A stretch of DNA of 64,000 bases from Nitrosopumilus zosterae (GTDB lineage Archaea; Thermoproteota; Nitrososphaeria; Nitrososphaerales; Nitrosopumilaceae): contig NZ_AP026695.1 of the NCBI RefSeq assembly GCF_025998175.1, forward strand, positions 124,001 to 188,000, in the 5' to 3' direction. This document shows, piece after piece, positions 1 to 64,000 of the stretch. The position numbers and the translations under genes are program-made. The notes under the pieces were generated by a model. It had not been told where the DNA came from. It saw nothing but the letters and a program-made list of their open reading frames with translations, and made no database searches. Numbering within the stretch: the stretch's first letter is position 1; the number at the start of each line of letters is the position of its first letter.

Positions 1-1
1 A

Positions 2-181
2 AAAGAAGGTATTTTGCAAATACCTTACACTACACAAGGTAGCAGCTCAACTTCAAATCAAATTCCAGAATGGATTAAAAATAACGCAGTATGGTGGTCT
101 GAAGGTACAATTGATGACGACTCATTTATTCAAGGAATTCAGTTTCTCATAAAAGAAGGTATTTTGCAAATAACAAGCTGA
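2..181 (+). CDS. C-terminus of a secreted/surface protein (5' end outside window)
   Basis: The open frame enters from the left edge and ends at TGA 179-181, so only the last 59 residues are visible. They contain one full copy of a short domain beginning IPEWIKNNAVWW and ending in GIQFLIKEGIL, preceded by the tail (KEGILQI) of another copy, so the complete protein carries at least two. The same domain occurs twice in the gene at 2210-2953. In thaumarchaea it is a common C-terminal repeat of exported proteins. What it binds is not evident from sequence. The parent protein cannot be identified. Confidence 0.75.
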   Translation, partial: KEGILQIPYTTQGSSSTSNQIPEWIKNNAVWWSEGTIDDDSFIQGIQFLIKEGILQITS

Positions 182-221
182 ATAATGTTATTATACAAAT
201 TTTAATCAAATAAAATCACAA

Positions 222-998
222 ATGCTACCATTAAGAGACGAAAATCCACATCCACCAGGATTTAAACCAACTGTAACTTACACACTAATCATAATCAATG
301 TAATTGTATTTTTTATTGAAGTTGCATTTACCGGTCAATTCTTTGACTTTACAAATCAGAATGCATTCAATTTATTCTACAACTGGGGTGCTGTTCCAAG
401 CTGCGTTACTGGTGGAACTGTTGTAAATGTTGATTTTGGTGCAGGTCCACTACGTGTGTCTTGTCCTGATGCACCATATTTCTCGTTACTAAGTTCAATC
501 TTTTTGCATGGAGGTTTGATGCATCTTGGAGGAAACATGTTGTTTTTATGGATCTTTGGTGATAACATCGAACACAAATTTGGAAAAATAAAATATCTTG
601 GAATCTATCTGATGTGGGGAATTCTTGCAGGACTAATTCATATTTATGGTGATGCTAGCAGTCCAATTCCCGCAGTTGGCGCATCAGGTGCAATCTCTGG
701 AGTACTGGGAGCTTATCTTGTGATTTTCCCAAAAGCTAGAATCCAGACATTTCTGATGATGGGATTCTTTTGGAGAATGATGCATATTCAAGCAAGATGG
801 TTCTTGCCATTCTGGTTAGTTTTCCAAAATCTGCTACCCTTTTTTATTGGAGGATTCGGTGTAGCTGGTGGAGGCGTAGCATATCTTGCTCACATTGGAG
901 GGTTTGTTGTAGGTCTGGCAACAGGATATCTCTACAAAAAGACTCACAGTTCAGAGTTTACATATGGAACAAGATATGGCTATAGGCCAGATTATTGA
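222..998 (+). CDS. Rhomboid family intramembrane serine protease
   Basis: Polytopic membrane protein of 258 aa. The catalytic serine is in GASG (residues 153-156, Ser155) and the partner histidine in AHIGG (His224), the Ser-His dyad of rhomboids. The HGGLMHLGGNM stretch near residues 96-106 is the usual L1/TM2 signature. A long loop (residues 38-85) lies between TM1 and TM2 and holds two cysteines (61, 81). Rhomboids cleave single-pass membrane proteins within or near the bilayer; the substrate here is unknown. A TATA-like TTATACAAAT (191-200) lies 26 nt before the ATG, pointing to a leaderless transcript. Confidence 0.93.
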   Translation: MLPLRDENPHPPGFKPTVTYTLIIINVIVFFIEVAFTGQFFDFTNQNAFNLFYNWGAVPSCVTGGTVVNVDFGAGPLRVSCPDAPYFSLLSSIFLHGGLMHLGGNMLFLWIFGDNIEHKFGKIKYLGIYLMWGILAGLIHIYGDASSPIPAVGASGAISGVLGAYLVIFPKARIQTFLMMGFFWRMMHIQARWFLPFWLVFQNLLPFFIGGFGVAGGGVAYLAHIGGFVVGLATGYLYKKTHSSEFTYGTRYGYRPDY

Positions 999-1031
999 AC
1001 GCATAAATCTCCGAATCTATCTGAAATTTTT

Positions 1032-1208
1032 ATGCCGTTGATTACAGTTTCAATGTATCCTGGTAGAACGCAGGAACAAAAAGACGAGTATGCAAAAGCA
1101 ATAACAAAATCTGCAGTAGAAATTCTAAAAACAAAAGAGAATCATGTTATTGTTATTTTTGAAGACAATCCTAAAGAAAATTGGTTTCTAGCGGGAAACC
1201 AACTTTAA
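1032..1208 (+). CDS. 4-oxalocrotonate tautomerase family protein
   Basis: Small 58-residue protein beginning MPLITVSMYPGRT. Pro2, exposed after Met removal, is the catalytic base in this family, and the length matches the 4-OT subunit (about 60 aa). The usual VxIxE-type strand is seen as HVIVIFEDN (residues 38-46), and the C-terminal WFLAGNQL matches the family's W-x-x-G-G end. Members isomerise unsaturated keto acids as hexamers; the substrate cannot be predicted. A TATA-like GCATAAATCT (1001-1010) is centred 26 nt upstream. Confidence 0.88.
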   Translation: MPLITVSMYPGRTQEQKDEYAKAITKSAVEILKTKENHVIVIFEDNPKENWFLAGNQL

Positions 1209-1293
1209 TTATTTTTAAAATAGCTAGCCTCCACACTTAACACTTGTTGGCTATGCCGTAAAATCATACATATTTGATTTCAGAATTATGTCA

Positions 1294-1312
1294 GTACATT
1301 CTACGAATGTAC
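1294..1312. promoter_or_regulatory. Perfect 8-bp inverted repeat at a predicted transcription start
   Basis: GTACATTC (1294-1301), 3-nt spacer, GAATGTAC (1305-1312). A TATA-like CATATTTG is centred near 1271, so transcription of the His-rich secreted protein would begin near 1297, inside the repeat. That is a typical archaeal repressor position. The binding protein is unknown. Confidence 0.45.
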
Positions 1313-1325
1313 CAATTTTCTTTTT

Positions 1326-2198
1326 ATGATAAATGTGATGCCATACTTGATGACAACAAAAACTATCTTGATGATATTGCCAATTCTATGTGCAATTGCT
1401 CTATTGTTTACTCCGTCAACTGTATATGCTCATGCAGGACATAATCATGGTGGTGGTGGATGTTCAGATTGTAATCCACCTACATTAGGTGTTGATGCAA
1501 GTGGAAAAAGACAAGTTTCTGGAGGATTAACCATCAACGGTCAGACATTTGATGCAGAAGCATTCAAACAAGATCTTGATTCTCAAATTCTCCAAATTGG
1601 GGAACCTGTAGAGATCACACTAAAAATATATGATAATAGAGGATATAATGAACTAAAACATGTCGAGCTGAATCTGGGTTACGAGGAAAAACTCGTGTCT
1701 GGAGTAATGATTCCACATCATCCAGTTACCATAGAATGGAGTAAGACGTTTGATGGAAAAACTACTACAACTGTTTTTGACAAACAAAAACTACTCAAAG
1801 ATGTCAATGTTCAGGTTCTTGACAACAGTCCAATTATTGGTGTAAAGTTTAATTTTACACCTGTACAAAAATTTGACGCAAATACAATTGTCACAAAGAT
1901 CTGGGATCAAAAAAGAAATGCCAATACGAACTATTTCCATAACGCGCTAGACATAATCTCAAATAAACCTGCACCAGTTTTGGCAAATACTCTAAATTCT
2001 ATACAGGCAAAAATATCTGAGGAAACCACTAATGAACCTACAATCTCTGATTCTCCAATTGACAAAGTAAATCAGGACGTCAAATGCAGTACAAAACATG
2101 TACAATTATTGCGTGTGTCAGATAACAGTCCCATTTGTGTTGATGAATATCAAGCTTCAGTACTGATTCAAAACAATTGGGCAATTCCAGCTCAATAA
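1326..2198 (+). CDS. Secreted hypothetical protein with His/Cys-rich N-terminus
   Basis: 290 aa. A hydrophobic signal sequence (about residues 9-35, ending TPSTVYAHA) is followed by a metal-site-like stretch HAGHNHGGGGCSDCNPP (residues 36-52). The remainder is beta-rich (EITLKIYDN, KHVELNLGY, IIGVKFNFTP), suggesting an immunoglobulin/cupredoxin-like extracellular fold. The family is not recognised. The mature N-terminus with three His and two Cys suggests Cu, Ni or Zn binding (inference). ATGs at 1326, 1338 and 1350 are all possible starts; the third best fits a normal signal-peptide length. The next gene begins 12 nt after the stop, so the two secreted proteins are probably cotranscribed. 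Confidence 0.7.
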   Translation: MINVMPYLMTTKTILMILPILCAIALLFTPSTVYAHAGHNHGGGGCSDCNPPTLGVDASGKRQVSGGLTINGQTFDAEAFKQDLDSQILQIGEPVEITLKIYDNRGYNELKHVELNLGYEEKLVSGVMIPHHPVTIEWSKTFDGKTTTTVFDKQKLLKDVNVQVLDNSPIIGVKFNFTPVQKFDANTIVTKIWDQKRNANTNYFHNALDIISNKPAPVLANTLNSIQAKISEETTNEPTISDSPIDKVNQDVKCSTKHVQLLRVSDNSPICVDEYQASVLIQNNWAIPAQ

Positions 2199-2209
2199 TT
2201 TTTTTTATC

Positions 2210-2953
2210 ATGACTTCTAAATTACTTCTTGCTTTTACCATGATATTTCTCGTATTTGGAATGACCTCTACAGCATTTGCACATTCTGCAAAAGTTGTTG
2301 GGGATTTTAAAATTGAAACAGGTTGGAAGAATGAACCACCTTTGGTGGGAATGGATAATGCAATAGAGATTACAGTATCACTTGCAGAAGAATCTGATAA
2401 ACTGATCTATGATATGATTTTTTTTAATAAGATAGATGATTCTACAGATAAAGCAACTGAGAAGCATCTTTCAGGACTTGCAGATGAAATTGAAGTAAGT
2501 GTATCTGCGGGTGGATCAAAAACCTTTCTTTTACTAGAAGAGAATAAAGAAAATTTGGGTGTGTATCATGCCAAATTCATCCCTACCAATACAGGTACAC
2601 ATACGATTCATTTGTATGGAATTATAAAGAATCTAGAGTTTGAGATGACATCCCAAATTGAGACAGTAGAAAGCTCTGACAGCGCACAAATTCCAGATTG
2701 GATTCGAAACAACGCAAAGTGGTGGTCAGCTGGATCAATAACTGATGCTGATTTTGTTAAAGGAATACAATTTCTAGCACAACAAGGTATAATCAAAGTA
2801 GAACAAACAACAGAATCATCTGTCATGTCTCAAGAGATACCTCAATGGATTCGAAACAACGCAAAGTGGTGGTCAGCTGGATCAATAACTGATGCTGATT
2901 TTGTTAAAGGAATACAATTTCTAGCACAACAAGGTATAATCAAAGTCTCTTAA
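2210..2953 (+). CDS. Secreted protein with two C-terminal IPxWIRNNAKWW domains
   Basis: 247 aa from ATG 2210; an in-frame TTG at 2177 lies inside the upstream gene and is less likely. A signal peptide (to about residue 25, AFAHS) is followed by a beta-sandwich-like region of about 130 residues with a His-containing mature N-terminus (HSAKVVGDFKIETGW), reminiscent of CopC/YcnI-type extracellular domains. Two copies of a roughly 36-residue IPxWIRNNAKWW domain follow. They are almost identical at DNA level, with an exact 101-bp direct repeat. The domain is shared with the partial gene at the window start. Function unknown; probably cell-surface. Confidence 0.75.
   Translation: MTSKLLLAFTMIFLVFGMTSTAFAHSAKVVGDFKIETGWKNEPPLVGMDNAIEITVSLAEESDKLIYDMIFFNKIDDSTDKATEKHLSGLADEIEVSVSAGGSKTFLLLEENKENLGVYHAKFIPTNTGTHTIHLYGIIKNLEFEMTSQIETVESSDSAQIPDWIRNNAKWWSAGSITDADFVKGIQFLAQQGIIKVEQTTESSVMSQEIPQWIRNNAKWWSAGSITDADFVKGIQFLAQQGIIKVS
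2699..2799 (+). repeat. 101-bp exact direct repeat, copy 1
   Basis: Identical to 2846-2946, offset 147 bp, inside the coding sequence. It encodes the WIRNNAKWW...GIIK domain. Perfect identity including third codon positions indicates recent duplication or gene conversion. Confidence 0.9.
2846..2946 (+). repeat. 101-bp exact direct repeat, copy 2
   Basis: Second copy of the repeat at 2699-2799. Unequal recombination between the copies would remove or add exactly 147 bp (49 codons) in frame. Confidence 0.9.
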
Positions 2954-3131
2954 GTCAATTTTCTACTTGCCATGATTTTACTTGATAAACTTTTGTAGTC
3001 CATTTTTATCATAAATGAATCCATATTGTGCTATTATTTTTCTCTGATAACAAATAATTTATTTATATTTTTAAAAATGATAGACTGGAAAAATTCCCCC
3101 AGTCAGGGATTGACATACACACTATGGTCGG

Positions 3132-3151
3132 TTTGATTTCTATTAATCAAA
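3132..3151. promoter_or_regulatory. 7-bp inverted repeat upstream of nitrilase gene
   Basis: TTTGATT (3132-3138) and AATCAAA (3145-3151) with a 6-nt loop, plus a weaker GACTGG/CCAGTC pair at 3083-3088 and 3099-3104. Both lie in the 277-bp gap before the GTG at 3231. They could be an operator or small hairpins; nothing in the sequence decides. Confidence 0.25.
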
Positions 3152-3230
3152 TTTACATAATAAGAAAATGGTACATTTTATGTTTGTACCAAGAGTTTAT
3201 CCTTTTATTGCGATTCAATTAATCTATTTT

Positions 3231-4037
3231 GTGAAAGCAGCAGTCATTCAATTCAAAGCATCAACGAAAAAAGAAGATAATTTGAAAAAAATTGTTTCAT
3301 ACATTTCAAAGGCAGCTGCAAAAAATGCAACACTATGTGCATTTCCAGAATTCATGATGTTTTTCACAAACTCTTCTCAGACTTCAAAACAATTAGCTAG
3401 TTTAGCTGAAACAATTAATGATACTTTTGTCACAACAATTGCAAAAGCTGCAAAAGATAATCACATCCAAGTCGTGGGCTCATTTTATGAAAAGAGTAAA
3501 AAGAAAGATCGTGTATATGACACTTCTTTTGTAATTGACAAATCAGGCAAAGTAATCTCTACATATCGTAAAATTCACCTCTATGATGCATTAGGATTTA
3601 AAGAATCAGATAAAATGATCTCAGGCTCTAAAATTGCAAAGCCTGTAAAGACATCTATTGGAAAAATTGGCATGATGATCTGTTATGATTTAAGATTTCC
3701 AGAGATGTCAAGATCTTTAGCTGTTGCAGGTTCTGAAGTACTAATTATACCATCAGCTTGGGTTAAAGGAAATATGAAGGAAGAACATTGGATCACAATT
3801 AACAAAACACGTGCAATTGAAAATGGATGCTATATCATTGCACCAGATCAAGTTGGAAATATTTACTGCGGACGAAGCTTAGTAGTTGATCCTTATGGAA
3901 AAATTTTACTTGATATGAAAAAGAAACAAGGCATAGGTTTTGTAAATATTGATTTGGATATAGTAAAACAAACACGAAAAGTTTTGCCATTACTAAAAAA
4001 CAGAAGAACAGATGTTTATCCTACTTTGAAGGCTTGA
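3231..4037 (+). CDS. Carbon-nitrogen hydrolase (nitrilase superfamily)
   Basis: 268 aa from GTG 3231. The frame is open further upstream to 3168, but a TATA-like CCTTTTATTG (3201-3210) is 26 nt before this GTG, and family homology begins at KAAVIQF. The catalytic triad is visible: Glu40 (FPEF), Lys114 (YRKIHLYD) and Cys151 (MMICYDLRFPE). Members hydrolyse amides or nitriles through a thioester; LYD and CYDLRFPE are typical of the Nit/omega-amidase and deaminated-glutathione amidase branch. Exact substrate not predictable. It converges on the minus-strand zinc-finger gene, with 17 nt of overlap. Confidence 0.9.
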   Translation: MKAAVIQFKASTKKEDNLKKIVSYISKAAAKNATLCAFPEFMMFFTNSSQTSKQLASLAETINDTFVTTIAKAAKDNHIQVVGSFYEKSKKKDRVYDTSFVIDKSGKVISTYRKIHLYDALGFKESDKMISGSKIAKPVKTSIGKIGMMICYDLRFPEMSRSLAVAGSEVLIIPSAWVKGNMKEEHWITINKTRAIENGCYIIAPDQVGNIYCGRSLVVDPYGKILLDMKKKQGIGFVNIDLDIVKQTRKVLPLLKNRRTDVYPTLKA

Positions 4038-4536
4038 CTATTCTGCTTTCGCAATTAAAGTTTGAACATTGTTTGGTCCACTTTTGTTTTCTTGAATAAC
4101 GAAAAATTATCATTGGCCATTTACAAACATCACACGGATTTTTTGTTGCCCTTAGTCTTGCTTTTTGTAGTAATGGAGATGATGCTTTACATCCCCCATA
4201 AAAGTTTGAACATCCCATGAAACGCTTTCTTGTAGTTTTAGATCTAATTACCATTAGTTCCCCCAACTTACATTGAGGACACTCTACAAGTCCATTTTTT
4301 GGAGAATTTGTTCCAAGAATTATGTATTTCTTCTCTTTTGATGACCATGAAAGATATCCATTTACATCCAAATACTGAATAATTTCTTTTTTGAATATAC
4401 TGGTCTTTGACTTTGTAGTTTTTGCTGTATGTCTCACTATTGTCTTTTTGACCTGAACAGTTTTGAGTGAACTCTTTGACTTCTTCAATGTTGGATTTAC
4501 TAAAACAATTTTTATAGGGACTTGGGTCAGTGACAT
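4021..4536 (-). CDS. Topoisomerase I-type C4 zinc-finger protein
   Basis: 171 aa from ATG 4536. The C-terminal half has two zinc-finger modules: CPQCKLGELMVIRS...FMGCSNFYGGC, then CDVCKWPMIIF...KQCSNFNC, as in C-terminal fingers of bacterial topoisomerase I but here without any topoisomerase domain. The N-terminal third is basic (K/S/T-rich). Likely single-stranded nucleic-acid binding (inference). The ATG overlaps the divergent thiolase start. A TATA-like element on this strand (4516-4507) predicts a leaderless start at TTG 4488, giving a 155-aa protein, so the shorter form may be the real one. Confidence 0.75.
   Translation of the reverse strand: MSLTQVPIKIVLVNPTLKKSKSSLKTVQVKKTIVRHTAKTTKSKTSIFKKEIIQYLDVNGYLSWSSKEKKYIILGTNSPKNGLVECPQCKLGELMVIRSKTTRKRFMGCSNFYGGCKASSPLLQKARLRATKNPCDVCKWPMIIFRYSRKQKWTKQCSNFNCESRIVKPSK
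4507..4517. promoter_or_regulatory. Candidate shared bidirectional TATA box
   Basis: AATTTTTATAG on the plus strand, CTATAAAAATT on the minus. Its centre is about 26 nt from GTG 4539 (thiolase, plus) and about 25 nt from TTG 4488 (zinc-finger gene, minus). One AT-rich element could serve both leaderless genes. Confidence 0.4.
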
Positions 4537-4538
4537 TT

Positions 4539-5693
4539 GTGGAAAAGGTTTGTGTTCTTGGCGCTGGTAGTACCAAATATGGAAAATTATCTGAAAGCAT
4601 AGCCGATATTACTACTCAGGCGTCAGTTGCAGCCATAGAAAGTGCAGGAATTTCTCCAAAAGACATCAAAGCATCATACATTTCAAACGTCTTTGGTGTT
4701 GCTGATAAACAGGTCCATATTGGTCCTGTCTTGATGAGCAGATTAGGAATTCCAGATAAACCATCATTAACAATAGAGTCTGCATGTGGGAGTGGCTCTG
4801 TATCTTTTAGAGAAGCATACGCCAATGTTGCGGCAGGATTTTATGATTGTCTGGTTGTAACTGGCGTTGAAAAAGTAACTCACACAGGGACTGAATGGAC
4901 AACAACTTACTTTGCATATTGTTCCGACTTTTTTTATGAAGGTCAAGCTGGTGCATCATTTCCTGGATTGTTTGCGTCTATGGCAAGGGCTTACTTGACA
5001 GAGTTTAATGCAACTGAAGAAGACTTTGCAGCAGTTGCAGTAAAGAATCACGACAATGGTTTCCTTAATCCTAAAGCTCACATGCAAAAAAAGATTACAA
5101 TCGATGATGTAATGAATTCTGCTGTAGTTGCAAGTCCTCTAAAACTTTATGATTGTTGTCCATTTTCTGATGGTGCAAGTTCTGTTATTCTTTGTTCTGA
5201 AAAGTTTGCAAAAGAGCACGGTGGTGATTACATTGAAGTAATTGGTTCTGGCAGGGGAGGTTCTCCTGCTGCATTGCAAGGACGTGAACATATGACAACA
5301 ATTCCTAGTACAAAAATTGCAGCAGCGGATGCATACAAAATGGCAGGAATTACTACAAAAGATATTGACTTTGCAGAAGTACATGATTGCTTTACAATTG
5401 CAGAAGTAGTAGACACTGAAGACTTGGGATTCTTTGAAAAAGGACAAGGCATTCAAGCTGTTCGTGAAGGTAGAACAAAATTAAATTCTGACATTTCAAT
5501 TAATCCATCAGGTGGTCTTAAATCAAAAGGACATCCAATCGGAGCAACAGGTATTGGACAAGTAGTAGAAGTATTTGATCAACTAACTGGAAAAGCTGGT
5601 GAAAGAACTGTTAAAGATGCAAAAATTGGTTTAACTCATAACTTTGGCGCAACTGGGGCAAGTTGTGCAGTTCACATATTCCAAAGTGTGTAA
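4539..5693 (+). CDS. Thiolase family protein (acetoacetyl-CoA thiolase type)
   Basis: 384 aa from GTG 4539; GTG 4530 is also in frame. The start was chosen from the TATA distance. Conserved sites of the archaeal thiolase group are visible: nucleophile Cys in ESACGSGS (Cys83), HDCFTIAE (His282) and GGLKSKGHPIGATG (His332). It is followed two bases later by a DUF35 zinc-ribbon/OB protein. In archaea such pairs form acyl-transfer complexes, and methanogens add HMG-CoA synthase. In ammonia-oxidising archaea a thiolase is required to split acetoacetyl-CoA in the 3HP/4HB cycle and to form it for mevalonate; either role fits. Confidence 0.88.
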   Translation: MEKVCVLGAGSTKYGKLSESIADITTQASVAAIESAGISPKDIKASYISNVFGVADKQVHIGPVLMSRLGIPDKPSLTIESACGSGSVSFREAYANVAAGFYDCLVVTGVEKVTHTGTEWTTTYFAYCSDFFYEGQAGASFPGLFASMARAYLTEFNATEEDFAAVAVKNHDNGFLNPKAHMQKKITIDDVMNSAVVASPLKLYDCCPFSDGASSVILCSEKFAKEHGGDYIEVIGSGRGGSPAALQGREHMTTIPSTKIAAADAYKMAGITTKDIDFAEVHDCFTIAEVVDTEDLGFFEKGQGIQAVREGRTKLNSDISINPSGGLKSKGHPIGATGIGQVVEVFDQLTGKAGERTVKDAKIGLTHNFGATGASCAVHIFQSV

Positions 5694-5694
5694 A

Positions 5695-6063
5695 ATGACT
5701 ATTGAAGAACAACTAATTGAATATGCAAAACAGGGTAAACTCTTGACTCATAAATGCACCAAATGCGGATATCTTCATTTATCTACTGCCTATTATTGCC
5801 TCAAATGCGGTAGTCAAGGGTTTGAAGATGTTATTTTAGACGGTGTAGGCTCAATTGCAACTTATACCATCATCACTGTTGCCCCTGCGGGCTTTGAAAA
5901 ATATACCCCGTATGCCTTTGTTGTACTTCAACTAGATAATACTGATCTGAGAATTTCTGGGTTTATGGCAGGAATTGCCACTCCTGACGATCTTCCGATT
6001 GGAACTAGAGCCCATATAACTGGTTTTGAAGATGGCTGTGGAATCATCATTAAAAAACAGTAA
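5695..6063 (+). CDS. DUF35 zinc-ribbon/OB-fold protein, thiolase partner
   Basis: 122 aa. The N-terminal rubredoxin-like zinc ribbon CTKCGYLHLSTAYYCLKCG (residues 20-38) precedes an OB-fold (VGSIATYTIITVAP...ISGFMAG...). The ATG follows the thiolase stop after a single base, so translation is probably coupled. DUF35 proteins bridge thiolase and partner enzymes and bind the CoA tail in the thiolase/HMG-CoA synthase complex. Here no HMG-CoA synthase is adjacent, so this is presumably a two-component arrangement or the third subunit is encoded elsewhere. Confidence 0.88.
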   Translation: MTIEEQLIEYAKQGKLLTHKCTKCGYLHLSTAYYCLKCGSQGFEDVILDGVGSIATYTIITVAPAGFEKYTPYAFVVLQLDNTDLRISGFMAGIATPDDLPIGTRAHITGFEDGCGIIIKKQ

Positions 6064-6133
6064 AATAATTTGTTTGAATTATTAAAAAAAATCAAAATCG
6101 ATTCTTAATAATTTTGCATAGCTGATAGTCTCC

Positions 6134-6295
6134 ATGTCTGTAGAAATAACTTGTGGTAAATGTGGAGAAAAGATCACAAATATGAAAATGCTAAAATCTC
6201 TAAAAGATGTTTTGAATCCAACAAATGGAAAATGCCCATCCTGTGGACAGAAACTTTCCACTTCAGAATTTTCACTTGATGTTCAAGAAAACTGA
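6134..6295 (+). CDS. Small zinc-ribbon protein
   Basis: 53 aa, beginning MSVEITCGKCGEKI, with two CxxC pairs (TCGKCG at residues 6-11, KCPSCGQ at 33-39): a minimal four-cysteine zinc ribbon. A TATA-like ATTCTTAATA (6101-6110) is centred 26 nt before the ATG. It lies just upstream of the ribonucleotide-reductase locus on the same strand. Function unknown; small zinc ribbons in archaea often act as RNA- or protein-binding adaptors. Confidence 0.75.
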   Translation: MSVEITCGKCGEKITNMKMLKSLKDVLNPTNGKCPSCGQKLSTSEFSLDVQEN

Positions 6296-6305
6296 TCACC
6301 AAAAA

Positions 6306-6326
6306 GATCATTTTTTAGATTTTTTC
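6306..6326. promoter_or_regulatory. Candidate RNR-locus operator, copy A
   Basis: GATCATTTTTTA followed after one base by ATTTTTT. The same arrangement (identical first 12 nt, then ATTTTTT) occurs at 8639-8659 upstream of nrdJ. It lies 134-154 nt before the regulator's ATG at 6460. Confidence 0.4.
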
Positions 6327-6392
6327 AAAACGCTAGTGGTTATTAAAAAATTTCCTTGGCAAATTGGAAAACTGATCCAATTTGATCCCAAA

Positions 6393-6403
6393 CTGATCAA
6401 AAA
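6393..6403. promoter_or_regulatory. Candidate RNR-locus operator half, CTGATCAAAAA
   Basis: Exact 11-nt match, in inverted orientation, to 8655-8665 upstream of nrdJ. The core TGATCA is palindromic. Further TGATC/GATCA words surround it (6292, 6306, 6373, 6384, 6415). Confidence 0.4.
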
Positions 6404-6459
6404 TGTTCAAAAATGATCTAGTCACAAGTCTTATTTACTCCTTAGTCAAGAAAAAAAAC

Positions 6460-8613
6460 ATGAAAATGAGTGACGAGGATCTAGAATTAGATCTGGATGC
6501 TGATCTAGATGATGATGACGATTTAGAGTTAGACTCTGATTCATCACCCAAACGAAGTGGTATTTTACAATCTACATCAAAACGTGTAAGAATGATTTTC
6601 TCTGTTATGGCAAGTCCAAACAGAATAGATATCCTTAGAATCTTAAATTCTAAAGGTCCTTTGACTTATTCTGAATTAAAATCCCTTGCAGGATTCAAGT
6701 CAAAAAAAGAAAGTGGCAAATTTGCATACCACTTGAGAAAATTACTTAGACAATCCCTTGTTGCACTTAACAAATCTGAAAGACGATACACCATTACAAA
6801 TCTTGGAAAGCTAGTTTTGAGTTTGGCAAGACAAATTGAAGAAAGATCAATTATTGAAAGTGGAAAAATGTACGTTAGAACATCTCATCAATCAATTGAG
6901 GAATTCAATTCACATAAAATTATTCAATCTCTGGTTCGTGAAGGAAGTCTTCCATTAGAACTTGCGCAAAAAATTACTGAAGAAGTCGAAAATAGAATTT
7001 ACAAATACCAGACCACCTATCTGACTGGCTCACTAATCAGAGAAATGGTGAACTCTGTCCTTCTAGAGCATGGTCATGAGGAATATAGGAATAAACTTGC
7101 ACGCCTAGGCCTTCCTGTTTATGACGTTCAGGAGATGATTTCCAATCTAGACAATGTAGATAATGGCGCTGAAGGTCTTCTCTTTAACACAGGACAGAGG
7201 GTATTTGCTGAACATCTATTAACTAACATCTTACCAAAAGATGTGGCAGACTCACATCTTTCTGGAGACTTGCATATTACTAATCCTGGAATTTGGTCTA
7301 TGATTCCTGATACCATATTTGTTAATATCAAGGAATTAATCGAAGATGGAATCAATCTTGGTGGAAAATATCTTGATGTATCTAGAATTCCTGCATCAAA
7401 ACAACTTGATGACATTGCAAGTTCACTATCAATTGTAATTGCACTCTTGTCAAAGGAGGCTTCGCAAGAAGTTGTAATTGATGGATTAGTGCAATTATTT
7501 ACAAAATATTCAAAGTCCATTCCAGAACTTGAACAAAAACTCACTGATGCGTTTGCAACTGCATCTACAACTGCAAAATATAACAAAACAAGTACAAAGG
7601 TATCAATTAGATTACAATTAGGAACTGATACAAAGATAATTAATTCAATTATTAATGCATACAAGAATTACACAAAGATTACTCCAATTCCAAAAATTGG
7701 TTTGATAATAGATGTTGACAAAGGAAAAATTACTGATATTTCAGAATCAATAGCTGAAATAATCTCTGTTGGCGGACACGTAATGTTTGCTAAAGGTCAA
7801 ACTTCTAGTTCCGGCGTTACAAATGGATCTACAAAAACCACAGCTCCGCTTTCAATAAACTTGGAATCTGTTTCAATTAATCTTCCAAGACTTGCATTTG
7901 AATCAAACAAAGATGAAACTTACTTTAGAGCAAGACTTGCATTACTAATGAAACCGGCATTATCATCTATGGCATTAAGAAAGAAAGAGATTTCAGATCT
8001 TACTAGACGAGGACTAAATCCAATTCTTGCCAAGAACACACAATATATGCAACGTAGTTCTGTTTCACTTGTTGTAAATTTGGTAGGGCTCAAAGAATCT
8101 GTCTTTAACATACTTGGATTCCAAGACAATAAAGAAGGACGCGATATTCTTCATAAGGTAATTCAGACAGCAGTTGATGTTGGAGCCAAAAAAGGTAAAG
8201 AATTAGGTGATACGGTTGCAATATGTATGACTGAAACTGAGGCATCTGCTCGTTTTGCTACTCTGGATGGCGAAAAATATGGCAAAAACTCTGCCTTAAA
8301 TTCAATGGAGGGTGACTCTTATTCACAGGGAATAGTAATTCAAGCCTCTGAAATTGCTAGTTTTACTAACAAAAGTGACCCTATAGTAGAATCAAACAAG
8401 CTCTCAAAAATCCTCACTGGAGGATTACTAGTCACATTACAAATTGACAAGAATGCAAAGGTAAACGAAATCAAAAAATCACTTGAAAAAGCATCAGAAC
8501 TTACGACTTCTTTCAAGCCTGTGCGAAAAATTGCAATTTGTGGTGAGTGTGGATTTAAGGATGAACCCTTTGAGGACAAATGTCCAAAGTGCAAGTCCCC
8601 ATACGTTGTCTGA
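6460..8613 (+). CDS. Winged-helix / ATP-cone / NrdD-like fusion protein, candidate regulator of ribonucleotide reductase
   Basis: 717 aa from ATG 6460, with TATA-like CTTATTTACT (6430-6439) 26 nt upstream. Order: acidic N-tail (residues 4-29); winged helix, ArsR-like (about 38-125; IFSVMASPNRIDILRIL); ATP-cone (about 138-225), the nucleotide-sensing domain of ribonucleotide reductases; a long region starting FAEHLLTNILPKDVADSHLSG (249-269) that resembles the anaerobic reductase NrdD core; and a C-terminal zinc ribbon CGECG...CPKC (about 694-712), like NrdD's zinc site. I find no glycyl-radical RVxGY-type motif. It is probably a nucleotide-responsive transcription factor built from a dead reductase scaffold (inference). 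nrdJ follows on the same strand after 212 bp. Confidence 0.75.
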   Translation: MKMSDEDLELDLDADLDDDDDLELDSDSSPKRSGILQSTSKRVRMIFSVMASPNRIDILRILNSKGPLTYSELKSLAGFKSKKESGKFAYHLRKLLRQSLVALNKSERRYTITNLGKLVLSLARQIEERSIIESGKMYVRTSHQSIEEFNSHKIIQSLVREGSLPLELAQKITEEVENRIYKYQTTYLTGSLIREMVNSVLLEHGHEEYRNKLARLGLPVYDVQEMISNLDNVDNGAEGLLFNTGQRVFAEHLLTNILPKDVADSHLSGDLHITNPGIWSMIPDTIFVNIKELIEDGINLGGKYLDVSRIPASKQLDDIASSLSIVIALLSKEASQEVVIDGLVQLFTKYSKSIPELEQKLTDAFATASTTAKYNKTSTKVSIRLQLGTDTKIINSIINAYKNYTKITPIPKIGLIIDVDKGKITDISESIAEIISVGGHVMFAKGQTSSSGVTNGSTKTTAPLSINLESVSINLPRLAFESNKDETYFRARLALLMKPALSSMALRKKEISDLTRRGLNPILAKNTQYMQRSSVSLVVNLVGLKESVFNILGFQDNKEGRDILHKVIQTAVDVGAKKGKELGDTVAICMTETEASARFATLDGEKYGKNSALNSMEGDSYSQGIVIQASEIASFTNKSDPIVESNKLSKILTGGLLVTLQIDKNAKVNEIKKSLEKASELTTSFKPVRKIAICGECGFKDEPFEDKCPKCKSPYVV

Positions 8614-8638
8614 TATTCGTATGTGAAAAACTAGTTAC

Positions 8639-8665
8639 GATCATTTTTTAAAATTTTTTGATCAG
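8639..8665. promoter_or_regulatory. Candidate RNR-locus operator upstream of nrdJ
   Basis: GATCATTTTTTA (8639-8650), then ATTTTTT, then TTTTTGATCAG (8655-8665). Both words recur upstream of the ATP-cone/winged-helix gene (6306-6326 and, inverted, 6393-6403). The flanking GATCA/TGATC form an inverted pair. Confidence 0.45.
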
Positions 8666-8808
8666 AATCAGATAAGCGATCTTCATCATTACTATCAAAG
8701 TTATGCCAGTATGAAATTCATAGTAGCGGTGTTAAAAAAATTGACTCATTAACGGGACAAGATCAAAACTTTTCGAGCACATAAGTTATATCCACATTGG
8801 TTCTAAGC

Positions 8809-8826
8809 ATGGAGGGGAGATTATAA
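8809..8826 (+). other. Leader mini-ORF overlapping the nrdJ start
   Basis: ATG GAG GGG AGA TTA TAA encodes MEGRL. Its stop overlaps the nrdJ ATG (TAATG). TATA-like ATAAGTTATA (8781-8790) is centred about 24-26 nt upstream of this ATG, so the transcript may start leaderless here. The mini-ORF itself contains the purine-rich GGAGGGGA (8811-8818), which doubles as a Shine-Dalgarno sequence for nrdJ. Confidence 0.4.
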
Positions 8827-11477
8827 TGGACAATTCACAAATTGAAAATACGATCAATGAGATCCGTAAGCGCAGTGGCGCAGTCACGGCTTTCAATCAA
8901 AATAAAATTTCAAATGCCATATTTCGGGCATTGGCCGCCACCTCTAAAGCCGATCGTGGTCTGGCCGATCAACTAGCAGAGAATGTAGTTAACAAACTAG
9001 TTGAACAAGGATTTACAAGTACTAGAACACCGACTGTTGAAGATATTCAGGATATTGTAGAATCAACTCTAATTGATAGCGGAAATAGCGATATTGCAAA
9101 AGCCTACATTGTTTACAGACATGAGAGAAGAAAACTAAGGGAAGAGAAAATGAAGGTCTTGAATCTGAAGGCTCTTGACCCAGTTTCCAAAAAGTTTGAT
9201 CTGAATTGTCTTAGAGTCTTGGCATCAAGATATCTTTTCCGAAATTCTAAAAACGAGATCATTGAATCTCCAACTCAAATGTTTGAGCGAGTAGCAATTC
9301 TGGTAGGAATTGGAGACATTCTATATGATTCACAAATCTTTGACAAATCGGGAAATATCAAACAAGATGTAGAAGAAGCAAAATCATATCTTGAAAAACT
9401 AGATGCCTTTGATTATAAATTCAAAGTAGGAGATTATTTCTTCAACAAATGGCATTTCAGATCCTTAATCAATCACTACGTGAGTCTTGCAAACAAAGGT
9501 CAAATGAAGATAAGCTTCAAAGATCTTTTGACATTACTTGCAGCAAAGAAACTAGATAATTATGCAGACAAAATCACAGAATACTTTGAACTAATGACTG
9601 CACAAGACTTTCTACCAAATTCACCAACCATGATGAATGCGGGTGGAAGATTGGGACAATTATCTGCATGCTTTGTACTTGGAATGGAAGATGGAATGGA
9701 ACAAATCATGAAATCTACCTCTGATGCAGCATTAATCTTCAAGTCTGGTGGTGGTGTTGGAATTAACTATTCTGATCTTCGTGAAGAAGGTGATATTGTA
9801 GCATCCACTTCAGGTGTTGCGTCAGGACCTGTATCTTTCATGAATATCATCAATACCGTCACTGAAGTAGTCAAACAAGGAGGAAAAAGGCGCGGTGCAA
9901 ACATGGGTATTATTGAAGCATGGCATCCTGATGTTGAAAAATTCATCACAAACAAAACAGAACCAGGAGTTTTAGAGAACTTTAACGTAAGCGTTGGTAT
10001 CTGGGAGGACTTTTGGCATGCCTTGGTAAATACTTCTGATGGTAACTATATCTTACGTAGCCCACGTGATAAAAAACCAGTTAAAGAAATCAATGCGCAT
10101 CAACTAATTGATCTGATTGCACTTTCTGCATGGAAGAGCGCAGAACCTGGATTGATCTTCTTTGATCAAATTAACAAATACAACGTATTTGCAAAAGCAA
10201 GAAAAGCACCACTTAGAGCAACAAATCCATGTGGTGAACAAAGTCTTTATCCATACGAATCCTGTAATCTAGGTTCTATCAACTTGGTAAATCTTGTAAA
10301 GAGACAAGCAGATGGAACTTATGAATTTGATTGGCAAAGATATGAAGAAACAATCAGAAAGACAACAAGATTCTTGGATAACATCATTGATGTCAATACA
10401 TATCCGGTACCAGAAATTAATGTAGCATCAAAAGAGTCTAGACGTATTGGACTTGGAGTGATGGGTGTAGCTGATCTATTGTACAAGCTAAAAATCCCAT
10501 ACAATTCTCAAGAAGGATATGAACTACAATCAAAACTATCTGAAGCTCTGTCATACTATTCAATGGAAGAAAGTGTTGCACTTGCTAAATCTCGTGGTGA
10601 GTTCCCACTATGTTCTAAAACAGAATATCCAGAAGGAAAGATTCCTATCTCAGGATACTATGAGAGACCAAAAGAATCTCATTCTTGTGATTGGGATCCA
10701 CTAATTGATAAAATCAAAAAGCATGGTATCAGAAATGTCTTGACTACTACGGTAGCTCCAACTGGCACACTCTCTATGATTGCAGATTGTTCAAATGGAA
10801 TGGAACCTGCATTTGCTCTTGTATTTGAGAAGAGAGTAACTGTTGGAAGATTCTTCTATACCAATAAGATAGTTGAAGAAGCACTAAAAGAACATGATCT
10901 TTACAATGATGAAATCCTTGAAAAGATTGCAGACAATTACGGTTCATTGAAAGGAATACCTGAAATTCCACAATGGATGCAGGATGTCTATGTTACAGCA
11001 ATGGATATTCATTGGGCTGATCATCTTATGGCTCAAGGTGTATGGCAAGACTGGATTGGAAATGCAATTGCAAAAACAATCAACATGCCATATGACGTAA
11101 CTGCCGAAGACGTAAAATGTGCATATCTTCTAGCACATGAACTTGGACTAAAAGGAATGACAGTTTATCGTGATGGTTCTAGACACAAACAAGTTCTTCA
11201 TATGACTAGTGAAAATGCTCAGAAGATATTTGATGTACCACCAAGTGATTACATGACTGCTTTTGTGAAAGAAAACATCACAAATCCATACATCAAGTCT
11301 CAAGTAAATGCAGCACTTGCATTAAAAGTTCATGACGAAGAAATCAAGATTGAACCTCAAAAACAAGAAGAGATTTCAGAAGATCGTCTATGTCCGACAT
11401 GCAAAAACAATCTGGTCTTCGTAGAGGGTTGTAGCATTTGCATTGAATGCGGATACAGTGGTTGTACTTCTGGATAA
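8826..11477 (+). CDS. nrdJ: Adenosylcobalamin-dependent ribonucleotide reductase (class II)
   Basis: 883 aa. It makes deoxyribonucleotides using a B12-derived radical. An N-terminal ATP-cone (about residues 15-105; overall activity control) precedes the ten-stranded barrel. Active-site residues: Cys282 (LSACFVLG), Asn467/Cys469/Glu471 (NPCGE). The C-terminal tail CPTCKNNLVF...CSICIECGYSGC provides redox-shuttle or zinc cysteines. Class II enzymes need neither oxygen nor a separate radical subunit, and the cobalamin operon at 42.6-46.8 kb supplies the cofactor. A strong GGAGGGGA ribosome-binding site precedes the ATG, unusual in this mostly leaderless genome. Confidence 0.95.
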   Translation: MDNSQIENTINEIRKRSGAVTAFNQNKISNAIFRALAATSKADRGLADQLAENVVNKLVEQGFTSTRTPTVEDIQDIVESTLIDSGNSDIAKAYIVYRHERRKLREEKMKVLNLKALDPVSKKFDLNCLRVLASRYLFRNSKNEIIESPTQMFERVAILVGIGDILYDSQIFDKSGNIKQDVEEAKSYLEKLDAFDYKFKVGDYFFNKWHFRSLINHYVSLANKGQMKISFKDLLTLLAAKKLDNYADKITEYFELMTAQDFLPNSPTMMNAGGRLGQLSACFVLGMEDGMEQIMKSTSDAALIFKSGGGVGINYSDLREEGDIVASTSGVASGPVSFMNIINTVTEVVKQGGKRRGANMGIIEAWHPDVEKFITNKTEPGVLENFNVSVGIWEDFWHALVNTSDGNYILRSPRDKKPVKEINAHQLIDLIALSAWKSAEPGLIFFDQINKYNVFAKARKAPLRATNPCGEQSLYPYESCNLGSINLVNLVKRQADGTYEFDWQRYEETIRKTTRFLDNIIDVNTYPVPEINVASKESRRIGLGVMGVADLLYKLKIPYNSQEGYELQSKLSEALSYYSMEESVALAKSRGEFPLCSKTEYPEGKIPISGYYERPKESHSCDWDPLIDKIKKHGIRNVLTTTVAPTGTLSMIADCSNGMEPAFALVFEKRVTVGRFFYTNKIVEEALKEHDLYNDEILEKIADNYGSLKGIPEIPQWMQDVYVTAMDIHWADHLMAQGVWQDWIGNAIAKTINMPYDVTAEDVKCAYLLAHELGLKGMTVYRDGSRHKQVLHMTSENAQKIFDVPPSDYMTAFVKENITNPYIKSQVNAALALKVHDEEIKIEPQKQEEISEDRLCPTCKNNLVFVEGCSICIECGYSGCTSG

Positions 11478-11523
11478 ATAACAGAATCACAACTTTTTTA
11501 CTCCCTTTTCATTTTGAATCAAT

Positions 11524-12633
11524 GTGAACAAGAAGATTCTAGGAATAATTGCAGGCATAGTGGTTATTGCGATAGTGTCTACAGTTTTAGTCATGCCCAA
11601 TTCAGAAATTAATACTCGAACTAATGAAAAAATTGGTCTAGTGATTAATTCTCCTAGCCAATCTGTTACTTTACAAAACTTGGATGAAATTTACTCCGAA
11701 GCTGCCAGCTCTGGTATTGGAAGAAGTAATGTCTATCTCTTTTGGAATTTAGTTGAGCCTGTTCGTGATAAATTTGATTGGCAACAATCAGACGTATTGA
11801 TGAGTTTTAATAAAAAAAATAATCTCAAAGTTACACTTTACTTTTCTGTAATAAATGGTGAAACACTTGGACCTTTTCCAAGTTGGATTGGAAAACCTCC
11901 AATAATCTCCATTGGAGAAGATAGGGTGGTTAGCGTACTTGATGCAATACTATCAAGATACGACATCATAGACACAGTTATTCTTGCAGGAGAAACAGAA
12001 TCTCAATTCAGATTCAATGAGCAAAATATTCCTGTATACAAGGATCTATTCAATGGAGTTTATGAAAAAACCAAAGAAAAACATCCTGATGTAAAAATAG
12101 GAAATGCATTTGCGTTACACCACGTAATTAACAAAAATCTACAATATATTGTGACTGATTTAGCTGTTGGTGATTTTATTGCTTTTTCTTATTCACCAGT
12201 TGACACACTAAATGATATTATCAAAACACCAGAACAAGCAATTGGGGATTTAGAGCAAGTGTTTGATTTAGCTGGAGATAAGAAAGTAGGAATTTTTGAA
12301 CTTAGCTGGAGTACCGCTGATTTTGTTGGAGGCAGTGATTCTTCACAAACAGAATTTTTAGAAAAATCCTTTGATTTTTACGCTGCGAATGAATCTGAAT
12401 TAGAATTTTTTACTTGGTACAGACAATATGACAAACCTGAAGGAACATGTACATTTGAAGAACAGGAAGTTGGTGAGGATACACTTACTGTTGGTGGTTC
12501 TGGTTTTGGAAGTAGTGAGCATGTAATTGAGAGATTAAATCAGTATGTGTGTAGTGCAGGATTGATCAACAGTGATGGTACTCCAAAATCTAGTTGGATT
12601 GAATTTAAAAAACAAGTTGATATGACTAACTAA
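11524..12633 (+). CDS. Membrane-anchored/secreted TIM-barrel glycosidase-like protein
   Basis: 369 aa from GTG 11524. An N-terminal hydrophobic segment (residues 4-24) is either a signal peptide or an anchor. The remainder reads like a clan GH-A (beta/alpha)8 barrel: VYLFWNLVEPVRDKFDW near residues 70-86, VILAGETESQF (Glu157/Glu159, acid/base candidates) and VGIFELSWS (Glu259, nucleophile candidate). Two C-terminal Cys (in EGTCTF and QYVCSAG) could form a disulfide. I recognise no specific family or substrate. The stop is separated from nep1 by one base. Confidence 0.6.
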   Translation: MNKKILGIIAGIVVIAIVSTVLVMPNSEINTRTNEKIGLVINSPSQSVTLQNLDEIYSEAASSGIGRSNVYLFWNLVEPVRDKFDWQQSDVLMSFNKKNNLKVTLYFSVINGETLGPFPSWIGKPPIISIGEDRVVSVLDAILSRYDIIDTVILAGETESQFRFNEQNIPVYKDLFNGVYEKTKEKHPDVKIGNAFALHHVINKNLQYIVTDLAVGDFIAFSYSPVDTLNDIIKTPEQAIGDLEQVFDLAGDKKVGIFELSWSTADFVGGSDSSQTEFLEKSFDFYAANESELEFFTWYRQYDKPEGTCTFEEQEVGEDTLTVGGSGFGSSEHVIERLNQYVCSAGLINSDGTPKSSWIEFKKQVDMTN

Positions 12634-12634
12634 A

Positions 12635-13303
12635 ATGATCTCTTTAATTTTATCTGAATCATCATTAGAAATTGTTCCATTTGAGCTACAAGATCACCCA
12701 TCCATAATTTTTCATGCACGAAAACTTGGAAAACATTCCTCAGAAATCTTACTTGATAATTCTTGGCATTTTGCAGCTATGAAAGGAATTAAAAATGAAT
12801 TAAAAAGAGGAAGACCGGATTTAGTACATTTTTCAATACTTGAAGCTACCACAATTCCATTATATCTTAAAAATAAAATAAAAATTTACGTGCATACACT
12901 TGATGATAAAGTAATTTATTTTGGTCAAAACGTCCATGTGCCAAAGTCATATCATAGATTTGAGGGAGTAATTGAAAAACTGTACAAAGAAAAAAAAATT
13001 ACAGCAAATAATGAAACATTACTAGAACTTAAAGAAAAAACATTTTCAGAATTACTTGATGAAATAAATCCATCAAAAGTAATTGGTTTTTCAACAAGAG
13101 GTAAACCTAGCTCGTATGAAAAAATCGCTACAGAAATTTCAAATAATGACTGTATTATAGTTGGCGGATTTCAAAAAGGACATTTTTCAGATTTTGTTGA
13201 AAACAAAATAACTGATCTATATTCTATTGGTGATGAATCACTTGAAGGTCATGTTGTAGTTGCTAGACTACTCTATGAGTGTGAAAAAACCATTTTTATG
13301 TAG
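12635..13303 (+). CDS. nep1: 16S rRNA pseudouridine N1-methyltransferase Nep1
   Basis: 222 aa. SPOUT-class methyltransferase (Emg1/Nep1) that methylates the hypermodified pseudouridine in the small-subunit rRNA and aids ribosome assembly. Diagnostic stretches are RGRPDLVHFSILEATTIPLY (residues 58-77), SYHRFEGVIEKL (107-118) and IIVGGFQKGHFSDF (175-188; cofactor-binding knot). Length matches archaeal Nep1. Its end is close to the downstream tRNA gene; the T-rich TTTTTATG at its 3' end could act as that tRNA's TATA box. Confidence 0.95.
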   Translation: MISLILSESSLEIVPFELQDHPSIIFHARKLGKHSSEILLDNSWHFAAMKGIKNELKRGRPDLVHFSILEATTIPLYLKNKIKIYVHTLDDKVIYFGQNVHVPKSYHRFEGVIEKLYKEKKITANNETLLELKEKTFSELLDEINPSKVIGFSTRGKPSSYEKIATEISNNDCIIVGGFQKGHFSDFVENKITDLYSIGDESLEGHVVVARLLYECEKTIFM

Positions 13304-13325
13304 GAACTGAAATTTGCATTCTGTT

Positions 13326-13399
13326 GCAGTCATAGTATAGCCTGGTTAGTATTCGGGGTTTCCAACCCTGTGACGCGGGTTCGAATCCCGCTGACTGCA
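13326..13399 (+). tRNA. tRNA-Gly (anticodon TCC)
   Basis: The acceptor stem GCAGTCA (13326-13332) pairs with TGACTGC (13392-13398), and the discriminator is A (13399). Anticodon arm CGGGG-TTTCCAA-CCCTG gives TCC (glycine). The T arm is GCGGG-TTCGAAT-CCCGC. The D stem GTAT/ATTC contains one mismatch. No intron and no encoded CCA. A TATA-like TTTTTATG (about 13293-13300) lies 25-30 nt upstream, within the nep1 3' end. Confidence 0.95.
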
Positions 13400-13451
13400 T
13401 CTCATTCATTGTAATAATAACTAATTTTTAGGTCAAGTTTTAGAAATTATT

Positions 13452-13781
13452 GTGAAATCTGCAGTAAGAAAAATCGCGATAGAGCGAATGCAAATTTTAA
13501 TTGAAAAAGCAATACTTAATGCAAAAATTAACCCTGACCTTTCTCAGCGTCAGGCTTTTCTTGCTAGAAGAATTAGTACAAGACACAAAATTAGGATGCC
13601 TTATGCTCTTAGGATGGTTTTCTGTAAAAAATGCAAGTCATTTATTGCACCTGGATTAAATTCTAGAATTCGTATAGGCAGAACATCTGTCAAATCAATC
13701 AGAATTTCTTGTAACTTGTGTGGACATACTTATCGTAAAGTTATACCCCCATCCGCTACAATTAAAAAAAACAGTATTTGA
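13452..13781 (+). CDS. rnp4: RNase P protein subunit Rpp21 (Rnp4)
   Basis: 109 aa from GTG 13452, with TATA-like CTAATTTTTA (13421-13430) 26 nt before it. Protein partner of the RNase P RNA in tRNA 5' maturation. It has the Rpr2/Rpp21 zinc site FCKKCKSF (residues 57-64) and SCNLCGH (82-88), and N-terminal helices (ERMQILIEKA) that contact Rpp29. The tail is basic. It sits just after a tRNA gene and before S19e and PDCD5, an order common in archaea. Confidence 0.9.
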   Translation: MKSAVRKIAIERMQILIEKAILNAKINPDLSQRQAFLARRISTRHKIRMPYALRMVFCKKCKSFIAPGLNSRIRIGRTSVKSIRISCNLCGHTYRKVIPPSATIKKNSI

Positions 13782-13903
13782 TACAAGAATTGAACTATCG
13801 GAAAAGTTGAATATTGATCCATGTATTTTAGGCTACATTATATTTGACAATCTAGCGACAATACCTCAATGATTTATAAGACGATTATCGATTTTTTCAC
13901 TTT

Positions 13904-14356
13904 ATGGCAAAGGTATACGATGTACCAGCAGATGTTTTGATAAAAAGACTAGCGAATATTCTAAAGAATGAAGATATTCCTGCGCCTTCTTGGATTCCTT
14001 TTGTTAAAACTGGAGCTCATGCAGATAGACCCCCACAAGAACGAGACTGGTGGTATACTAGATGTGCATCAATTATGAGAAAAATATACTTTCATGGCCC
14101 AATTGGAATTAACGAATTAAGAAAAGATTATGGTGGAGGTAAACCCTCTGGATATGGAGCTGCTCATCACAAAGATGCTGGTGGCGCAATAATTCGCAAT
14201 GCAATTCAGGGATTAGAAAAACTTGGTTATTTGGAAAAAGTTGAGAAGAAAGGTAGAATTATTTCTAAAAATGGAATGCAAAAACTAGATAGATTATCCA
14301 CAGAAATTCTAAAAGAACTAATCGTTGAAAACCCTCAATTGAAAGTTTACACATAG
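13904..14356 (+). CDS. rps19e: 30S ribosomal protein S19e
   Basis: 150 aa, full length. Characteristic S19e stretches are APSWIPFVKTGAHADRPPQ (residues 27-45), DWWYTRCASIMRKIY and GYGAAHHKDAGGAIIRNAIQ. Component of the small-subunit head in archaea and eukaryotes. TATA-like GATTTATAAG is centred near 13877, 26-27 nt before the ATG. It is followed 7 nt later by the PDCD5-family gene. Confidence 0.97.
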   Translation: MAKVYDVPADVLIKRLANILKNEDIPAPSWIPFVKTGAHADRPPQERDWWYTRCASIMRKIYFHGPIGINELRKDYGGGKPSGYGAAHHKDAGGAIIRNAIQGLEKLGYLEKVEKKGRIISKNGMQKLDRLSTEILKELIVENPQLKVYT

Positions 14357-14363
14357 ATTCAAA

Positions 14364-14645
14364 ATGAGTTTTCCAGAATCTAACGAATCTCCTTATGAAA
14401 ACACCAACAATGAGTTATCCGCACAAAAAGAACAGATTCTAAAACAAATTCTTTCACCAGAAGCTAGATTGAGACTAAATAATATCAAGATGGTAAAATC
14501 AGAACTATCCGATCTTGTTGAACAATATTTGATAGGCATGGCAACTCAAGGCAAATTACCTGGTCAAATATCTGATGATCAACTCAAACAAATTCTGCTT
14601 TCTATTCAACAACCAAAACGTGATTTTAAGATAAATCGAGTATGA
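14364..14645 (+). CDS. PDCD5-family DNA-binding protein
   Basis: 93 aa. Archaeal homologue of eukaryotic PDCD5/TFAR19, a small helical-bundle nucleic-acid-binding protein. Diagnostic C-terminal stretch: ARLRLNNIKMVKSEL (residues 34-48), then DQLKQILLSIQQPKRDFKI (72-90). Immediately follows S19e, the usual archaeal neighbourhood, suggesting cotranscription. Cellular role in archaea is uncertain. Confidence 0.9.
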   Translation: MSFPESNESPYENTNNELSAQKEQILKQILSPEARLRLNNIKMVKSELSDLVEQYLIGMATQGKLPGQISDDQLKQILLSIQQPKRDFKINRV

Positions 14646-14686
14646 TCCAGAAAAAATATAATTATGGGTAGCCCACCGTTTAATTC

Positions 14687-15766
14687 ATGAAAGCAGTAGT
14701 ATACAATGAATATGCACCAGATGATAATTTTTCTAAAATCCTCAAAGTCCAGGATATAGATGACCCAAAACCAAAAGCAGATGAAGTTGTCTTTAAAGTA
14801 AAAGCAGCTGCTCTGAATTATAACGATATTTGGGGAATGAGAGGAGTGCCTGTTGCTGTTCCATTACCACATGTTTCAGGTTCCGATGCTGCTGGAGATG
14901 TTATAGCAGTTGGTGAAGATGTTAAAAATATCAAAGTTGGAGATAGAGTTGTCTCTCACTCAAACATGTCTTGCAGAGTTTGTAAAGCATGTACTGACGG
15001 AAGAGAATTTGATTGTATTAATAGGACCATTTGGGGATTTCAAACTGGTCCAACTTGGGGAGCTTTTCAAGAAGTAACACACCTTCCAGAAGTTAATGTT
15101 TCAGTTATTCCAGAAGGAGTATCATATGATGACGCAGCAGCTGCATCCATGACATTACTTACATCATGGCATATGCTGGTTGGAAGAGCCAAAATTGTTC
15201 CAGGACAAACTGTCTTAATCATGGGTGGCGGCTCTGGAGTAGGAAGCTTTGGAATTCAGATTGCAAAATTATACAATTGTGATGTAATTGCAACAGCAAG
15301 TCCTGACAAACTAGACAAATGTCTAGAACTAGGAGCCGATTTTGCAGTAGATCATAGAAAAGAAGACTGGCATAAAGAAGTCAGAGCAATTTCAAAAGAA
15401 CTTGCAAAGAAAAAAGGTGAAGCACCAGGAATTGATGTTTCCTTTGATCATATTGGTGAAACACACTGGAACAAACAACTTACCTTACTAAAATATGGAG
15501 CAACTCTAGTTTCATGTGGTGCAACAACAGGATACGATGCACAAACTGATCTTAGACATATTTTCTTTAAAGGAACAAACATCCTAGGTTCTACACAAGG
15601 AACCAAAGCTGAATTAGATCAAGGTCTTTATTGGATGGGTCAAGGCAAAATTAAAGCAGCAATTGACTCAACATATTCCTTTGAGCAAGCAGCAGAGGCT
15701 CATACAAAGATGTTAACTGGAAAAGGTCTCTTTGGCAAAATCTTAATGAAGCCAGAGGGCACTTAA
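14687..15766 (+). CDS. Zinc-binding MDR-family dehydrogenase/reductase, copy 1
   Basis: 359 aa medium-chain dehydrogenase/reductase. Structural zinc cysteines: Cys96, 99, 102 and 110 (CRVCKACTDGREFDC). The catalytic zinc Cys is replaced (LNYNDIWG, residues 43-50), as in quinone/enoyl/acryloyl-CoA reductases. The nucleotide-binding turn GGGSGVG is in residues 177-184. A paralogue of the same length, about three quarters identical, is at 61257. Candidate roles include reduction of acryloyl-CoA or a semialdehyde in the 3HP/4HB cycle (inference only). TATA-like ATATAATTA is centred near 14658. A CitE-like gene follows after 7 nt. Confidence 0.85.
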   Translation: MKAVVYNEYAPDDNFSKILKVQDIDDPKPKADEVVFKVKAAALNYNDIWGMRGVPVAVPLPHVSGSDAAGDVIAVGEDVKNIKVGDRVVSHSNMSCRVCKACTDGREFDCINRTIWGFQTGPTWGAFQEVTHLPEVNVSVIPEGVSYDDAAAASMTLLTSWHMLVGRAKIVPGQTVLIMGGGSGVGSFGIQIAKLYNCDVIATASPDKLDKCLELGADFAVDHRKEDWHKEVRAISKELAKKKGEAPGIDVSFDHIGETHWNKQLTLLKYGATLVSCGATTGYDAQTDLRHIFFKGTNILGSTQGTKAELDQGLYWMGQGKIKAAIDSTYSFEQAAEAHTKMLTGKGLFGKILMKPEGT

Positions 15767-15773
15767 TCATTTA

Positions 15774-16628
15774 ATGACACAGCTTTTCAGAAGCCTTATT
15801 TTTGTTCCGGGAAATAATCCTAGATTTCTTGAAAAAGCAAAAAAATTACGTGCTGATATTGTCTGCTTTGATCTTGAAGATTCAGTACCAGACAATGAAA
15901 AAGTTAACGCAAGAAATCTTATCAAATCTGCATTAAAATCTAGACAATCTTATGAATCTTCAATTTTTGTTCGAACAAATTCTCCAACTTCAGGGAAAAT
16001 CTCTTCTGATCTTAAAGAAGTGGTCCAAAAAGGAATTGATGGTATTGTTATCCCAAAGGTAAATAATGTAAAAGAGATGGAAAAAATTGAGAAAATACTA
16101 TCAAAATTAGAAAAAACACGAAACCTAAAACCAATTCAAATAATTCCGTCAATTGAATCTGCAGAAGGTGTAGTTAACACGTATAACATTGCATCTTTTG
16201 GAAAAAGAGTTTATGCAGTAGTTTTTGGTGTTTTTGATCTTCTAAATGATCTAGGAGTTGAATATACAAAAGAATCAGAAGGTGCCAGATATTCTAGAGC
16301 AAAAATTCCTGTAGATGCACATGCTGCAGGAGTTGTGGCAATTGATGCCATCTGGCAGGATCTAAAAGATTCTAAAGGTTTTGCAAAAGATTGCAAACTG
16401 GGTAAAAGTTTAGGTTATTCAGGAAAAAGTATCATCCATCCAGATCAAATCTCTGTGGTGCACAAATTATTCCATCCTAATAAAAGTGAAATTTTCTGGG
16501 CTGAAAAAGTCTGTAAGGCATATCTTGAATCAATAAAGAAAGGTAAAGGTGCCACTATTGTTGATGGAAAAATGATAGATGAAGTACATTTCAAACAAGC
16601 AAAATCCCTTCTTGAAGTAGTAAAGTGA
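15774..16628 (+). CDS. CitE-like HpcH/HpaI aldolase/citrate-lyase family protein
   Basis: 284 aa. N-terminal RSLIFVPGNNPRFLEKAKKL and CFDLEDSVPDNEK (Asp/Glu metal ligands), IPKVNN, IIPSIESAEGV (a further Glu) and SGKSIIHPDQI mark the malyl-CoA/citryl-CoA lyase CitE-like group. Such stand-alone enzymes act on CoA thioesters of hydroxy-dicarboxylic acids. Starts 7 nt after the MDR dehydrogenase, so the two probably work on related acyl-CoA metabolism. Exact substrate unknown. Confidence 0.88.
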   Translation: MTQLFRSLIFVPGNNPRFLEKAKKLRADIVCFDLEDSVPDNEKVNARNLIKSALKSRQSYESSIFVRTNSPTSGKISSDLKEVVQKGIDGIVIPKVNNVKEMEKIEKILSKLEKTRNLKPIQIIPSIESAEGVVNTYNIASFGKRVYAVVFGVFDLLNDLGVEYTKESEGARYSRAKIPVDAHAAGVVAIDAIWQDLKDSKGFAKDCKLGKSLGYSGKSIIHPDQISVVHKLFHPNKSEIFWAEKVCKAYLESIKKGKGATIVDGKMIDEVHFKQAKSLLEVVK

Positions 16629-16636
16629 TATTGTAC

Positions 16637-17248
16637 TTATTCTAATGTTTGAAGTATTGATTTTACACTAGAACTTTTTTCCATAATTTTCTTTGGTATT
16701 ATTCCATTTACAACAGTTTTTCCCTTTTTAATATCTAAATTAATTTCTTGAAAAACACATTGAAGCTTAGATATTTTTTTACTTTCACTTAGAACTTTTC
16801 CAGTTTCAACAATCAACCCGTTGATCATCATATTTTCAATCTTTCTATATCCTGAAGTTTTTGGCGCTTTAGATTCTTTAAGGATTTGTGGAATTGTATA
16901 TTCTTTATCTAAAAGAGTTGTAATAATACATCTTGAGTCATATTCTCCGAACAATTCTAATATTGAATCTGATAAAATTGGGTTGATTATAGTTACAAAA
17001 TATTTTTCATTTGATTCTTTTATTCTGATGATTTTATCTAGACAATCTCTTTCAAATTTAGAAACATCTAGACTTGAATTTTTTTTGAGAACACTTGTAA
17101 ATTTTTGAAAATGTTCAATTGAAAGCTTTATGGACATTCCATGTTCTAAAAATAATTCACGTTCAACCTTATGGAGCAGTTCCAAATCCATTTTTTTCTT
17201 AATTTCAGATAGTAAAGCATTTGAAATTAATCTGTCAATTCCTCCCAT
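16637..17248 (-). CDS. Putative winged-helix transcriptional regulator
   Basis: 203 aa. The N-terminal 75 residues are helical and charged. A central sensor-like region (KYFVTIINPILSDSILELFG) is followed by a winged-helix reading: RCIITTLLDKEYTIPQILKESKAPKTSGYRKIENMMINGLI (residues 102-142). The wing and a C-terminal strand follow. Resembles group-specific thaumarchaeal regulators. It is divergent from the CheY-like gene with only 54 bp between them, so they may share control. No ligand-binding motif recognised. Confidence 0.6.
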   Translation of the reverse strand: MGGIDRLISNALLSEIKKKMDLELLHKVERELFLEHGMSIKLSIEHFQKFTSVLKKNSSLDVSKFERDCLDKIIRIKESNEKYFVTIINPILSDSILELFGEYDSRCIITTLLDKEYTIPQILKESKAPKTSGYRKIENMMINGLIVETGKVLSESKKISKLQCVFQEINLDIKKGKTVVNGIIPKKIMEKSSSVKSILQTLE

Positions 17249-17302
17249 TTATCAATTCTAGATAATGAAAAATATTAAAGCACTGTTTTTTTACTATCAT
17301 CT

Positions 17303-17653
17303 ATGTCCAAATCAGTAATTGTGATTGATGATGATGAGGATACTGTTAGACTATTTACTGAATTTCTTGAAGAAAGGGGAGTAAATGTTGTCGGAAATGG
17401 GTTTAATGGAACCTCTGCTGTTAAGCTATTCAAGGAAACTAATCCTGATGTAGTTCTAATAGATCTAAACATGCCTAACGGGAGTGGTTATTACGCAATT
17501 AAAAAAATTCAAGAAGTTAATCCCAAGGCACGGATTGTTGCTGTTTCTGCAGACAGTAATTACACTACGGAGGAAAAATTGGAAAAACTTAACATACCTC
17601 TTATTCAGAAACCATTCAAAATGGATCAAGTAATTTCAATCATAAATGATTGA
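17303..17653 (+). CDS. Single-domain CheY-like response regulator
   Basis: 116 aa receiver domain with no output domain. Acidic pocket Asp9-Asp10-Asp11, phospho-acceptor Asp54 (VLIDLNMPNG), Ser82 and Lys103 (QKPFK) all present, so it should be phosphorylatable. No histidine kinase or chemotaxis genes are nearby. Thaumarchaea often encode such lone receivers. TATA-like AATATTAAAG is centred about 30 nt before the ATG. Divergent from the winged-helix gene; a ribbon-helix-helix-like gene follows. Confidence 0.92.
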   Translation: MSKSVIVIDDDEDTVRLFTEFLEERGVNVVGNGFNGTSAVKLFKETNPDVVLIDLNMPNGSGYYAIKKIQEVNPKARIVAVSADSNYTTEEKLEKLNIPLIQKPFKMDQVISIIND

Positions 17654-17708
17654 TCCCACTTTTGGAACATTTCATATAGTGTTATATTGTAAAATTCATA
17701 AAATTTCT

Positions 17709-17861
17709 ATGATTAAAATGAGTAAGCGAGTCACAATCATGATTGATGAAGACCTTGATAAAAAACTCCGACTTCGTCAAGCAAAATTAATTCAACAAGA
17801 ACAGACTTCATACAGTTATTCTAAAGTATTGAATGAATCACTGCGTAAAGTTCTAAAATAA
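17709..17861 (+). CDS. Small ribbon-helix-helix-like protein
   Basis: 50 aa from ATG 17709; ATG 17718 is an equally good start (47 aa). SKRVTIMIDEDLDKKLRLRQAKLI resembles the beta-strand plus first helix of CopG/MetJ ribbon-helix-helix repressors, and YSKVLNESLRKVL fits the second helix. Likely a dimeric DNA-binding protein. TATA-like TTATATT is centred near 17686. The stop is followed directly by a hairpin. Confidence 0.7.
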   Translation: MIKMSKRVTIMIDEDLDKKLRLRQAKLIQQEQTSYSYSKVLNESLRKVLK

Positions 17862-17878
17862 CTAGAGTAGAATCTAGT
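17861..17878 (+). terminator. Hairpin after the ribbon-helix-helix gene
   Basis: ACTAGA (17861-17866), 6-nt loop, TCTAGT (17873-17878), starting on the last base of the stop codon and followed by a T-rich run (17883-17898). Could be a terminator; archaeal termination needs mainly the T-run, so this is tentative. Confidence 0.3.
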
Positions 17879-17941
17879 AAGATTTTATTTCATTTATTAG
17901 AATAGGTTAAAGATAATGAATTATTATTATATTTTAGAAAA

Positions 17942-18646
17942 ATGATTGATCTTTTAGATCCTACAAATGTGATAACTAGGATGTTTAGTGCTGGAAAATA
18001 TGAAGAAATGTACAATTATTGTAAAAATCTATTGGAAAAAATTCCTAATGATATGATTGCACTTCAAAATATTGCATTATCATTAATTCATTTAAAAAAG
18101 TATGAGGAGGCAATTATGTATTGTGATAAAGTCTTAGAAATAAAAAATTCAGATACATATGCACTAAAAAATAAAATTTATGCCCTTGAAAATCTAAAAG
18201 AATATGAGCGAGTTTTAGAATTGTGTAAACTAATTCTTTCTACAAATCCCAATGATATTTGGGCTCTTAACAGTATGGGGTTATCTCTAAACGAACTAAA
18301 TCGCCATCCAGATGCTCTAGAATGTTATGATGCTTCTCTTCGAATAGATCCTAATGATGTTACAGCCTTGATGAATAAAGCTATTTCTCTTAGTCATCTC
18401 CAAAATTACAAAGATGCCATTGAATTTTATGACAAAGCTCAAAGTATTGATTCAACCTTAAAAGAAATTCCTCTTGCAAAATCGAGATTATTTGAAAAAT
18501 TAGGAATGGATGATGATGCATTTTTAGCTGCACAAGGAGTTTTAAACAAAGATATGCAAAAAATCAAAAATGACGCTAAGGAAAATGGGTTTTCTGTATT
18601 TCATCAATTCTGCGAAAATGAATTTCAAGATTATAATTCCAAATAA
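17942..18646 (+). CDS. TPR-repeat protein
   Basis: 234 aa with about five tetratricopeptide repeats (for example NMIALQNIALSLIHLKKYEEA-type units; DIWALNSMGLSLNELNRHPDA; DVTALMNKAISLSHLQNYKDA), each 34 residues. No signal peptide or membrane segment, so a cytoplasmic scaffold is expected. Similar in layout to the TPR protein at 62339. Partner unknown. ATG 17942 is used; ATG 17981 would remove 13 residues. Confidence 0.88.
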   Translation: MIDLLDPTNVITRMFSAGKYEEMYNYCKNLLEKIPNDMIALQNIALSLIHLKKYEEAIMYCDKVLEIKNSDTYALKNKIYALENLKEYERVLELCKLILSTNPNDIWALNSMGLSLNELNRHPDALECYDASLRIDPNDVTALMNKAISLSHLQNYKDAIEFYDKAQSIDSTLKEIPLAKSRLFEKLGMDDDAFLAAQGVLNKDMQKIKNDAKENGFSVFHQFCENEFQDYNSK

Positions 18647-18655
18647 TTACTATCA

Positions 18656-18727
18656 TTATTGAGTTTCAATATCAAAATCTAGTTCTGGTAGCATCCCTTC
18701 CCACCATTTTGGAATAAATTCTGACAT
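18656..18727 (-). CDS. Candidate 23-residue small protein
   Basis: A 24-codon frame beginning MSEFIPKWWEG and ending in an acidic tail, with no stop until TAA. On the minus strand GATCTATAAGG (18759-18749) contains a clear TATA box centred 26 nt upstream of the ATG, exactly the leaderless spacing used by neighbouring genes. Two adjacent Trp and Pro residues suggest interaction with a membrane or protein. Too short for homology by eye; promoter placement is the main support. Confidence 0.4.
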   Translation of the reverse strand: MSEFIPKWWEGMLPELDFDIETQ

Positions 18728-18759
18728 AAAACAAACGATTCAACCTTTCCTTATAGATC

Positions 18760-18926
18760 TTACGTATAGAAATGAATGAGATTGGAACTTAAGACCAGCA
18801 ACGATTTGTTTACTGGTGACAATTCCAACCATAACATATTGTCTAAAATAGTATTTAGGAACTACTGATGATTTGTATGAATGATTTGTTCATTAGTGTT
18901 TTAAGTAAATCTTGTAAATACATAAC
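18760..18926 (+). other. Intergenic segment with nested inverted repeats, possible small RNA
   Basis: TTGGAA (18782-18787) pairs with TTCCAA (18823-18828); inside it ACCAG (18794-18798) pairs with CTGGT (18813-18817). A plus-strand TATA-like ACGTATAG near 18762-18769 would start a transcript close to 18790, which includes the inner hairpin only. No open frame of interest. Function unproven. Confidence 0.25.
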
Positions 18927-19076
18927 ATGTCAACCTTAATTCAGTACAAATATGACAAAAACGCTGATCAGTCATTATCTCTGGAAGAAGATGAAATTAA
19001 AAATCCAGTTTCAGCCAACATTACAGCAATGGATATGATTGGATTAACTTGGATTCTTCAAGATGATGAATGGTGA
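18927..19076 (+). CDS. Small acidic hypothetical protein
   Basis: 49 aa, beginning MSTLIQYKYDKNADQ, with an acidic middle and a hydrophobic C-terminal section (TAMDMIGLTWIL). TATA-like TTTTAAGTAA is centred about 24 nt before the ATG, consistent with a leaderless gene. Not recognised. It precedes the riboflavin operon on the same strand but is separated by about 95 bp with its own predicted promoter. Confidence 0.5.
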   Translation: MSTLIQYKYDKNADQSLSLEEDEIKNPVSANITAMDMIGLTWILQDDEW

Positions 19077-19171
19077 TGTGTTTTACAACTCAAAATCTCT
19101 TAATTCTGGAATCTGTCTCTAAATTTGAATTCGAAAAGCTATTTTATACGTATAATTCATAACTATTTTTG

Positions 19172-19756
19172 ATGTTTACTGGAATTGTTGAAGGTGTTGG
19201 CACAGTGGAAAAAATTTCAAAAAATACAAAAAATCGTAGTGCAATTGAAATGACTGTAAATCTTGGAAAGCATTCTAAGGGATTAAAAATTGGGCAAAGT
19301 GTTGCTCTTAATGGTGTATGTCTTACTGCGACAAAATTGTCAAAATCCAGTTGTATTTTTGAAATGATTGAGGAAACTACTAAAAAAACAGATCTTGGTA
19401 ATCTAAAGGTCGGTGGAATTGTAAATATTGAAAGAAGTTTAAAAGCTGGTGAGAGACTTGAAGGACATTTTGTTTTAGGTCATGTAGATGGTGTTGGAAT
19501 AATTAAAAAAATTCTAAAAAAACCAAAAGAAGTACAAGTTTGGTTTGAAGTTCCAAAGAAATTATCAAAATATGTTGTGAAAAAAGGCTCTATTGCTATA
19601 GATGGAATTAGTTTAACTGTAGTTGATATCAAAAATTCACTTGCATCTGTTTCATTAATTCCTCATACCCTTGATATAACAAATTTTCATACAAAAAAAA
19701 TAGGCGATAAAGTTAATATTGAAACTGACATTCTTGGGAAATACATTCTAAAATAA
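19172..19756 (+). CDS. ribE: Riboflavin synthase, bacterial (lumazine-binding-repeat) type
   Basis: 194 aa from ATG 19172. Two lumazine-binding repeats: MFTGIVEGVGTVEK at the N-terminus and HFVLGHVDGVGII near residue 98. It dismutates two 6,7-dimethyl-8-ribityllumazine molecules into riboflavin plus a pyrimidine. This is the trimeric bacterial/eukaryotic enzyme, not the pentameric archaeal RibC found in methanogens. TATA-like TTATACGTATAA is centred about 22-26 nt upstream. First gene of a riboflavin operon running to 23495. Confidence 0.95.
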   Translation: MFTGIVEGVGTVEKISKNTKNRSAIEMTVNLGKHSKGLKIGQSVALNGVCLTATKLSKSSCIFEMIEETTKKTDLGNLKVGGIVNIERSLKAGERLEGHFVLGHVDGVGIIKKILKKPKEVQVWFEVPKKLSKYVVKKGSIAIDGISLTVVDIKNSLASVSLIPHTLDITNFHTKKIGDKVNIETDILGKYILK

Positions 19757-19834
19757 AGTCAATAATCTACAAATTTAGTGGTAATTACCAATTTTTTAGT
19801 AAACTTTATAATTAGATTAGAAAGATTTTTTATT

Positions 19835-20500
19835 ATGTCTCTTGAATCTGCACTACAATCTCTAAAACGAGGAGAATTTGTATTGTTATTTGATTCAGCT
19901 GGAAGAGAAAATGAGATTGACATGGTAGTTGCAGCTGAATTTGTTACTCCTGAACATGTTGCAAGAATGCGACAATATGCTGGTGGATTGTTGTGTATTG
20001 CAATTGATAATAATTTTGCAAAATCTCTTGAATTAAAGTACATGCATGAAATTCTTGCTGATTCTTCAATTTCAAATAAAGAAATGATTATGGGTTTGGC
20101 ACCATATGGAGATCATCCAACATTTTCTTTATCTGTAAATCACTATCAAACTTATACTGGAATTACTGATAAAGACAGATCATTAACAATTAGAGAAATG
20201 GCAAATATTTTTAATGTTGAAAATAAACAGAAAAAATTTGCATCATCATTTAAAACTCCTGGGCATGTTCCTTTATTGATTGCGTCTAAAGGATTATTAG
20301 CTGCACGACAAGGGCATACCGAAATGTCTGTTTATTTAGCTCAGGTTGCAGGTTTGACACCTGTTACTGCAATTTGTGAAATGATGGATGCTGAAACATA
20401 TTCTGCATTATCTGTAGATAAAGCAGAAAAATTTGCAAAACAAAATGGAATTCCATTAATTGATGGAAAAGAACTCTTAGAATACGCCAAGGTGCATTAG
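19835..20500 (+). CDS. ribB: 3,4-dihydroxy-2-butanone-4-phosphate synthase
   Basis: 221 aa from ATG 19835, chosen because TTTATAATTAG is centred 26 nt upstream; an in-frame upstream ATG (19778) lies before that TATA box. It converts ribulose 5-phosphate to the four-carbon unit of the lumazine ring. Signature sites: FDSAGRENEIDMVVAAE (metal-binding Glu/Asp), GLLCIAID, TGITDKDRS, TPGHVPLL and GHTEMSVYLA. No GTP cyclohydrolase II domain is fused, in agreement with the separate archaeal GTP cyclohydrolase III downstream. Confidence 0.96.
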   Translation: MSLESALQSLKRGEFVLLFDSAGRENEIDMVVAAEFVTPEHVARMRQYAGGLLCIAIDNNFAKSLELKYMHEILADSSISNKEMIMGLAPYGDHPTFSLSVNHYQTYTGITDKDRSLTIREMANIFNVENKQKKFASSFKTPGHVPLLIASKGLLAARQGHTEMSVYLAQVAGLTPVTAICEMMDAETYSALSVDKAEKFAKQNGIPLIDGKELLEYAKVH

Positions 20501-20502
20501 TA

Positions 20503-20919
20503 TTGAATATTGCAGTAGTGGTTTCGGAATTTAATGAGGAAGTGACATCTAGGATGCTTGCAGTAGCTCAAGAGAAGGCAATTACTTTGAAATTAAAAAT
20601 TTTGTATACGTGTAAAGTTCCTGGCGCTTATGATATGCCTATAATCGTAGATTCTTTATTGCAAAAAAATGATGTTGATGCTGTAGTTACTTTAGGTGCT
20701 ATTATTAAAGGACAAACAAAACATGATGAAGTAATTTCCCATTCTGCTGCTCAATCTCTGACTGCTTTATCTATAAAATACCAAAAACCTGTTTCTTTAG
20801 GAATATCTGGCCCTGGAATGCAAGAAAGACATGCTTATGCCAGAATTAGACCTGTTGCAGAACGCGCAGTAGAAGCTGTTGTAAAAATTTCTTATGAATT
20901 AAAGAGAATTCAAAAATGA
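20503..20919 (+). CDS. ribH: 6,7-dimethyl-8-ribityllumazine synthase
   Basis: 138 aa from TTG 20503, two bases after the ribB stop. It joins 5-amino-6-ribitylaminouracil with dihydroxybutanone phosphate. Typical sites: VVSEFNEE (aromatic Phe stacking residue), KVPGAYDMP, LGAIIKGQTKHDEVISH (catalytic His) and PVSLGISGPG. Length agrees with short archaeal RibH. The stop overlaps the next ATG by 4 nt. Confidence 0.95.
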   Translation: MNIAVVVSEFNEEVTSRMLAVAQEKAITLKLKILYTCKVPGAYDMPIIVDSLLQKNDVDAVVTLGAIIKGQTKHDEVISHSAAQSLTALSIKYQKPVSLGISGPGMQERHAYARIRPVAERAVEAVVKISYELKRIQK

Positions 20920-21668
20920 TTCAACTCAGTATATTAAAAATTACTGGTTATGGTCCTTGGACCTTGACATTGGGTAGTGATAGAGAGCATGAACTACAAA
21001 TGCTACAGGCATCACTATACAAAGAAGTACAAAAACTATTTTCTGAAAAGAACTGTCTCGTTTTTCTTAATAGAGCCGATGAATTTTTTGTAATTACTAA
21101 TGGTCTCAAATTAGAAGATCACATCGAAATTCAAAAAAAACTTGAAAACTTATTTGATATTCGTTTGGCAATATCCATTGGTTATGGTGAATCTCCTTTT
21201 GATGCAAATCTGAAGGCATATGATGGAAAGAAAAATAACATTATTTTAAATCAGGAACATAATATTTTTGGATTCGTTAAAAATGTACCTGATTCAAAAG
21301 TTTCAATCATGCATTTAGATGTAGATGATCTTACGTCACGAAGAAAAAATAATTCTCCTTATGAAATTACATCAATAATTTTTGAATTATATTCGAAAAT
21401 GTCAAAATATTTTCTTGCAAAAAATTCTCTTACATTTTTTATGGGTGGTGATAATTTCATGATAATTGCAAGTGAAGATGGTAAAAATTCTGTTCAGAAT
21501 TTTATTAACATGATTAAAGACAATGACAACATATCTTTGAATTGTGGAATAGGAAATGCATATACTAGTAGAGAAGCTGCAAAATTAGCCACAAAATCTC
21601 TTGACACAATACGAGAAATTCGAGATTCAGGAAAAGAAAAACCTGAAGTTTATGAATTATCATGTTAA
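20916..21668 (+). CDS. arfA: GTP cyclohydrolase III (archaeal type, ArfA)
   Basis: 250 aa. It opens the GTP imidazole ring to 2-amino-5-formylamino-6-ribosylamino-pyrimidinone 5'-phosphate, the first step of archaeal riboflavin (and F420 deazaflavin) synthesis. Diagnostic stretches: LSILKITGYGPWTLTLGSDREHELQ at the N-terminus, and two GGDEF-like half domains with IMHLDVDDLT (metal Asp pair) and FFMGGDNFMI. Unlike GTP cyclohydrolase II it keeps the formyl group, so a deformylase is needed. It overlaps both neighbours (4 nt and 7 nt). Confidence 0.92.
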   Translation: MIQLSILKITGYGPWTLTLGSDREHELQMLQASLYKEVQKLFSEKNCLVFLNRADEFFVITNGLKLEDHIEIQKKLENLFDIRLAISIGYGESPFDANLKAYDGKKNNIILNQEHNIFGFVKNVPDSKVSIMHLDVDDLTSRRKNNSPYEITSIIFELYSKMSKYFLAKNSLTFFMGGDNFMIIASEDGKNSVQNFINMIKDNDNISLNCGIGNAYTSREAAKLATKSLDTIREIRDSGKEKPEVYELSC

Positions 21669-22852
21669 TTAGAAATATTAGTGTATTACAAGGTTCAGAA
21701 TTAGATTTTGTCTTAAGAACTAATGTAAAAATTCAGAATAATGTATTTCAAAAAATTCAATCAAAAATACAAACTAACTCAAATGAAGAATCAGTAGACT
21801 GTGAAGGTCTTCTTTTAATTCCTGGTTTTATTAATGCACATACTCACATAGGAGATTCGATTGGAAAAGATGTTACGCTTAATAGCAGTGTAGATGAAAA
21901 AATCCATCCTGTATTTGGAGCTAAATCAAAAATCCTAAAAAATACATCGCAAGAAAATCTATCAAATTTTATGAAAAATACATGTCACTCAATGCTTCGA
22001 AAAGGAATTACAACATTTGTAGATTTTAGAGAAGGGGGATTAGATGGAGTAATCTTACTAAAAAAAGTACTATCTAACATTCCCATTCGTTCCATAATTT
22101 TAGGTAGACTTGAATTCTATCAAAAATCTACGGAAATTAAAAAAAACCTGCCATTACCTAAAGAAAAAACTGAAGATCTTAATCAACTTCTTAAAGAATG
22201 TGATGGGATTGGTGTCAGTGGAGCAAATGAAAATAGCACTTCTATTTTAGAATATTATTCAAAAACACCAAAACTTAGAGCAATCCATTCTTCTGAAACT
22301 ATACAAAGTATTTCAGCATCAAAGAAAGTTACAGGAAAATCTGAAACAATTAGAGCCTTGTCACTAAAACCTCATTTTCTGGTTCACATGACTTTTGCTT
22401 CAAAAAGTGATCTTACTATTTCAGCAAAAAAAACCCGAGGAATTGTCATTTGCCCAAGAGCCAACTCCTCTCTTGCTGAGGGTATTCCAGACATAGAATT
22501 GATGCAAAAGGCAGGATGCACACTGGCATTAGGAACAGATAATGTAATGATTAATTCTCCTGATATGTTCAGAGAAATGGATTTTCTTTGGAAAGCAACA
22601 ATGGGAATTCACAAAAAAAGAATTGATCCGAAAGAAATTCTTAAAATGTCTACAGTAAATGGAGGAAAAGTTTTGAACAAAGATATTGGAGTAATTGAAA
22701 ATGGAAAAATTGCTGATTGTATTTTTCTTGATAAACATGCTTTAGATTTAGAACCAATGCATAATCCACATGCATCAATTGTTCATAGAGCATCTGAATC
22801 TGCAATTAAAGCAGTAATGATTGGAGGTAAAATAGTATATGGAAAAATCTAA
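21662..22852 (+). CDS. Amidohydrolase-superfamily (COG0402-type) aminohydrolase in riboflavin operon
   Basis: 396 aa. Metal ligands of the amidohydrolase barrel: His60 and His62 (NAHTHIGD), His209 with Glu212 (IHSSE, the HxxE motif of deaminases), His242 (VHMTFAS) and Asp293 (LGTDN). The stretch CPRANSSLAEGIPDIELM followed by ALGTDN matches guanine/cytosine/5'-deoxyadenosine deaminase relatives. It overlaps arfA by 7 nt and arfC by 14 nt, so translation is coupled. I infer a riboflavin-pathway role, either C2 deamination of the diaminopyrimidine phosphate (an isocytosine) or deformylation of the ArfA product. Neither a RibD deaminase domain nor an ArfB gene is visible in the operon. Confidence 0.85.
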   Translation: MLIRNISVLQGSELDFVLRTNVKIQNNVFQKIQSKIQTNSNEESVDCEGLLLIPGFINAHTHIGDSIGKDVTLNSSVDEKIHPVFGAKSKILKNTSQENLSNFMKNTCHSMLRKGITTFVDFREGGLDGVILLKKVLSNIPIRSIILGRLEFYQKSTEIKKNLPLPKEKTEDLNQLLKECDGIGVSGANENSTSILEYYSKTPKLRAIHSSETIQSISASKKVTGKSETIRALSLKPHFLVHMTFASKSDLTISAKKTRGIVICPRANSSLAEGIPDIELMQKAGCTLALGTDNVMINSPDMFREMDFLWKATMGIHKKRIDPKEILKMSTVNGGKVLNKDIGVIENGKIADCIFLDKHALDLEPMHNPHASIVHRASESAIKAVMIGGKIVYGKI

Positions 22853-23495
22853 ACCGTATGTAATTCTAAGTGCTGCAACATCTATTGATGGAAAGATTGC
22901 GACTGTAACTGGCGATTCAAAACTATCATCAAAATTAGATGGTATTAGATTACATAAACTAAGATCTAAAGTTGATGCAATACTTGTAGGAAAAAATACT
23001 GTTTTACTTGATGATCCTATGTTAACTGTACGACATACTAAAGGTAAAAATCCAATTAGAATAGTTTTAGATTCTAAAGGTAGTATATCAAAAAATTCAA
23101 AAATAATTCAAACAAGCAAAAAAATTCCAACTATAGTGGTTGTTTCCAATAAAATTACTAAATCAAATCTTGAGAGGCTCAAGAAATTTCCTGTAGAGAT
23201 AATTATAGCAGGAAAAAATTCTGTTGATATCAAATTATTATTGAAAAAACTTTCATATAAAAAAATAAAATCAGTTCTGGTAGAGGGCGGCGGAACTACT
23301 AATTGGGAATTTATTAAAAATGGACTTTTTGATGAATTAATTATTACTCTGTCTCCCTTTCTAATTGGTGGAAAAGATGCGGTATCGTTGGTTGAAGGAG
23401 ACGGATTTAAAAAAATCACAAATTCTCCTATTCTACGACTCAAATCTACCATGAGGCTCAAAAACCACCTTGTTTTGAATTACGTAAAAGTGTAA
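22839..23495 (+). CDS. arfC: Diaminopyrimidine-phosphate reductase (ArfC, RibD C-domain)
   Basis: 218 aa, equivalent to the reductase half of bacterial RibD. It reduces the ribosyl group of the riboflavin precursor to ribityl with NADPH. Family sites: SAATSIDGKIAT (substrate Asp), AILVGKNTVLLDDPMLTVR, PIRIVLDSKG, and VLVEGGGTTNWEFI (glycine-rich NADPH loop). No cytidine-deaminase-type deaminase domain is attached. Last gene of the operon; its start lies 14 nt inside the preceding aminohydrolase gene. Confidence 0.95.
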   Translation: MEKSKPYVILSAATSIDGKIATVTGDSKLSSKLDGIRLHKLRSKVDAILVGKNTVLLDDPMLTVRHTKGKNPIRIVLDSKGSISKNSKIIQTSKKIPTIVVVSNKITKSNLERLKKFPVEIIIAGKNSVDIKLLLKKLSYKKIKSVLVEGGGTTNWEFIKNGLFDELIITLSPFLIGGKDAVSLVEGDGFKKITNSPILRLKSTMRLKNHLVLNYVKV

Positions 23496-23531
23496 GTTAT
23501 TATACTTTCTTTGAAATAAAATTACAAGAAA

Positions 23532-23789
23532 TTGGCAGTAAAAAAGAAAGCTACAACAAAAAGAAAAACTACAACAAAAAAGAAGGCCGCACCAAAAAAG
23601 AAGGCCGCACCAAAAAAGAAGGCTACTAAATCAAACACAAAAAAACCAGCATTTGGTGGATATGCAATTAGTTTTGCAGGTCGTAAAGAAACTGTAGAAC
23701 AAGTATTTGGAAATAAACCAATTGCTCCAAGTGAAATGACCAAAAAGATTTGGGCATTTGTAAAATCAAAGAGCCTCTCTAATCGTTAA
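23532..23789 (+). CDS. Lysine-rich protein with SWIB-like C-terminus
   Basis: 85 aa from TTG 23532. The first 35 residues are a K/A/P/T tail resembling histone H1 tails, with an 18-nt tandem repeat (KKAAPKKKAAPKKK). The C-terminal half (VFGNKPIAPSEMTKKIWAFVKSKSL) resembles the start of a SWIB/MDM2 domain, but the domain is truncated compared with the usual 75 residues. Probably binds DNA and acts in chromatin or transcription (inference). TATA-like ATTATACTT is centred near 23501. Confidence 0.7.
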   Translation: MAVKKKATTKRKTTTKKKAAPKKKAAPKKKATKSNTKKPAFGGYAISFAGRKETVEQVFGNKPIAPSEMTKKIWAFVKSKSLSNR

Positions 23790-23817
23790 ACTGATTTGTT
23801 AACGATTTATCGTTAAC
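23782..23817. promoter_or_regulatory. Palindrome of ATCGTTAAC half-sites upstream of hemerythrin gene
   Basis: GTTAACGAT (23798-23806), 2-nt gap, ATCGTTAAC (23809-23817) is a perfect 9-bp inverted repeat. A third half-site ATCGTTAAA (23782-23790) overlaps the upstream stop codon. It lies about 70-105 nt before the hemerythrin ATG. Could be an operator, or a hairpin terminator for the upstream gene. Confidence 0.4.
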
Positions 23818-23886
23818 TAATTTCCATCTTTTAATTATTTTTTAAAATAAATAAGATATAGATATTGGATTTTATTCAAAATTATC

Positions 23887-24444
23887 ATGTCTACAGCATC
23901 GTTAAGACGCGATCATGATTTGATAGAAAAAGTCGTCAAAGCAATGGAATCTACAATTCAATTACTAAATGACAATAAACAAATTCCAGAATCAATTTTA
24001 CTTCCTGTAATTGATTTTTCAAAAAATTTTACTGATGTTTGTCATCATACTAAAGAAGAAAAATCTCTATTTCCTGCATTAGAACAAGCTGGAATGCCGA
24101 GTAATATGGGTCCTGTAGCTATGATGTTAATTGATCATCAACGTTCCAGAGAAATTGGATCTAGAATGGAAGAATCAGCTAAAGAGTATCTTTCTTCAGG
24201 AGATTCTACAAAATTGATTAGCGATATGCAACAATATGTTGAACATATAACAGAACATCTATGGAAAGAGAATAATAGATTATTCATGATGGCTGAAGCA
24301 CGATTACAATATGTTTCAAAAAAAGTAGATGATGAGCTAAATGAAATAGAAAAAACTCAACTTAATGATTTGGGAAAATCTAGAGAACATTATGAGAAAT
24401 TAGCTGAAAATCTTTCAAAAGATGTATCTGAACAAGGTAATTAG
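23887..24444 (+). CDS. Hemerythrin-domain (HHE) protein
   Basis: 185 aa. Helical bundle with the diiron ligands expected for an HHE cation-binding domain: RRDHDLIEK (His), DVCHHTKEEKSLFPAL (His, Glu), LIDHQRSR (His) and VEHITEHLWKENNRLF (His, Glu). Such proteins sense or store oxygen, NO or iron; the role here is unknown. The last 45 residues are a charged coiled-coil-like extension. An acidic hypothetical gene starts 2 nt after its stop. Confidence 0.92.
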   Translation: MSTASLRRDHDLIEKVVKAMESTIQLLNDNKQIPESILLPVIDFSKNFTDVCHHTKEEKSLFPALEQAGMPSNMGPVAMMLIDHQRSREIGSRMEESAKEYLSSGDSTKLISDMQQYVEHITEHLWKENNRLFMMAEARLQYVSKKVDDELNEIEKTQLNDLGKSREHYEKLAENLSKDVSEQGN

Positions 24445-24446
24445 AT

Positions 24447-24749
24447 TTGTCTTCTAGCATATTTGGTCAAGTGATGGGAGTTAGAAAATTTGCTAATGGT
24501 GACATTGAATTAGATTTCTACCATGAAGATGAAATAACAGAATATCGATATTCTTCGGATCCTAGTAGATTAGGAAATTTTCCAAAGGAATTAGCTGAAA
24601 CTTTAGCCAATACTTTGGCTTTGGATATTTGTGTTGAGATTTACTTTGATGAAGATGGCAGTCCTACATATATTGAGCTTGAAGAATGTGATGATGAAGA
24701 TTTTGATGATGATGAAGATTTTGATGAATCTAGTGAAATGAATGAGTAA
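24447..24749 (+). CDS. Acidic hypothetical protein
   Basis: 100 aa from TTG 24447, directly after the hemerythrin gene, so probably cotranscribed. The folded part (SSSIFGQVMGVRKFANGDIELDF...) is followed by a highly acidic tail (residues 80-100, D/E run). No known motif. The acidic tail may be a metal- or protein-binding region. Confidence 0.7.
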   Translation: MSSSIFGQVMGVRKFANGDIELDFYHEDEITEYRYSSDPSRLGNFPKELAETLANTLALDICVEIYFDEDGSPTYIELEECDDEDFDDDEDFDESSEMNE

Positions 24750-24750
24750 T

Positions 24751-26154
24751 TTACTCTACATAATGATGATGTGTAAGATTGTCATAAAATCTGACTGATT
24801 TTAGATTCACAAATTCAAGCATTCCATATCTTGATAACTCCCTTCCAAATCCACTATGTTTTATTCCTCCAAATGGAATTCTAGGATCAGAAATTACAAC
24901 ATTATTTACACTTACAATTCCTGAATCTATTCTTCTTGACATTTTATCTGCTTTAGCAAGATCTTTTGTCCAGATACTTGCACCTAAACCAAATTCACTC
25001 TCATTAGCTAATTTAATTGCCTCACTTTCATTTTCAACTACTGTAATTGGAGCAACTGGTCCAAATGTTTCTTCAGTTGCAATTCTCATATCTGATGTTA
25101 TGTTTTTAAGAATTGTTGGTTTGTAAAAGAATCCTTTTCCGTCCATTTCTGAACCTCCTAGAAGAACTTCTGCACCTTTTGCTTTTGCATCTTCTACAAT
25201 TCCAGAAATTGTCTCTAAACCTTCTTTATTTGAAATAGGTCCAATATCTGTTTCAATTGACATAGGATCTCCTACTTTGAGTTTTGATGCATTTTTTATA
25301 AATAATTCAGTAAATTCTTCTGCAATATTTTTTCCAACAAAAAATCTCTTTGATGCTACACAACTTTGACCGCAATTGATGAATCTACCTTTAACTGCGC
25401 CTTCAGCAGCTTTTTCAATTATTGCATCATCTAATACAATGAATGGATCACTTCCTCCTAATTCTAATACGCATTTTTTTAAATTTTTTGCAGCCCTTTC
25501 ACCAACTTTTGCACCAGCATTTGTACTTCCTGTAAAAGTTACTGCATTAACATCTGAATCAATAAGATGATTTGCAGAATCAACACTACCAACTATTGTT
25601 TGATAAATTCCATCTGGCATTCCTGATTCAGTAAATGCTTTCTCAATTTCAATTCCTGATTGCATAGTTACTCTAGATGGTTTCATTACAATCACATTTC
25701 CAGCCATTAAACATGGAGCTGCAAATCTTAATGCTTGCCAATAAGGAAAATTCCAGGGCATAATGGAACCAATTACTCCTAATGGTTCAAAAGTTAGAAA
25801 ACTTTTCCTTGCATCTGTGTTTAATACTTCATCAGAGAGAAAACTATCTCCATGATCTGCATAAAACTCTAATGCCCAAGCACATTTTTCAACTTCTCCA
25901 ATTGATTCTTTGAGAGCTTTTCCCATTTCAGTTGTTGCAACTTTTGCAAGTTCCGTTTTGTGCTTCTTAAGATATTCTACTAAATTGTAAACATAACTTC
26001 TGCGTTTCTCATAATCTTTTTTCCATTCTGGAAAAGCTCTTCTTGCTTTTCCCACTAACGCAAATACCTGATTTTTATCCATTGTATCATATGTTTTAAT
26101 TTCTTCACTTGTTGCTGGATTTATTGTAGTTATTTGACCCAAGGATTTTTCCAA
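24751..26154 (-). CDS. NAD(P)-dependent aldehyde / semialdehyde dehydrogenase
   Basis: 467 aa ALDH superfamily enzyme, short succinate-semialdehyde dehydrogenase type. General-base Glu231 (LELGG), catalytic Cys265 (NCGQSCVASKRF), cofactor site FTGSTNAG and the GIKHSGFGRE end. In ammonia-oxidising archaea an ALDH of this type has been proposed to act as CoA-acylating succinyl-CoA/malonyl-CoA reductase in the 3HP/4HB cycle; a general semialdehyde dehydrogenase is the alternative. Last gene of a minus-strand run with TFE, aTrm56 and hflX upstream. It converges on the acidic hypothetical gene with one base between stops. Confidence 0.93.
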   Translation of the reverse strand: MEKSLGQITTINPATSEEIKTYDTMDKNQVFALVGKARRAFPEWKKDYEKRRSYVYNLVEYLKKHKTELAKVATTEMGKALKESIGEVEKCAWALEFYADHGDSFLSDEVLNTDARKSFLTFEPLGVIGSIMPWNFPYWQALRFAAPCLMAGNVIVMKPSRVTMQSGIEIEKAFTESGMPDGIYQTIVGSVDSANHLIDSDVNAVTFTGSTNAGAKVGERAAKNLKKCVLELGGSDPFIVLDDAIIEKAAEGAVKGRFINCGQSCVASKRFFVGKNIAEEFTELFIKNASKLKVGDPMSIETDIGPISNKEGLETISGIVEDAKAKGAEVLLGGSEMDGKGFFYKPTILKNITSDMRIATEETFGPVAPITVVENESEAIKLANESEFGLGASIWTKDLAKADKMSRRIDSGIVSVNNVVISDPRIPFGGIKHSGFGRELSRYGMLEFVNLKSVRFYDNLTHHHYVE

Positions 26155-26224
26155 GAATTTCTCCTATTTAATCTGTAACTCGTTTTTCAATATTTTTTGT
26201 AAATTTAGTATATCTGAGTTAAAA

Positions 26225-26740
26225 TCAGAATGTTTGCTGCATATCTTTCTTGATTTCATCAATTTTCTTTGAATATGCTTTTTTAGATTTATCATTCTTT
26301 TTTAGGTTTAGAACACTTCCACATGATGGGCATTTGAACATTCCATCAAGTGCACTCTCAAATGTAACTCTGGGGCAGTCTTCATTACCACAATGATAAA
26401 AGTCTGAAGCATTTTCATAATCTAATCGTTGTTGTAATCTCTCTTCAATTTTCTTTTTCTGGCTTTCAATAAAATGCTCTACTTCTTCTCTTCTGGTTCT
26501 CCATCTGTAGACAAACCACCCCTTTCTTTCATCTTTTACTCTGATTCCAGTGATTAAGGATTTTCCAAACAAATCATACAATACTTTTCTTACCATGTTG
26601 ATCCTAAGACCAGTAGAGCTTGCAATTTCTTCATCAGTTGCATCTTCTGCTTTGAGTAATGATCTTGCTACTTTGAGGTATTCATCCCCTCCTATCATGG
26701 AGGCTATTCTAACAAAAGGATCTTCGTATTTGTCTACCAA
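26225..26740 (-). CDS. tfe: Transcription factor E (TFE alpha)
   Basis: 171 aa. Archaeal counterpart of TFIIE-alpha, stabilising the open RNA polymerase complex. An extended winged helix (residues 8-90; DEEIASSTGLRINMVRKVLYDLFG) is followed by a zinc ribbon (CGNEDCPRVTF...FKCPSCG, about residues 117-141) and a lysine-rich tail. Length matches the family. Confidence 0.95.
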   Translation of the reverse strand: MVDKYEDPFVRIASMIGGDEYLKVARSLLKAEDATDEEIASSTGLRINMVRKVLYDLFGKSLITGIRVKDERKGWFVYRWRTRREEVEHFIESQKKKIEERLQQRLDYENASDFYHCGNEDCPRVTFESALDGMFKCPSCGSVLNLKKNDKSKKAYSKKIDEIKKDMQQTF

Positions 26741-26766
26741 CTCTAATGACTCCTGATTTTCTATTA

Positions 26767-27300
26767 TTAATCCCTTGTTTCTTCTACTTGTACATTTTTG
26801 CCATTTTTAGTGGGTATGATCTTTCTTTTTGCATTTGCAAAGTATTTCTCAAACTGACCGCCTTTTTGAATCCGATCTAAGAGAATTGCCAGGGCACTAA
26901 TCTCTGAATGCGGTTGACTACCAATTCCTACATTATAATCTGCCAATTCATAAATCTCTCTAGGTACTTTTTCAGCTCCTACAACAATTAGCAAATTTTT
27001 TTCCTTTTGAAGCTCCTCTTGTACATTATTGATGTTTTGACCATACATTGAAAGATGAATGATTTTAAAATTTTCTTCCTTTTTCTTTTTTACAACATTT
27101 TTCCATTTATCAATAAATTCTACTTCAAATTTCCCACCCCATGTTTTATTGATTTTTTCTACAGTATCTTTGATTTCTGGATTAACTTCATTCATGAAAA
27201 TTCTTTCTGCGCCAAATGCTCGTGAAACAAGTGCAACATGTGTGGTGACTCTATCGTCTCTTACAAGACGTTGTCCAATTCTTAAAACTTCAATTATCAA
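26767..27300 (-). CDS. trm56: tRNA (cytidine(56)-2'-O)-methyltransferase aTrm56
   Basis: 177 aa SPOUT methyltransferase specific to archaea, modifying C56 in the tRNA T-loop. Diagnostic stretches: [28 protein letters not shown] (residues 4-31), [49 protein letters not shown] (SAM-binding knot). It overlaps the end of hflX by 11 nt, so translation is likely coupled. Confidence 0.95.
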
Positions 27301-28411
27301 ATGTCTCTTTTACTCCTTCAAATGAATTTCTATTGAAATTGTATGAATTTTGACTCATAGTAATATTCTTGATTAATTTTTTCAATTCATTAACATTTTT
27401 ACCTGTTTTTGCAGAAACTGAAATCACTTTTTTGTTTTCAGCTAAATTTAGAATATTGATTTTTCGATTTATCTCATCATGTTTTAATAAATCATCTTTG
27501 TTTAATACATAAATTATTTTATCTTGTTCAACACCTAATTCACTTAAAGTTCTCATGCAGCTGGAAAATTTCTTTTTCAATTCAAATACAGAATCACTAA
27601 TGTCTATTACTAACAGAATGATATCTGTGTATGTTAGTTCTTCTAAAGTTGATTTGAATGCATCAATCATATATGCCGGTAATTTACTGATAAATCCAAC
27701 TGTATCTGCAATTAAGAATGGTTCTTGATTGATAGTTAATCTCCGTGTAGTTGTTGTAAGCGTTGTAAACAGTTCTTTGCTTTGTGCTCTTGATTCGCCT
27801 GTTACTTTGTTAAACAAGGTTGTTTTTCCTGCAGATGTATATCCCGCAAGTGAAATGGTCTTGAATCCAAGTCTTTTTCGTCCTTGTCTGTGAAGTTCTC
27901 TTTGTTTTCCTGCTTTTTCAAGTTTAGATCTTAATGTTTGCATTCTGTGTTTAATATCATTATAATAGACATCCACCTCAAATTTTCCAATACCCATAAA
28001 CCCTGGTTGCTCACCCATATTTGCAAGACGAACTTTTTCTTTTGCTCTGGCCATCTCATATCTCAATTGGGCTAATTTAACTTGCAACTTTGATTCTGCA
28101 CTTGATGCCCTGCTTTCAAAGATTTCAAGAATTAATCCTTCTCTATCTAAAATTTCACGATGTAAGGCTGAAGCTAAATTGTAATTTTGGCTTGGTTTCA
28201 AAATTTCATCAAATATTATTACCTCTGGCCTAAGCTTATCTGCTATCTCTTCTAATCTTTCTAAAACTCCTCCACTAATTCCGTATTTTGGTTTTTGAAG
28301 ATAATCTTGCTGGATAATATGAACTACTTCGTATCCTGCTGCATCACAGAGTCCTTTGGCCTCGTTAATCGAATCTTCCTGGTCATATGTGATTAAAATT
28401 GCAGATTTCAT
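27290..28411 (-). CDS. hflX: GTPase HflX
   Basis: 373 aa. N-terminal HflX domain (residues 1-175) with its coiled coil, then the G domain with P-loop GYTSAGKTT (190-198), switch II DTVGF, and NKDD. HflX binds ribosomes and splits stalled or inactive 70S particles; archaeal members bind the 50S subunit. The gene follows the AbrB-PhoU protein after 25 nt. Confidence 0.95.
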
Positions 28412-28436
28412 TATTTTTCATTTAGCCAATTTTTTA

Positions 28437-29483
28437 TTATTCCGTTTTTTTCAGTACTTTTTCAATATTCATATTCAAAACAATTTCTGCTATGTCGCTC
28501 GCATACTCTGAAACTCTTCTAATATTTTCAGACATTCTTCTTACTCTATAAAACTCCTCATCATCTTTTAATGATTTTGATGCATCTCTGACTTTTTTCT
28601 CATATTTGCTAATTTCATTTGTTTTCTCAATGGTTTTTTCTGCTTGAACATAATCTTCTTTGAATAAAGCTAAACATGCATCATCTAATACTGATAAACA
28701 AAATTCATTCATATCTTGAAGCTTATCTAAAATCTCTTTCTTAACTGGTTTTTTAAATTCTAATAGATCAGATGCAATAAATGATGCATGATCTCCTGCT
28801 CTTTCAATATTTTTTACAACCAATCTATACCCAAGGCAATTTCTGGCATTTCTAAAACCCATCTCTTTTAGCATGTGTTCATTTTGGATTGCTATTTTTA
28901 ATTGTCTAATAATATAAAATCCAAATCTATCTACTTCGTCATCTGTATTGATTACTTCTTGTGCTAGTTCTAGATTGTTTTCTTTTACTGCTAAAATTGC
29001 ATCACTAGACATTGATTTTGCCAAATGTATCATCCGCTTGAATGCTCCATCCACTGACAATTCCAACAAATTCACAAGAACCTGAACTGTAATTCCTCCA
29101 CTAGAATCAGAAATTATTTCTGAACCCATAAGCATTCTCTTTACTGCTTCTTTCACTGTATTCCTTTGATTGGGACTTAGTCTACCGCTTTTTGGTTTAA
29201 CATTAATTGTCCTGAATCCTAGAAAATATAACGAAATTAATTTTCTAATTATGGAAGATGCATCTTCTTCAATATCTATCTCTATTACAGCATCCTCTTT
29301 TTTTTGGATACGTGATTCGAATTTTGGGGGATAAAGCTCTAATGTTGAGGAGCCTTTTCTGACCATCCTGATTTGATCGCCTTGTTTAAGACCCAACTCC
29401 ATTATCCACTGTTTTGGAAGTGAAACTATGTATGATGATTTTCCTGTAAATTGAATTTTCCTTGTCTCTTCTCTTTCTTCCAT
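28437..29483 (-). CDS. AbrB/PhoU-domain phosphate-uptake-type regulator
   Basis: 348 aa. An N-terminal SpoVT/AbrB-like DNA-binding beta-hairpin (KIQFTGKSSYIVSLPKQWIMELGLKQGDQI, residues 9-38) is followed by PhoU-like helical bundles (VDRFGFYIIRQ, NIERAGDHASFIASDLLEF, NIRRVSEYASDIAEIVL). This fusion is common in archaea and is thought to regulate phosphate or metal uptake, but no transporter genes are nearby. Promoter side faces the PUA gene, 84 bp apart. Confidence 0.9.
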   Translation of the reverse strand: MEEREETRKIQFTGKSSYIVSLPKQWIMELGLKQGDQIRMVRKGSSTLELYPPKFESRIQKKEDAVIEIDIEEDASSIIRKLISLYFLGFRTINVKPKSGRLSPNQRNTVKEAVKRMLMGSEIISDSSGGITVQVLVNLLELSVDGAFKRMIHLAKSMSSDAILAVKENNLELAQEVINTDDEVDRFGFYIIRQLKIAIQNEHMLKEMGFRNARNCLGYRLVVKNIERAGDHASFIASDLLEFKKPVKKEILDKLQDMNEFCLSVLDDACLALFKEDYVQAEKTIEKTNEISKYEKKVRDASKSLKDDEEFYRVRRMSENIRRVSEYASDIAEIVLNMNIEKVLKKTE

Positions 29484-29567
29484 AATCTAAAGAGATTAAT
29501 CCTATCTATATAGTTTAGTAGTTATAATATGGTCTTGCATTGAACTAATATTTAGAAAAGATCTTTT

Positions 29568-30047
29568 ATGCATATGGATCAAGTTCTCAAACTCCAATAT
29601 TCACTTGATGCATTATTTGGAAATGGAGTATCAAAATATTTACCAAAAAATATTGAAATGATATTTTCTAGAAAGACCGGAAGAATCCGAACTGTTTTGC
29701 ATGAGGGAAAATTATTGTGTACTTTGAGAATTGATGGTGGCTTGGCAATCAGTCCTTATTTTGCTCAAATTTTATTGAAAAGTAAAACATTCAAAGAAAA
29801 TTGTGTGGAAATAAACAAGGATGCTGCTCCTTTTGTAATGGATGGAAAATCAGTATTTTGTAAACATGTAGTGTGGTGTGGAAATAAAGTTAGAATTTCT
29901 GCTGATACCCCTGTATTGTTCAAAGGTAGAGTGATTGCAGTAGGTAAGGCTGTTTTGTCCCATGAGATGATTTCTGATTTTAATAGAGGTGTGGCCATAA
30001 AGGTCAGAGATAGTTTAAAAAGTCCAAAGGAGGCAATAGAATCATGA
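29568..30047 (+). CDS. PUA-domain RNA-binding protein
   Basis: 159 aa. The C-terminal half is a PUA domain (FVMDGKSVFCKHVVWCGNKVRISADTPVLFKGRVIAVGKAVLS), as in archaeosine transglycosylase and MCT-1/Tma20-like proteins; the N-terminal half resembles the pre-PUA fold (RTVLHEGKLLCTLRIDGGLAIS). It may be an archaeal MCT-1/DENR-like or rRNA/tRNA-binding protein. Overlaps the aNAC gene by 4 nt, linking it to translation. Confidence 0.82.
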   Translation: MHMDQVLKLQYSLDALFGNGVSKYLPKNIEMIFSRKTGRIRTVLHEGKLLCTLRIDGGLAISPYFAQILLKSKTFKENCVEINKDAAPFVMDGKSVFCKHVVWCGNKVRISADTPVLFKGRVIAVGKAVLSHEMISDFNRGVAIKVRDSLKSPKEAIES

Positions 30048-30385
30048 TGCGAGGAGGTAATCGTGAAATGCGAAGAATGATGGATAAGATGGGTCTAGAC
30101 ATGAATGAGCTATCAAATGTTCAAGAGGTAATAATCAAAACTGACAAGAAAGAGATTATTATCACAAAACCCTCCGTTACTGAAATGAAAGCAAAAGATA
30201 ATTCGATTTTTACAGTAACTGCAGATAGCTATGAGGAAAGAGAATTGGAGGTTCCAATTTTCTCGGAAGAGGACATTCAACTTGTGAGTCAACAGGCTGG
30301 AGTTGATGAAGAAAAGGCCAAAAATGCTTTAGAGGAGGCCGAAGGCGATCTTGCTCGAGCAATCTTGCTTTTGACAAGTGGATAA
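30044..30385 (+). CDS. nac: Nascent polypeptide-associated complex protein (aNAC)
   Basis: 113 aa. Homodimeric ribosome-bound chaperone for nascent chains. The NAC domain (residues 20-70; VQEVIIKTDKKEIIITKPSV) is followed by a C-terminal UBA domain (DIQLVSQQAGVDEEKAKNALEEAEGDLARAILLL, 77-110). Full family length. Translationally coupled to the PUA gene. Confidence 0.96.
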   Translation: MMRGGNREMRRMMDKMGLDMNELSNVQEVIIKTDKKEIIITKPSVTEMKAKDNSIFTVTADSYEERELEVPIFSEEDIQLVSQQAGVDEEKAKNALEEAEGDLARAILLLTSG

Positions 30386-30463
30386 TTTTTATTTGTTTTT
30401 TATGCCTAAAAACTAACCAAAAATGAATGATTTAAGTAATGGATTCATTAAATTTTGAGTATA

Positions 30464-30799
30464 ATGAGTAGTATGGCCGAATCCAAAGTTACGGGAATTA
30501 TCAAATCTCTGAATGCTTTAGAAGATGAACTAGATTCGTTGAATAGTAAAGTAGGCGACATGAAAAAACAACTGAATCTAAAGGCTCAGTCTAAAATTGA
30601 TTCATTATTAGAAAAAACTAGAGAAATGGCCACAAAAGAGGCTGAAGTAATTATTAATGCATCTAAAGAAAAGGCAACTTCTGAATCTCAAAGAATTGCT
30701 CAAGAAGGTGATGCTAAATTATCTGAAATACAATCCACGATTGATGCCAATTTTGATGAAGCAGTGAAACATGTAGTGTCAACTGTTTTGAAGGCATAA
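30464..30799 (+). CDS. Coiled-coil protein, A-type ATP synthase subunit H-like
   Basis: 111 aa from ATG 30464; TTG 30455 is also in frame. Almost entirely predicted coiled coil rich in A/E/K, with the shape of AhaH, the peripheral-stalk subunit of archaeal ATP synthase (KEAEVIINASKEKATSESQRIAQEGDAKLSEI...FDEAVKHVVSTVL). No other ATPase genes are adjacent, so the call rests on sequence character only. Confidence 0.6.
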   Translation: MSSMAESKVTGIIKSLNALEDELDSLNSKVGDMKKQLNLKAQSKIDSLLEKTREMATKEAEVIINASKEKATSESQRIAQEGDAKLSEIQSTIDANFDEAVKHVVSTVLKA

Positions 30800-30919
30800 A
30801 CCTAAATTTCATATTTTATTCAAAAAAATATCGATCCCTTACTTAATACTCGTATTGGAATTGCTACTACGTATGGTAAGCATTACTATAGGTTTTCAAC
30901 CTATCTTAAGACGCTTCAA

Positions 30920-31483
30920 TTGTCTTTTGATTCTATTCTCCCAGAAGAAATTTTAGATTATTCGGGGCATCTAATATTTACAACTAGGAAAGAATCTCCC
31001 AAAAAATGTAAAAAACTATTATTTCATGAAGATATATTTGAACAGCCTTCAACTGTGATTAGAGGAATAATGATGCAAAAACTCAATCTAGATTTTGAGG
31101 AAGAAATTTTAATTTTAGGTGTTGATCCTGGACAACGAATAGGCTTATCTGTATTTTATTATGGGCAAGAAATTGAGAGATCGTTTCATTTATCGATTGA
31201 AGACTTTGTTTTTCACATTATTCAAATTTTAGGAGGCCTTAGAGCAAAACAGAAAATAATAAAAATTGGAAATGGAAATATGGTCATTGCCAAAAAAATT
31301 GTTTCTATGTTGAATCTAACATTTTGTTCATCTTTTGAATTGGAATTTGTTGATGAACGGAAAACTAGTTTAAAAATTAAAAATTTCAATCAACGAGGAA
31401 AACGAGATATGCTTTCAGCAAAATATATCTCTCAACGTGATGGTTTTAGACATTCTATTTTACCATTGTCTTTGACAGGTTGA
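30920..31483 (+). CDS. RNase H-fold (RuvC/YqgF-like) protein, true start probably upstream
   Basis: 187 aa from TTG 30920. ILGVDPGQRIGLSVFYYG (about residues 65-82) is the first strand of a RuvC-like nuclease fold with its metal-binding Asp, and a later ELEFVDER fits another acidic site. The frame remains coding-like upstream to about 30842, reading NTRIGIATTYGKHYYRFSTY before TTG 30920, but contains no ATG, GTG or TTG after the in-frame TAA at 30803. The gene therefore seems to use a non-canonical start or carries a start-codon change. TATA-like ATATTTTATT (30811-30820) would start transcription near 30841. Confidence 0.6.
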   Translation: MSFDSILPEEILDYSGHLIFTTRKESPKKCKKLLFHEDIFEQPSTVIRGIMMQKLNLDFEEEILILGVDPGQRIGLSVFYYGQEIERSFHLSIEDFVFHIIQILGGLRAKQKIIKIGNGNMVIAKKIVSMLNLTFCSSFELEFVDERKTSLKIKNFNQRGKRDMLSAKYISQRDGFRHSILPLSLTG

Positions 31484-31822
31484 GCATTCAAAAATTTCGT
31501 TTTTCTAAATTATCTATTTTTATATTTTATCAATACTTCGTTGACACAATTATGATAGTATAATAATTTCTTGAATTTTTTATATTTTTTTGAAAAAAGA
31601 ATGAAATTTTTTGTTAAACAACTATATTGACAGTTGTTATTTTTCCAAAAAATATCGAAATAAAATAAGCTATACATATTTATTGGAGATTTCAAGTTTT
31701 TTTTTGAAACAAATACTGATGATCGCATTATAATTAAAAATATTTGCAACTTTTTTAGTTTTTTTTATAGATTTTATCGATCCATCCTTATATAGTTATG
31801 AATTCTATAAGATACTACCAAG
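31484..31822. other. AT-rich intergenic region with inverted repeat
   Basis: Very AT-rich. AACAACT (31617-31623) pairs with AGTTGTT (31632-31638) across an 8-nt loop. The right end carries a strong TATA box CTTATATAG (31790-31798) 26-30 nt before ATG 31823. I see no convincing gene; a 79-codon minus-strand frame has low-complexity K/F/N composition. Confidence 0.5.
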
Positions 31823-32293
31823 ATGACTTGTAAAGGAATTTGTGTTAGATATAAGGCTCAAAAGCCAGTTGGAACCGGAAGATATGCTTCAGGACAACGT
31901 CGATGCCAAATTTGTGAAATATTCATCAAATGGGAAGGACTTTGGTGTCCATGTTGTGGATATAGATTAAGAACAAAACCACGTAATCTTAAGTACAAAG
32001 CAAAATTACGAGCTAGAGTTGAGGCTGATTCTATTGAAGCTAAAGCAGTTGCTGACACTCAACCAGAAGAAATTGAAGTTGAAGTAAAGCCAAAAACAAA
32101 ATCTAAATCAAAAACTGTAAAAGCTAAAGCAGCAAAATCCAAAGTAGCAACAAAAACTAAAGAAAAAACTCCATGCAAATATTGTGAAAAATTATTTGTT
32201 TATGCAGATAAACACGAAAATAACTGCAAGAAGAATCCTGATGTTGAAGTTGTATCTGCTCACGAGAATGAATCAATAGCAATAAAAGCATAA
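31823..32293 (+). CDS. Thaumarchaeal zinc-ribbon protein (MTCKGIC family)
   Basis: 156 aa. The N-terminal MTCKGICVRYKA...GRYASGQRRCQICEIF...LWCPCCGYRLRTKPR has three Cys pairs and is typical of a family found in several copies in ammonia-oxidising archaea. A K/A/T-rich basic linker (residues 85-120) joins it to a C-terminal C2HC-type finger (CKYCEKLFVYADKHENNC). Likely nucleic-acid binding; role unknown. Strong TATA box with leaderless spacing suggests high expression. Confidence 0.8.
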   Translation: MTCKGICVRYKAQKPVGTGRYASGQRRCQICEIFIKWEGLWCPCCGYRLRTKPRNLKYKAKLRARVEADSIEAKAVADTQPEEIEVEVKPKTKSKSKTVKAKAAKSKVATKTKEKTPCKYCEKLFVYADKHENNCKKNPDVEVVSAHENESIAIKA

Positions 32294-32310
32294 GATTTGT
32301 TCATAGCTTA

Positions 32311-32652
32311 TTGAACTCTCCAAATGGATTTTTCCAGAAAGCGGTAAATTTGGAGAGCCGTAACTTCTTTTTACAAATTCAAAAATTTGAAAATGGCTAT
32401 TTTATTTCAATAACTGAAGGTGTTAAAAAAATAGGTTCTATTGTTGCCTCTTTAGCTACGGGACCTAGTCCTATCACTACTACTGTAATTCCCACAAGAA
32501 CAGATTCTCTTTTTTTAAAACTTGTTGCTGAACGAATTAGTACTAGGGTGAGAGGAATTGCCCTAGTCTCAGTATTTGTTCAAAAAGAATTAGAAACTGA
32601 TACTGCAAAAGCCTTAATGTCTGAAATTATGGACATGATTGAGAATGAGTGA
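32311..32652 (+). CDS. PAC4-like proteasome assembly chaperone family protein
   Basis: 113 aa from TTG 32311. Small alpha/beta protein whose core KKIGSIVASLATGPSPITTTVIPTRTDSLFLKLVAERISTR (residues 39-79) fits the Pac4/proteasome-assembly-chaperone fold. Overlaps the UbiD gene start by 8 nt. The family call is by pattern only. Confidence 0.55.
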   Translation: MNSPNGFFQKAVNLESRNFFLQIQKFENGYFISITEGVKKIGSIVASLATGPSPITTTVIPTRTDSLFLKLVAERISTRVRGIALVSVFVQKELETDTAKALMSEIMDMIENE

Positions 32653-33976
32653 TTTAAGAAATTATATTTCTCAAATTAAAAAGATCAACGATCTTAAAAT
32701 AATAAAAAGAAAAGTTTCGACAAAATTCGAAATAGCCGGCATCACTGCAAAAGTTGATGGTTCACATGCTGTATTGTTTGAAAATATTAAAGAAAGCAAT
32801 TTTCATTTAGTTGCAAATTTAGTGGGAACTAGGAAACGATTTGCTTTAGCAATGGGCGGGACTGAAAATAATATACATGCAAAAATTATTTCGGCAATTA
32901 AAAACGCTAAACATCCAAGAATTATTCCTTCAGGACAATTCTTGGAAAACAAGTCAAAAAATCTCTTTTCTATGCCTATTGTGACTCATTTTGAAAAAGA
33001 ATCTGGCCCTTTTATCACATCTTCTGTGGCTTATGCCAAAAATCCTGAAACTGGAAAACAAAATTCTTCATTTCATAGAATGATGCCAATTGATAAAACT
33101 CATTTTACAATTAGAATGGTGGAAGGACGTCATCTTCATAGATGTTTCATTGACGCAAAAGAACATGGAGAAGATCTTAAAATTGCAATCACAGTAGGTG
33201 TTCATCCAGCAATTTTGATTGCAGGTGCATATCAAGCAGAATGGGGACAAGATGAAATTGATATTGCAAATTCGCTTTTAGGCGGAAAACTTACTTTGAC
33301 GAAACTTCCTTTTTCAGGGTTGAATGTACCGTCAGGTTCAGAAATTGTAATGGAAGGAAAAATTCTTCGCGACAAAACTCATCCTGAATGGATGGTTGAA
33401 ATGCTTCAAACATATGATCATAAAAGATCTCAGCCTGTTTTTGAACTTGAAAATTTATACTTTAGAACCAATCCTATTTTCCATGATGTTCTATCTGGAT
33501 ATTCTGAACATAGATTACTGATGGGAATGCCAATTGAATCTAAGCTAAATGGTGAATTAAAAAAAGCATTTCCTCAAACACTCCAAGTTTCTATGACTAA
33601 TGGTGGATGTAATTGGCTACATGCAGTTGTACAAATTAAAAAGAAAAGTGATTCTGATCCTAAAAAAATAATTAAAAAAACATTTGCTTCACATCGTTCA
33701 TTAAAGCAAGTAACTGTAGTTGATGAAGACATTGATCCTACTAATGCAGAATCAGTAGAGTATGCTATGGCTACAAGATTTCAAGCTGATAAAGATTTAA
33801 TGATTCTTAAGAAAGTTCGTGGCTCAAGCCTTGATCCTTCAAGTAATCAAAAGAAATTACAAACTGCTAAAATGGGAATTGATGCAACCCGCCCTCTTTC
33901 TAAACGTCCAGAGGGCTTTGAATTAGCTAAAATCCCAAAAATCAATAAAATCAATCTAGAAAAATATATCAAATAA
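32645..33976 (+). CDS. UbiD-family prenylated-FMN decarboxylase
   Basis: 443 aa from ATG 32645 (ATG overlaps the upstream TGA). UbiD family stretches: HRMMPIDKTHFTIRMVEGRHLHRC, AIL(I)AGAYQAEWGQDEIDIANSLLGG, PSGSEIVMEGKI and VVDEDIDPTNAESVEYAMATRF (conserved acidic residues). In archaea with the modified mevalonate pathway a UbiD homologue decarboxylates trans-anhydromevalonate phosphate; this enzyme is a candidate, or it may act in menaquinone/aromatic metabolism. It needs a UbiX flavin prenyltransferase, which is not in the window. Confidence 0.9.
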   Translation: MSDLRNYISQIKKINDLKIIKRKVSTKFEIAGITAKVDGSHAVLFENIKESNFHLVANLVGTRKRFALAMGGTENNIHAKIISAIKNAKHPRIIPSGQFLENKSKNLFSMPIVTHFEKESGPFITSSVAYAKNPETGKQNSSFHRMMPIDKTHFTIRMVEGRHLHRCFIDAKEHGEDLKIAITVGVHPAILIAGAYQAEWGQDEIDIANSLLGGKLTLTKLPFSGLNVPSGSEIVMEGKILRDKTHPEWMVEMLQTYDHKRSQPVFELENLYFRTNPIFHDVLSGYSEHRLLMGMPIESKLNGELKKAFPQTLQVSMTNGGCNWLHAVVQIKKKSDSDPKKIIKKTFASHRSLKQVTVVDEDIDPTNAESVEYAMATRFQADKDLMILKKVRGSSLDPSSNQKKLQTAKMGIDATRPLSKRPEGFELAKIPKINKINLEKYIK

Positions 33977-34032
33977 TCATTAAACTGATTAAATTAAATT
34001 GGATGAATAAAAGATCATATTAAATCAAAGAT

Positions 34033-34521
34033 ATGTCTTCTAAAAATTCCCAACTACGTGAAAAAAGTCCCTCAGAATCACATGCAGAAGTAATAGTTAG
34101 AATGTTTCCTTCTGACGCAAACCCTGCAGGAAATGTGTTTGGTGGTGAAATTCTAAAACATATTGACATGGTTGCAGGAATTGTTGCTCAACGACATTCT
34201 CAATCAAATGCTGTTACTGTGTCTATGGATAGTGTCAATTTTCTAAAGCCGGTATTTGTAGGAAATGTTCTCAAATTAAATGCAAGAATTAACTATGTAC
34301 ATAACTCCTCAATGGAAATTGAAGTAAAAGCCGAAGCTGAGGATATTGTAACAGGAATAAGGACTCTAACTGGAACTGCTTTTGTTACATTTGTAGCTCT
34401 AGATAAAAATGGAAAACCAACACATGTTCCAAAATTAGCTCTCAAAACAGATGAGGATAGAACCAAATTTGAGGAAGGTAAACTCAGAATGGAAAAACGC
34501 CTAAAAAAGCGTCAAAAATAA
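34033..34521 (+). CDS. Acyl-CoA thioesterase (hotdog fold)
   Basis: 162 aa. Cytosolic acyl-CoA hydrolase of the YciA/BACH type: RMFPSDANPAGNVFGGEILKHIDMVAGIVAQRHS (catalytic Asn and Asp) followed by VSMDSVNFLKPVFVGNVLKLNA. It hydrolyses acyl-CoA thioesters; chain-length preference is not predictable. It lies just upstream of the first phasin-like gene, which may hint at a link to acyl-CoA or polyhydroxyalkanoate metabolism. Confidence 0.92.
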   Translation: MSSKNSQLREKSPSESHAEVIVRMFPSDANPAGNVFGGEILKHIDMVAGIVAQRHSQSNAVTVSMDSVNFLKPVFVGNVLKLNARINYVHNSSMEIEVKAEAEDIVTGIRTLTGTAFVTFVALDKNGKPTHVPKLALKTDEDRTKFEEGKLRMEKRLKKRQK

Positions 34522-34576
34522 ACTTCTCTTAATTTCTATAGATCCATTTAAGAATAACAAAAATTATCTTTAGTTA

Positions 34577-34987
34577 TTGTCCGAACAAGAAAAAAACAAT
34601 GAATGGGATTCCTTATGGCAAGAATACACAAAAGCACTTGACAACTGGAAAACTGTTTATGAACAAATTCAAAAAGCTAGTAGTGACATGCAAGAAAAAT
34701 TCAACCAAGTATGGGACAAAGCAACTATTGAATCTAGTACTGAAACCATGAAACTGTTTACCGAAAACTGGCAAAAATCAATGGCTGATGCTGGAATGAA
34801 TTCTTTCAAAGAATTTACCGAAAACTGGCAAAAAGTATTAAATGATTCAAATACTTCCACTTTCAAACAATTTACCGAAAACTGGCAAAAGGCTTTCAGT
34901 TCATCTGGATTAGAACAAATGAATGCTTATGGTGAAATGATGAAGAAATTCGCTGAAACCTGGAGTTCCATGTGGCCAAAATCTTAA
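34577..34987 (+). CDS. Phasin/PhaE-like amphipathic repeat protein
   Basis: 136 aa from TTG 34577. Fully helical, Trp-rich, no signal peptide. Three 19-residue repeats carry FTENWQK at their core. The composition and W/F spacing match phasin- or PhaE-like polyhydroxyalkanoate granule proteins and resemble the protein at 39011-39487. No PHA synthase gene is in the window, so the assignment stays tentative. Confidence 0.6.
   Translation: MSEQEKNNEWDSLWQEYTKALDNWKTVYEQIQKASSDMQEKFNQVWDKATIESSTETMKLFTENWQKSMADAGMNSFKEFTENWQKVLNDSNTSTFKQFTENWQKAFSSSGLEQMNAYGEMMKKFAETWSSMWPKS
34757..34890 (+). repeat. Three 57-bp-spaced copies of a 20-nt exact repeat
   Basis: The identical 20-mer beginning TTTACCGAAAACTGG occurs at 34757, 34814 and 34871, exactly 57 nt (19 codons) apart, within the phasin-like gene. 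Flanking parts of each unit are diverged, indicating older duplication with a conserved core. Confidence 0.9.
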
Positions 34988-35299
34988 TTCATTGAATCGA
35001 GAGAAAAATTATTCTTTTTTTGTAGTTGTATTGCTATAGAGATAATGACTGCTTTTGAAGTAACAAATTATCTGTCTTCTCTTGGTTAACCCATTTAGCA
35101 TTAATCTAAATGGTAGTTTTTGGTAAACTGATTATTTTTCATTTTATAATAGAATACTTTGGTGAACAAAATCTAAAAAAATTCATCATATTTTAAAACT
35201 TTGAAATATGCTGTCAATTTTTTAAAAATCATTAATATTATTTCTAGGTCATGTGTACTGAATTTCTAGATTAAAGTAAAATATAAAAAAGAAAACCAA
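34988..35299. other. Intergenic region with perfect 8-bp hairpin
   Basis: CCATTTAG (35091-35098), 7-nt loop, CTAAATGG (35106-35113), preceded by the palindrome GGTTAACC (35084-35091). No plausible gene on either strand; the rest is AT-rich. May contain the terminator of the upstream phasin-like gene or a small hairpin RNA. Confidence 0.35.
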
Positions 35300-35323
35300 T
35301 CACACACTAGTTTTTTTGTGTGA
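35300..35323 (-). terminator. Hairpin plus T-run at the end of the minus-strand phasin-like gene
   Basis: TCACACA/TGTGTGA arms (35300-35306 and 35317-35323) overlap the stop codon. On the minus strand they are followed by TTTTCTTTTTT (35297-35287), the arrangement of an intrinsic-type terminator. Confidence 0.5.
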
Positions 35324-35720
35324 TAGGATTAATCCAAGATTGAATTGTGTTTTTATTCAATTCAGCAAATGCGTTTATGTTATCATTGAATGTTTTGATG
35401 TTTTGAACAGTTGCATCAATTGTTGTTTTAACTAATTGATTGTTTACTGTACTTGCTTGAACAATTTGCTTGTTTGTATCAATAATTGCAGTTTTTGTAG
35501 CATCAGGAACATCTGAAATAATTCCAGTCTTTTTTGCAAATTCTTGTTGTACAGATACAGATGCATTAATCGTTTTCTCACAAGTTTTCATACATTCTTC
35601 TTGCAATTGTGTCATGGCTTGAAAATACTGTGGGATGATTTTTGAAATATTTTCAAAGTATTTTTGGACATTTTGCTTGTACATTGAATATACATTGTTT
35701 GATTGAGTTTGTGTACTCAT
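35307..35720 (-). CDS. Phasin-like protein
   Basis: 137 aa, all helical, no Cys-rich or membrane segment apart from the CMKTC pair. QNVQKYFENISKIIPQYFQAMTQLQEECMKTCEKT... and the long Q/N/T-rich helices resemble phasin (PhaP-type) granule-coat proteins. TATA-like ATATATAT (35741-35748) is 26 nt upstream of its ATG, and a four-unit 10-bp repeat lies directly upstream of that, suggesting a dedicated regulator. Surrounded by two other phasin/PhaE-like genes. Confidence 0.6.
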   Translation of the reverse strand: MSTQTQSNNVYSMYKQNVQKYFENISKIIPQYFQAMTQLQEECMKTCEKTINASVSVQQEFAKKTGIISDVPDATKTAIIDTNKQIVQASTVNNQLVKTTIDATVQNIKTFNDNINAFAELNKNTIQSWINPITQKN

Positions 35721-35750
35721 ACGATAACATTTTGATACTGATATATATAC

Positions 35751-35790
35751 TATTGGTAATTATTGGTAATTGTTGGTAACTATTGGCTAC
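35751..35790 (-). promoter_or_regulatory. Four tandem 10-bp TATTGGTAAT-type iterons
   Basis: TATTGGTAAT, TATTGGTAAT, TGTTGGTAAC, TATTGGCTAC in head-to-tail order. The period of one helical turn places all units on the same DNA face. They sit directly upstream of the TATA box of the phasin-like gene (about -31 to -70), the position for an activator or cooperative repressor. Confidence 0.6.
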
Positions 35791-35863
35791 CAAAACATAT
35801 GTAATAAAACTCGGTTAAGTATGATTTCAAAAGAATAAAACTGATCTAGTCCGAATTTTGTTG

Positions 35864-36529
35864 ATGGAGATTACTCAGAATGAATGCTTTATTGAATTAT
35901 CTAGTTTTGATGATTTAGCAAGATACGTTTGTGCCTTTCAAGAATATCCTAGAAGAGTATACTCTCAAGAATTCAAAGGTTCTAGAATTATTTCAAGTAG
36001 TTTGACTCTTGCAAATACTTTGTTGATTTTTTATGCCCCTTTACCCAAATTTGGAAGATACGTTTCATATCGAGTTAACGGAGATAAGGAAATTTGTGAT
36101 GTTGTTGAATCTACAAAAAATATCTCAAATTATGCACCAATTGTTCATATGGAATCAGAAATTTCCCCTTTACCAGCAGAATCAAAAAAAATATCTGATG
36201 TATTCCATCCAATTCAAGTACGAGATTTAGGAAGTTTAGCTAGATTAACATATAATCCTGAATTTCCAGATGAATCTAATCTTACTCTATATGCACTCCA
36301 ACACAAAGAATCTTGGGTAATAGGATACATTACTTCATTAGAAATGGATGAAGTCTATTATAATTTCAATTATGTTAAATTATATTCTGAACCTTCAAAA
36401 CATTTTATAAAATATCAAGGGAATCTAGGAAAAGAACCAGAATTTTCTAATAGTATAGAGCACGGATTTTCATATTTGCCTATTATTAAAATCAAGAAAA
36501 ATCCACATATTTTTGGCTTTTCAACTTAA
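35864..36529 (+). CDS. Hypothetical protein
   Basis: 221 aa from ATG 35864. Mixed alpha/beta, no signal peptide, no recognised motif. The N-terminal half is MEITQNECFIELSSFDDLARYVCAFQEYPRR-like, and the second half has many Tyr/Phe residues. It is convergent with 36530-37213, the two stops touching. Unknown function; part of an accessory-looking island (35.8-39.5 kb). Confidence 0.65.
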   Translation: MEITQNECFIELSSFDDLARYVCAFQEYPRRVYSQEFKGSRIISSSLTLANTLLIFYAPLPKFGRYVSYRVNGDKEICDVVESTKNISNYAPIVHMESEISPLPAESKKISDVFHPIQVRDLGSLARLTYNPEFPDESNLTLYALQHKESWVIGYITSLEMDEVYYNFNYVKLYSEPSKHFIKYQGNLGKEPEFSNSIEHGFSYLPIIKIKKNPHIFGFST

Positions 36530-37213
36530 CTATTTCCATGTTGTTAATTCTTTAATTTTTTTCCTTGATTCTTCAACTAATCGTCTCATTACAGGAATGT
36601 ATATTTCAGCAGCGTATGCAATTTCAATATCTTTATGATTTTCAATATCTAAAAATGTTGATACATTAATTTGATTTTTACCTACTTTAGGTTCATTCTT
36701 TTCATTTCTTTTATGATTAATAATTTCTAAAAATACTGGTAATTGTCTTTTTACTTCTATATCTAATTCTTCTTTAGAACGTAATTTTTCATTACTTAAA
36801 TTAACTTTGATTTGTTGATTAATATCATCTTCGTAGCGGTCAGATGCTCTAATCATTATCTTGATCTTAGGAATTCTTTCTGATTTAATCTTACATTGAC
36901 ATATTTTTTTTATAAAATTTGGATATGGGTTTCCATGTTCATATTCATATTTCTGTAAAAACCACTGGAAAAATTTGATTGCATTTTGATCGTTTTTCTT
37001 TCTTGCTTTTTCATGAAATTTCTCTAGGGAAATTTTTTCTGAAATGAATAATCCAAAATCTCTATTTGCTTCTTCAAAAATACCATCATAAGTATTACTT
37101 ACCGAATTAATGAATCCATTAAAAAAATGATTTACATAAAATGGATCTGGGTCATACTGTTTAATCTGTTTAACACAAACTTCACAATCTCTTATCTGTT
37201 CTTCAATATTCAT
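36530..37213 (-). CDS. Hypothetical protein
   Basis: 227 aa, largely helical and charged, cysteine pairs at CEVC (residues 9-12) and CQC (about 106-108). No recognised domain. Its ATG overlaps the stop of the upstream gene at 37210 (ATGA), so the two are translated as a unit. Possibly a lineage-specific operon. Confidence 0.65.
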   Translation of the reverse strand: MNIEEQIRDCEVCVKQIKQYDPDPFYVNHFFNGFINSVSNTYDGIFEEANRDFGLFISEKISLEKFHEKARKKNDQNAIKFFQWFLQKYEYEHGNPYPNFIKKICQCKIKSERIPKIKIMIRASDRYEDDINQQIKVNLSNEKLRSKEELDIEVKRQLPVFLEIINHKRNEKNEPKVGKNQINVSTFLDIENHKDIEIAYAAEIYIPVMRRLVEESRKKIKELTTWK

Positions 37214-37593
37214 TGATCTTTGCCAGATTCTAGGTTTACATATTTTGATTGCTTCTTTAAACTTGCTGCTAATTCTTTAAAAATTTCATTGACACTTACA
37301 TCTACTAGATTTATGGTTGCATTTTCTTTCACAATTTGTTTTTCAAATTTTTCTTTAATTGCAAAAGATACTGATGACCAATGAAGAATTCCTCTTAATT
37401 GTTCTTCAGCAGTGACATTTGTTGTAGGGAAATTCGCTGGAGAAAAAACAATTCCGTTTGTCCATTGCATTGTCGGAATTCCTCCACCAGATGATCTTGT
37501 ACTAAACGCTATTTGCTTTACCCAATCATCAAATTTGTATTCAATCACCTCATGAATTATCAATTTTTTCCATGGTTCTATTGATATTTCCAT
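37210..37593 (-). CDS. Hypothetical protein
   Basis: 127 aa. N-terminal IEPWKKLIIHEVIEYKFDDWVKQIAFST, a Gly-rich turn (RSSGGGIPTMQW) and a helical C-terminal half. Not recognised. First gene of a two-gene minus-strand operon; TATA-like GATTATAATTGG (minus strand, 37627-37616) is 26-29 nt before the ATG. Divergent from the repeat protein at 37713. Confidence 0.65.
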   Translation of the reverse strand: MEISIEPWKKLIIHEVIEYKFDDWVKQIAFSTRSSGGGIPTMQWTNGIVFSPANFPTTNVTAEEQLRGILHWSSVSFAIKEKFEKQIVKENATINLVDVSVNEIFKELAASLKKQSKYVNLESGKDQ

Positions 37594-37712
37594 CTAATAA
37601 TGGAGGAGTCCTAAACCAATTATAATCTTATTTTTATCATATACATATAGTTCCTCCAAATTTTATTGATTAAAATTGCTTATTTACTAGAAATCAATCA
37701 TTATTTTTTATA

Positions 37713-38981
37713 ATGGATAAATGGGCTGACTATTTAATTTCTAAAGTCAGTTATGACTCAGATCATTTGATCTCTGTTGCAATCCGTCATCAAGAAACTG
37801 AACAAGGAATTACAGAAGGTAAGTCCATAGATCGTTTGACTATTGCTTCTGATATTAAGAATGGTTTACTCTACATTACAATTTACAATGGGAAAAATTC
37901 CTGGAAAAAAGGACATAAAATTAAAACATTCTCAATTAGCGGTACTCCGTATCTACGAATTGACGGAAATAAAGTAAAATTAGATTATCTTGGAGATATA
38001 CAAGAATTATTGATTCCTAAATCTGATTTTTCCGAACAATTAGAATCACATCAAGAACCAATCACAGAACCAGAAGAAGATGAAGCAACACCGGAACAAT
38101 TAGCTAGATTAGAACAATTAGAAACACAAATTGAACAATTAGAATCACATCAAGAACCAATCACAGAACCAGAAACTCTTCCCAGTCCTAGAGGTTCATT
38201 ACCGAAAGATTCCACAGAAGAGCTTCCACAAGAATTAGATCTTGCACCAGAACCAATCACAGAACCAGAAACTCTTCCCAGTCCTAGAGGTTCATTACCG
38301 AAAGATTCCACAGAAGAGCTTCCACAAGAATTAGATCTTGCACCAGAACCAATCACAGAACCAGAAACTCTTCCCAGTCCTAGAGGTTCATTACCGAAAG
38401 ATTCCACAGAAGAGCTTCCCCAAGAATTAGATCTTGCACCAGAACCAATCACAGAACCAGAAGAAGATGAAGCAACACCAGAACAATTAGCTAGATTAGA
38501 ACAATTAGAAACACAAATTGAACAATTAGAATCACATCAAGAACCAATCACAGAACCAGAAGAAGATGAAGTAACACCAGAACAATTAACTCAATTAAAT
38601 GATCTCCAACAACAAATTGATGAATTAGAAAATATATTGTCATCTAATCTAAATTTATCTTTAGATAAATCATCTAAACAAATTCCTAAAATTAGGGAAT
38701 CCGAAAAACCTGAAGACACAAATATTGAACAAAAAATAATTCATACTTTACAAAAACAAAATCAAAAACTTGATAATATTGAGAAAAAACTTCATAACTC
38801 AACAATTGAAAAAACTCTTGAATCTAATTCACTTGATGCTTATTGTGTAAAATGTAAAACAAAAAGAAATATTGAAAATCCTGAAGAAACTGTAATGAAA
38901 AATGGTAGACCAGCAGTACGTGGAGTATGTACTGTTTGTAAATGTAAAGTTTTCAGAATCATAAAAATGAAAAAAAATTAA
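37713..38981 (+). CDS. DUF3892 / repeat / DUF5679 mosaic protein
   Basis: 422 aa. N-terminal DUF3892-like domain (residues 1-100; WADYLISKVSYDSDHLISVAIR), then an acidic Pro/Glu/Gln-rich repeat region (about 110-310), a coiled-coil segment (310-370), and a C-terminal DUF5679-like zinc ribbon (AYCVKCKTKRNIENPEETVMKNGRPAVRGVCTVCKCKVF). The repeat region contains three tandem 96-bp units flanked by two copies of a 99-bp unit. Function unknown; likely a flexible tether with a zinc-ribbon end. TATA-like CTTATTTAC is centred near 37683. Repeat number is likely to vary between strains. Confidence 0.75.
   Translation: MDKWADYLISKVSYDSDHLISVAIRHQETEQGITEGKSIDRLTIASDIKNGLLYITIYNGKNSWKKGHKIKTFSISGTPYLRIDGNKVKLDYLGDIQELLIPKSDFSEQLESHQEPITEPEEDEATPEQLARLEQLETQIEQLESHQEPITEPETLPSPRGSLPKDSTEELPQELDLAPEPITEPETLPSPRGSLPKDSTEELPQELDLAPEPITEPETLPSPRGSLPKDSTEELPQELDLAPEPITEPEEDEATPEQLARLEQLETQIEQLESHQEPITEPEEDEVTPEQLTQLNDLQQQIDELENILSSNLNLSLDKSSKQIPKIRESEKPEDTNIEQKIIHTLQKQNQKLDNIEKKLHNSTIEKTLESNSLDAYCVKCKTKRNIENPEETVMKNGRPAVRGVCTVCKCKVFRIIKMKKN
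38055..38153 (+). repeat. 99-bp repeat, copy A
   Basis: Encodes EPITEPEEDEATPEQLARLEQ... and matches 38442-38540 with about one base change. It flanks the 96-bp array on the left. Confidence 0.85.
38154..38441 (+). repeat. Three tandem 96-bp units
   Basis: Units 38154-38249, 38250-38345 and 38346-38441, encoding 32 residues each (EPITEPETLPSPRG...LDLAP). The units are identical except for one base in the third. In-frame, so copy number can change without frameshift. It begins with the same GAACCAATCACAGAACCAGAA word as the 99-bp unit, suggesting a shared origin. Confidence 0.92.
38442..38540 (+). repeat. 99-bp repeat, copy B
   Basis: Second copy of 38055-38153, to the right of the 96-bp array, followed by a diverged partial third copy from 38541. 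Confidence 0.85.
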
Positions 38982-39010
38982 ATTATTTCTAAATTCTAAA
39001 CTTGTTTAAA

Positions 39011-39487
39011 TTATACTTGACCTGATTGCCATGCCTGATTGAATTTTTTAATGGCTTCCTGATATGCTGCAATTGAATCATCTCCAGATGTTGAAAGAAA
39101 TTTCTCCCACTGTTCATTAAATTTCTTTATCGATTCAATATTTGTCTCCTTGAAAATGCTTTCAATCATCTTTGTTTGTTGTTTGATGTATTGTGGTCCA
39201 ATTTCTTCCCAAGTATTTTCCCAACTTGAACTTACTTTTTTTAACAATTCTGCATCGGATTCTAATGCTTTTTGACATGCATCATGATAAGTCATTAGAG
39301 TTTCATTGGTGGCTTTTTGCCATTGAGCAAGAGATTCTTTCCATCCATTTAATGCAGCATTGTATTCTTTCCATGCTTTTTCAAATTCTGGTTTTTTTGA
39401 TGATGCTGATTTTACTTGTTTTTTTGCCTTGGAATCTACCTTTTTTACTGGCTTTTTTTTAGCAGTTGCTTTTTTCTTTACAGCCAT
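39011..39487 (-). CDS. Phasin/PhaE-like protein with lysine-rich N-terminus
   Basis: 158 aa. The first 34 residues are Lys/Ala/Ser-rich (MAVKKKATAKKKPVKK), like the tail of the protein at 23532. The rest is helical and Trp-rich with the W-x3-Y-x3-L-x2-W pattern (FEKAWKEYNAALNGWKESLAQWQKA) seen in the 34577 protein. A DNA- or polymer-granule-binding role is possible, as for phasins that also bind DNA. Inference only. Confidence 0.6.
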   Translation of the reverse strand: MAVKKKATAKKKPVKKVDSKAKKQVKSASSKKPEFEKAWKEYNAALNGWKESLAQWQKATNETLMTYHDACQKALESDAELLKKVSSSWENTWEEIGPQYIKQQTKMIESIFKETNIESIKKFNEQWEKFLSTSGDDSIAAYQEAIKKFNQAWQSGQV

Positions 39488-39560
39488 ATCCTGTTTAAAA
39501 AATAGTAGATGTTAAATCTTTCAATAATTTTAGGATTAGAAAAAAATCATTCAATCTTCG

Positions 39561-39716
39561 TTAAAATTTTGATGCTTTGGTAAATTTTGGAGCATGCTTT
39601 TTATCTTTATTTTTAAATAATTCGTAGTGCTCTCTACAAAGATTTCTAGTTTCTCGAAAACTTATACTGATTGTCTCTAATGCTTTTTGTTTGCACTCTG
39701 AGATACTACATTTCAA
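39561..39716 (-). CDS. Small zinc-finger-like protein
   Basis: 51 aa from TTG 39716. The sequence starts LKCSISECKQKALETIS and contains a second pair NLCREHYELF, giving Cys3-x4-Cys8 ... Cys27-x2-His30, a treble-clef-like metal site. The tail is basic. A clear ribosome-binding site AGGAGGT (39733-39727) lies 10 nt before the TTG, rare in this window. The reading frame and Cys/His pattern strongly suggest a real gene. Confidence 0.6.
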   Translation of the reverse strand: MKCSISECKQKALETISISFRETRNLCREHYELFKNKDKKHAPKFTKASKF

Positions 39717-39806
39717 TACGAAAAATACCTCCTGATCAGTAATAAAACTTTGAAATTATGTCATTACCACTGCTAACTTTTTATCATTGCGTAATATCGA
39801 AAAAAT

Positions 39807-40016
39807 ATGAACGACGATGAGAAAGGAAAGCGATTTTTAGAATTAATTGATGAGCAAAATAATCTTCAATGGAGTGCCATTGCAAAACTGACTTCTTTAA
39901 TTAGTTCAAAATGGAATTCCAGAGAGCTTCAAAATGAACTGGAATCAATAGTGGAAAAGCATTCAACGATAACAAAAGAGCTTAACAGTCTAGATGAGAA
40001 TAGCAGTATTTTATAG
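39807..40016 (+). CDS. Small helical hypothetical protein
   Basis: 69 aa, charged and helical (KGKRFLELIDEQNNLQWSAIAKLTSLI), no motif recognised. TATA-like TTTTTTATCAT is centred 26 nt before the ATG. The stop region overlaps the convergent heme O synthase gene by 6 nt. Confidence 0.6.
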   Translation: MNDDEKGKRFLELIDEQNNLQWSAIAKLTSLISSKWNSRELQNELESIVEKHSTITKELNSLDENSSIL

Positions 40017-40940
40017 AGCAGAATCTACCATTAGTGCAATAAACAATACTGCCAAATATGGACTAGAAAATTTGAACAAAGTCCATGAAGCTTTCTCCAT
40101 AGGCTTTACAATTACCCATATTGACAAAGCAATCATTAATGCGCCTGATACAATCGCAGTCCATAGATATACACTACCTACCATTGAATCTCCACTTTCA
40201 GTAGTAATGAAAAATGGCGCAATTGAAAATAATACCATGATTACAGTTGATCCTGCAATTGCTCTTGCAGATGTCTTTTCTGATTGAACTGCAGTTAGCA
40301 TCGGAACATTTACTTTGTTATAATCATCCTTGAAATGTAATGTCAAAGCCCATATGTGCATTGGAATCCAAATAAACACTAATCCTGCCATTGCTAAACC
40401 CATCGTCCATAAATCTGACATACTTACAGCTACCCAACCAATCATTGGAGGTGAACCTCCACACAAACCTCCTAAAATTATATTGGTTCTTGAATTTCGT
40501 TTTAGCGCATAAGAGTAAACTAGAATATTATTTACTAAGCCAAATGCAATAAATGCAGTTGCCCATGCACCTTGTTCTAAAGTAGTAGTAAAAGAAATTC
40601 CAAATGCTAAAACTAATGATATGCCTGCTAATACTAATCCAAAATTTCTTGCTTTTTCAGCAGGATAGATCCTTTTTGATGGAAGTGGCCTACCCTTTGT
40701 TCTTTCCATAATAGCATCAATATCCCTATCATGATAATTTGTTAAAGTATTAGCAGCGGCAGAGCCTGCTGCAACTGAAAACAACATTAGCAACCAAGTT
40801 GCAGGAGAAATTTCAATATCATAAATATTAGATGCTGTTAATGCTGCACCAAATGCAGTAAAGACAAGTAAATACCAGATCTTTGGCTTTGTTAATTCAT
40901 AATATACGGCAACTCTTGATTCAGATTTTTGCTTTTGCAA
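40011..40940 (-). CDS. ctaB: Protoheme IX farnesyltransferase (heme O synthase)
   Basis: 309 aa, about eight to nine membrane helices. UbiA-family prenyltransferase with the two Asp motifs NYHDRDIDAIMERTKGRPL (residues 69-87) and HFKDDYNKVNVPML (about 202-215). It converts heme b to heme o for terminal oxidases, consistent with aerobic respiration. Its start is 2 nt after the stop of the Lrp-family gene, so they are probably coexpressed. Confidence 0.95.
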   Translation of the reverse strand: MQKQKSESRVAVYYELTKPKIWYLLVFTAFGAALTASNIYDIEISPATWLLMLFSVAAGSAAANTLTNYHDRDIDAIMERTKGRPLPSKRIYPAEKARNFGLVLAGISLVLAFGISFTTTLEQGAWATAFIAFGLVNNILVYSYALKRNSRTNIILGGLCGGSPPMIGWVAVSMSDLWTMGLAMAGLVFIWIPMHIWALTLHFKDDYNKVNVPMLTAVQSEKTSARAIAGSTVIMVLFSIAPFFITTESGDSMVGSVYLWTAIVSGALMIALSIWVIVKPMEKASWTLFKFSSPYLAVLFIALMVDSAL

Positions 40941-40942
40941 TA

Positions 40943-41410
40943 CTAGTCACTACCCTTTGATGGCATATATGGCATTGCTTTCATTCGTGATTTCATCTCA
41001 ATAAATGATTCTGAAGACTGTATTCCTTCAATTCTACCAATTCGCTCTGAGATCATTTTATGCATCTGATCTAATGATTTTGAATACATAGTTACTAAAA
41101 TGTCAAATCTTCCTGTAACTTCAGCTACTTCTCTTACTCCATCTATTTTGAATAATTCTTCTATAATGTGATCGCGATTTTTTGTATCCATGTTAATCCC
41201 AGTTAATGCTTTTACATTATACCCAAGTTCAGCATCATTTACATCAATAGTAAAACGTTCAATCAATTTTCTTTTAACTAATCTTTTGATTCGTGAATAT
41301 ACCACTGATGAATTTACATTGATTTTCTTTGATAATCTCGGAACTGAAATCGATGCATCATTAGATAATTCTGATAAAATTTGTAAATCTAAATCATCTA
41401 CTTTTGCCGT
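40943..41410 (-). CDS. Lrp/AsnC-family transcriptional regulator with apparent ACG start
   Basis: The conserved protein begins VDDLDLQILSELSNDASISVP and is coding from ACG 41410 (155 aa, normal Lrp length), but no ATG, GTG or TTG exists between the in-frame TAA at 41413 and GTG 41305. Starting at GTG 41305 (120 aa) would delete the first two helices of the HTH. The C-terminal RAM domain (GVREVAEVTGRFDILVTM) is intact. Start is ACG or another rare codon, a mutation, or a sequence error. TATA-like CTTATAAAG lies near 41448. Likely regulates the downstream ctaB or amino-acid genes. Confidence 0.8.
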   Translation of the reverse strand, partial: TAKVDDLDLQILSELSNDASISVPRLSKKINVNSSVVYSRIKRLVKRKLIERFTIDVNDAELGYNVKALTGINMDTKNRDHIIEELFKIDGVREVAEVTGRFDILVTMYSKSLDQMHKMISERIGRIEGIQSSESFIEMKSRMKAMPYMPSKGSD

Positions 41411-41481
41411 TTAAAACACCTGAGTCGATCTAGATTTCTGGTTCTTATAAAGTTATTATTGAAAAAATTACAAAAAATTAT

Positions 41482-42558
41482 CTAAATCTTGCCTTTTTTG
41501 TATAACATTTCTGCAAGTAACACTGCACCTTTTGCTGAACCCATTTTTTTATTATGTGAGAAGAGCATGTATTTGAGACCGTTATCAAATAACTCTTCTT
41601 TCTCAACTCTTCCTATTGTGGTTGTCATTCCATCACCAACAGTTCTCTCCATTCTAGGTTGAGGTCTTGTAGGATCTTCATGAAATGCATAGTAATCTTT
41701 TGGAGCAGAAGGCAATCCTATAACTGAAATATCTTTATTGCATTGATTGTAAGTCTCTTTTGCTCTTGCAGGATCAATCTCCTTTGTCGTTTCAACAAAC
41801 ACAGATTCTGTGTGTCCATCTATTACAGGAACCCTAGTACAAGTACAGCTAATTCTAATGTCTGCTTCTTCAATTTTTCCATCTTTTAGTTTACCTAAAA
41901 TTTTTCTGGTTTCTTGTCTTACCTTTCCTTCTTCTTTCGGAATGTATGGAATTATGTTATCTGTTATTCCCATGGCCGACACACCTGATTTTCCACCACC
42001 TGAAATGGCCTGCATTGAAGTCATCATAACTTTTTTTGCACCATATTTTTCAAGTAATGGTTTTAATGTAATTGCTAAACCTGTGGTTGTACAGTTTGGA
42101 AGAGGTGCCACCCAACCTTTCCAATTTCTATTCTTTTTTTGAATATCAAGTAATTCTGTCTGCTCATCATTAATTCCTGGAATTAGAATAGGAACATCAT
42201 TTTCGTATCTATAAGCTGAACTAGTTGAGATAACCGGTAAATCAACTGCCATTTTAGTCTCAATGTCTCTTGCAGCTTCAGATTCAACAGCAGAAAATAC
42301 TAAATCTAATTGTGATACATCTAATTCATTAATTGATTTTACTGTCATTTCTTTGATGTATTCTGGGATTTCTCCACCTACATCCCATGCAACAATTCCA
42401 TTTGAATCCTTTATTGCGTCTAGGTATTTCTTGCCTGCAGAACGTTCAGATGCTGCAATTTGAGTTACTTCAAACCATGGATGGTTATTTAGTGACTGAA
42501 CAAATTCCTGACCAACAGAACCTGTAACTCCAATAATTGCAACCCTTTTTTTAGCCAT
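41482..42558 (-). CDS. asd: Aspartate-semialdehyde dehydrogenase (or malonyl-CoA reductase-type)
   Basis: 358 aa, archaeal/fungal class ASD. N-terminal GVTGSVGQEF nucleotide loop (10-19), catalytic Cys156 (PLPNCTTTG), substrate-binding region RVPVIDGHTESVFVE with His. It makes aspartate semialdehyde for Lys/Thr/Met. In Sulfolobales a paralogue of this family is the malonyl-CoA/succinyl-CoA reductase of the 3HP/4HB cycle, so that alternative should be kept in mind; sequence alone does not separate them here. Confidence 0.92.
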   Translation of the reverse strand: MAKKRVAIIGVTGSVGQEFVQSLNNHPWFEVTQIAASERSAGKKYLDAIKDSNGIVAWDVGGEIPEYIKEMTVKSINELDVSQLDLVFSAVESEAARDIETKMAVDLPVISTSSAYRYENDVPILIPGINDEQTELLDIQKKNRNWKGWVAPLPNCTTTGLAITLKPLLEKYGAKKVMMTSMQAISGGGKSGVSAMGITDNIIPYIPKEEGKVRQETRKILGKLKDGKIEEADIRISCTCTRVPVIDGHTESVFVETTKEIDPARAKETYNQCNKDISVIGLPSAPKDYYAFHEDPTRPQPRMERTVGDGMTTTIGRVEKEELFDNGLKYMLFSHNKKMGSAKGAVLLAEMLYKKGKI

Positions 42559-42641
42559 AATTTACTAATTGATGTCTTTCAATTAATAATCGTTTTCTGA
42601 ATCACCAAAACATACTAAATCAGCAACTACTATTTGGAACT

Positions 42642-43721
42642 GTGAAAATAAGAACAAAATCTTCCATAATTAGACATATTCCAGTAATTCACGGGGGAAG
42701 ACACTCTTTAAAAAATTCTAATCCTCAAATATTGGATTTTAGTTCCAACATTAATCCACTTGGAATCCCTCCATCCGTAAAAAACTTCCTTAAAAAAAAT
42801 CTTGACACTATTCAAAATTATCCTGATTTAGACTCGTCTGAACTAATTTTAAGTATAAAAAAATACACGCAATTAGATAAATCAAATATTCTTGTTGGAA
42901 ATGGTGCAATTGAACTAATCTATAATTTCTGTTTTGCCTTTCTGTCTGGAAAAAAAGTATTGATTCCTGTTCCTACTTTTCAAGAATATGAAACTGCAGC
43001 AAAACTCAACAACAGTAAAATTTCATTTTTTAAAACATTAGATTTGTCTGAAAATATTAATTCATTTATTTCAAAAATTCCAAGAAATGGTTGCATCTTT
43101 ATTTGTAATCCTAATAATCCTACAGGAAAACTTTTGCCAAAAAAACAAATGCTAAAAATAATTCAAAAAGCACAAAAAAATTCTTCTTTAGTATTTGTTG
43201 ATGAATGCTTTATTGAACTAGTTCCTGAATCCAACGAATCAGTAATATCATATATAAAAAAATACGATAATCTATTTGTTTTACGTTCTTTGACTAAATC
43301 TTTTGGATTTCCTGGATTGAGAATAGGTTACGCAGTAGCATCAAAGCAAATAGTTGAAATTTTGCAGAAAATAAAAATCCCATGGAGTGTAAATTCCCTA
43401 GCACAACATGCAGCAAAAATTTCTCTTAACAATAAATCTCATATCACAAAATCAAAATTAGTTATTAAAAAGGAATCAAACTTTCTAAAAAATAAAATCA
43501 ATCAATTTTATGGATTTGAATGCTGTGATTCTTCAACAAATTTTATTTTGATAAAAACAATTCATGATTCAACAGAATTACAAAAAAAATTACTCAAACA
43601 TAAAATCCTTATTCGAGACTGTAAAAATTTTCGAGGATTAGACAATCATTATTTTCGTATTGCTGTAAAATCTCATAAGGATAACATAAAACTAGTAAAA
43701 GCATTGGAGAATTTCACATGA
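42642..43721 (+). CDS. cobD: L-threonine-phosphate decarboxylase-type PLP enzyme (cobalamin)
   Basis: 359 aa from GTG 42642; TATA-like CATACTAAAT is centred about 26 nt upstream. Fold-type I aminotransferase related to HisC. VIHGGRH near the start and DFSSNINPLGIPPSV are typical of the CobD decarboxylase, with PLP Lys in LTKSFGFPGLRIGYA. It supplies aminopropanol phosphate for the cobalamin side chain. First gene of a five-gene cobalamin operon, overlapping cobQ by 4 nt. HisC function is the less likely alternative. Confidence 0.85.
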   Translation: MKIRTKSSIIRHIPVIHGGRHSLKNSNPQILDFSSNINPLGIPPSVKNFLKKNLDTIQNYPDLDSSELILSIKKYTQLDKSNILVGNGAIELIYNFCFAFLSGKKVLIPVPTFQEYETAAKLNNSKISFFKTLDLSENINSFISKIPRNGCIFICNPNNPTGKLLPKKQMLKIIQKAQKNSSLVFVDECFIELVPESNESVISYIKKYDNLFVLRSLTKSFGFPGLRIGYAVASKQIVEILQKIKIPWSVNSLAQHAAKISLNNKSHITKSKLVIKKESNFLKNKINQFYGFECCDSSTNFILIKTIHDSTELQKKLLKHKILIRDCKNFRGLDNHYFRIAVKSHKDNIKLVKALENFT

Positions 43722-44557
43722 AATCATTAATGATTCAGGGAACATCTTCTGGTGCTGGAAAAACAACTCTGGTTGCAGCTCTTTGCCGAATTTTTTCAGA
43801 TAAAGGATACAATGTTGCTCCATTCAAATCCCAAAATATGTCAAATTTTGGATATGTTACGCCTACATTTGAGATTTCCAGAGCACAAGCTATCCAAGCA
43901 ATTGGTGCTCGTTGTACAATCACTCCTGACTTGAATCCTATATTGCTCAAGCCAATAGGAAATTACAATAGCATTGTATATCTACATGGAAAACGCTACA
44001 AAAAAATGCATGCAAAAGATTACTATGAAAAATTTGTAAATACCAAAGGATTCAACATTGCATCTAGATCTTTGAAAACATTGCAAAAAAATTTTGATTT
44101 AGTAATTTTAGAAGGTGCAGGATCGCCTGCTGAAATTAATTTACAAAAATTTGATATTGCAAACATGCGAATTGCGGAAAGAGCAAAAGCTTCAGTATTA
44201 CTTGTTTCTGATATTGACAAGGGCGGTTCCTTTGCAAGTATTGTAGGAACTATGGCTTTAATTGAAAAAAAATATCAACAGCTTGTAAAAGGTTTCATAT
44301 TTAACAAATTTAGAGGGGATATTGATGTGCTAAAACCAGGATTTCAAAAACTCAAAAAACTTACAACTATTCCCGTTGTTGGTACTGTCCCACTAATATC
44401 ACTAGATTTACCCGAAGAGGATTCTCTTCATGCAAAACCTAAAGATATCACATGGAATAAGAAAAATCTTTTAAAAATTGATAATGAACTAAATCGATTA
44501 GCAAAAACTGTAAAATCAAACATTGATATCAAATCAATTGAGAGAATGCTAAAATGA
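43718..44557 (+). CDS. cobQ: Cobyric acid synthase, ATPase domain only
   Basis: 279 aa, compared with roughly 480-500 for the usual CobQ/CbiP. The N-terminal DTB-synthetase-like ATPase domain is intact: P-loop GTSSGAGKTT (8-17), PFKSQNMSNF, LEGAGSPAEINL, ANMRIAERA, VSDIDKGGSFASIVGT. The C-terminal class I glutamine amidotransferase domain with its Cys-His-Glu triad is absent, and the next gene begins 4 nt before the stop, leaving no room for it. It amidates cobyrinic-acid side chains; here ammonia may be used directly or a separate glutaminase recruited (inference). Confidence 0.85.
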   Translation: MKSLMIQGTSSGAGKTTLVAALCRIFSDKGYNVAPFKSQNMSNFGYVTPTFEISRAQAIQAIGARCTITPDLNPILLKPIGNYNSIVYLHGKRYKKMHAKDYYEKFVNTKGFNIASRSLKTLQKNFDLVILEGAGSPAEINLQKFDIANMRIAERAKASVLLVSDIDKGGSFASIVGTMALIEKKYQQLVKGFIFNKFRGDIDVLKPGFQKLKKLTTIPVVGTVPLISLDLPEEDSLHAKPKDITWNKKNLLKIDNELNRLAKTVKSNIDIKSIERMLK

Positions 44558-45522
44558 TTCTTGAATCTATTTTTATTGTTGGTATTGCAATTTTTATTGA
44601 TTTAACATTAGGGGATCCAAAAAATAAATATCATCCTACTGTTTGGATGGGCAAATTAATTGCTACACTAACACCTATTGCAAAAAATAAAAATCCTACA
44701 ATTGAAAAAACTGGAGGAATTTTAATCATAATTATTACTAGTCTGATTGTTATCTCATTACTTTTAATTTTAAATGTTGGAATATCTCTAATCTCTTTTG
44801 ATTACATTTCAATTATAGTGTATGTAATTGTTGGTGGATTATTACTAAAAACCACAATTGCTATTAGAGGAATGGAAAATCACACCCATAAAATTCTAGA
44901 ATTCCTTGATAATGATCTAGATGGGGCTAGAGCAAATCTGTCTATGATAGTTAAGAGAAATACTAAGAATCTGGATAAAAATCATGTAATTTCAGGCATG
45001 TTGGAGAGCATTAGTGAAAATACTGTTGATGGGATAACCGGTCCTCTTTTCTATTTTTCAATTTTTGGTTTGCCTGGAGCATTTATGTATAGAGTAATTA
45101 ACACTGCAGATTCAATGATTGGATACAGGACAGATCTATTCAAAAATGTAGGATGGTTTGCTGCAACTTGTGACACCATTTTGAACTATGTTCCATCTAG
45201 ACTTACAGGCTTGACTATGATTATTTCAGCTGCTATCTTAAAAAATAATTGGAAGAAATCATACAAAATCATGATTCGTGATGGCAAAAAAACTGAAAGT
45301 CCAAATGCTGGATATCCTATGGCTGCATTAGCAGGAGCGCTTGAAACAAAATTTGAAAAGATAAATCACTACAAGTTAGGTGACGGTGAAATTACATTAA
45401 CAAAAGAACACGTGTACTCTGCAATAACAATGATGAAACTTACATCAATTCTCTTCTTTGGAATAGTTACAATTCCAATAATTTCCATTTTGTCTTTAAT
45501 TGGATGGTGGATTCATGCTTAA
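44554..45522 (+). CDS. cbiB: Adenosylcobinamide-phosphate synthase CbiB
   Basis: 322 aa integral membrane protein. LTLGDPKNKYHPTVWMGKLI near the N-terminus, NLSMIVKRNTKNLD, SESISENTVDGITGPLFY-type motif and GYRTDLFKNVGWFAA are family signatures. It attaches aminopropanol phosphate to adenosylcobyric acid. It overlaps cobQ by 4 nt and cobS by 8 nt. Confidence 0.95.
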   Translation: MILESIFIVGIAIFIDLTLGDPKNKYHPTVWMGKLIATLTPIAKNKNPTIEKTGGILIIIITSLIVISLLLILNVGISLISFDYISIIVYVIVGGLLLKTTIAIRGMENHTHKILEFLDNDLDGARANLSMIVKRNTKNLDKNHVISGMLESISENTVDGITGPLFYFSIFGLPGAFMYRVINTADSMIGYRTDLFKNVGWFAATCDTILNYVPSRLTGLTMIISAAILKNNWKKSYKIMIRDGKKTESPNAGYPMAALAGALETKFEKINHYKLGDGEITLTKEHVYSAITMMKLTSILFFGIVTIPIISILSLIGWWIHA

Positions 45523-46240
45523 AGAAATAAGTTCTGTTTTTTCATTTCTTACAATATTTCCATCTTCAAATACGACTCTAGAAAATATCGCAAAATACAT
45601 GTATCTTTTTCCTATAGTTGGAATTGCAATTGGACTTTTAGTCGGTTCTTTTGGATTTGGTTTATCCTTCTTTTTAGATCCGTTGTTAGTTAGTTTGTTA
45701 GTTGTAGCTTTTATTGCAATCGTAACTGGAATTCATCATGCAGACGGCTTGGCTGATTTTGCTGACGGATTAATGGTCAAAGGTAGTAAAGATAAAAAGC
45801 TAAAAGCGATGAAAGATCTTTCAACTGGTTCTGCAGGAATTGTTGGAATAGTGTTATATCTAATTGGATTGGTGATTACAGTTTCACTTACAAGTGGATT
45901 TGATTTGTTTAAAGCAATTTTGATTAGTGAAATTCTAGCAAAATTCTCAATGGTATTGCTGGCCAGTCTTGGAAATTCAGCCTCCTTAGGCTCCAATTCA
46001 CCTTTTGTAGACGTGATGAAAGATAAGAAAAAACTCACTGCCGCATTCATAATCATGCTAATTCCTGTCATCGCTATTGGTGAAACAACTGGATTAGTAA
46101 TGCTCGGCGTAACTGTAACTCTTGTTATTTTTCTTTTAGCACTATCCACTCGTAGTTTTGGTGGAATTACTGGTGACGTGCTTGGCGCTACAAATGAACT
46201 CACAAGATTAGCTTCATTGATGGTGTTTGTATCAATATGA
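45515..46240 (+). CDS. cobS: Adenosylcobinamide-GDP ribazoletransferase
   Basis: 241 aa from ATG 45515. Multi-pass membrane enzyme joining activated cobinamide with alpha-ribazole. Key motifs: SFLTIFPSS, GIHHADGLADFADGLM (Asp-rich metal site, about residues 75-90), DLSTGSAGIVG, GGITGDVLGATNEL. Overlaps cbiB at its start and cobY at its stop (4 nt). Confidence 0.95.
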   Translation: MLKEISSVFSFLTIFPSSNTTLENIAKYMYLFPIVGIAIGLLVGSFGFGLSFFLDPLLVSLLVVAFIAIVTGIHHADGLADFADGLMVKGSKDKKLKAMKDLSTGSAGIVGIVLYLIGLVITVSLTSGFDLFKAILISEILAKFSMVLLASLGNSASLGSNSPFVDVMKDKKKLTAAFIIMLIPVIAIGETTGLVMLGVTVTLVIFLLALSTRSFGGITGDVLGATNELTRLASLMVFVSI

Positions 46241-46821
46241 TTGGGATTGTGATGGCTGGTGGGAAAGGCACTCGTATGAATTTAGATGACGAAAAATTAT
46301 TGCTCAAATACAAAAAACCAATCATACTTCACGTAATTGATTCATTAAACAATTCCAATCTTTTTTCAAAAATTCTAGCAATCACAAGTTCTAATTCTCC
46401 TAAAACAAAAAAACTACTTCAAGAAAATAATATTGAAATCTTTGACACTCCTGGAATTGGTTATGTTGAAGATCTAAATTTAGTACTAAAGGCAATAGAT
46501 GATCAAGTTTTAGTTACTTCTGGCGATTTACCTTTATTGGATGGAGAGATAATCAAAAAAATTGTAAACCAATATGACTCTCAAAAAACATGGACTAGCA
46601 TCCTTGTAACTAAAAAATTCCTTTCTTCACTTGGACTTGAATCTGATTATCCAGTAAATTTTTCTGATCAAGTATGCCATTATACTGGGATTTCATTAGT
46701 AAATTCAAAAAAAATTACATCGCTTGAAACTTTAGATGAAAATTATATCATATTTGATGATAAGAGACTTGCATTTAATCTAAATTCTAAACAGGATTAT
46801 GATTTACTCAGCACTACCTGA
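46237..46821 (+). CDS. cobY: Adenosylcobinamide-phosphate guanylyltransferase CobY
   Basis: 194 aa nucleotidyltransferase, the archaeal non-orthologous replacement for CobU. N-terminal VMAGGKGTRM GTP-binding loop (residues 6-15), then LVTSGDLPLL (metal Asp). It activates cobinamide phosphate with GTP. Last gene of the operon; its 3' end overlaps the convergent S27e gene by 18 nt. Confidence 0.93.
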   Translation: MIGIVMAGGKGTRMNLDDEKLLLKYKKPIILHVIDSLNNSNLFSKILAITSSNSPKTKKLLQENNIEIFDTPGIGYVEDLNLVLKAIDDQVLVTSGDLPLLDGEIIKKIVNQYDSQKTWTSILVTKKFLSSLGLESDYPVNFSDQVCHYTGISLVNSKKITSLETLDENYIIFDDKRLAFNLNSKQDYDLLSTT

Positions 46822-47001
46822 GACTTTGCCATTAATTTTGGCTTTAGAACCTGTTGCTTCTGCAATTACATTTCCACAGGAATTGCATGCAACTTGTGTT
46901 GATGCATGAGAATAAACTACTTGTAATTCTCCACATTCATTACAGTTGACTTTTTGAAACTTACTTGCTGGTTTTGGAATCTCAATGTGATCTTTTTTCA
47001 T
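46804..47001 (-). CDS. rps27e: 30S ribosomal protein S27e
   Basis: 65 aa zinc-ribbon ribosomal protein: VNCNECGELQVVYSHASTQVACNSCG (residues 18-43) with two Cys pairs. Full length. It overlaps L44e by 4 nt upstream, the common archaeal L44e-S27e pair. Confidence 0.96.
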   Translation of the reverse strand: MKKDHIEIPKPASKFQKVNCNECGELQVVYSHASTQVACNSCGNVIAEATGSKAKINGKVSGSAE

Positions 47002-47279
47002 GCTGCCACCAACTCAAATTTCTTAATTCTAACGCCTACTTTATTGTATTTCTTTTTACACACGGTACATGTCATGATAGGAGTAACTTTCTTTGTAACT
47101 TTGGCTGGTTTTGCTAATTTTGGGAATTTCTGTCCACCATATCCCTTTTTACGTTCTGCGTGTCGACGTTCACCTCTAGCTGAACCTCGTCTTTTTCCAG
47201 CCTTGTAAATGGAGACCTTTTGTTCAGTATGTGTTTTACACTTTGCACAATACTTTCTGATCACCTTAGGAATGTTCAT
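46998..47279 (-). CDS. rpl44e: 50S ribosomal protein L44e
   Basis: 93 aa. Archaeal/eukaryotic L44e (L36a): RKYCAKCKTHTEQKVSIYKAGKRRG and, at the C-terminal end, MTCTVCKKKYNKVGVRIKKFEL. Basic, two Cys pairs. First gene of the L44e-S27e unit. Confidence 0.96.
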   Translation of the reverse strand: MNIPKVIRKYCAKCKTHTEQKVSIYKAGKRRGSARGERRHAERKKGYGGQKFPKLAKPAKVTKKVTPIMTCTVCKKKYNKVGVRIKKFELVAA

Positions 47280-47349
47280 ATCAAAAAAACCTCTTCAACC
47301 GTAATTTAAGCATTGAATCTATAATAGGCGCAAAATCCAATTATTATCT

Positions 47350-49113
47350 GTGACTTCGAGCCTGGCAACTTCGATCTCTTCATTGAATTCCGTAGCTATG
47401 GGTGACAAAAAAGCCGATCTTATTTTAAAAAATTGTAATTTACTATCAGTTTACACACGAGAAATTCTCCCAAAAATTCAGATTGCAATAATATGTGATA
47501 GAATTGCATATGTTGGTCCTGATGCTTCACATACTTTAGGTCCAAAAACAACTGTAATTGATGTAAAAGAAAAATATGTTTCTCCTGGTTTTGCAGATCC
47601 TCACTTGCATATTGATCAATTTGTGTTGCCTTCTGAATTTGTACAGAAGGCTCTTCTTTGTGGTGTTACTTCTTTATTTTCAGATCCAATTGATATTGTA
47701 AGCGTTGCAGGTTACAAAGGTTTTCAAGAATTTCTTAAACTTGGGGAAGATTTGCCAATAAGAATTTTCCAAGTTGTACCTGGAGGTCTTCCTGTGGATG
47801 GAAAATTTAGTAACAGTGACTCTCTCACATTATCGCAAGAAAAATCTGCAATAAAACATCCACATGTTCTTGGTTTGGGAGAAGTTTTTTCTTGGACCAA
47901 AGTAACTCTTCGTGAACCAAAAACAATGAAATCTATTTCATCTATGTTGGAGCATGATTGTATAATTAATGGCCATACAGCTGGTGCAAGTGAAAAGAAA
48001 CTTAATGCATATGTTTCCTCTGGTATTTTATCATGTCATGAACCAATCAATTTTGATCAAGTGTTAGAACGATTACGTCTTGGAATGTGGATAATGATTA
48101 GAGAAGGCTCGATAAGACGAGATTTGAAAGAAATTATTCCAAGCGTTTTATCTCATGGGACGTATCTTAATCGTTTAATGTTTTGCTCAGATGGTCTTGA
48201 TCCTCTTGATATTATGAATTTTGGTCACATAGATCATTGTGTAAGAGAATCAATCAAACTCGGCCTCAAACCAATAGACGCAATTACTATGGCTTCAAAA
48301 AATAATTTTGATTATTATAACATGGGAAAAGATCTTGGTGGAATAGCGCCTGGAAAATTAGCAGATATTCTAATCTTTGATGATCTAAAATCAATTAAAC
48401 CGACCAAAGTCTTTGTAGGTGGAAAACTAGTTGTATCTAATGGAAAAATTGTCACATCTATTAAGAAAAAATCAATATCTCCATGGTTCAAAAAAACTGT
48501 AAAATTAAAAAAATTCTCAAAAAATGACTTTCTTATAAAATCAAAAAAGAAAGACGTACTTGCAAATACTATATTCATGCAAACTGAAATCATTACTAAA
48601 ATCGGTTCAGCTAATCTTCGTTCAAAGGATAATCAAATTTCTGCTTCTTTAGATTCTGATATATGGAAAGTTGCAGCATTTGATAGAATTCATGGTACAA
48701 ATCAACATTCTATTGGATTTCTTGAAAATTTTGGAGCTGATATTGGTGCATTTGCATCTACGTGGAGTTTTCATGAAAATGATCTGATAGTAATTGGATC
48801 TGATGATTCTGATATGGCAATAGCTTCCAACCACATTATACAGAATCAAGGTGGATTTGTTGTAGTAAAATCTGGTAAAATTCTTGCATCTTTGCCCTTA
48901 CAATTTGCAGGAATTATTTCTACAGATTCTTTTGACAAAGTATCCAAAAATTTTGAAAATATCAATAATACTATTGTTGATTCTGGATGTAAATTTTCCA
49001 GACCTCATCTGGTTCCATTGTTTTTACCTTTCTTGGCATTACCTTCTGTTAGAATTCTTTCAGGTGGAATTGTAGATGTGAAAAAACGGCGTTACATACA
49101 ACCGATCAACTAA
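47350..49113 (+). CDS. ade: Adenine deaminase
   Basis: 587 aa from GTG 47350; TCTATAATA (47318-47326) centred 26-28 nt upstream supports it over ATG 47398. Deaminates adenine to hypoxanthine. Amidohydrolase metal site ADPHLHIDQF (His pair), NGHTAGAS, LGLGEVFSW, and SDGLDPLDI (Asp), followed by the adenine-deaminase C-terminal domain (FDRIHGTNQHSIGFLENFG). Feeds purine salvage together with guaB and guaA in this window. Confidence 0.93.
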   Translation: MTSSLATSISSLNSVAMGDKKADLILKNCNLLSVYTREILPKIQIAIICDRIAYVGPDASHTLGPKTTVIDVKEKYVSPGFADPHLHIDQFVLPSEFVQKALLCGVTSLFSDPIDIVSVAGYKGFQEFLKLGEDLPIRIFQVVPGGLPVDGKFSNSDSLTLSQEKSAIKHPHVLGLGEVFSWTKVTLREPKTMKSISSMLEHDCIINGHTAGASEKKLNAYVSSGILSCHEPINFDQVLERLRLGMWIMIREGSIRRDLKEIIPSVLSHGTYLNRLMFCSDGLDPLDIMNFGHIDHCVRESIKLGLKPIDAITMASKNNFDYYNMGKDLGGIAPGKLADILIFDDLKSIKPTKVFVGGKLVVSNGKIVTSIKKKSISPWFKKTVKLKKFSKNDFLIKSKKKDVLANTIFMQTEIITKIGSANLRSKDNQISASLDSDIWKVAAFDRIHGTNQHSIGFLENFGADIGAFASTWSFHENDLIVIGSDDSDMAIASNHIIQNQGGFVVVKSGKILASLPLQFAGIISTDSFDKVSKNFENINNTIVDSGCKFSRPHLVPLFLPFLALPSVRILSGGIVDVKKRRYIQPIN

Positions 49114-49156
49114 GTAATGTTAAAAAGGGGGATTCGGGGACTGAAGCTGAAACTAA

Positions 49157-50767
49157 ATGGCATCGATTCAACAAGGACCAAATGGACCTGTTCTAGTTCT
49201 AAAAGAAAGTGCACTACAACAGAAAGGTAAAGATGCACAACAAAACAATATTTCTGCAGCAAAATTAGTTGCAGAATTAGTAAAAAGTAGTCTTGGACCT
49301 CGTGGTCTAGATAAAATGTTAGTTGATTCCTTAGGTGATGTTACTATTACAAATGATGGTGCTACCATCCTCAAAGAGATTGATGTTCAACATCCAGCAG
49401 CAAAAATGATAGTTGAAATTTCTAAAACAGTAGACAATGAAGTAGGTGATGGTACAACTTCTTCAGTTGTATTTGCAGGTGCTTTGTTGGCAAGAGCAGA
49501 GGATCTTCTCAAAAAAGATGTTCATTCATCAACCATTGTTGATGGTTTTCAGGCAGCTGCAGACAAGACTCTTGAAATTTACTCTGCACTAGCAAAAAAA
49601 GTACTGCCTGATGATAAAGACTCTCTTAAGAAAATTGCTACAACCAGCATGCAATCAAAATTAATCTCTGAAGATAGTGGAATATTATCAAAAATCGTAG
49701 TTGACGCAATTCTTAGCATCGCTACAAAGAAAGGCGATGAATATTCAGTTGATCTTGAAAACATTAAAGTTGAAAAGAAGTCTGGCGGTTCAATTCAGGA
49801 TACACAAGTTATACAAGGAATTGTTTTGGATAAAGAAATTGTTCATAGTGGAATGCCAACAAAAATCGAGAATGCCCATATTGCATTAATTAATTCTGCA
49901 TTAGAAATTGAAAAAACTGAAATGAGTTCTGAGATTAGAATTACAGACCCCACTCAAATGCAGATGTTCTTAGAAGAAGAAAATAGAATGATAAAATCCA
50001 TGGTAGATAAATTGCATGATATTGGAGCGAACGTTTTGATTTGTCAAAAAGGCATTGATGATATTGCTCAACACTATCTTGCAAAATATGGGATCATGGC
50101 AGTTCGTCGCGTAAAAGAAAGTGATATGATTAAACTTTCAAAAGCTACAGGTGGAAGAGTAATTAGTAATCTTGATGATCTTTCAGAAAATGATTTAGGT
50201 TCCGCAAAATTGGCCCATCAAAAAAAGGTGGAATCTGACAAATGGGTTTTCATTGAGGGTTGTAAACACCCACAATCTGTTACAATGCTAATTCGGGGAG
50301 GTTCTCAAAGAGTAATTGATGAAGTTGATCGTTCTATTCATGATGCATTAATGGTCGTAAAAGATGTAATTCAAAAGCCTGAAATTGTTGCAGGTGGTGG
50401 TGCACCTGAAGCATATGCAGCATCATTGCTAAAAGACTGGGCTGATAATTTTGATGGCAAAGAACAACTAGCTATCAAGAAATACGCAGAGGCTCTAGAA
50501 GTAATACCATTGACAATTGCTGAAAATGCAGGAATGGATCCAATTGATACTATGGCAAATCTACGAGCCAAACAAAATCAAGGTCGTAAATGGACTGGAA
50601 TCGATGCTAGAAATACTCAGATTGCTGATATGATGGCAATTAATGTTATAGAACCCATTGCAGTCAAAGAGCAAATAATCAAATCTGCTACAGAAGCTGC
50701 TTGCATGATTCTTAGAATTGATGATGTTATTGCTACATCTGGCGCCCCCGGTGGCGGAATGCATTAA
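49157..50767 (+). CDS. ths: Thermosome (group II chaperonin) subunit
   Basis: 536 aa. Archaeal CCT-like chaperonin: [29 protein letters not shown] and [10 protein letters not shown] (ATPase), [24 protein letters not shown]. The short C-terminus ends GAPGGGMH. Forms double-ring complexes that fold proteins with ATP. TATA-like GTTAAAAA is centred near 49123. Confidence 0.97.
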
Positions 50768-50816
50768 ATCTGTAATTTAGTTAAAACTAAAAACTTCAAA
50801 TTTTCTAAAGTTACTA

Positions 50817-51683
50817 TTGTATAAAATTGGCATAGATTTAGGCGGTACCAAAACCGAAGTAATTTTACTTGATGAAAATCTTCGTGCTTTAGAAAGAAAA
50901 AGAATCCCAACACCACAAAATGATTATGAAGAAATAATCAATAACATTTCCTCTTTGGTTTTGGAAGTATCAGAAAATATTTCTGATTTTTCTATTGGTG
51001 TTTGTACACCTGGTGCCATTTCTAAACAAACTGGATTAATAAAAAACAGCAATACTCAATGCTTGATTGGGAACTCTCTAAAACAAGATCTAGAAAAAAA
51101 ACTTGGGAAAAAAATTTCTATTGAAAACGATGCTAATTGTTTCACTATGGCAGAAGCTAAAATGGGTGCTGCTATGGATTATGGTTTAGTTTTTGGAGTA
51201 ATCATGGGTACTGGTATTGGAGGCGGTATTGTGATTGATGGAAATCTTCATTCTGGTAGAACCAACATCGCTGGAGAATGGGGACATCATATTTTACATC
51301 GTAATGGAAATTCCTGTTATTGCGGAAAAGCTGGGTGTGTTGAAACTTACATCAGCGGCCCGTCATTAGAAAAACAATGGAAAAAACAAACTGGCAAATC
51401 TATGTCTCTTCCTGAAATTCTTTCTAATATTGACAATAAGGTTGGCCAGAAATGGAAAGATGAATTTCTTGAAAATTTTGGTTACGGCCTTGCTAATGTA
51501 ATTGACATTTTAGATCCTGACGCAATTGTTTTAGGTGGTGGTTTGTCAAATATTGATTTTCTATACACTGAAGGAAAGAAATTAGTTTATGATAAAGTAT
51601 TTTCAGATCTAGTTGATACTCCAATTTTGAAAAACAAATTAGGTGATTCTGCTGGTGTGTATGGTGCAGCGCTATTAACTTAG
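50817..51683 (+). CDS. ROK-family sugar kinase
   Basis: 288 aa from TTG 50817. ATP-binding IGIDLGGTKTEVILLD (residues 4-19), ENDANCF (catalytic Asp), GTGIGGGIVIDG, and the ROK zinc motif GEWGHHILHRNGNSCYCGKAGCVETYISG (His plus three Cys). Probably phosphorylates glucose, fructose or an amino sugar. It converges on the DUF2024 gene with 4 nt overlap. Confidence 0.93.
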   Translation: MYKIGIDLGGTKTEVILLDENLRALERKRIPTPQNDYEEIINNISSLVLEVSENISDFSIGVCTPGAISKQTGLIKNSNTQCLIGNSLKQDLEKKLGKKISIENDANCFTMAEAKMGAAMDYGLVFGVIMGTGIGGGIVIDGNLHSGRTNIAGEWGHHILHRNGNSCYCGKAGCVETYISGPSLEKQWKKQTGKSMSLPEILSNIDNKVGQKWKDEFLENFGYGLANVIDILDPDAIVLGGGLSNIDFLYTEGKKLVYDKVFSDLVDTPILKNKLGDSAGVYGAALLT

Positions 51684-51943
51684 TTTTCAGGACACCCATC
51701 TATTCTTTGAATAAAATATCCATTTGTCATTATCTCAATTTCCATATCTTCTGGAACTGATTGCGTATGGCAAAATCTACATTCCTCTGTGCTTACTTTT
51801 GCTGTTTCTTCCCCAATTCCTTTTAGCCATTCTTCTGCAAAAGAAATCGCTTTTTCTATATCGCTTTCATCAGTAACTACATCAAAATGCATTGTATGAC
51901 CATCTTTTGCCTTAACATATGTGTCAAAAACATGAAAATCCAT
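51680..51943 (-). CDS. DUF2024-family protein
   Basis: 87 aa. MDFHVFDTYVKAKDGHTMHFDVVTDESD matches the DUF2024 start, and CRFCHTQSVP with the C-terminal NGYFIQRIDGCPE gives a Cys-rich half (possible metal site). Function unknown. 2 nt downstream of the 51946 gene on the same strand. Confidence 0.8.
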   Translation of the reverse strand: MDFHVFDTYVKAKDGHTMHFDVVTDESDIEKAISFAEEWLKGIGEETAKVSTEECRFCHTQSVPEDMEIEIMTNGYFIQRIDGCPEN

Positions 51944-51945
51944 GT

Positions 51946-52311
51946 TTATCCCAAATTTTTGGAATATTTATTTTTAATTTCCAGAATTTTATCTACAGTT
52001 TTGTTTACATCTACATCTAATTCTGTACTAATCAAAATTAATCCTGCACCACCAATAGGAATTGTAATACGATAAATTTTCTCATACTTTGCTAATGCAA
52101 AAATTGGTTTGCCGATTTTATCTGATGTTTTTTTACGTGTAGACCAGCGATAAACTGCCTGAGATAAAGACATCTCAGTTTCTTCTCTTGTTAAATGACT
52201 TTTTAATCCCTGTCTCATTTTATCATAAAGTTCACCGTAATCATAAATCCCAACATATCTGATTTTTTTATCACATTCTAAAACTTCATCACAAATTTTT
52301 TCATATTCCAA
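51946..52311 (-). CDS. Conserved thaumarchaeal hypothetical protein (sensor-like alpha/beta)
   Basis: 121 aa. CDEVLECDKKIRYVGIYDYGELYDKMRQG and YRITIPIGGAGLILISTELDVD suggest a roadblock- or PAS-like alpha/beta sensor fold. No catalytic residues are evident. Widely distributed in ammonia-oxidising archaea as far as I recall, function unknown. Lies in a minus-strand run after guaA. Confidence 0.65.
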   Translation of the reverse strand: MEYEKICDEVLECDKKIRYVGIYDYGELYDKMRQGLKSHLTREETEMSLSQAVYRWSTRKKTSDKIGKPIFALAKYEKIYRITIPIGGAGLILISTELDVDVNKTVDKILEIKNKYSKNLG

Positions 52312-52319
52312 AACTATCC

Positions 52320-53843
52320 CTACTGTGGCTCAATCGTTGCAGGCGGTTTACTTGAAATTGTGTATGTTACCCATGTGACATCTTCAATCTCATTTGTTAT
52401 TCTATTACTCATCTTCTCTAAAAGTCCATGTGGAAGTCGAGTCCAATCTGCCGTCATTGCATCTATTGAATCTACGACTCTAATCATTACAATATTTCCA
52501 TATCTTCGTTCATCACCAACTACGCCTACTGCTCTATCATCACCTACAGCTGCATAAGCTTGCCATACTTTATCATACAAATTAGCTTCTAGTAATTCAT
52601 CTTCAACAATTCTACTAGCCACTTTTGCAATCGTTAGTTTAGTTGGGGTTACCTCTCCGATTATTCTGACAGCTAGTCCTGGACCGGGAAATGGATGTCT
52701 CATGAAAAGCTTTTCTGGAACTTGAAGAATTTTTGCTATTTTTCTTACCTCATCTTTATACAGTTCCCTTAATGGTTCTAAAATTTCTAAATTAAGCCAA
52801 TCTGGCAGTCCTCCTACATTGTGGTGAGATTTTATCACAGCTGCAGGACCTTTGGAGACTCCACTCTCAATCACATCTGGGTATAGTGTTCCTTGAGCCA
52901 GCCATTTGAAGGGACCATTTTTTTCTGCAAACTCTGTAAAAACATGAATGAATTCCTCACCCACAATCATTCTTTTCTTTTCAGGATCTTCTACACCTTT
53001 GAGTTTCCCAAGAAATTGATCAGCAGCATCAATTGAAGTAAAATTCACTTTGAAATTATCTTTAAACATCGCCTCAATTTCTTTTTCTTCATTTAATCGT
53101 AAGAGGCCATTATTTACAAAAACACACTTTAGTCTATCCCCGATTGCTTTGTGAATTAGTAGTGCCACTACTGTGGAATCTATCCCACCACTAACTCCAC
53201 AAAGTACATTTCCTTCAATTTTAGAAATTTTCTCTACTGCAGAATCAATAAATCCCTCCATAGTCCAATCTTGATTTGCACCACAAACTTTCAAAACAAA
53301 ATTCTTGAGAATTTCTGTACCTTGTTCTGTATGTACTACTTCTGGATGAAATTGAATTCCATAAATTGATTTGTTTTCTGATGCAATTGCCGCAGCTTTT
53401 GCACCTTCTGTATGTCCAATAACTTGAAATCCAGGTGGAATTTGCTCAGCTTCATCACCGTGACTCATCCATGCTCTAACTGATTCTCCAATCCCATTTA
53501 GAAGATCTTTGTCATTATCAATTGTAAGCAAAGATGAACCATATTCTTTGTTTGCTCTTTTTACTTTGCCGCCGTACTTGTTAACAATTAATTGATGTCC
53601 GTAACAAATTCCGAGTAACGGTAAATTCATTTCAAATATTTTATTTTCAGGAACTGGGGCATCTGAATTATAAACGCTTGATGGTCCTCCAGAAAAAATT
53701 ATTCCTTTTGGATTAAGTTTCTGTAATTCCTCAAAACTAATATCATAAGGTACAAGTTCTGCATAAACTGAAAATTCTCTTATTCTTCTGCAAATCAAAT
53801 GGCTATACTGTGACCCGAAATCTAAAACTACTATTTTGTCCAT
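52320..53843 (-). CDS. guaA: GMP synthase (glutamine-hydrolysing)
   Basis: 507 aa from ATG 53843. A TTG at 53867 is also in frame but lies inside the upstream gene. The N-terminal GATase class I has Cys80 (LGICYGHQ) and FHPEVVHTEQG (His/Glu). The ATP-pyrophosphatase domain has GVSGGIDSTV (PP-loop), and the C-terminal dimerisation domain ends ISSKPPATIEPQ. It makes GMP from XMP, the product of guaB in this window. Confidence 0.97.
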   Translation of the reverse strand: MDKIVVLDFGSQYSHLICRRIREFSVYAELVPYDISFEELQKLNPKGIIFSGGPSSVYNSDAPVPENKIFEMNLPLLGICYGHQLIVNKYGGKVKRANKEYGSSLLTIDNDKDLLNGIGESVRAWMSHGDEAEQIPPGFQVIGHTEGAKAAAIASENKSIYGIQFHPEVVHTEQGTEILKNFVLKVCGANQDWTMEGFIDSAVEKISKIEGNVLCGVSGGIDSTVVALLIHKAIGDRLKCVFVNNGLLRLNEEKEIEAMFKDNFKVNFTSIDAADQFLGKLKGVEDPEKKRMIVGEEFIHVFTEFAEKNGPFKWLAQGTLYPDVIESGVSKGPAAVIKSHHNVGGLPDWLNLEILEPLRELYKDEVRKIAKILQVPEKLFMRHPFPGPGLAVRIIGEVTPTKLTIAKVASRIVEDELLEANLYDKVWQAYAAVGDDRAVGVVGDERRYGNIVMIRVVDSIDAMTADWTRLPHGLLEKMSNRITNEIEDVTWVTYTISSKPPATIEPQ

Positions 53844-53847
53844 GTTA

Positions 53848-54423
53848 TCACTTTTTGATATTTTCAAGCATTCTAGTTAATGACCACCCTGCTGTGTTAA
53901 TTAATTCGTTGACTCTTTCTTTTTGTCTGTAGTTTTTAATTATGATTTCTCTAATATCTGATCCATTTTTGTTAATTATGTAATCAATAATTGACTCTTT
54001 TTGGATTTTTCCGTTCTCCGCTTCTTGGAAATCTTTCTTTTTCATTTCCCCAATAATTCTGTCTAAGAAGAATGATTTGAAGGGTGGGGTGTCTGCATTT
54101 ATCATAATTTCATTGTCTAAAACTATGGATAATTGCTCTGGTGTAACATATGCATTAGCAATTATCTTGCCATCGTTTACTCTTTTAATTGGAATTGAAT
54201 TTTCCACTGGGTTTTCAATAATTTCTGGTTTGGAATGGGTTTCTGGCCCTTTTTTCATTTCTAATTGAGATGCTTTTGTAAAACTAGAATCTTTTAAGAA
54301 TAAATCTAAAACAGTGATGTTTTTTTCTAACATTTCAATGGATTCTTGATGTTTGTCTATTTGTTCTACCAAACTTTCTTTCATAGCGACAATTTCCTTT
54401 ACCTGCTCTTCAGAAAATTTCAT
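53848..54423 (-). CDS. Hypothetical coiled-coil protein upstream of guaA
   Basis: 191 aa. An N-terminal coiled coil (VKEIVAMKESLVEQIDKHQESIEMLEKNITVL) is followed by a basic, alpha/beta C-terminal part (IANAYVTPEQLSIVLDNEIMINADTPPFKSFFLDRIIG). Not a recognised family. 4 nt before the guaA ATG and probably cotranscribed with it; typical of a group-specific conserved gene. Confidence 0.65.
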   Translation of the reverse strand: MKFSEEQVKEIVAMKESLVEQIDKHQESIEMLEKNITVLDLFLKDSSFTKASQLEMKKGPETHSKPEIIENPVENSIPIKRVNDGKIIANAYVTPEQLSIVLDNEIMINADTPPFKSFFLDRIIGEMKKKDFQEAENGKIQKESIIDYIINKNGSDIREIIIKNYRQKERVNELINTAGWSLTRMLENIKK

Positions 54424-54458
54424 AATTTGGTTAATGTGGGATGGGTATTAAATGCATT

Positions 54459-55196
54459 CTAGGTAATTATAATATCCAGTTCTTTGTATGATATTTTTTG
54501 AAATCCCTTAATTGATTTTGACGTGGTAAATAATTCTGACTTTGTAATAGTTGATAACCATTCTAAAAGATTTTCCCCTTTTTTTAATTTCATTAATTTT
54601 GTTTCTCTATCTATTTTTTTTGTCTTTGAAAATTTACCAATTTTTTTTCCAAAATCCATTCCAAACAAAATTATTTTTTTTGCCCCATAATGATTTGCAA
54701 GAAATACTCCTCTATCTCCATCAGTAAATCCACCAAAATTTTGTATTTTACTAAAAGGTTTTGATTGTGTTGTTCCAATACAATTTTTAAATTTTTTTGC
54801 TAATGCTAACTTTTCCATATTATCACCATGCGCATGAACAACAAAAATGGCTTGTGTTTTTGCAATTTTTTTTAATGTGTCTTCATCGCCATCCAAATCT
54901 GTAACTATGATGTTTGGCATGATTCCATTTTTTACAAGTGATTCAAGTGAACTATCTGCAGCAATTTTAATTGATTTTCTGTATCTTTTTAATACTGGGA
55001 TGGCCGTTAATAACGAAGGGCCTGAACCAATAACAAAAACTGTTTTTCCTTCAATTAGGCGGATAATTTTCTGATTTGCGTTTGATTCTTTTAAAATTGA
55101 GTTTAACAGAATAGCTGACTCTTTATCCTTTTTTTCACTATAATTGAATTCTTTTAAAATATCTGCATATCTCTTTTTCCAACCTAATTTCATCAT
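54459..55196 (-). CDS. mptE: 6-hydroxymethylpterin diphosphokinase MptE-like protein
   Basis: 245 aa from ATG 55196. DUF115 family: KTVFVIGSGPSLL, IKIAADSSLESLVKNGIMPNIIVTDLDGD and FTDGDRGVFLANHYGAKKIILFGMDFG are typical. MptE activates hydroxymethyl-dihydropterin in archaeal pterin (folate/methanopterin) synthesis. Its start abuts the divergent folP ATG. TATA-like GGTTTATCAAA (minus strand, around 55227-55217) is 24-26 nt upstream. Confidence 0.85.
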   Translation of the reverse strand: MMKLGWKKRYADILKEFNYSEKKDKESAILLNSILKESNANQKIIRLIEGKTVFVIGSGPSLLTAIPVLKRYRKSIKIAADSSLESLVKNGIMPNIIVTDLDGDEDTLKKIAKTQAIFVVHAHGDNMEKLALAKKFKNCIGTTQSKPFSKIQNFGGFTDGDRGVFLANHYGAKKIILFGMDFGKKIGKFSKTKKIDRETKLMKLKKGENLLEWLSTITKSELFTTSKSIKGFQKISYKELDIIIT

Positions 55197-56096
55197 ATGA
55201 CTCAAATTGCATTAGATTTGATAAACCATGTGGCAAAACTTGCAAATGTAGGCGTAGGTGGAAAAAATCCTGTTCGAATAATGGGAATTCTAAATACAAG
55301 TCCTGAATCATTTTACAAAAAATCCATCCATACAAGTACGATTAAAATAAAAAATTACATAAAAGAGATGGAAAATGCAGGTGCTGATTTTATCGATGTT
55401 GGCGGAATGTCCACTGCACCATATCTGCCTACTATGATTTCTGAGAAAACAGAATCAAAAAGAGTTCTTTCTGCAATTAAAATTATTCAAAATGTCTCCA
55501 ATCTACCAATCTCAGTTGATACATGTAGGGCCAAAGTTGCAAAAGATGCTTTGGAAAATGGTGTTGAAATAATCAATGACATTTCAGGATTAAAATATGA
55601 TGATGAAATGAAAAAAGTAGTATCAAAGTTTTCACCCTCTCTAATTTTATGTGCATATGACTCTAAAACTGTTTTAGGAAATCCCATCACTTCAACTAAA
55701 AAACTTCTTAGAGAAAGTTTGAAAATAGCCAAAAGTTCTCATATTTCCTCTGAAAAAATTGTATTGGATCCTGCTATTGGATTTTTTAGAAAAACAGGGC
55801 AAGGTCAATTTTTTACCAAAATTAAGTCAGATTGGGTAGAGCGAGATCTATCGATAATTCAAAATTTGAATTTGATAAAACAAAGTTTTCCAATTTTGAT
55901 CTCGGTTTCAAACAAATCTTTTCTGGGAAGAATTTTGGGAAAAGAAAATCCTGCTGATCGGTTATTTGGATCAATTGCAGCAGAGACAATCTCTGTTGTT
56001 AATGGGGTCGATGTTATCCGTACGCACAATGTACAGGCAACTAAAGATGCAATAACTGTTGCATCTAATCTGTCAAAACAACACAAAGGCTTATAA
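55197..56096 (+). CDS. folP: Dihydropteroate synthase-like protein
   Basis: 299 aa. TIM barrel with GILNTSPESFYKKS (residues 28-41), DVGGMSTAP, ISVDTCRAKVA, INDISGL and DPAIGFFRKTGQGQFFTKI. It joins pterin diphosphate with p-aminobenzoate (or arylamine). Divergent and directly adjacent to mptE, the preceding pathway enzyme. Archaeal-type sequence, so the arylamine partner is not certain. Confidence 0.9.
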   Translation: MTQIALDLINHVAKLANVGVGGKNPVRIMGILNTSPESFYKKSIHTSTIKIKNYIKEMENAGADFIDVGGMSTAPYLPTMISEKTESKRVLSAIKIIQNVSNLPISVDTCRAKVAKDALENGVEIINDISGLKYDDEMKKVVSKFSPSLILCAYDSKTVLGNPITSTKKLLRESLKIAKSSHISSEKIVLDPAIGFFRKTGQGQFFTKIKSDWVERDLSIIQNLNLIKQSFPILISVSNKSFLGRILGKENPADRLFGSIAAETISVVNGVDVIRTHNVQATKDAITVASNLSKQHKGL

Positions 56097-56126
56097 TCAA
56101 TATTTAACTTTCTTAACAAGGTTTCA

Positions 56127-57557
56127 TTGGAATTTAAAGAAGGATTAACTTTTGACGATGTTCTTCTTGTACCCAAATATTCAGATATTACAAGCAGAAG
56201 TCAGACCGATCTAACAACAAAATTATCTCGAAATATATCAATTAACATTCCTTTTGTAAGTGCAAATATGGATACTGTTACAGAATCCTCCATGGCTGTA
56301 GCAATGGCTCGTGCTGGCGGTATTGGAATAATTCACAGATTTTTGACCATAGAAGAACAAGCACACGAGGTTCTCAAAGTAAAACGTTCAGGAAGCATAA
56401 TGATAGAAAATCCATATTCTATTACTTCAAACAAGTCTGTTCAAGATGCTATAGATTATGCAAATGATATGGAAATATCTGGTCTTTTAGTGGTTGATTC
56501 AAATTCCAAATTAATAGGAATAATAACGGAGAGAGATTTACTTTTTGCTGATCCAAAACTTCGCATTGAAGATGTTATGACAAAAGATGTCATTACTGCA
56601 AAATTTGGGGTTTCTCTTGATGAGTCTAAAGAAATCTTGCATAAACATAGAATTGAAAAATTACCAATAGTTGATGATTCTGGAATGATCAAGGGATTGA
56701 TAACAAGTAAAGATATTACAAACAATGCTGATTTTCCAAATGCGTCAAAAGATAAGAAAGGACGCCCACTCGTTGGTGCTGCAGTTGGTGTAAAAGGTGA
56801 CTTTTTAGAAAGAAGTGAATCTCTTTTAGAAGCAGGTGCAGATGTACTTGTTGTTGATATTGCACATGGTCATAGTGAAAATGCCCTGAGTACAATTCGT
56901 AATATCAAAAAAGCATTTCCTGACTGTGAACTGATTGCAGGAAACATTGCAACTGCTCAAGGTGCTGAGGATTTGATTAAAGCAGGTGTTGATGCAGTTA
57001 AGGTTGGTGTTGGATCTGGATCAATTTGTATTACTAGAGTAATTACTGGTTCTGGCGTTCCACAATTAACAGCAGTGATGGATTGTGCAAAAATTGGCAA
57101 GGATTATGGCATTCCTATAATTTCTGATGGTGGGACTCGAACTTCTGGTGATGCGACAAAAGCATTAGCTTCTGGAGCATCGTCTGTAATGGTAGGCAGT
57201 ATGCTTGGCGGAACTGATGAATCGCCTGGTACAGTTTTGACTAAAAATGGAAAACGCTTCAAAGTTTATCGTGGAATGGCTTCTTTAGCTGCTTCAATTG
57301 GTAGAAAATCCAAAGAAACAGGTTCAATTTCCCTTGATGATGATCTTAATGATTATGTTGCAGAAGGGGTTGAAGCAATGGTTCCTTACAAAGGAACTGT
57401 TACTGATATTCTCAAGCAACTAACTGGTGGGGTACGCTCTGGATTGAGTTATTGTGGTGCTCATACAATTACACAAATGCAAGAAAATGCAGAATTTATC
57501 AAAATGTCAAGAGCCGGATTTGCAGAAAGTCAGCCTCATGATGTTTCTTTGATGTAA
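56127..57557 (+). CDS. guaB: Inosine-5'-monophosphate dehydrogenase
   Basis: 476 aa from TTG 56127. Oxidises IMP to XMP. (beta/alpha)8 barrel interrupted by a CBS pair (about residues 90-205); [19 protein letters not shown] with catalytic Cys301, [10 protein letters not shown] and the YRGMASLAA flap. TATA-like AATATTTAAC is centred near 56103. Acts before guaA (53 kb). Confidence 0.97.
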
Positions 57558-57618
57558 CTCCTGTTCCATGAATTTTGTGTAACAATTATGAACTTGAGGA
57601 TTTTCACCTATAGTCTTC

Positions 57619-58155
57619 ATGAAAAGCAATAATCAGTACAAAACGGGAATAGCTAATTTTTTAAGCAGTATCCTAAACAATTCAAACATGTTGTCCAAAA
57701 GAACTATCATTGGTTTGGTAATTGGAAGTGTAATTATCGCTATTGGTGGATATTCTCTGATTTTACATATTGGAACAATCACAATTAATGAAAATTATGT
57801 TGTAGCAGTAGGCGATTCTACATTTTATACCATACCTGCACCTGCGCATACACAACAAACTATGACGATTACTGGTGATTCTTTTGATATGAAACTTGAA
57901 AGTCCTGGAGATGGATTACAGATTCCTAATACTTCATACAAAAAGGAAGTGAGTTTGAACTGGACTCATCTAATAGACGGTGAAACAAAAATCCATATTC
58001 AAAATACTGGTAATGCTGAATTGATAATTACTGGAGTTTTAGTTAGAACTTCTGATCCAATATGGTTCACTTTTGATCTTATGGTTATTACTTCTGGTAT
58101 GGTGATCATTGGATTTAGTATGGGTTTTACTCTAAGAAAACCTAAGGGATTTTAG
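57619..58155 (+). CDS. Hypothetical membrane protein
   Basis: 178 aa. Two membrane segments (TIIGLVIGSVIIAIGGYSLIL at about residues 28-48; FDLMVITSGMVIIGFSMGF at about 152-170) border a beta-rich extracellular region (LIDGETKIHIQNTGNAELIITGVLVRT). Unknown function; fits a small exported sandwich-domain protein. It overlaps the convergent pheA by 4 nt. Confidence 0.65.
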   Translation: MKSNNQYKTGIANFLSSILNNSNMLSKRTIIGLVIGSVIIAIGGYSLILHIGTITINENYVVAVGDSTFYTIPAPAHTQQTMTITGDSFDMKLESPGDGLQIPNTSYKKEVSLNWTHLIDGETKIHIQNTGNAELIITGVLVRTSDPIWFTFDLMVITSGMVIIGFSMGFTLRKPKGF

Positions 58156-58967
58156 CCAAGTTTTGCAGAAGGATACGAACCTAAAACTTTCATAAATAGT
58201 GTATCGTGTTTTATTTTTTCCAACATTTCTGAAATCTTTGAATCCTCTTTATGCCCTTCAAAATCCACATAGAAATTATATTCCCATGTGTTTGTTTTTG
58301 TTGGTCTTGATTCAATTTTTGTTAGATTTACATTATTTTTGTGAAAATTTTCTATAATCCGAAACAATGAGCCTGGCTCATGCTTTATTGAGAAAATTAT
58401 TGATGTTTTGTCATTACCAGTAATTGGACTGTTTGTTTTTGACAAGATTAAAAATCTGGTATAATTATTTAGGTTATTTGTAATGTTACTGGAAATTATT
58501 GGCATTTCATAAATTTCTGCTGCGTTCTTACTTGCAATGCTTGCACAATTTCTTTTGTTTAATTCTTTAACGATTTTTACACTTCCTGCAGTATCATATG
58601 ATGGAATTGTCTTCATACTGTGTTCTTCGATAAATTTTCTGCACTGTCCCAAAGCTTGTGGATGTGAGTAAACAGTATCCACCTCATCTAATCTGCCAAT
58701 TCCAATTAAACAATGTTGAATTCTATGATAGACTTCTCCTATTGCATTTAGATCTGTAGAATACAATAAATCATAGCTTTCGCCAACGCTTCCTTCCAAT
58801 GAATTCTCTACAGGTAAAATTGCATATTCTGTTTTATCTGATGATGTATTTTCTAATACTTCGGCAAATGTGGCAAACGAAACAGTATCTATTTCATTAT
58901 TAAAAAATATTAGTGCCGCTGCTTCACTGTACGCACCTCGTTCACCTTGGAACGAAACATTTGTCAT
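58152..58967 (-). CDS. pheA: Prephenate dehydratase
   Basis: 271 aa. VSFQGERGAYSEAAAL, AILPVENSLEGSVGESYDLL, SHPQALGQCRKFI and YTRFLILS define the catalytic domain; the C-terminal ACT domain (FSIKHEPGSLFRIIENFHKNNVNLTKIESRPTKTNTWEYNFYVDF) gives phenylalanine feedback control. Monofunctional, without chorismate mutase. It starts 3 nt after the csl4 stop. Confidence 0.95.
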   Translation of the reverse strand: MTNVSFQGERGAYSEAAALIFFNNEIDTVSFATFAEVLENTSSDKTEYAILPVENSLEGSVGESYDLLYSTDLNAIGEVYHRIQHCLIGIGRLDEVDTVYSHPQALGQCRKFIEEHSMKTIPSYDTAGSVKIVKELNKRNCASIASKNAAEIYEMPIISSNITNNLNNYTRFLILSKTNSPITGNDKTSIIFSIKHEPGSLFRIIENFHKNNVNLTKIESRPTKTNTWEYNFYVDFEGHKEDSKISEMLEKIKHDTLFMKVLGSYPSAKLG

Positions 58968-58970
58968 TTT

Positions 58971-59522
58971 TTATTCTCTCAATTTTATAAAATCGCTATT
59001 GCCGAAATTGGAAGAAAGTTTTCTTTCATCAATCCATGCACATTCTGTACATTTGATGGCATCACGCATTGGAACAACTTTTCCACCACATTTTCTACAC
59101 TTTGTAAATAAAACCCCTAAATTTGGTTCACTAATTGTTGCATGAATTGTACCATTAAGATGATTTAGAATTTTTAATGCTACTATATCATTTACCAATG
59201 CAACATTTCTTATTCTTAAATTTCGTGTGGAACAAACACATTCTACTTTTGATGTAGTTGGTCTTCCATTAATGTAATCAATAGAAACCGCAATCATTGA
59301 TGACATTACTGCTGCGACTGTCCCAATAACTATGTCATCTACTTGAGGAATTGATAGAAGTTTTGGATGTTTAATACTGGCAATTCGTGTTGTCTTGTCA
59401 ATATCTTTTTCACCTATGGTTGCTGCTCTTACCATATCGCCATCATCAAAGGTGTTATTTCCAGCCTCATATTCTTCAATAGATGCTATTTTGTCTCCCG
59501 GAAATGTCGCATTTTCAGACAT
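58971..59522 (-). CDS. csl4: Exosome complex RNA-binding protein Csl4
   Basis: 183 aa. N-terminal FPGDKIASIEEYEAGNNTFDDGDMVRAATIG, an S1 domain (VDDIVIGTVAAVMSSMIAVSIDYING...), and a C-terminal zinc ribbon CRKCGGKVVPMRDAIKCTEC. Cap subunit of the archaeal RNA exosome. TATA-like CAATTATAATC (minus strand) is centred 26 nt upstream. Confidence 0.95.
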   Translation of the reverse strand: MSENATFPGDKIASIEEYEAGNNTFDDGDMVRAATIGEKDIDKTTRIASIKHPKLLSIPQVDDIVIGTVAAVMSSMIAVSIDYINGRPTTSKVECVCSTRNLRIRNVALVNDIVALKILNHLNGTIHATISEPNLGVLFTKCRKCGGKVVPMRDAIKCTECAWIDERKLSSNFGNSDFIKLRE

Positions 59523-59594
59523 GCAGGGATTTTTGTTTTTATGATTATAATTGTTTGTGGTTTGAGCCTCTGTATTTTTTGCAAGTTCTACTGA

Positions 59595-61064
59595 TTAGGA
59601 AAAAGGAGAAATCAAAACTAGTCCAGGTTCATCTGGAACAAATTTAATCATGGCAATATCTTTATCCAATACATTATTTTGAGACTCTAATTGACCCGGA
59701 ATCTGACCATTTACTGTGACTAACATTTTTGATGCAACAAATTCTTTAGGAATGTATAATATTACATATTGTGGTTTATCAATAGAAAACGAGATCATTC
59801 CAATTTCAGGAATGAATTCAAAATTTGATACAACAGCAGGGCTTCGAATGTCAATCGTTTTAGTACCCTTGATGAATTGTGGTTGGAATTTCTCTCTGTT
59901 CTCTTTTGTTAGAGGATCATCTTCATATTTTTCTGAATCTTGAATCTCTAATCGCAATCCTTCAATGCAGTAATTTCTTGTATCTGGTTCTTCAATTAGG
60001 TTGCATAGTTCTTTACCCTTTTCAAAATCATGGTTTGTGAAAAATGCAAGTGTTGTTCCGGTAGACATACTGCATTCTACGTAATCATTTTTTTCAAGTT
60101 GCTTTGCATTACAAAGATTAGAAATCACATTCTTAGATATTCCGTCTCTTGTAAAAGCATTATCTGTATATTGCATCATGACACCTTTCACACACAAGAT
60201 ATCTTGATAAAACGACAAATCATCACATGATTCCAATGAAGAGTTTAGGTCATCTCCAAAATAATGAACAAATCCGTGCCCCAAACCATGAATGCAATCC
60301 TGATAGTTTGAAGAACCTATCAAGTCATCACATATTGTTTGATATGAATTTGGAAAAGATGCTTCAGATTTCCCAATATTGTGGAAGTAAGATGCTAGTA
60401 CTCCATGAAAATAGCCTCCTCTACACATAGTACCGTCCATTCCTTGCAAGCTTTTTGTTACATCCCTAGTCTCATCGTATGCAACATGACCTATCTCATG
60501 AGATATAAAATGACAGTCATCCACCGTACCGATTTTCGACAGCGCTATTGATAATTCTAGTGCATCCAAGTTATTTTTCTCACTCTTTACAAGTTTGCCA
60601 AAAAACTGCGAATAGCAAACAAGACGTGATGTACTATCACCCATATATGCACATGTGTCTATGTCTTGAAGATATTTTATAGTCAAGATTTCTGAAGATA
60701 GTAATGGAGTAGAATCGTCAACATCCAAAATTCCATCATTGTCATCATCCGTGTCTTTATTTGAACCCACTCCATCAAAATCAAAATCAGACCAATCTAG
60801 AGGATCTGTGTCAAATTGATCAAGATAATCTGATACCATATCATTATCATCATTAGTATCACATTCATCACCCACTCCATCAAAATCAAAATCGGCCTGA
60901 TCTGAATTTACGTTTAAAGGACAATTATCAATAGAATCCATTATGCTATCTTTATCCGAATCTGCAAATGTTGCAAATTCTGATAACAAAAAAGATACGC
61001 CAAAGGTAATTCCTAACAAAACAAGCAAGAATTTAATTTTCTTATCAACCACAAAGTATACCAT
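59595..61064 (-). CDS. Secreted thrombospondin-type-3 / Cys-His-repeat protein with HEIGH motif
   Basis: 489 aa. Signal peptide (residues 1-34), then four to five calcium-binding DxDxDGxxD-type thrombospondin 3 repeats (about 35-120). The main domain has HEIGH (189-193), an HExxH-type zinc-protease motif, and about five ~36-residue units with Cys pairs 11-13 residues apart (245/257, 280/291, 318/331, 354/366) and YFHG/HGLGHG turns (219-221, 259-264). It looks like a disulfide-stabilised helical-repeat domain. A beta-sandwich-like C-terminus follows. Function unknown; candidate metalloenzyme or surface binder. TATA-like TAAAATATAG near 61091. Confidence 0.7.
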   Translation of the reverse strand: MVYFVVDKKIKFLLVLLGITFGVSFLLSEFATFADSDKDSIMDSIDNCPLNVNSDQADFDFDGVGDECDTNDDNDMVSDYLDQFDTDPLDWSDFDFDGVGSNKDTDDDNDGILDVDDSTPLLSSEILTIKYLQDIDTCAYMGDSTSRLVCYSQFFGKLVKSEKNNLDALELSIALSKIGTVDDCHFISHEIGHVAYDETRDVTKSLQGMDGTMCRGGYFHGVLASYFHNIGKSEASFPNSYQTICDDLIGSSNYQDCIHGLGHGFVHYFGDDLNSSLESCDDLSFYQDILCVKGVMMQYTDNAFTRDGISKNVISNLCNAKQLEKNDYVECSMSTGTTLAFFTNHDFEKGKELCNLIEEPDTRNYCIEGLRLEIQDSEKYEDDPLTKENREKFQPQFIKGTKTIDIRSPAVVSNFEFIPEIGMISFSIDKPQYVILYIPKEFVASKMLVTVNGQIPGQLESQNNVLDKDIAMIKFVPDEPGLVLISPFS

Positions 61065-61256
61065 TGAAGATGATTCGATATGGCGCTCCCTATATTTTAA
61101 ATCATATGATAAAACTACTTTCTAGATACCATCTATAAACAAGAAATCATTATGTCCTATGATAGTTGTTAGTACACAATACAAGTCCTTTATTTTATTA
61201 TGATAATCTGACAGAACTTTGGTAAATCATATAACCAGAAAAAGTTTGAAATAATC

Positions 61257-62336
61257 ATGAAAGCTCTAGTGTATGATGAGTATACCACAGATGACGACTT
61301 TTCTAAAATCTTAAAAATTAAAGATCTCCCATTACCCAAACCAAAATCTAATGAGGTAGTTTTCAAAGTAAACGCAGCAGCATTAAACTATGATGATATT
61401 TGGGGAATGAGGGGAAAACCATTGGCCATTCCATTACCTCACATTTCTGGAACAGATGCTGCAGGTGAAGTAATTGCAGTAGGTAAGGATGTAAAAAACG
61501 TCAAAGTTGGTGATAGAATAGTCTCTCATGGAAATATGTCATGCAGAGTTTGCAAAGCATGTACTGATGGACGAGAATATGATTGCAGAAAGCGAGCAAT
61601 ATGGGGTTTTGAAACAGGTCCACTTTGGGGTGGCTATTGTGAATATACACATCTTCCAGAAGTAAATGTTGTAAAAATCCCTGATGGTGTTTCATATGAT
61701 GAGGCAGCAGCCGCTTCAATGACTTTGTTGACATCATGGCATATGTTGGTAGGAAGAGCAAAAATTCAACCAGGACAGATTGTTCTGGTTATGGGTGGAA
61801 GTTCAGGTGTTGGAAACTATGGAATTCAAATTGCAAAACTTTTTGGGTGTATTGTAATTGCTACTGCCAGTCCTGACAAATTGGATAAACTATTGGAACT
61901 AGGAGCTGATTTTGCAGTAGATCATAGAAAAGAAGACTGGCATAAAGAGGTTAGATCAATTGCAAAAAAAATTCCAAAACAATATGGGGATGTTCCTGGA
62001 GTTGATGTGATTTTTGAGCATATTGGTGGTACTCATTGGAACAAAGAACTCACCCTGTTAAATTATGGTGGAACCATTGTCACCACTGGTGCAACTACAG
62101 GTTATGATGCAAAAACTGATCTTCGTCATATTTTCTTTAAGGGAATTAACATTTTAGGCTCTACTCAAGGAACTAGATCTGAATTAGAACAAGGTCTCTA
62201 CTGGATGTCACAAGGAAAAATAAAATCTGTAATTGATTCGGTATTTCCATTGGAAGAAGCCGCAGAAGCTCACAGAAAGATGCTTACAGGTAAAGGACTA
62301 TTTGGAAAAATCATTATGAGACCAAATTCTGATTAA
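61257..62336 (+). CDS. Zinc-binding MDR-family dehydrogenase/reductase, copy 2
   Basis: 359 aa, same length as and about three quarters identical to the protein at 14687. Structural zinc cysteines (CRVCKACTDGREYDC) are kept; GGSSGVG replaces GGGSGVG in the cofactor turn. The catalytic zinc site is again missing (LNYDDIWG). TATA-like CATATAAC is centred 26 nt upstream. Followed 2 nt later by a TPR gene, not by the CitE-like gene, so the duplication did not include that partner. Role as for copy 1, possibly a different acyl or aldehyde substrate. Confidence 0.85.
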   Translation: MKALVYDEYTTDDDFSKILKIKDLPLPKPKSNEVVFKVNAAALNYDDIWGMRGKPLAIPLPHISGTDAAGEVIAVGKDVKNVKVGDRIVSHGNMSCRVCKACTDGREYDCRKRAIWGFETGPLWGGYCEYTHLPEVNVVKIPDGVSYDEAAAASMTLLTSWHMLVGRAKIQPGQIVLVMGGSSGVGNYGIQIAKLFGCIVIATASPDKLDKLLELGADFAVDHRKEDWHKEVRSIAKKIPKQYGDVPGVDVIFEHIGGTHWNKELTLLNYGGTIVTTGATTGYDAKTDLRHIFFKGINILGSTQGTRSELEQGLYWMSQGKIKSVIDSVFPLEEAAEAHRKMLTGKGLFGKIIMRPNSD

Positions 62337-62338
62337 TA

Positions 62339-62938
62339 ATGACTGATCCTAAAATAGATTCAATCTTAGATGAAGGTAATAGATTATTTTTACAAGGAAA
62401 ACTAAAAGAAGCAATTATCTACTATGATGAAATTTTAAATGAAAATCCTTTGCATCTTAGCTCTCTTAACAATAAGGGATATGCTCTGAGCAAACTCAAG
62501 GATTATGAAAATGCTATGAAGTGTTATGATGCTGCATTACAAACATTCCCTGATGATCTTTCAGTCTTGATTAACAAAGTTTCATCATTTCGTAAACTGG
62601 GAAATTTTTCCAAAGCTCTATCACTTTGTGATGAAATTCTAAAAAATAATCCAAATTATAACATTGCATTATACCATAAAGAACGAATTTTATTCTCTAT
62701 GGGAAAATTTGATGAGTCTATTTTATGTTGCAATAGTATATTGAATGATTATCCTAATAATGGTGATGTCTTGTTTGATAAATCCTGTAATCTTGCAATG
62801 CTTTCCAAAATAGATGAAGCACTTGATATGCTTGAGCGTGCAATATCTCAAGGATTGCAATACAAAATCAAGGCTAAAAAATCCAAATCCTTTGAAAAAT
62901 TATTTGATAATTCTAGATTCAACAGCATGGTAATGTGA
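62339..62938 (+). CDS. TPR-repeat protein
   Basis: 199 aa, four to five tetratricopeptide repeats (AIIYYDEILNENPLHLSSLNNKGYALSKLKDYENAM and so on). Soluble, no signal. Starts 2 nt after the MDR dehydrogenase. Probably a scaffold; paralogous in layout to 17942-18646. Confidence 0.88.
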   Translation: MTDPKIDSILDEGNRLFLQGKLKEAIIYYDEILNENPLHLSSLNNKGYALSKLKDYENAMKCYDAALQTFPDDLSVLINKVSSFRKLGNFSKALSLCDEILKNNPNYNIALYHKERILFSMGKFDESILCCNSILNDYPNNGDVLFDKSCNLAMLSKIDEALDMLERAISQGLQYKIKAKKSKSFEKLFDNSRFNSMVM

Positions 62939-63934
62939 TTACAACCAATGTGGGATCTCTAGATATTCTTCAATACTTTCGTTTCGTAAAATTTTAAGAA
63001 GCGCATTTGCTTGTGGTGAAGATAAAACTGGCTTGTCAAACTGATTATCCGTAGAGATTCTCGGGCATGCCACTTGAACAAAAGCATCTATTCCTTTAAG
63101 ATTTTGTAATCTATCATTAGTAATATCTGTCAAACCAAATAACTGAACTTTCTTGCCTTCTTTCTCTAGCTCTTTTTTGATCTTTAAAGCAAACACTTTG
63201 GATAACTGTCCTTCTTTGAGTCCCACAATTACCCCAAATGTCTTTGCTTCAGCTGCTTTGTATATTGCAAGAGTTGCTTTCTTTTTTAATTTTTGAGCAA
63301 ATTCGGTAATTTCTCTTACTTCATTAAAGTAAGGATCTAAAATGTATGTTGGTAAATTAGTTGATAGTGCAATTCCTGCTGCATGAAAATTACTTTGTCC
63401 TAAAAACACATAGGCATCAACTTCTTTTTTTAGTTCTGATGCAGGGTAAAACTCACAACCAAACACTTGACCGTCATTTAGTTGCCCCTTGCCTTTTCCG
63501 ATTTTTACTTTGATTCCATTTTCTGTTAAAATTTTTTCAACTTTGTCTACTTGATGTAAGTGTTGGCTGTCTGTGACCAATGAAATAGTTTTTCCTTTTA
63601 ATATTTCTGGGCATTTTTTTGCAACGCTGTCAAACTCTACATCATCATACGCGTCAATTAAAACAAGATTTTTTTCTAATGATTCAGTGTTAATTGTGTG
63701 TCCTATGTTGAATTGGATTTCTGCTCCAAGCACTTTGGAACCATTTGTATTGAGATCACATGTTCCCCATGTGGTATCTGCTAAAACATAAGCTGGAATT
63801 CCAAATTTCTCTGATATTCTCATGGCAGTTTCTTGAACCTGAGGCAAAATTCCATCCGGACCATTTAATGAAACTGAAGATGGATTTTTCTTTTCGATTT
63901 CTTTGAAAATCCTTTCTTCATCTATTATGATCAA
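62939..63934 (-). CDS. dph2: Diphthamide biosynthesis protein Dph2
   Basis: 331 aa. Radical-SAM-like enzyme that transfers the aminocarboxypropyl group of SAM to a His of EF2. Cys of the 4Fe-4S cluster appear in WGTCD (about 59), FGCEF (about 160) and QVACPRIS (about 288). DTTWGTCDLN and GQSNFHAAGIAL are family stretches. Archaeal-type single Dph2 (homodimer). Confidence 0.93.
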   Translation of the reverse strand: MIIIDEERIFKEIEKKNPSSVSLNGPDGILPQVQETAMRISEKFGIPAYVLADTTWGTCDLNTNGSKVLGAEIQFNIGHTINTESLEKNLVLIDAYDDVEFDSVAKKCPEILKGKTISLVTDSQHLHQVDKVEKILTENGIKVKIGKGKGQLNDGQVFGCEFYPASELKKEVDAYVFLGQSNFHAAGIALSTNLPTYILDPYFNEVREITEFAQKLKKKATLAIYKAAEAKTFGVIVGLKEGQLSKVFALKIKKELEKEGKKVQLFGLTDITNDRLQNLKGIDAFVQVACPRISTDNQFDKPVLSSPQANALLKILRNESIEEYLEIPHWL

Positions 63935-64000
63935 TTCAGCTTGGAATCTAACTTTATTAATTTAAATCAACTGAACCATCCAACAACTAAAAATGCCTTA

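Follow-up and report, generated by a model that had tools for sequence, protein, structure and literature searches.

Here, we describe a 717-residue protein of the archaeon Nitrosopumilus zosterae that is assembled from the parts of an anaerobic (class III) ribonucleotide reductase (RNR), has lost the catalytic residues of that enzyme, and carries a winged helix at its N-terminus. Throughout the order to which this organism belongs, its gene is closely linked to an RNR gene. We think it probable that the protein descends from a class III RNR and now acts as a transcription factor on RNR genes; DNA binding, the ligand, the target and the sign of regulation are all inferred. The gene lies in a window of 64,000 nucleotides, by which we mean the whole stretch of DNA analysed. 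The source genome (1.775 Mb, 99.95% complete) encodes an archaeal AmoA (E 4e-115), which marks the organism as an ammonia-oxidising archaeon.

Domain layout and homology to NrdD

The features of the regulator gene and its neighbour are as follows (window coordinates).

6428–6437, + strand: TATA-like promoter element GTCTTATTTA, kept in the genus
6460–8613, + strand: regulator gene; the 717-aa product runs from an acidic tail through winged helix, ATP-cone and dead NrdD barrel to a zinc ribbon (Pfam, profile-profile comparison, AlphaFold model, structure comparison)
6460–6576, + strand: acidic low-complexity N-terminal tail, residues 1–39 (alignment; disordered in the model, pLDDT ~30)
6577–6795, + strand: winged-helix domain, residues 40–112 (Pfam, conservation, model; 23 invariant columns across the order)
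6865–7125, + strand: ATP-cone, residues 136–222 (Pfam, profile-profile comparison, conservation, model)
7153–8529, + strand: NrdD-type barrel, residues 232–690, catalytically dead (profile-profile comparison, structure comparison, residue check, conservation)
7312–7314, + strand: Thr285, at the position of NrdD Cys79 in T4 numbering (anchored alignment)
8530–8601, + strand: C-terminal zinc ribbon, Cys 694, 697, 708 and 711 (alignment)
8826–11477, + strand: nrdJ, encoding a class II RNR that carries an ATP-cone of its own; the presumed target (profile matches)

A longer reading frame is present, with a start at 6403. This start was rejected, as it lies upstream of the genus-conserved TATA-like sequence CTTATTTA (~6430–6437). 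That sequence sits just 5′ of the ATG at 6460, by about 25 bases, making this ATG the better start and implying that the predicted mRNA is near-leaderless. The length of the N-terminal tail differs among members of the genus.

Three parts of the protein exceed Pfam cut-offs: a DUF7347/HTH_20 winged helix at residues 46–120 (PF24038, 40.8 bits against a cut-off of 27.6; PF12840, 32.9 against 27), an ATP-cone at residues 137–209 (PF03477, E 5e-8), and NRDD at residues 458–713 plus an N-terminal piece (E 4.5e-26). NCBIfam models for NrdD match far below their cut-offs (88 versus 326 bits for the NrdD equivalog), and the ArsR metal-sensor model NF033788 is not met (23.6 bits, cut-off 55). When an alignment of 25 regulator orthologues was compared with an alignment of 12 archaeal NrdDs, the two aligned from the ATP-cone through the zinc ribbon (probability 99.9, E 3e-37).

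Structural comparison gives the same picture. NrdDs are the best matches of an AlphaFold model of the regulator (pLDDT 79.6, pTM 0.71; Foldseek E 1.6e-20), and solved NrdDs superimpose with Z ~30 over 433–443 residues at 2.8–3.1 Å. Class I/II large subunits (Z 18–20) and other glycyl radical enzymes (Z 18) score lower. Chance similarity of the barrel to NrdD can be rejected on the profile E-value and the Z-score. A second model, of the winged helix plus ATP-cone (pLDDT 85.1), resembles winged-helix regulators, led by YodB (Z 13.2) and including several of the MarR, ArsR and HxlR types (Z 11–13), as well as the ATP-cones of NrdA (5im3; Z 12.6, 1.4 Å over 83 residues), NrdD (9d3x; Z 12.0) and NrdR (7p37; Z 11.9). 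A sequence-only reading of this DNA had proposed a winged helix, an ATP-cone, an NrdD-like core and a zinc ribbon, encoded directly upstream of a class II RNR, and had left the fold of the core to structure prediction. Each element of this layout is borne out by Pfam, profile-profile comparison and the models, the core does have the NrdD fold, and nrdJ follows on the same strand after a gap of 212 bp.

The domains have not been conserved equally. Across the order, mean pairwise identity is 75% for the winged helix and 66% for the ATP-cone versus 34% for the barrel, which suggests that selection has mainly held the DNA-binding and sensing domains. The barrel drifts in sequence, yet it is present in every member of the order sampled.

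Loss of catalytic residues and probable descent from archaeal NrdD

To follow the active site, 34 NrdDs, 24 regulators from the order and 99 regulators from other archaeal groups were aligned with MAFFT, with T4 NrdD as the anchor. The residues lost relative to NrdD are C79, C290 and G580. Cysteine occupies the C79 position in 34/34 NrdDs and in none of the 123 regulators. At the C290 position, cysteine is found in all 34 NrdDs, in 0/24 regulators of the order and in 23/99 outside it. The glycyl-radical Gly, likewise present in 34/34 NrdDs, is found in 0/24 regulators of the order, the loop being missing from all 24; a Gly is aligned in 20 of the 99 regulators outside the order, within decayed loops where the alignment is unsure. 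No regulator (0/123) has all three catalytic residues together. The glycyl-radical loop RVxGY was not found after the zinc ribbon of our regulator, which ends right after the ribbon. The four zinc cysteines are kept in 24/24 order regulators and in 93–94 of the 99 others; C694, C697, C708 and C711 are invariant in the order's 25-row alignment. Relics outside the order include TGCRF, with the finger-loop cysteine, and SRVSAKHLPAP where NrdD has SRVVGYLRPV. Because relics of C290 and the Gly persist only outside the order, decay is graded across the family. Some shorter family members (L132, L133 and L135; 550–617 aa) have lost the zinc ribbon too.

Could the protein nevertheless be an unusual yet active ribonucleotide reductase? 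Retention of the full barrel and zinc ribbon, together with the survival outside the order of Cys at C290 or of a Gly near the radical position in a minority of sequences, would be the grounds for thinking so. Members of the order, however, have none of the three catalytic residues and their C-terminal loop is deleted. Moreover, no second RNR barrel or other NrdD-like gene was found in the source genome, in which the adjacent nrdJ encodes the sole RNR large subunit, yet its class II RNR is complete. We regard an active enzyme as scarcely tenable, and reject it on the catalytic residues.

A maximum-likelihood tree was built from 64 sequences spanning ATP-cone and barrel. All 39 regulators in it form one clade (100/100), and its sister is a six-member clade of archaeal NrdDs (97/83). 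The root of this tree depends on the long T4 branch. Two of the sister-clade NrdDs (L118n and L125n) are encoded directly 3′ of the regulator in their own genomes. The simplest reading of this pattern, inferred from sequence comparison, is a tandem duplication of nrdD followed by capture of a winged helix. The suggestion of the sequence-only reading that the protein is a dead anaerobic reductase without a glycyl-radical motif is supported, by full-length NrdD homology, by the loss of C79, C290 and G580, and by a regulator clade that stands beside archaeal NrdDs.

Gene order, distribution and candidate operators

The regulator gene is present in 58/61 near-relative genomes of the order. Two of the three exceptions are incomplete genomes (63% and 85%). 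The remaining one, G042, has a completeness of 99%, and another genome of its family does carry the gene. Across the phylum, a winged helix plus ATP-cone profile (E <= 1e-8) matches in 202/300 sampled genomes. ATP-cones alone may account for the weakest of these; among the matches listed, most have E 1e-40 or better. Matches in Njord- and Jordarchaeia MAGs (L139, L215) each rest on a single contig, that of L139 being a possible mis-binning. Open frames of ~1000–2800 aa that contain partial or split nrdD matches occur in several of the phylum's genomes (G075:C7, G092:C35, G099:C1, G068:C62 and others), which is suggestive of NrdD interrupted by inteins or large insertions.

An NrdR concealed elsewhere in the source genome was rejected, there being no match to TIGR00244 in it; nor was NrdR found in the order. 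It occurs in 22 of the 300 phylum genomes, all of one family, where it lies near nrdD. Genomes of this family, f18 (e.g. G345:C52:42258-44782), have the regulator elsewhere, and hence two candidate RNR regulators per cell.

Linkage between the regulator and RNR is strong in the order and partial outside it. In all 20 loci of the order outside the genus-like set (L031–L050), an RNR gene lies 97–834 bp 3′ of the regulator on the same strand. Some of these RNRs are only ~30% identical to the window's NrdJ, so several RNR types occupy the slot. At the 99 loci outside the order, nrdD follows the regulator in 13 and an nrdJ-like gene in 4; most of the 99 show no RNR in the flank examined, some flanks being short. 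Beyond the RNR, many loci inside and outside the order have a convergent pyrB-pyrI. The common order regulator/RNR/pyrB-pyrI suggests that nrdD and nrdJ were swapped in the slot while the regulator remained.

The pyrB gene calls for a further comment. Among loci L118–L217 (e.g. L120:3486-4403), many archaea have pyrB (and pyrI) facing the regulator in convergent orientation, whether or not an RNR gene lies between. At 45/99 loci outside the order pyrB is within 3 kb, and often the RNR slot is vacant, so that pyrB adjoins the regulator directly. It is conceivable on this basis that the protein is a wider nucleotide-responsive regulator, of pyrimidine synthesis or replication for instance, and that its adjacency to RNR is inherited rather than functional. 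Being convergent, however, pyrB shares no promoter with the regulator, and the same-strand downstream neighbour is an RNR in every one of the 20 order loci; two RNR classes also share the one slot. We consider this wider scope quite improbable, though gene order inherited from ancestors may explain some of the linkage.

Upstream of the regulator (window 4530–6063, + strand) is a pair of genes for a thiolase and a DUF35-like zinc/OB protein. This pair also stands ahead of the regulator in order lineages L031–L033 and L039 and in the distant L130, which suggests a very old gene order. Directly 5′ of the regulator, at window 6134–6295 (+ strand), is a 53-aa ORF with a two-CxxC zinc ribbon (MSVEITCGKCGEK...CPSCGQKLSTSEFSL), kept across the genus and in L029.

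The intergenic regions on either side of the regulator contain GATC-rich repeats, picked out by GATC counts.

6294–6418, no strand: candidate operator 5′ of the regulator, with GATC at 6294, 6306, 6374, 6384, 6395 and 6415
8639–8681, no strand: candidate operator between the regulator and nrdJ, with GATC at 8639, 8660 and 8678

In the window as a whole, GATC is rarer than expected (0.76 of expectation). The two flanking regions nonetheless have the highest and second-highest GATC densities among the window's 35 intergenic regions, with 10/35 intergenic GATCs within 551/10,475 bp. Over 26 related loci, counts exceed those of dinucleotide shuffles both upstream (81 vs 15) and downstream (92 vs 27), with the caveat that the species are related and the loci not independent. 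When 8-mers were compared between the two regions, the genus alone showed recurring words, all of GATC type; within single genomes, the words that the two regions most often share are TGATCAAA, GATCAAAA and AAATGATC. Shared 8-mers gave no operator common to different families, and the GATC motif was not found in other families whose winged helix is near-identical, so that GATC may not be the operator. By pattern search, the source genome has 57 triple-GATC clusters, 4 of them at the regulator locus (one coding). With tighter spacing, the locus accounts for 3/17 clusters in G007, 1/18 in G036 and none in G006. The GATC repeats are at most a tentative operator and a weak lead.

Other repeats were encountered along the way. 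A dense GATC cluster, GATCGATCAATTCTGTTAACAATTTAGTGAGATCAATTGATC (G000:C1:1505816-1505893), is conserved with almost no change in G006, G007 and G036 and to some extent in G105, and 29-bp head-to-tail repeats, GATCTATTGAATTGAAAATAATACAACAT, occupy G000:C1:1724707-1724913. Outside the window's family, in L031–L033 and L049, the regulator's own promoter bears a conserved inverted AAAG-CTTT element, TTTACAAAGNTACTTTAA; inspection by eye of these four loci did not reveal it 5′ of nrdJ.

A proposed regulatory role

How might such a protein have arisen, and how would it act? We propose that duplication of an archaeal nrdD, probably in tandem, gave rise to two copies, one of which acquired an N-terminal ArsR/DUF7347-like winged helix, lost its active-site cysteines and later its glycyl-radical loop. 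The winged helix would contact DNA, and the ATP-cone would sense adenine nucleotide or dNTP levels. The dimeric barrel most likely carries two winged helices, and its old effector and dimer surfaces may perhaps also sense nucleotides. The nucleotide state of the cone would set the oligomer, and thereby affinity for DNA at RNR promoters and the regulator's own. The target would be transcription of the adjoining RNR gene and probably of the regulator itself, most likely with repression at high dATP and release when ATP dominates. Going further, the barrel, through its specificity site and dimer interface, could still sense individual dNTPs and relay this to the winged helix, such that the whole dNTP pool is read and nrdD and nrdJ could be swapped with the switch unchanged; this we hold to be possible but doubtful.

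Nucleotide binding by the cone is plausible but not assured. NrdR contacts nucleotides through V48, K50, E56 and K62 (PMC12176259). As read from the sequence, V139, E147 and K153 of the regulator correspond to V48, E56 and K62. The inner-site, ATP-contacting K50 is replaced by Thr141, preceded by an invariant Arg140, and the regulator's cone may therefore bind nucleotides differently.

It is also possible, albeit unlikely, that the pseudoenzyme controls NrdJ through protein-protein contact, for example in cone-to-cone oligomers, with the winged helix serving as an interaction module or playing a minor part. ATP-cones in RNRs mediate inhibitory oligomers, NrdJ here bears its own cone, and the barrel dimerises in true NrdDs. 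On the other hand, no part of the protein is better conserved than the winged helix, which matches DNA-binding regulators and has a basic, near-invariant recognition helix, SKKESGKFAYHLRKL; and the placement of one regulator before either nrdD or nrdJ fits control at the DNA level better than contact with a specific enzyme. A role in transcription remains our preferred reading. The repurposing as a regulator that the sequence-only reading envisaged gains support from the constraint on winged helix and ATP-cone, the 20/20 linkage, the nrdD/nrdJ swap and the lack of NrdR, but the role itself is not proven.

The protein belongs neither with NrdD, whose catalytic residues it lacks, nor with NrdR, whose N-terminal zinc ribbon (TIGR00244) it lacks. 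With NrdD (PF13597; T4 1h78, Prevotella copri 8p2s, S. thermophilus 9d3x) it shares an ATP-cone, a 10-stranded barrel and a zinc ribbon in the same order; only the regulator has an N-terminal winged helix, lacks C79, C290 and the glycyl radical, and ends just past the ribbon. From the ArsR/DUF7347 regulators (PF24038, PF12840; YodB 5hs8, the Pyrococcus homologue 1ub9), whose winged-helix fold it has, it differs in being fused to an ATP-cone and NrdD barrel and in having no metal-sensor signature. NrdR is likewise an ATP-cone regulator tied to RNR genes, with a zinc ribbon and a supposedly similar job, and represses when dATP is plentiful. Unlike NrdR, which has ~150 aa and binds DNA through its N-terminal zinc ribbon, the 717-aa regulator has a winged helix, a dead barrel and a C-terminal, NrdD-derived ribbon. 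Of the parallel to NrdR drawn earlier, the separate origin stands, given the different DNA-binding domain and the descent from NrdD; that the two would function alike remains conditional.

We found no published description of this family in the open-access literature. New here are its spread across the phylum, its single clade, and the exchange of nrdD and nrdJ under a retained regulator. Many of its proteins score as NrdD and risk being miscounted as anaerobic RNRs in aerobes. The family would be a case in which an enzyme has come to regulate transcription in the pathway it once served, and intermediates survive in which C290 is retained or the glycyl loop is decayed. NrdR is reported to be uncommon among archaea (PMC9110341, PMC12176259), which leaves transcript-level control of dNTP supply in most of them a question; the family described here is a direct candidate for that role in ammonia oxidisers and Bathyarchaeia.

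Follow-up and report, generated by a model that had tools for sequence, protein, structure and literature searches.

The window, a 64,000-nucleotide stretch of the Nitrosopumilus zosterae genome, carries a run of cobalamin genes on the forward strand, among them cobQ (cbiP; positions 43718 to 44557). The gene codes for a short form of cobyric acid synthase, 279 amino acids in length and recognized by NF001989, that lacks the glutaminase domain. Its start is overlapped by a cobD-like gene for threonine-phosphate decarboxylase (42642 to 43721; TIGR01140, 301.5 bits, above the cut-off), and its stop, as the earlier note had observed, overlaps the next gene. The latter is cbiB, coding for adenosylcobinamide-phosphate synthase (44554 to 45522; TIGR00380, 281.9 bits, above the cut-off). 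Both overlaps measure four bases, and the one between cobQ and cbiB reads ATGA. Farther along are cobS, for adenosylcobinamide-GDP ribazoletransferase (45500 to 46240; TIGR00317, 170.2 bits, above the cut-off), and a cobY-like nucleotidyltransferase gene (46237 to 46821), named from its operon position along with matches to TIGR00454 (94.7 bits) and NF045495 (88.4 bits) that both fall below their cut-offs. The host genome is a single contig of 1,775,052 bases, and it contains an archaeal AmoA, which bears out the earlier description of this organism as an ammonia oxidizer.

In the usual CobQ/CbiP reaction, glutamine is the source of four amides that are added with the use of ATP, as described in passages of PMC7242693. 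The earlier note had read the window protein as a CobQ whose ATPase domain is complete and whose glutaminase is missing, and family models agree. Residues 2 to 242 match positions 1 to 241 of NF001989, a 480-position model of cobyric acid synthase, with 328.8 bits (cut-off, 273). The match to TIGR00313 ends at position 250 of 477, and its score of 295.6 bits falls just below the equivalog cut-off of 309.9, as expected because half of CobQ is missing. A Pfam search detected the CbiA/AAA_26 nucleotide-binding domain but gave no match to PF07685 (GATase_3), a domain that is also absent when the protein is aligned with full-length CobQ. The ATPase/amide-ligase domain spans residues 1 to 236 (43718 to 44425) and includes the P-loop GTSSGAGKT (residues 8 to 16), EGAGSPAEIN (132 to 141), DIDKGG (165 to 170), and EEDS (233 to 236). 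Within this domain, the window protein keeps 81 of the 99 columns that are invariant in 14 full-length relatives; 62 columns are invariant across those 14 and all 37 short forms. Structure prediction from the short CobQ sequence by itself yielded a model too poor to use (mean pLDDT, 31.7), a sequence search of the PDB returned no significant match (best E value, 0.85), and no CobQ relatives were found in viral contigs.

How the domain was lost is evidenced by what follows it. When the window protein is aligned with the full-length CobQ proteins of sister lineages, a short linker (44426 to 44476) marks the excision point, where those relatives have about 200 residues of GATase_3. Beyond the linker, the last 26 residues of the window protein (254 to 279; 44477 to 44554) align with the tail found beyond the glutaminase domain of full-length CobQ, an assignment made by both tail-profile score and profile alignment. 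A profile built from 14 outgroup tails gives the window tail 23.6 bits, compared to 8.8 bits for the best of 1850 shuffled tails. The same profile scores all 37 short tails, and 36 of them exceed the best shuffle, the weakest having 8.7 bits; L010, which has no readable open reading frame, was left out of this set. Moreover, profile comparison puts the tails of short forms from family f1 at positions 459 to 504, and those from group g23 at positions 452 to 507, of a 513-position profile, with no other significant placement on it. Tail conservation is not above that of the rest of CobQ. Because the tail after the glutaminase is kept, the glutaminase must have been cut from inside the protein rather than lost by truncation. 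Judged by its sequence, the window protein is a genuine orthologous CobQ whose glutaminase was lost by internal excision.

Across the ammonia-oxidizing archaea (AOA) that were sampled, the short form is the rule. A search of 200 same-family genomes found a CobQ match over the cut-off in 178, and the over-cut-off matches listed all end by model position 313, in frames of 279 to 309 amino acids. The comparison of lengths that the earlier note had suggested, therefore, reveals a shared short form, and the full-length CobQ in relatives that it had named as a sign of assembly error does not appear among the same-family matches listed. In a class-wide survey of 400 genomes, 286 were over the cut-off; among the matches listed, 22 reach at least model position 475, and the remaining ones are short. 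Additional searches covered two genomes of family f5 and seven of f2, and nine CobQ sequences were read from f3 (L063 and eight more). The families f1, f2, f3, and f5 are presumably Nitrosopumilaceae, Nitrosocaldaceae, Nitrososphaeraceae, and a fourth family. The short architecture, with its conserved tail, occurs in three AOA families, single-contig genomes included. Three f1 genomes with weaker CobQ matches (G081, G093, and G194) were left out of closer reading. Outside the class, in 250 Thermoproteota genomes with a completeness of 80% or more, every over-cut-off non-AOA CobQ reaches at least model position 447.

Ammonia-oxidizer status was scored by AmoA in 57 genomes, of which 28 were positive. 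None of these 28 combines a full-length CobQ with a complete set of motifs: 25 belong to the short group, in which some f3 members were placed by E value or frame length only, and three carry a dead glutaminase domain. By comparison, 20 of the 22 genomes with full-length CobQ are AmoA negative, and the Cys (G[IVL]CGG), YEIH, and HG motifs are intact in every one of the 20. The two AmoA-positive members of the 22 are G255 and G248, to which G420 from f5 adds a third case. One f3 genome (G368, 79% complete) has a short-type CobQ by E value and no AmoA match.

The three AmoA-positive genomes in which the GATase domain is still attached (G255, G248, and G420) have lost its catalytic motifs to different degrees. 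In the f5 pair, G248 and G420, the Cys remains but YEIH and the His of HG are gone, whereas G255 has lost all three. L053, the CobQ of G255, is 443 amino acids long versus about 505 in active relatives; it is thus about 60 residues shorter, and its gaps fall within the GATase part, which looks as though the dead domain were being worn away piecemeal ahead of excision. The ratio of GATase to ATPase identity is 0.70 for G248 and G420, versus 0.71 to 0.92 within active pairs, which hints faintly at relaxed constraint on the dead domain.

Phylogeny indicates that the dead domain was removed more than once. In a tree of the CobQ ATPase domain, AOA form one clade (95/98) with full-length non-AOA CobQ outside, and descent is therefore vertical. 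The RpoB tree also recovers AOA as one clade (100/100) and groups f5, with its dead domain, with f1 and f3 (98/99), which come together (96/95). Forcing the 14 short-form genomes into a single clade on RpoB costs 25.4 log units and is rejected (p-AU, 0.0036); at least two excisions of the dead domain are therefore required. This count comes from RpoB, because the CobQ tree does not order the inner AOA branches, and the RpoB tree does not fix the order in which G255, g23, and the remaining AOA split. The RpoB search of 30 genomes found no match in G018 and G229, and the tree omits two partial genes (G273 and G250) and a duplicate (the second of G387). Domain loss, dead intermediates, and repeated excision are established at the level of sequence.

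Is ammonia oxidation the cause? Evidence from bacteria suggests that it is not sufficient. A bacterial amoA primer reached 11 genomes, picked by title from 21 primer matches, and these yielded one CobQ, which is full-length. In the family of that genome, an ammonia-oxidizing Nitrosomonas, for which ammonia oxidation was taken from the family and not from AmoA genome by genome, 43 of 125 genomes have a CobQ over the cut-off. Forty of these 43 are full-length (reaching 466 to 479 of 480), three are cut by contig ends, and all 21 sequences that were read keep the catalytic motifs (16 under strict matching and five by eye on the alignment). Bacterial ammonia oxidizers (AOB) keep the CobQ glutaminase. 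Conversely, two Thermoproteota genomes outside the AOA class encode divergent CobQ-like proteins of 313 to 319 amino acids without a glutaminase (L219 609 to 1550 and L220 453 to 1394, in G539 of family f47; L221 366 to 1325, in G584 of family f62). These proteins combine the ATPase part with the CobQ tail (27.3 and 19.8 bits, versus 7.3 for the best of 1000 decoys) and have EGTGPSK or EGSGPSK in place of EGAGSPAEIN; they may be a further kind of amide ligase that lacks a GATase and acts on a different substrate. Ammonia oxidation therefore does not force loss of the glutaminase, nor is the loss confined to it. Also, because the loss from CobQ maps to one clade, its link to AmoA is a single phylogenetic event and not repeated evidence.

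Other glutaminases of AOA lead to the same conclusion. CobB, the sole GATase_3 protein of the host genome, is full-length at 451 amino acids and adjoins cbiC. Among 19 CobB loci (AOA and non-AOA), nine AOA sequences were readable, and all nine keep the Cys, GHEFH, and YxH motifs. One f5 genome (G248, 97% complete) has no CobB-type match listed in the PF07685 search, while its sister G420 has one; this absence is probably a gap in a draft genome. Glutaminase motifs are kept as well in PyrG and in GuaA, which lies in the window on the reverse strand (52320 to 53867). Family models confirmed the identity of CobB and GuaA, and CbiC, PdxT, PurQ, and PyrG were named from sequence. Retention of glutaminases in CobB, GuaA, and PyrG implies that ammonia is no general substitute for glutamine in AOA. 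The earlier note had proposed that direct ammonia use would make the CobQ glutaminase dispensable in an organism living on free ammonia. One part of this idea is supported, in that using ammonia directly offers the most economical mechanism once the glutaminase is gone. The causal part is not supported, because AOB keep the domain, AOA keep other glutaminases, and two non-AOA genomes have glutaminase-less proteins.

We propose, with a probability of roughly 60%, that the window gene encodes an ammonia-dependent, single-domain cobyric acid synthetase that arose when a dead glutaminase was excised, as happened at least twice. In this model, the GATase domain, not yet removed, lost its catalytic residues in the stem or among early AOA, and the dead domain was later excised on at least two occasions, joining the ATPase domain via a short linker to the old tail. 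Using ATP, the short CobQ would activate adenosylcobyrinic acid a,c-diamide at its b, d, e, and g carboxylates, and amidation with free cytosolic NH3 would replace amidation with NH3 channelled from glutamine. For a synthetase that has no glutaminase left, the simplest donor is free NH3. The tail may have survived because it belongs with the core or dimer of the synthetase and not with the glutaminase. We also lean toward the broader view that all AOA switched CobQ from glutamine to free ammonia, with the active site lost near their origin, fossils left in two lineages, and at least two excisions that spared the tail.

A doubtful but serious alternative is that a glutaminase acts in trans, with either a standalone class-I GATase or the GATase domain of CobB feeding ammonia to the short CobQ. 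A PF07685 search of the host genome marks five places (CobB, PdxT, PurQ, a class-I GATase, and PyrG), and neither a second CobQ nor an orphan glutaminase of the CobQ or CobBQ type was found in this complete one-contig genome. The orphan CobBQ-type partner that the earlier note had raised is thus missing, as is the second complete CobQ that it had said would overturn its reading, whereas a class-I GATase (PF00117; L004 1417 to 2100, at 412 kb) is present. Among 24 genomes tested, this standalone protein occurs in 15 of 16 AOA versus 2 of 8 non-AOA; it has intact GICLG and QFH.EV motifs (Cys and His-Glu) and no known partner, and the catalytic triad of CobB is likewise kept in the nine AOA sequences read. 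However, family models assign L004-type proteins to the GMPS/TrpG type and not to the CobQ type. Across eight loci (L004 and L212 to L218), they are not linked to cob genes and instead have other neighbors, with glutamate dehydrogenase nearby in three and an ATP-grasp acyl-CoA synthetase-like gene (about 650 to 720 amino acids) downstream in four. The class-I GATase is also missing from G273, which has a short CobQ, yet present in G265 and G276, which have an intact one. Finally, the dead domain of f5 and G255 still occupies the docking site, so replacement by a trans-acting glutaminase is disfavored in those lineages.

It is far less probable that the short protein no longer performs the four CobQ amidations and that another enzyme, such as CobB, has taken them over. 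The shortfall against TIGR00313 would fit such a change, but it is what the missing half predicts, and the protein passes the NF001989 cut-off. Moreover, the ATPase columns are shared between short and full-length forms, the gene remains in the cob operon, and no other CobQ is there to do the work. An assembly error, frameshift, or local pseudogene has a negligible chance of being correct, since it is refuted by the same architecture in three AOA families, the conserved tail, and the stop/start overlap in the window.

Physiology argues for an active enzyme too. According to portions of PMC8281238, cultures of Nitrosopumilus maritimus SCM1 have cobalamins in the medium and grow the same with or without added B12, and AOA are regarded in passages of PMC4303638 as leading ocean B12 producers. 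Because AOA make cobalamin, the short CobQ very probably works. Searches of open papers, together with passages of PMC3541065, PMC4303638, PMC8281238, PMC9530722, PMC8123684, PMC11237513, and PMC7242693, did not bring up any reference to an AOA CobQ without a glutaminase; subscription literature mostly lay outside this scope. If our proposal is true, the late amidations of B12 in AOA would be tied to ammonium supply and not to glutamine, and a natural single-domain CobQ would be at hand for mechanism studies and engineering. The stepwise record of active, dead, and excised domains illustrates how an amidotransferase loses its glutaminase, and the contrast with AOB makes the cause of that loss a testable question. 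The 11 markers used in PMC4303638 include cbiP_cobQ (TIGR00313), whose curated cut-off the window protein just misses.

Several known systems offer points of comparison. The two-domain CobQ/CbiP (EC 6.3.5.10; TIGR00313 and NF001989) shares the ATPase domain, tail, and operon context, and presumably the product, but here GATase_3 is excised in short forms or dead in G248, G420, and G255. In MurT/GatD, the synthetase is likewise apart from a CobQ-like glutaminase; there, GatD is a separate CobQ-type GATase partner of MurT, and no such partner was found here. Carbamoyl phosphate synthetase I keeps a glutaminase domain that is dead and not excised, and it uses NH3 directly. It is a different enzyme, and a retained dead domain with direct use of NH3 is likewise what we propose for f5 and G255. 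The NAD synthetase NadE has a fold unrelated to that of CobQ. Like the short CobQ, its single-domain form is an amide ligase without a glutaminase, and PMC3376133 describes its physiological use of ammonia, a donor that the short CobQ would share. The direction of change is reversed, however: in NadE the single-domain form is ancestral and the glutaminase was gained, whereas in CobQ the glutaminase is ancestral and was lost.
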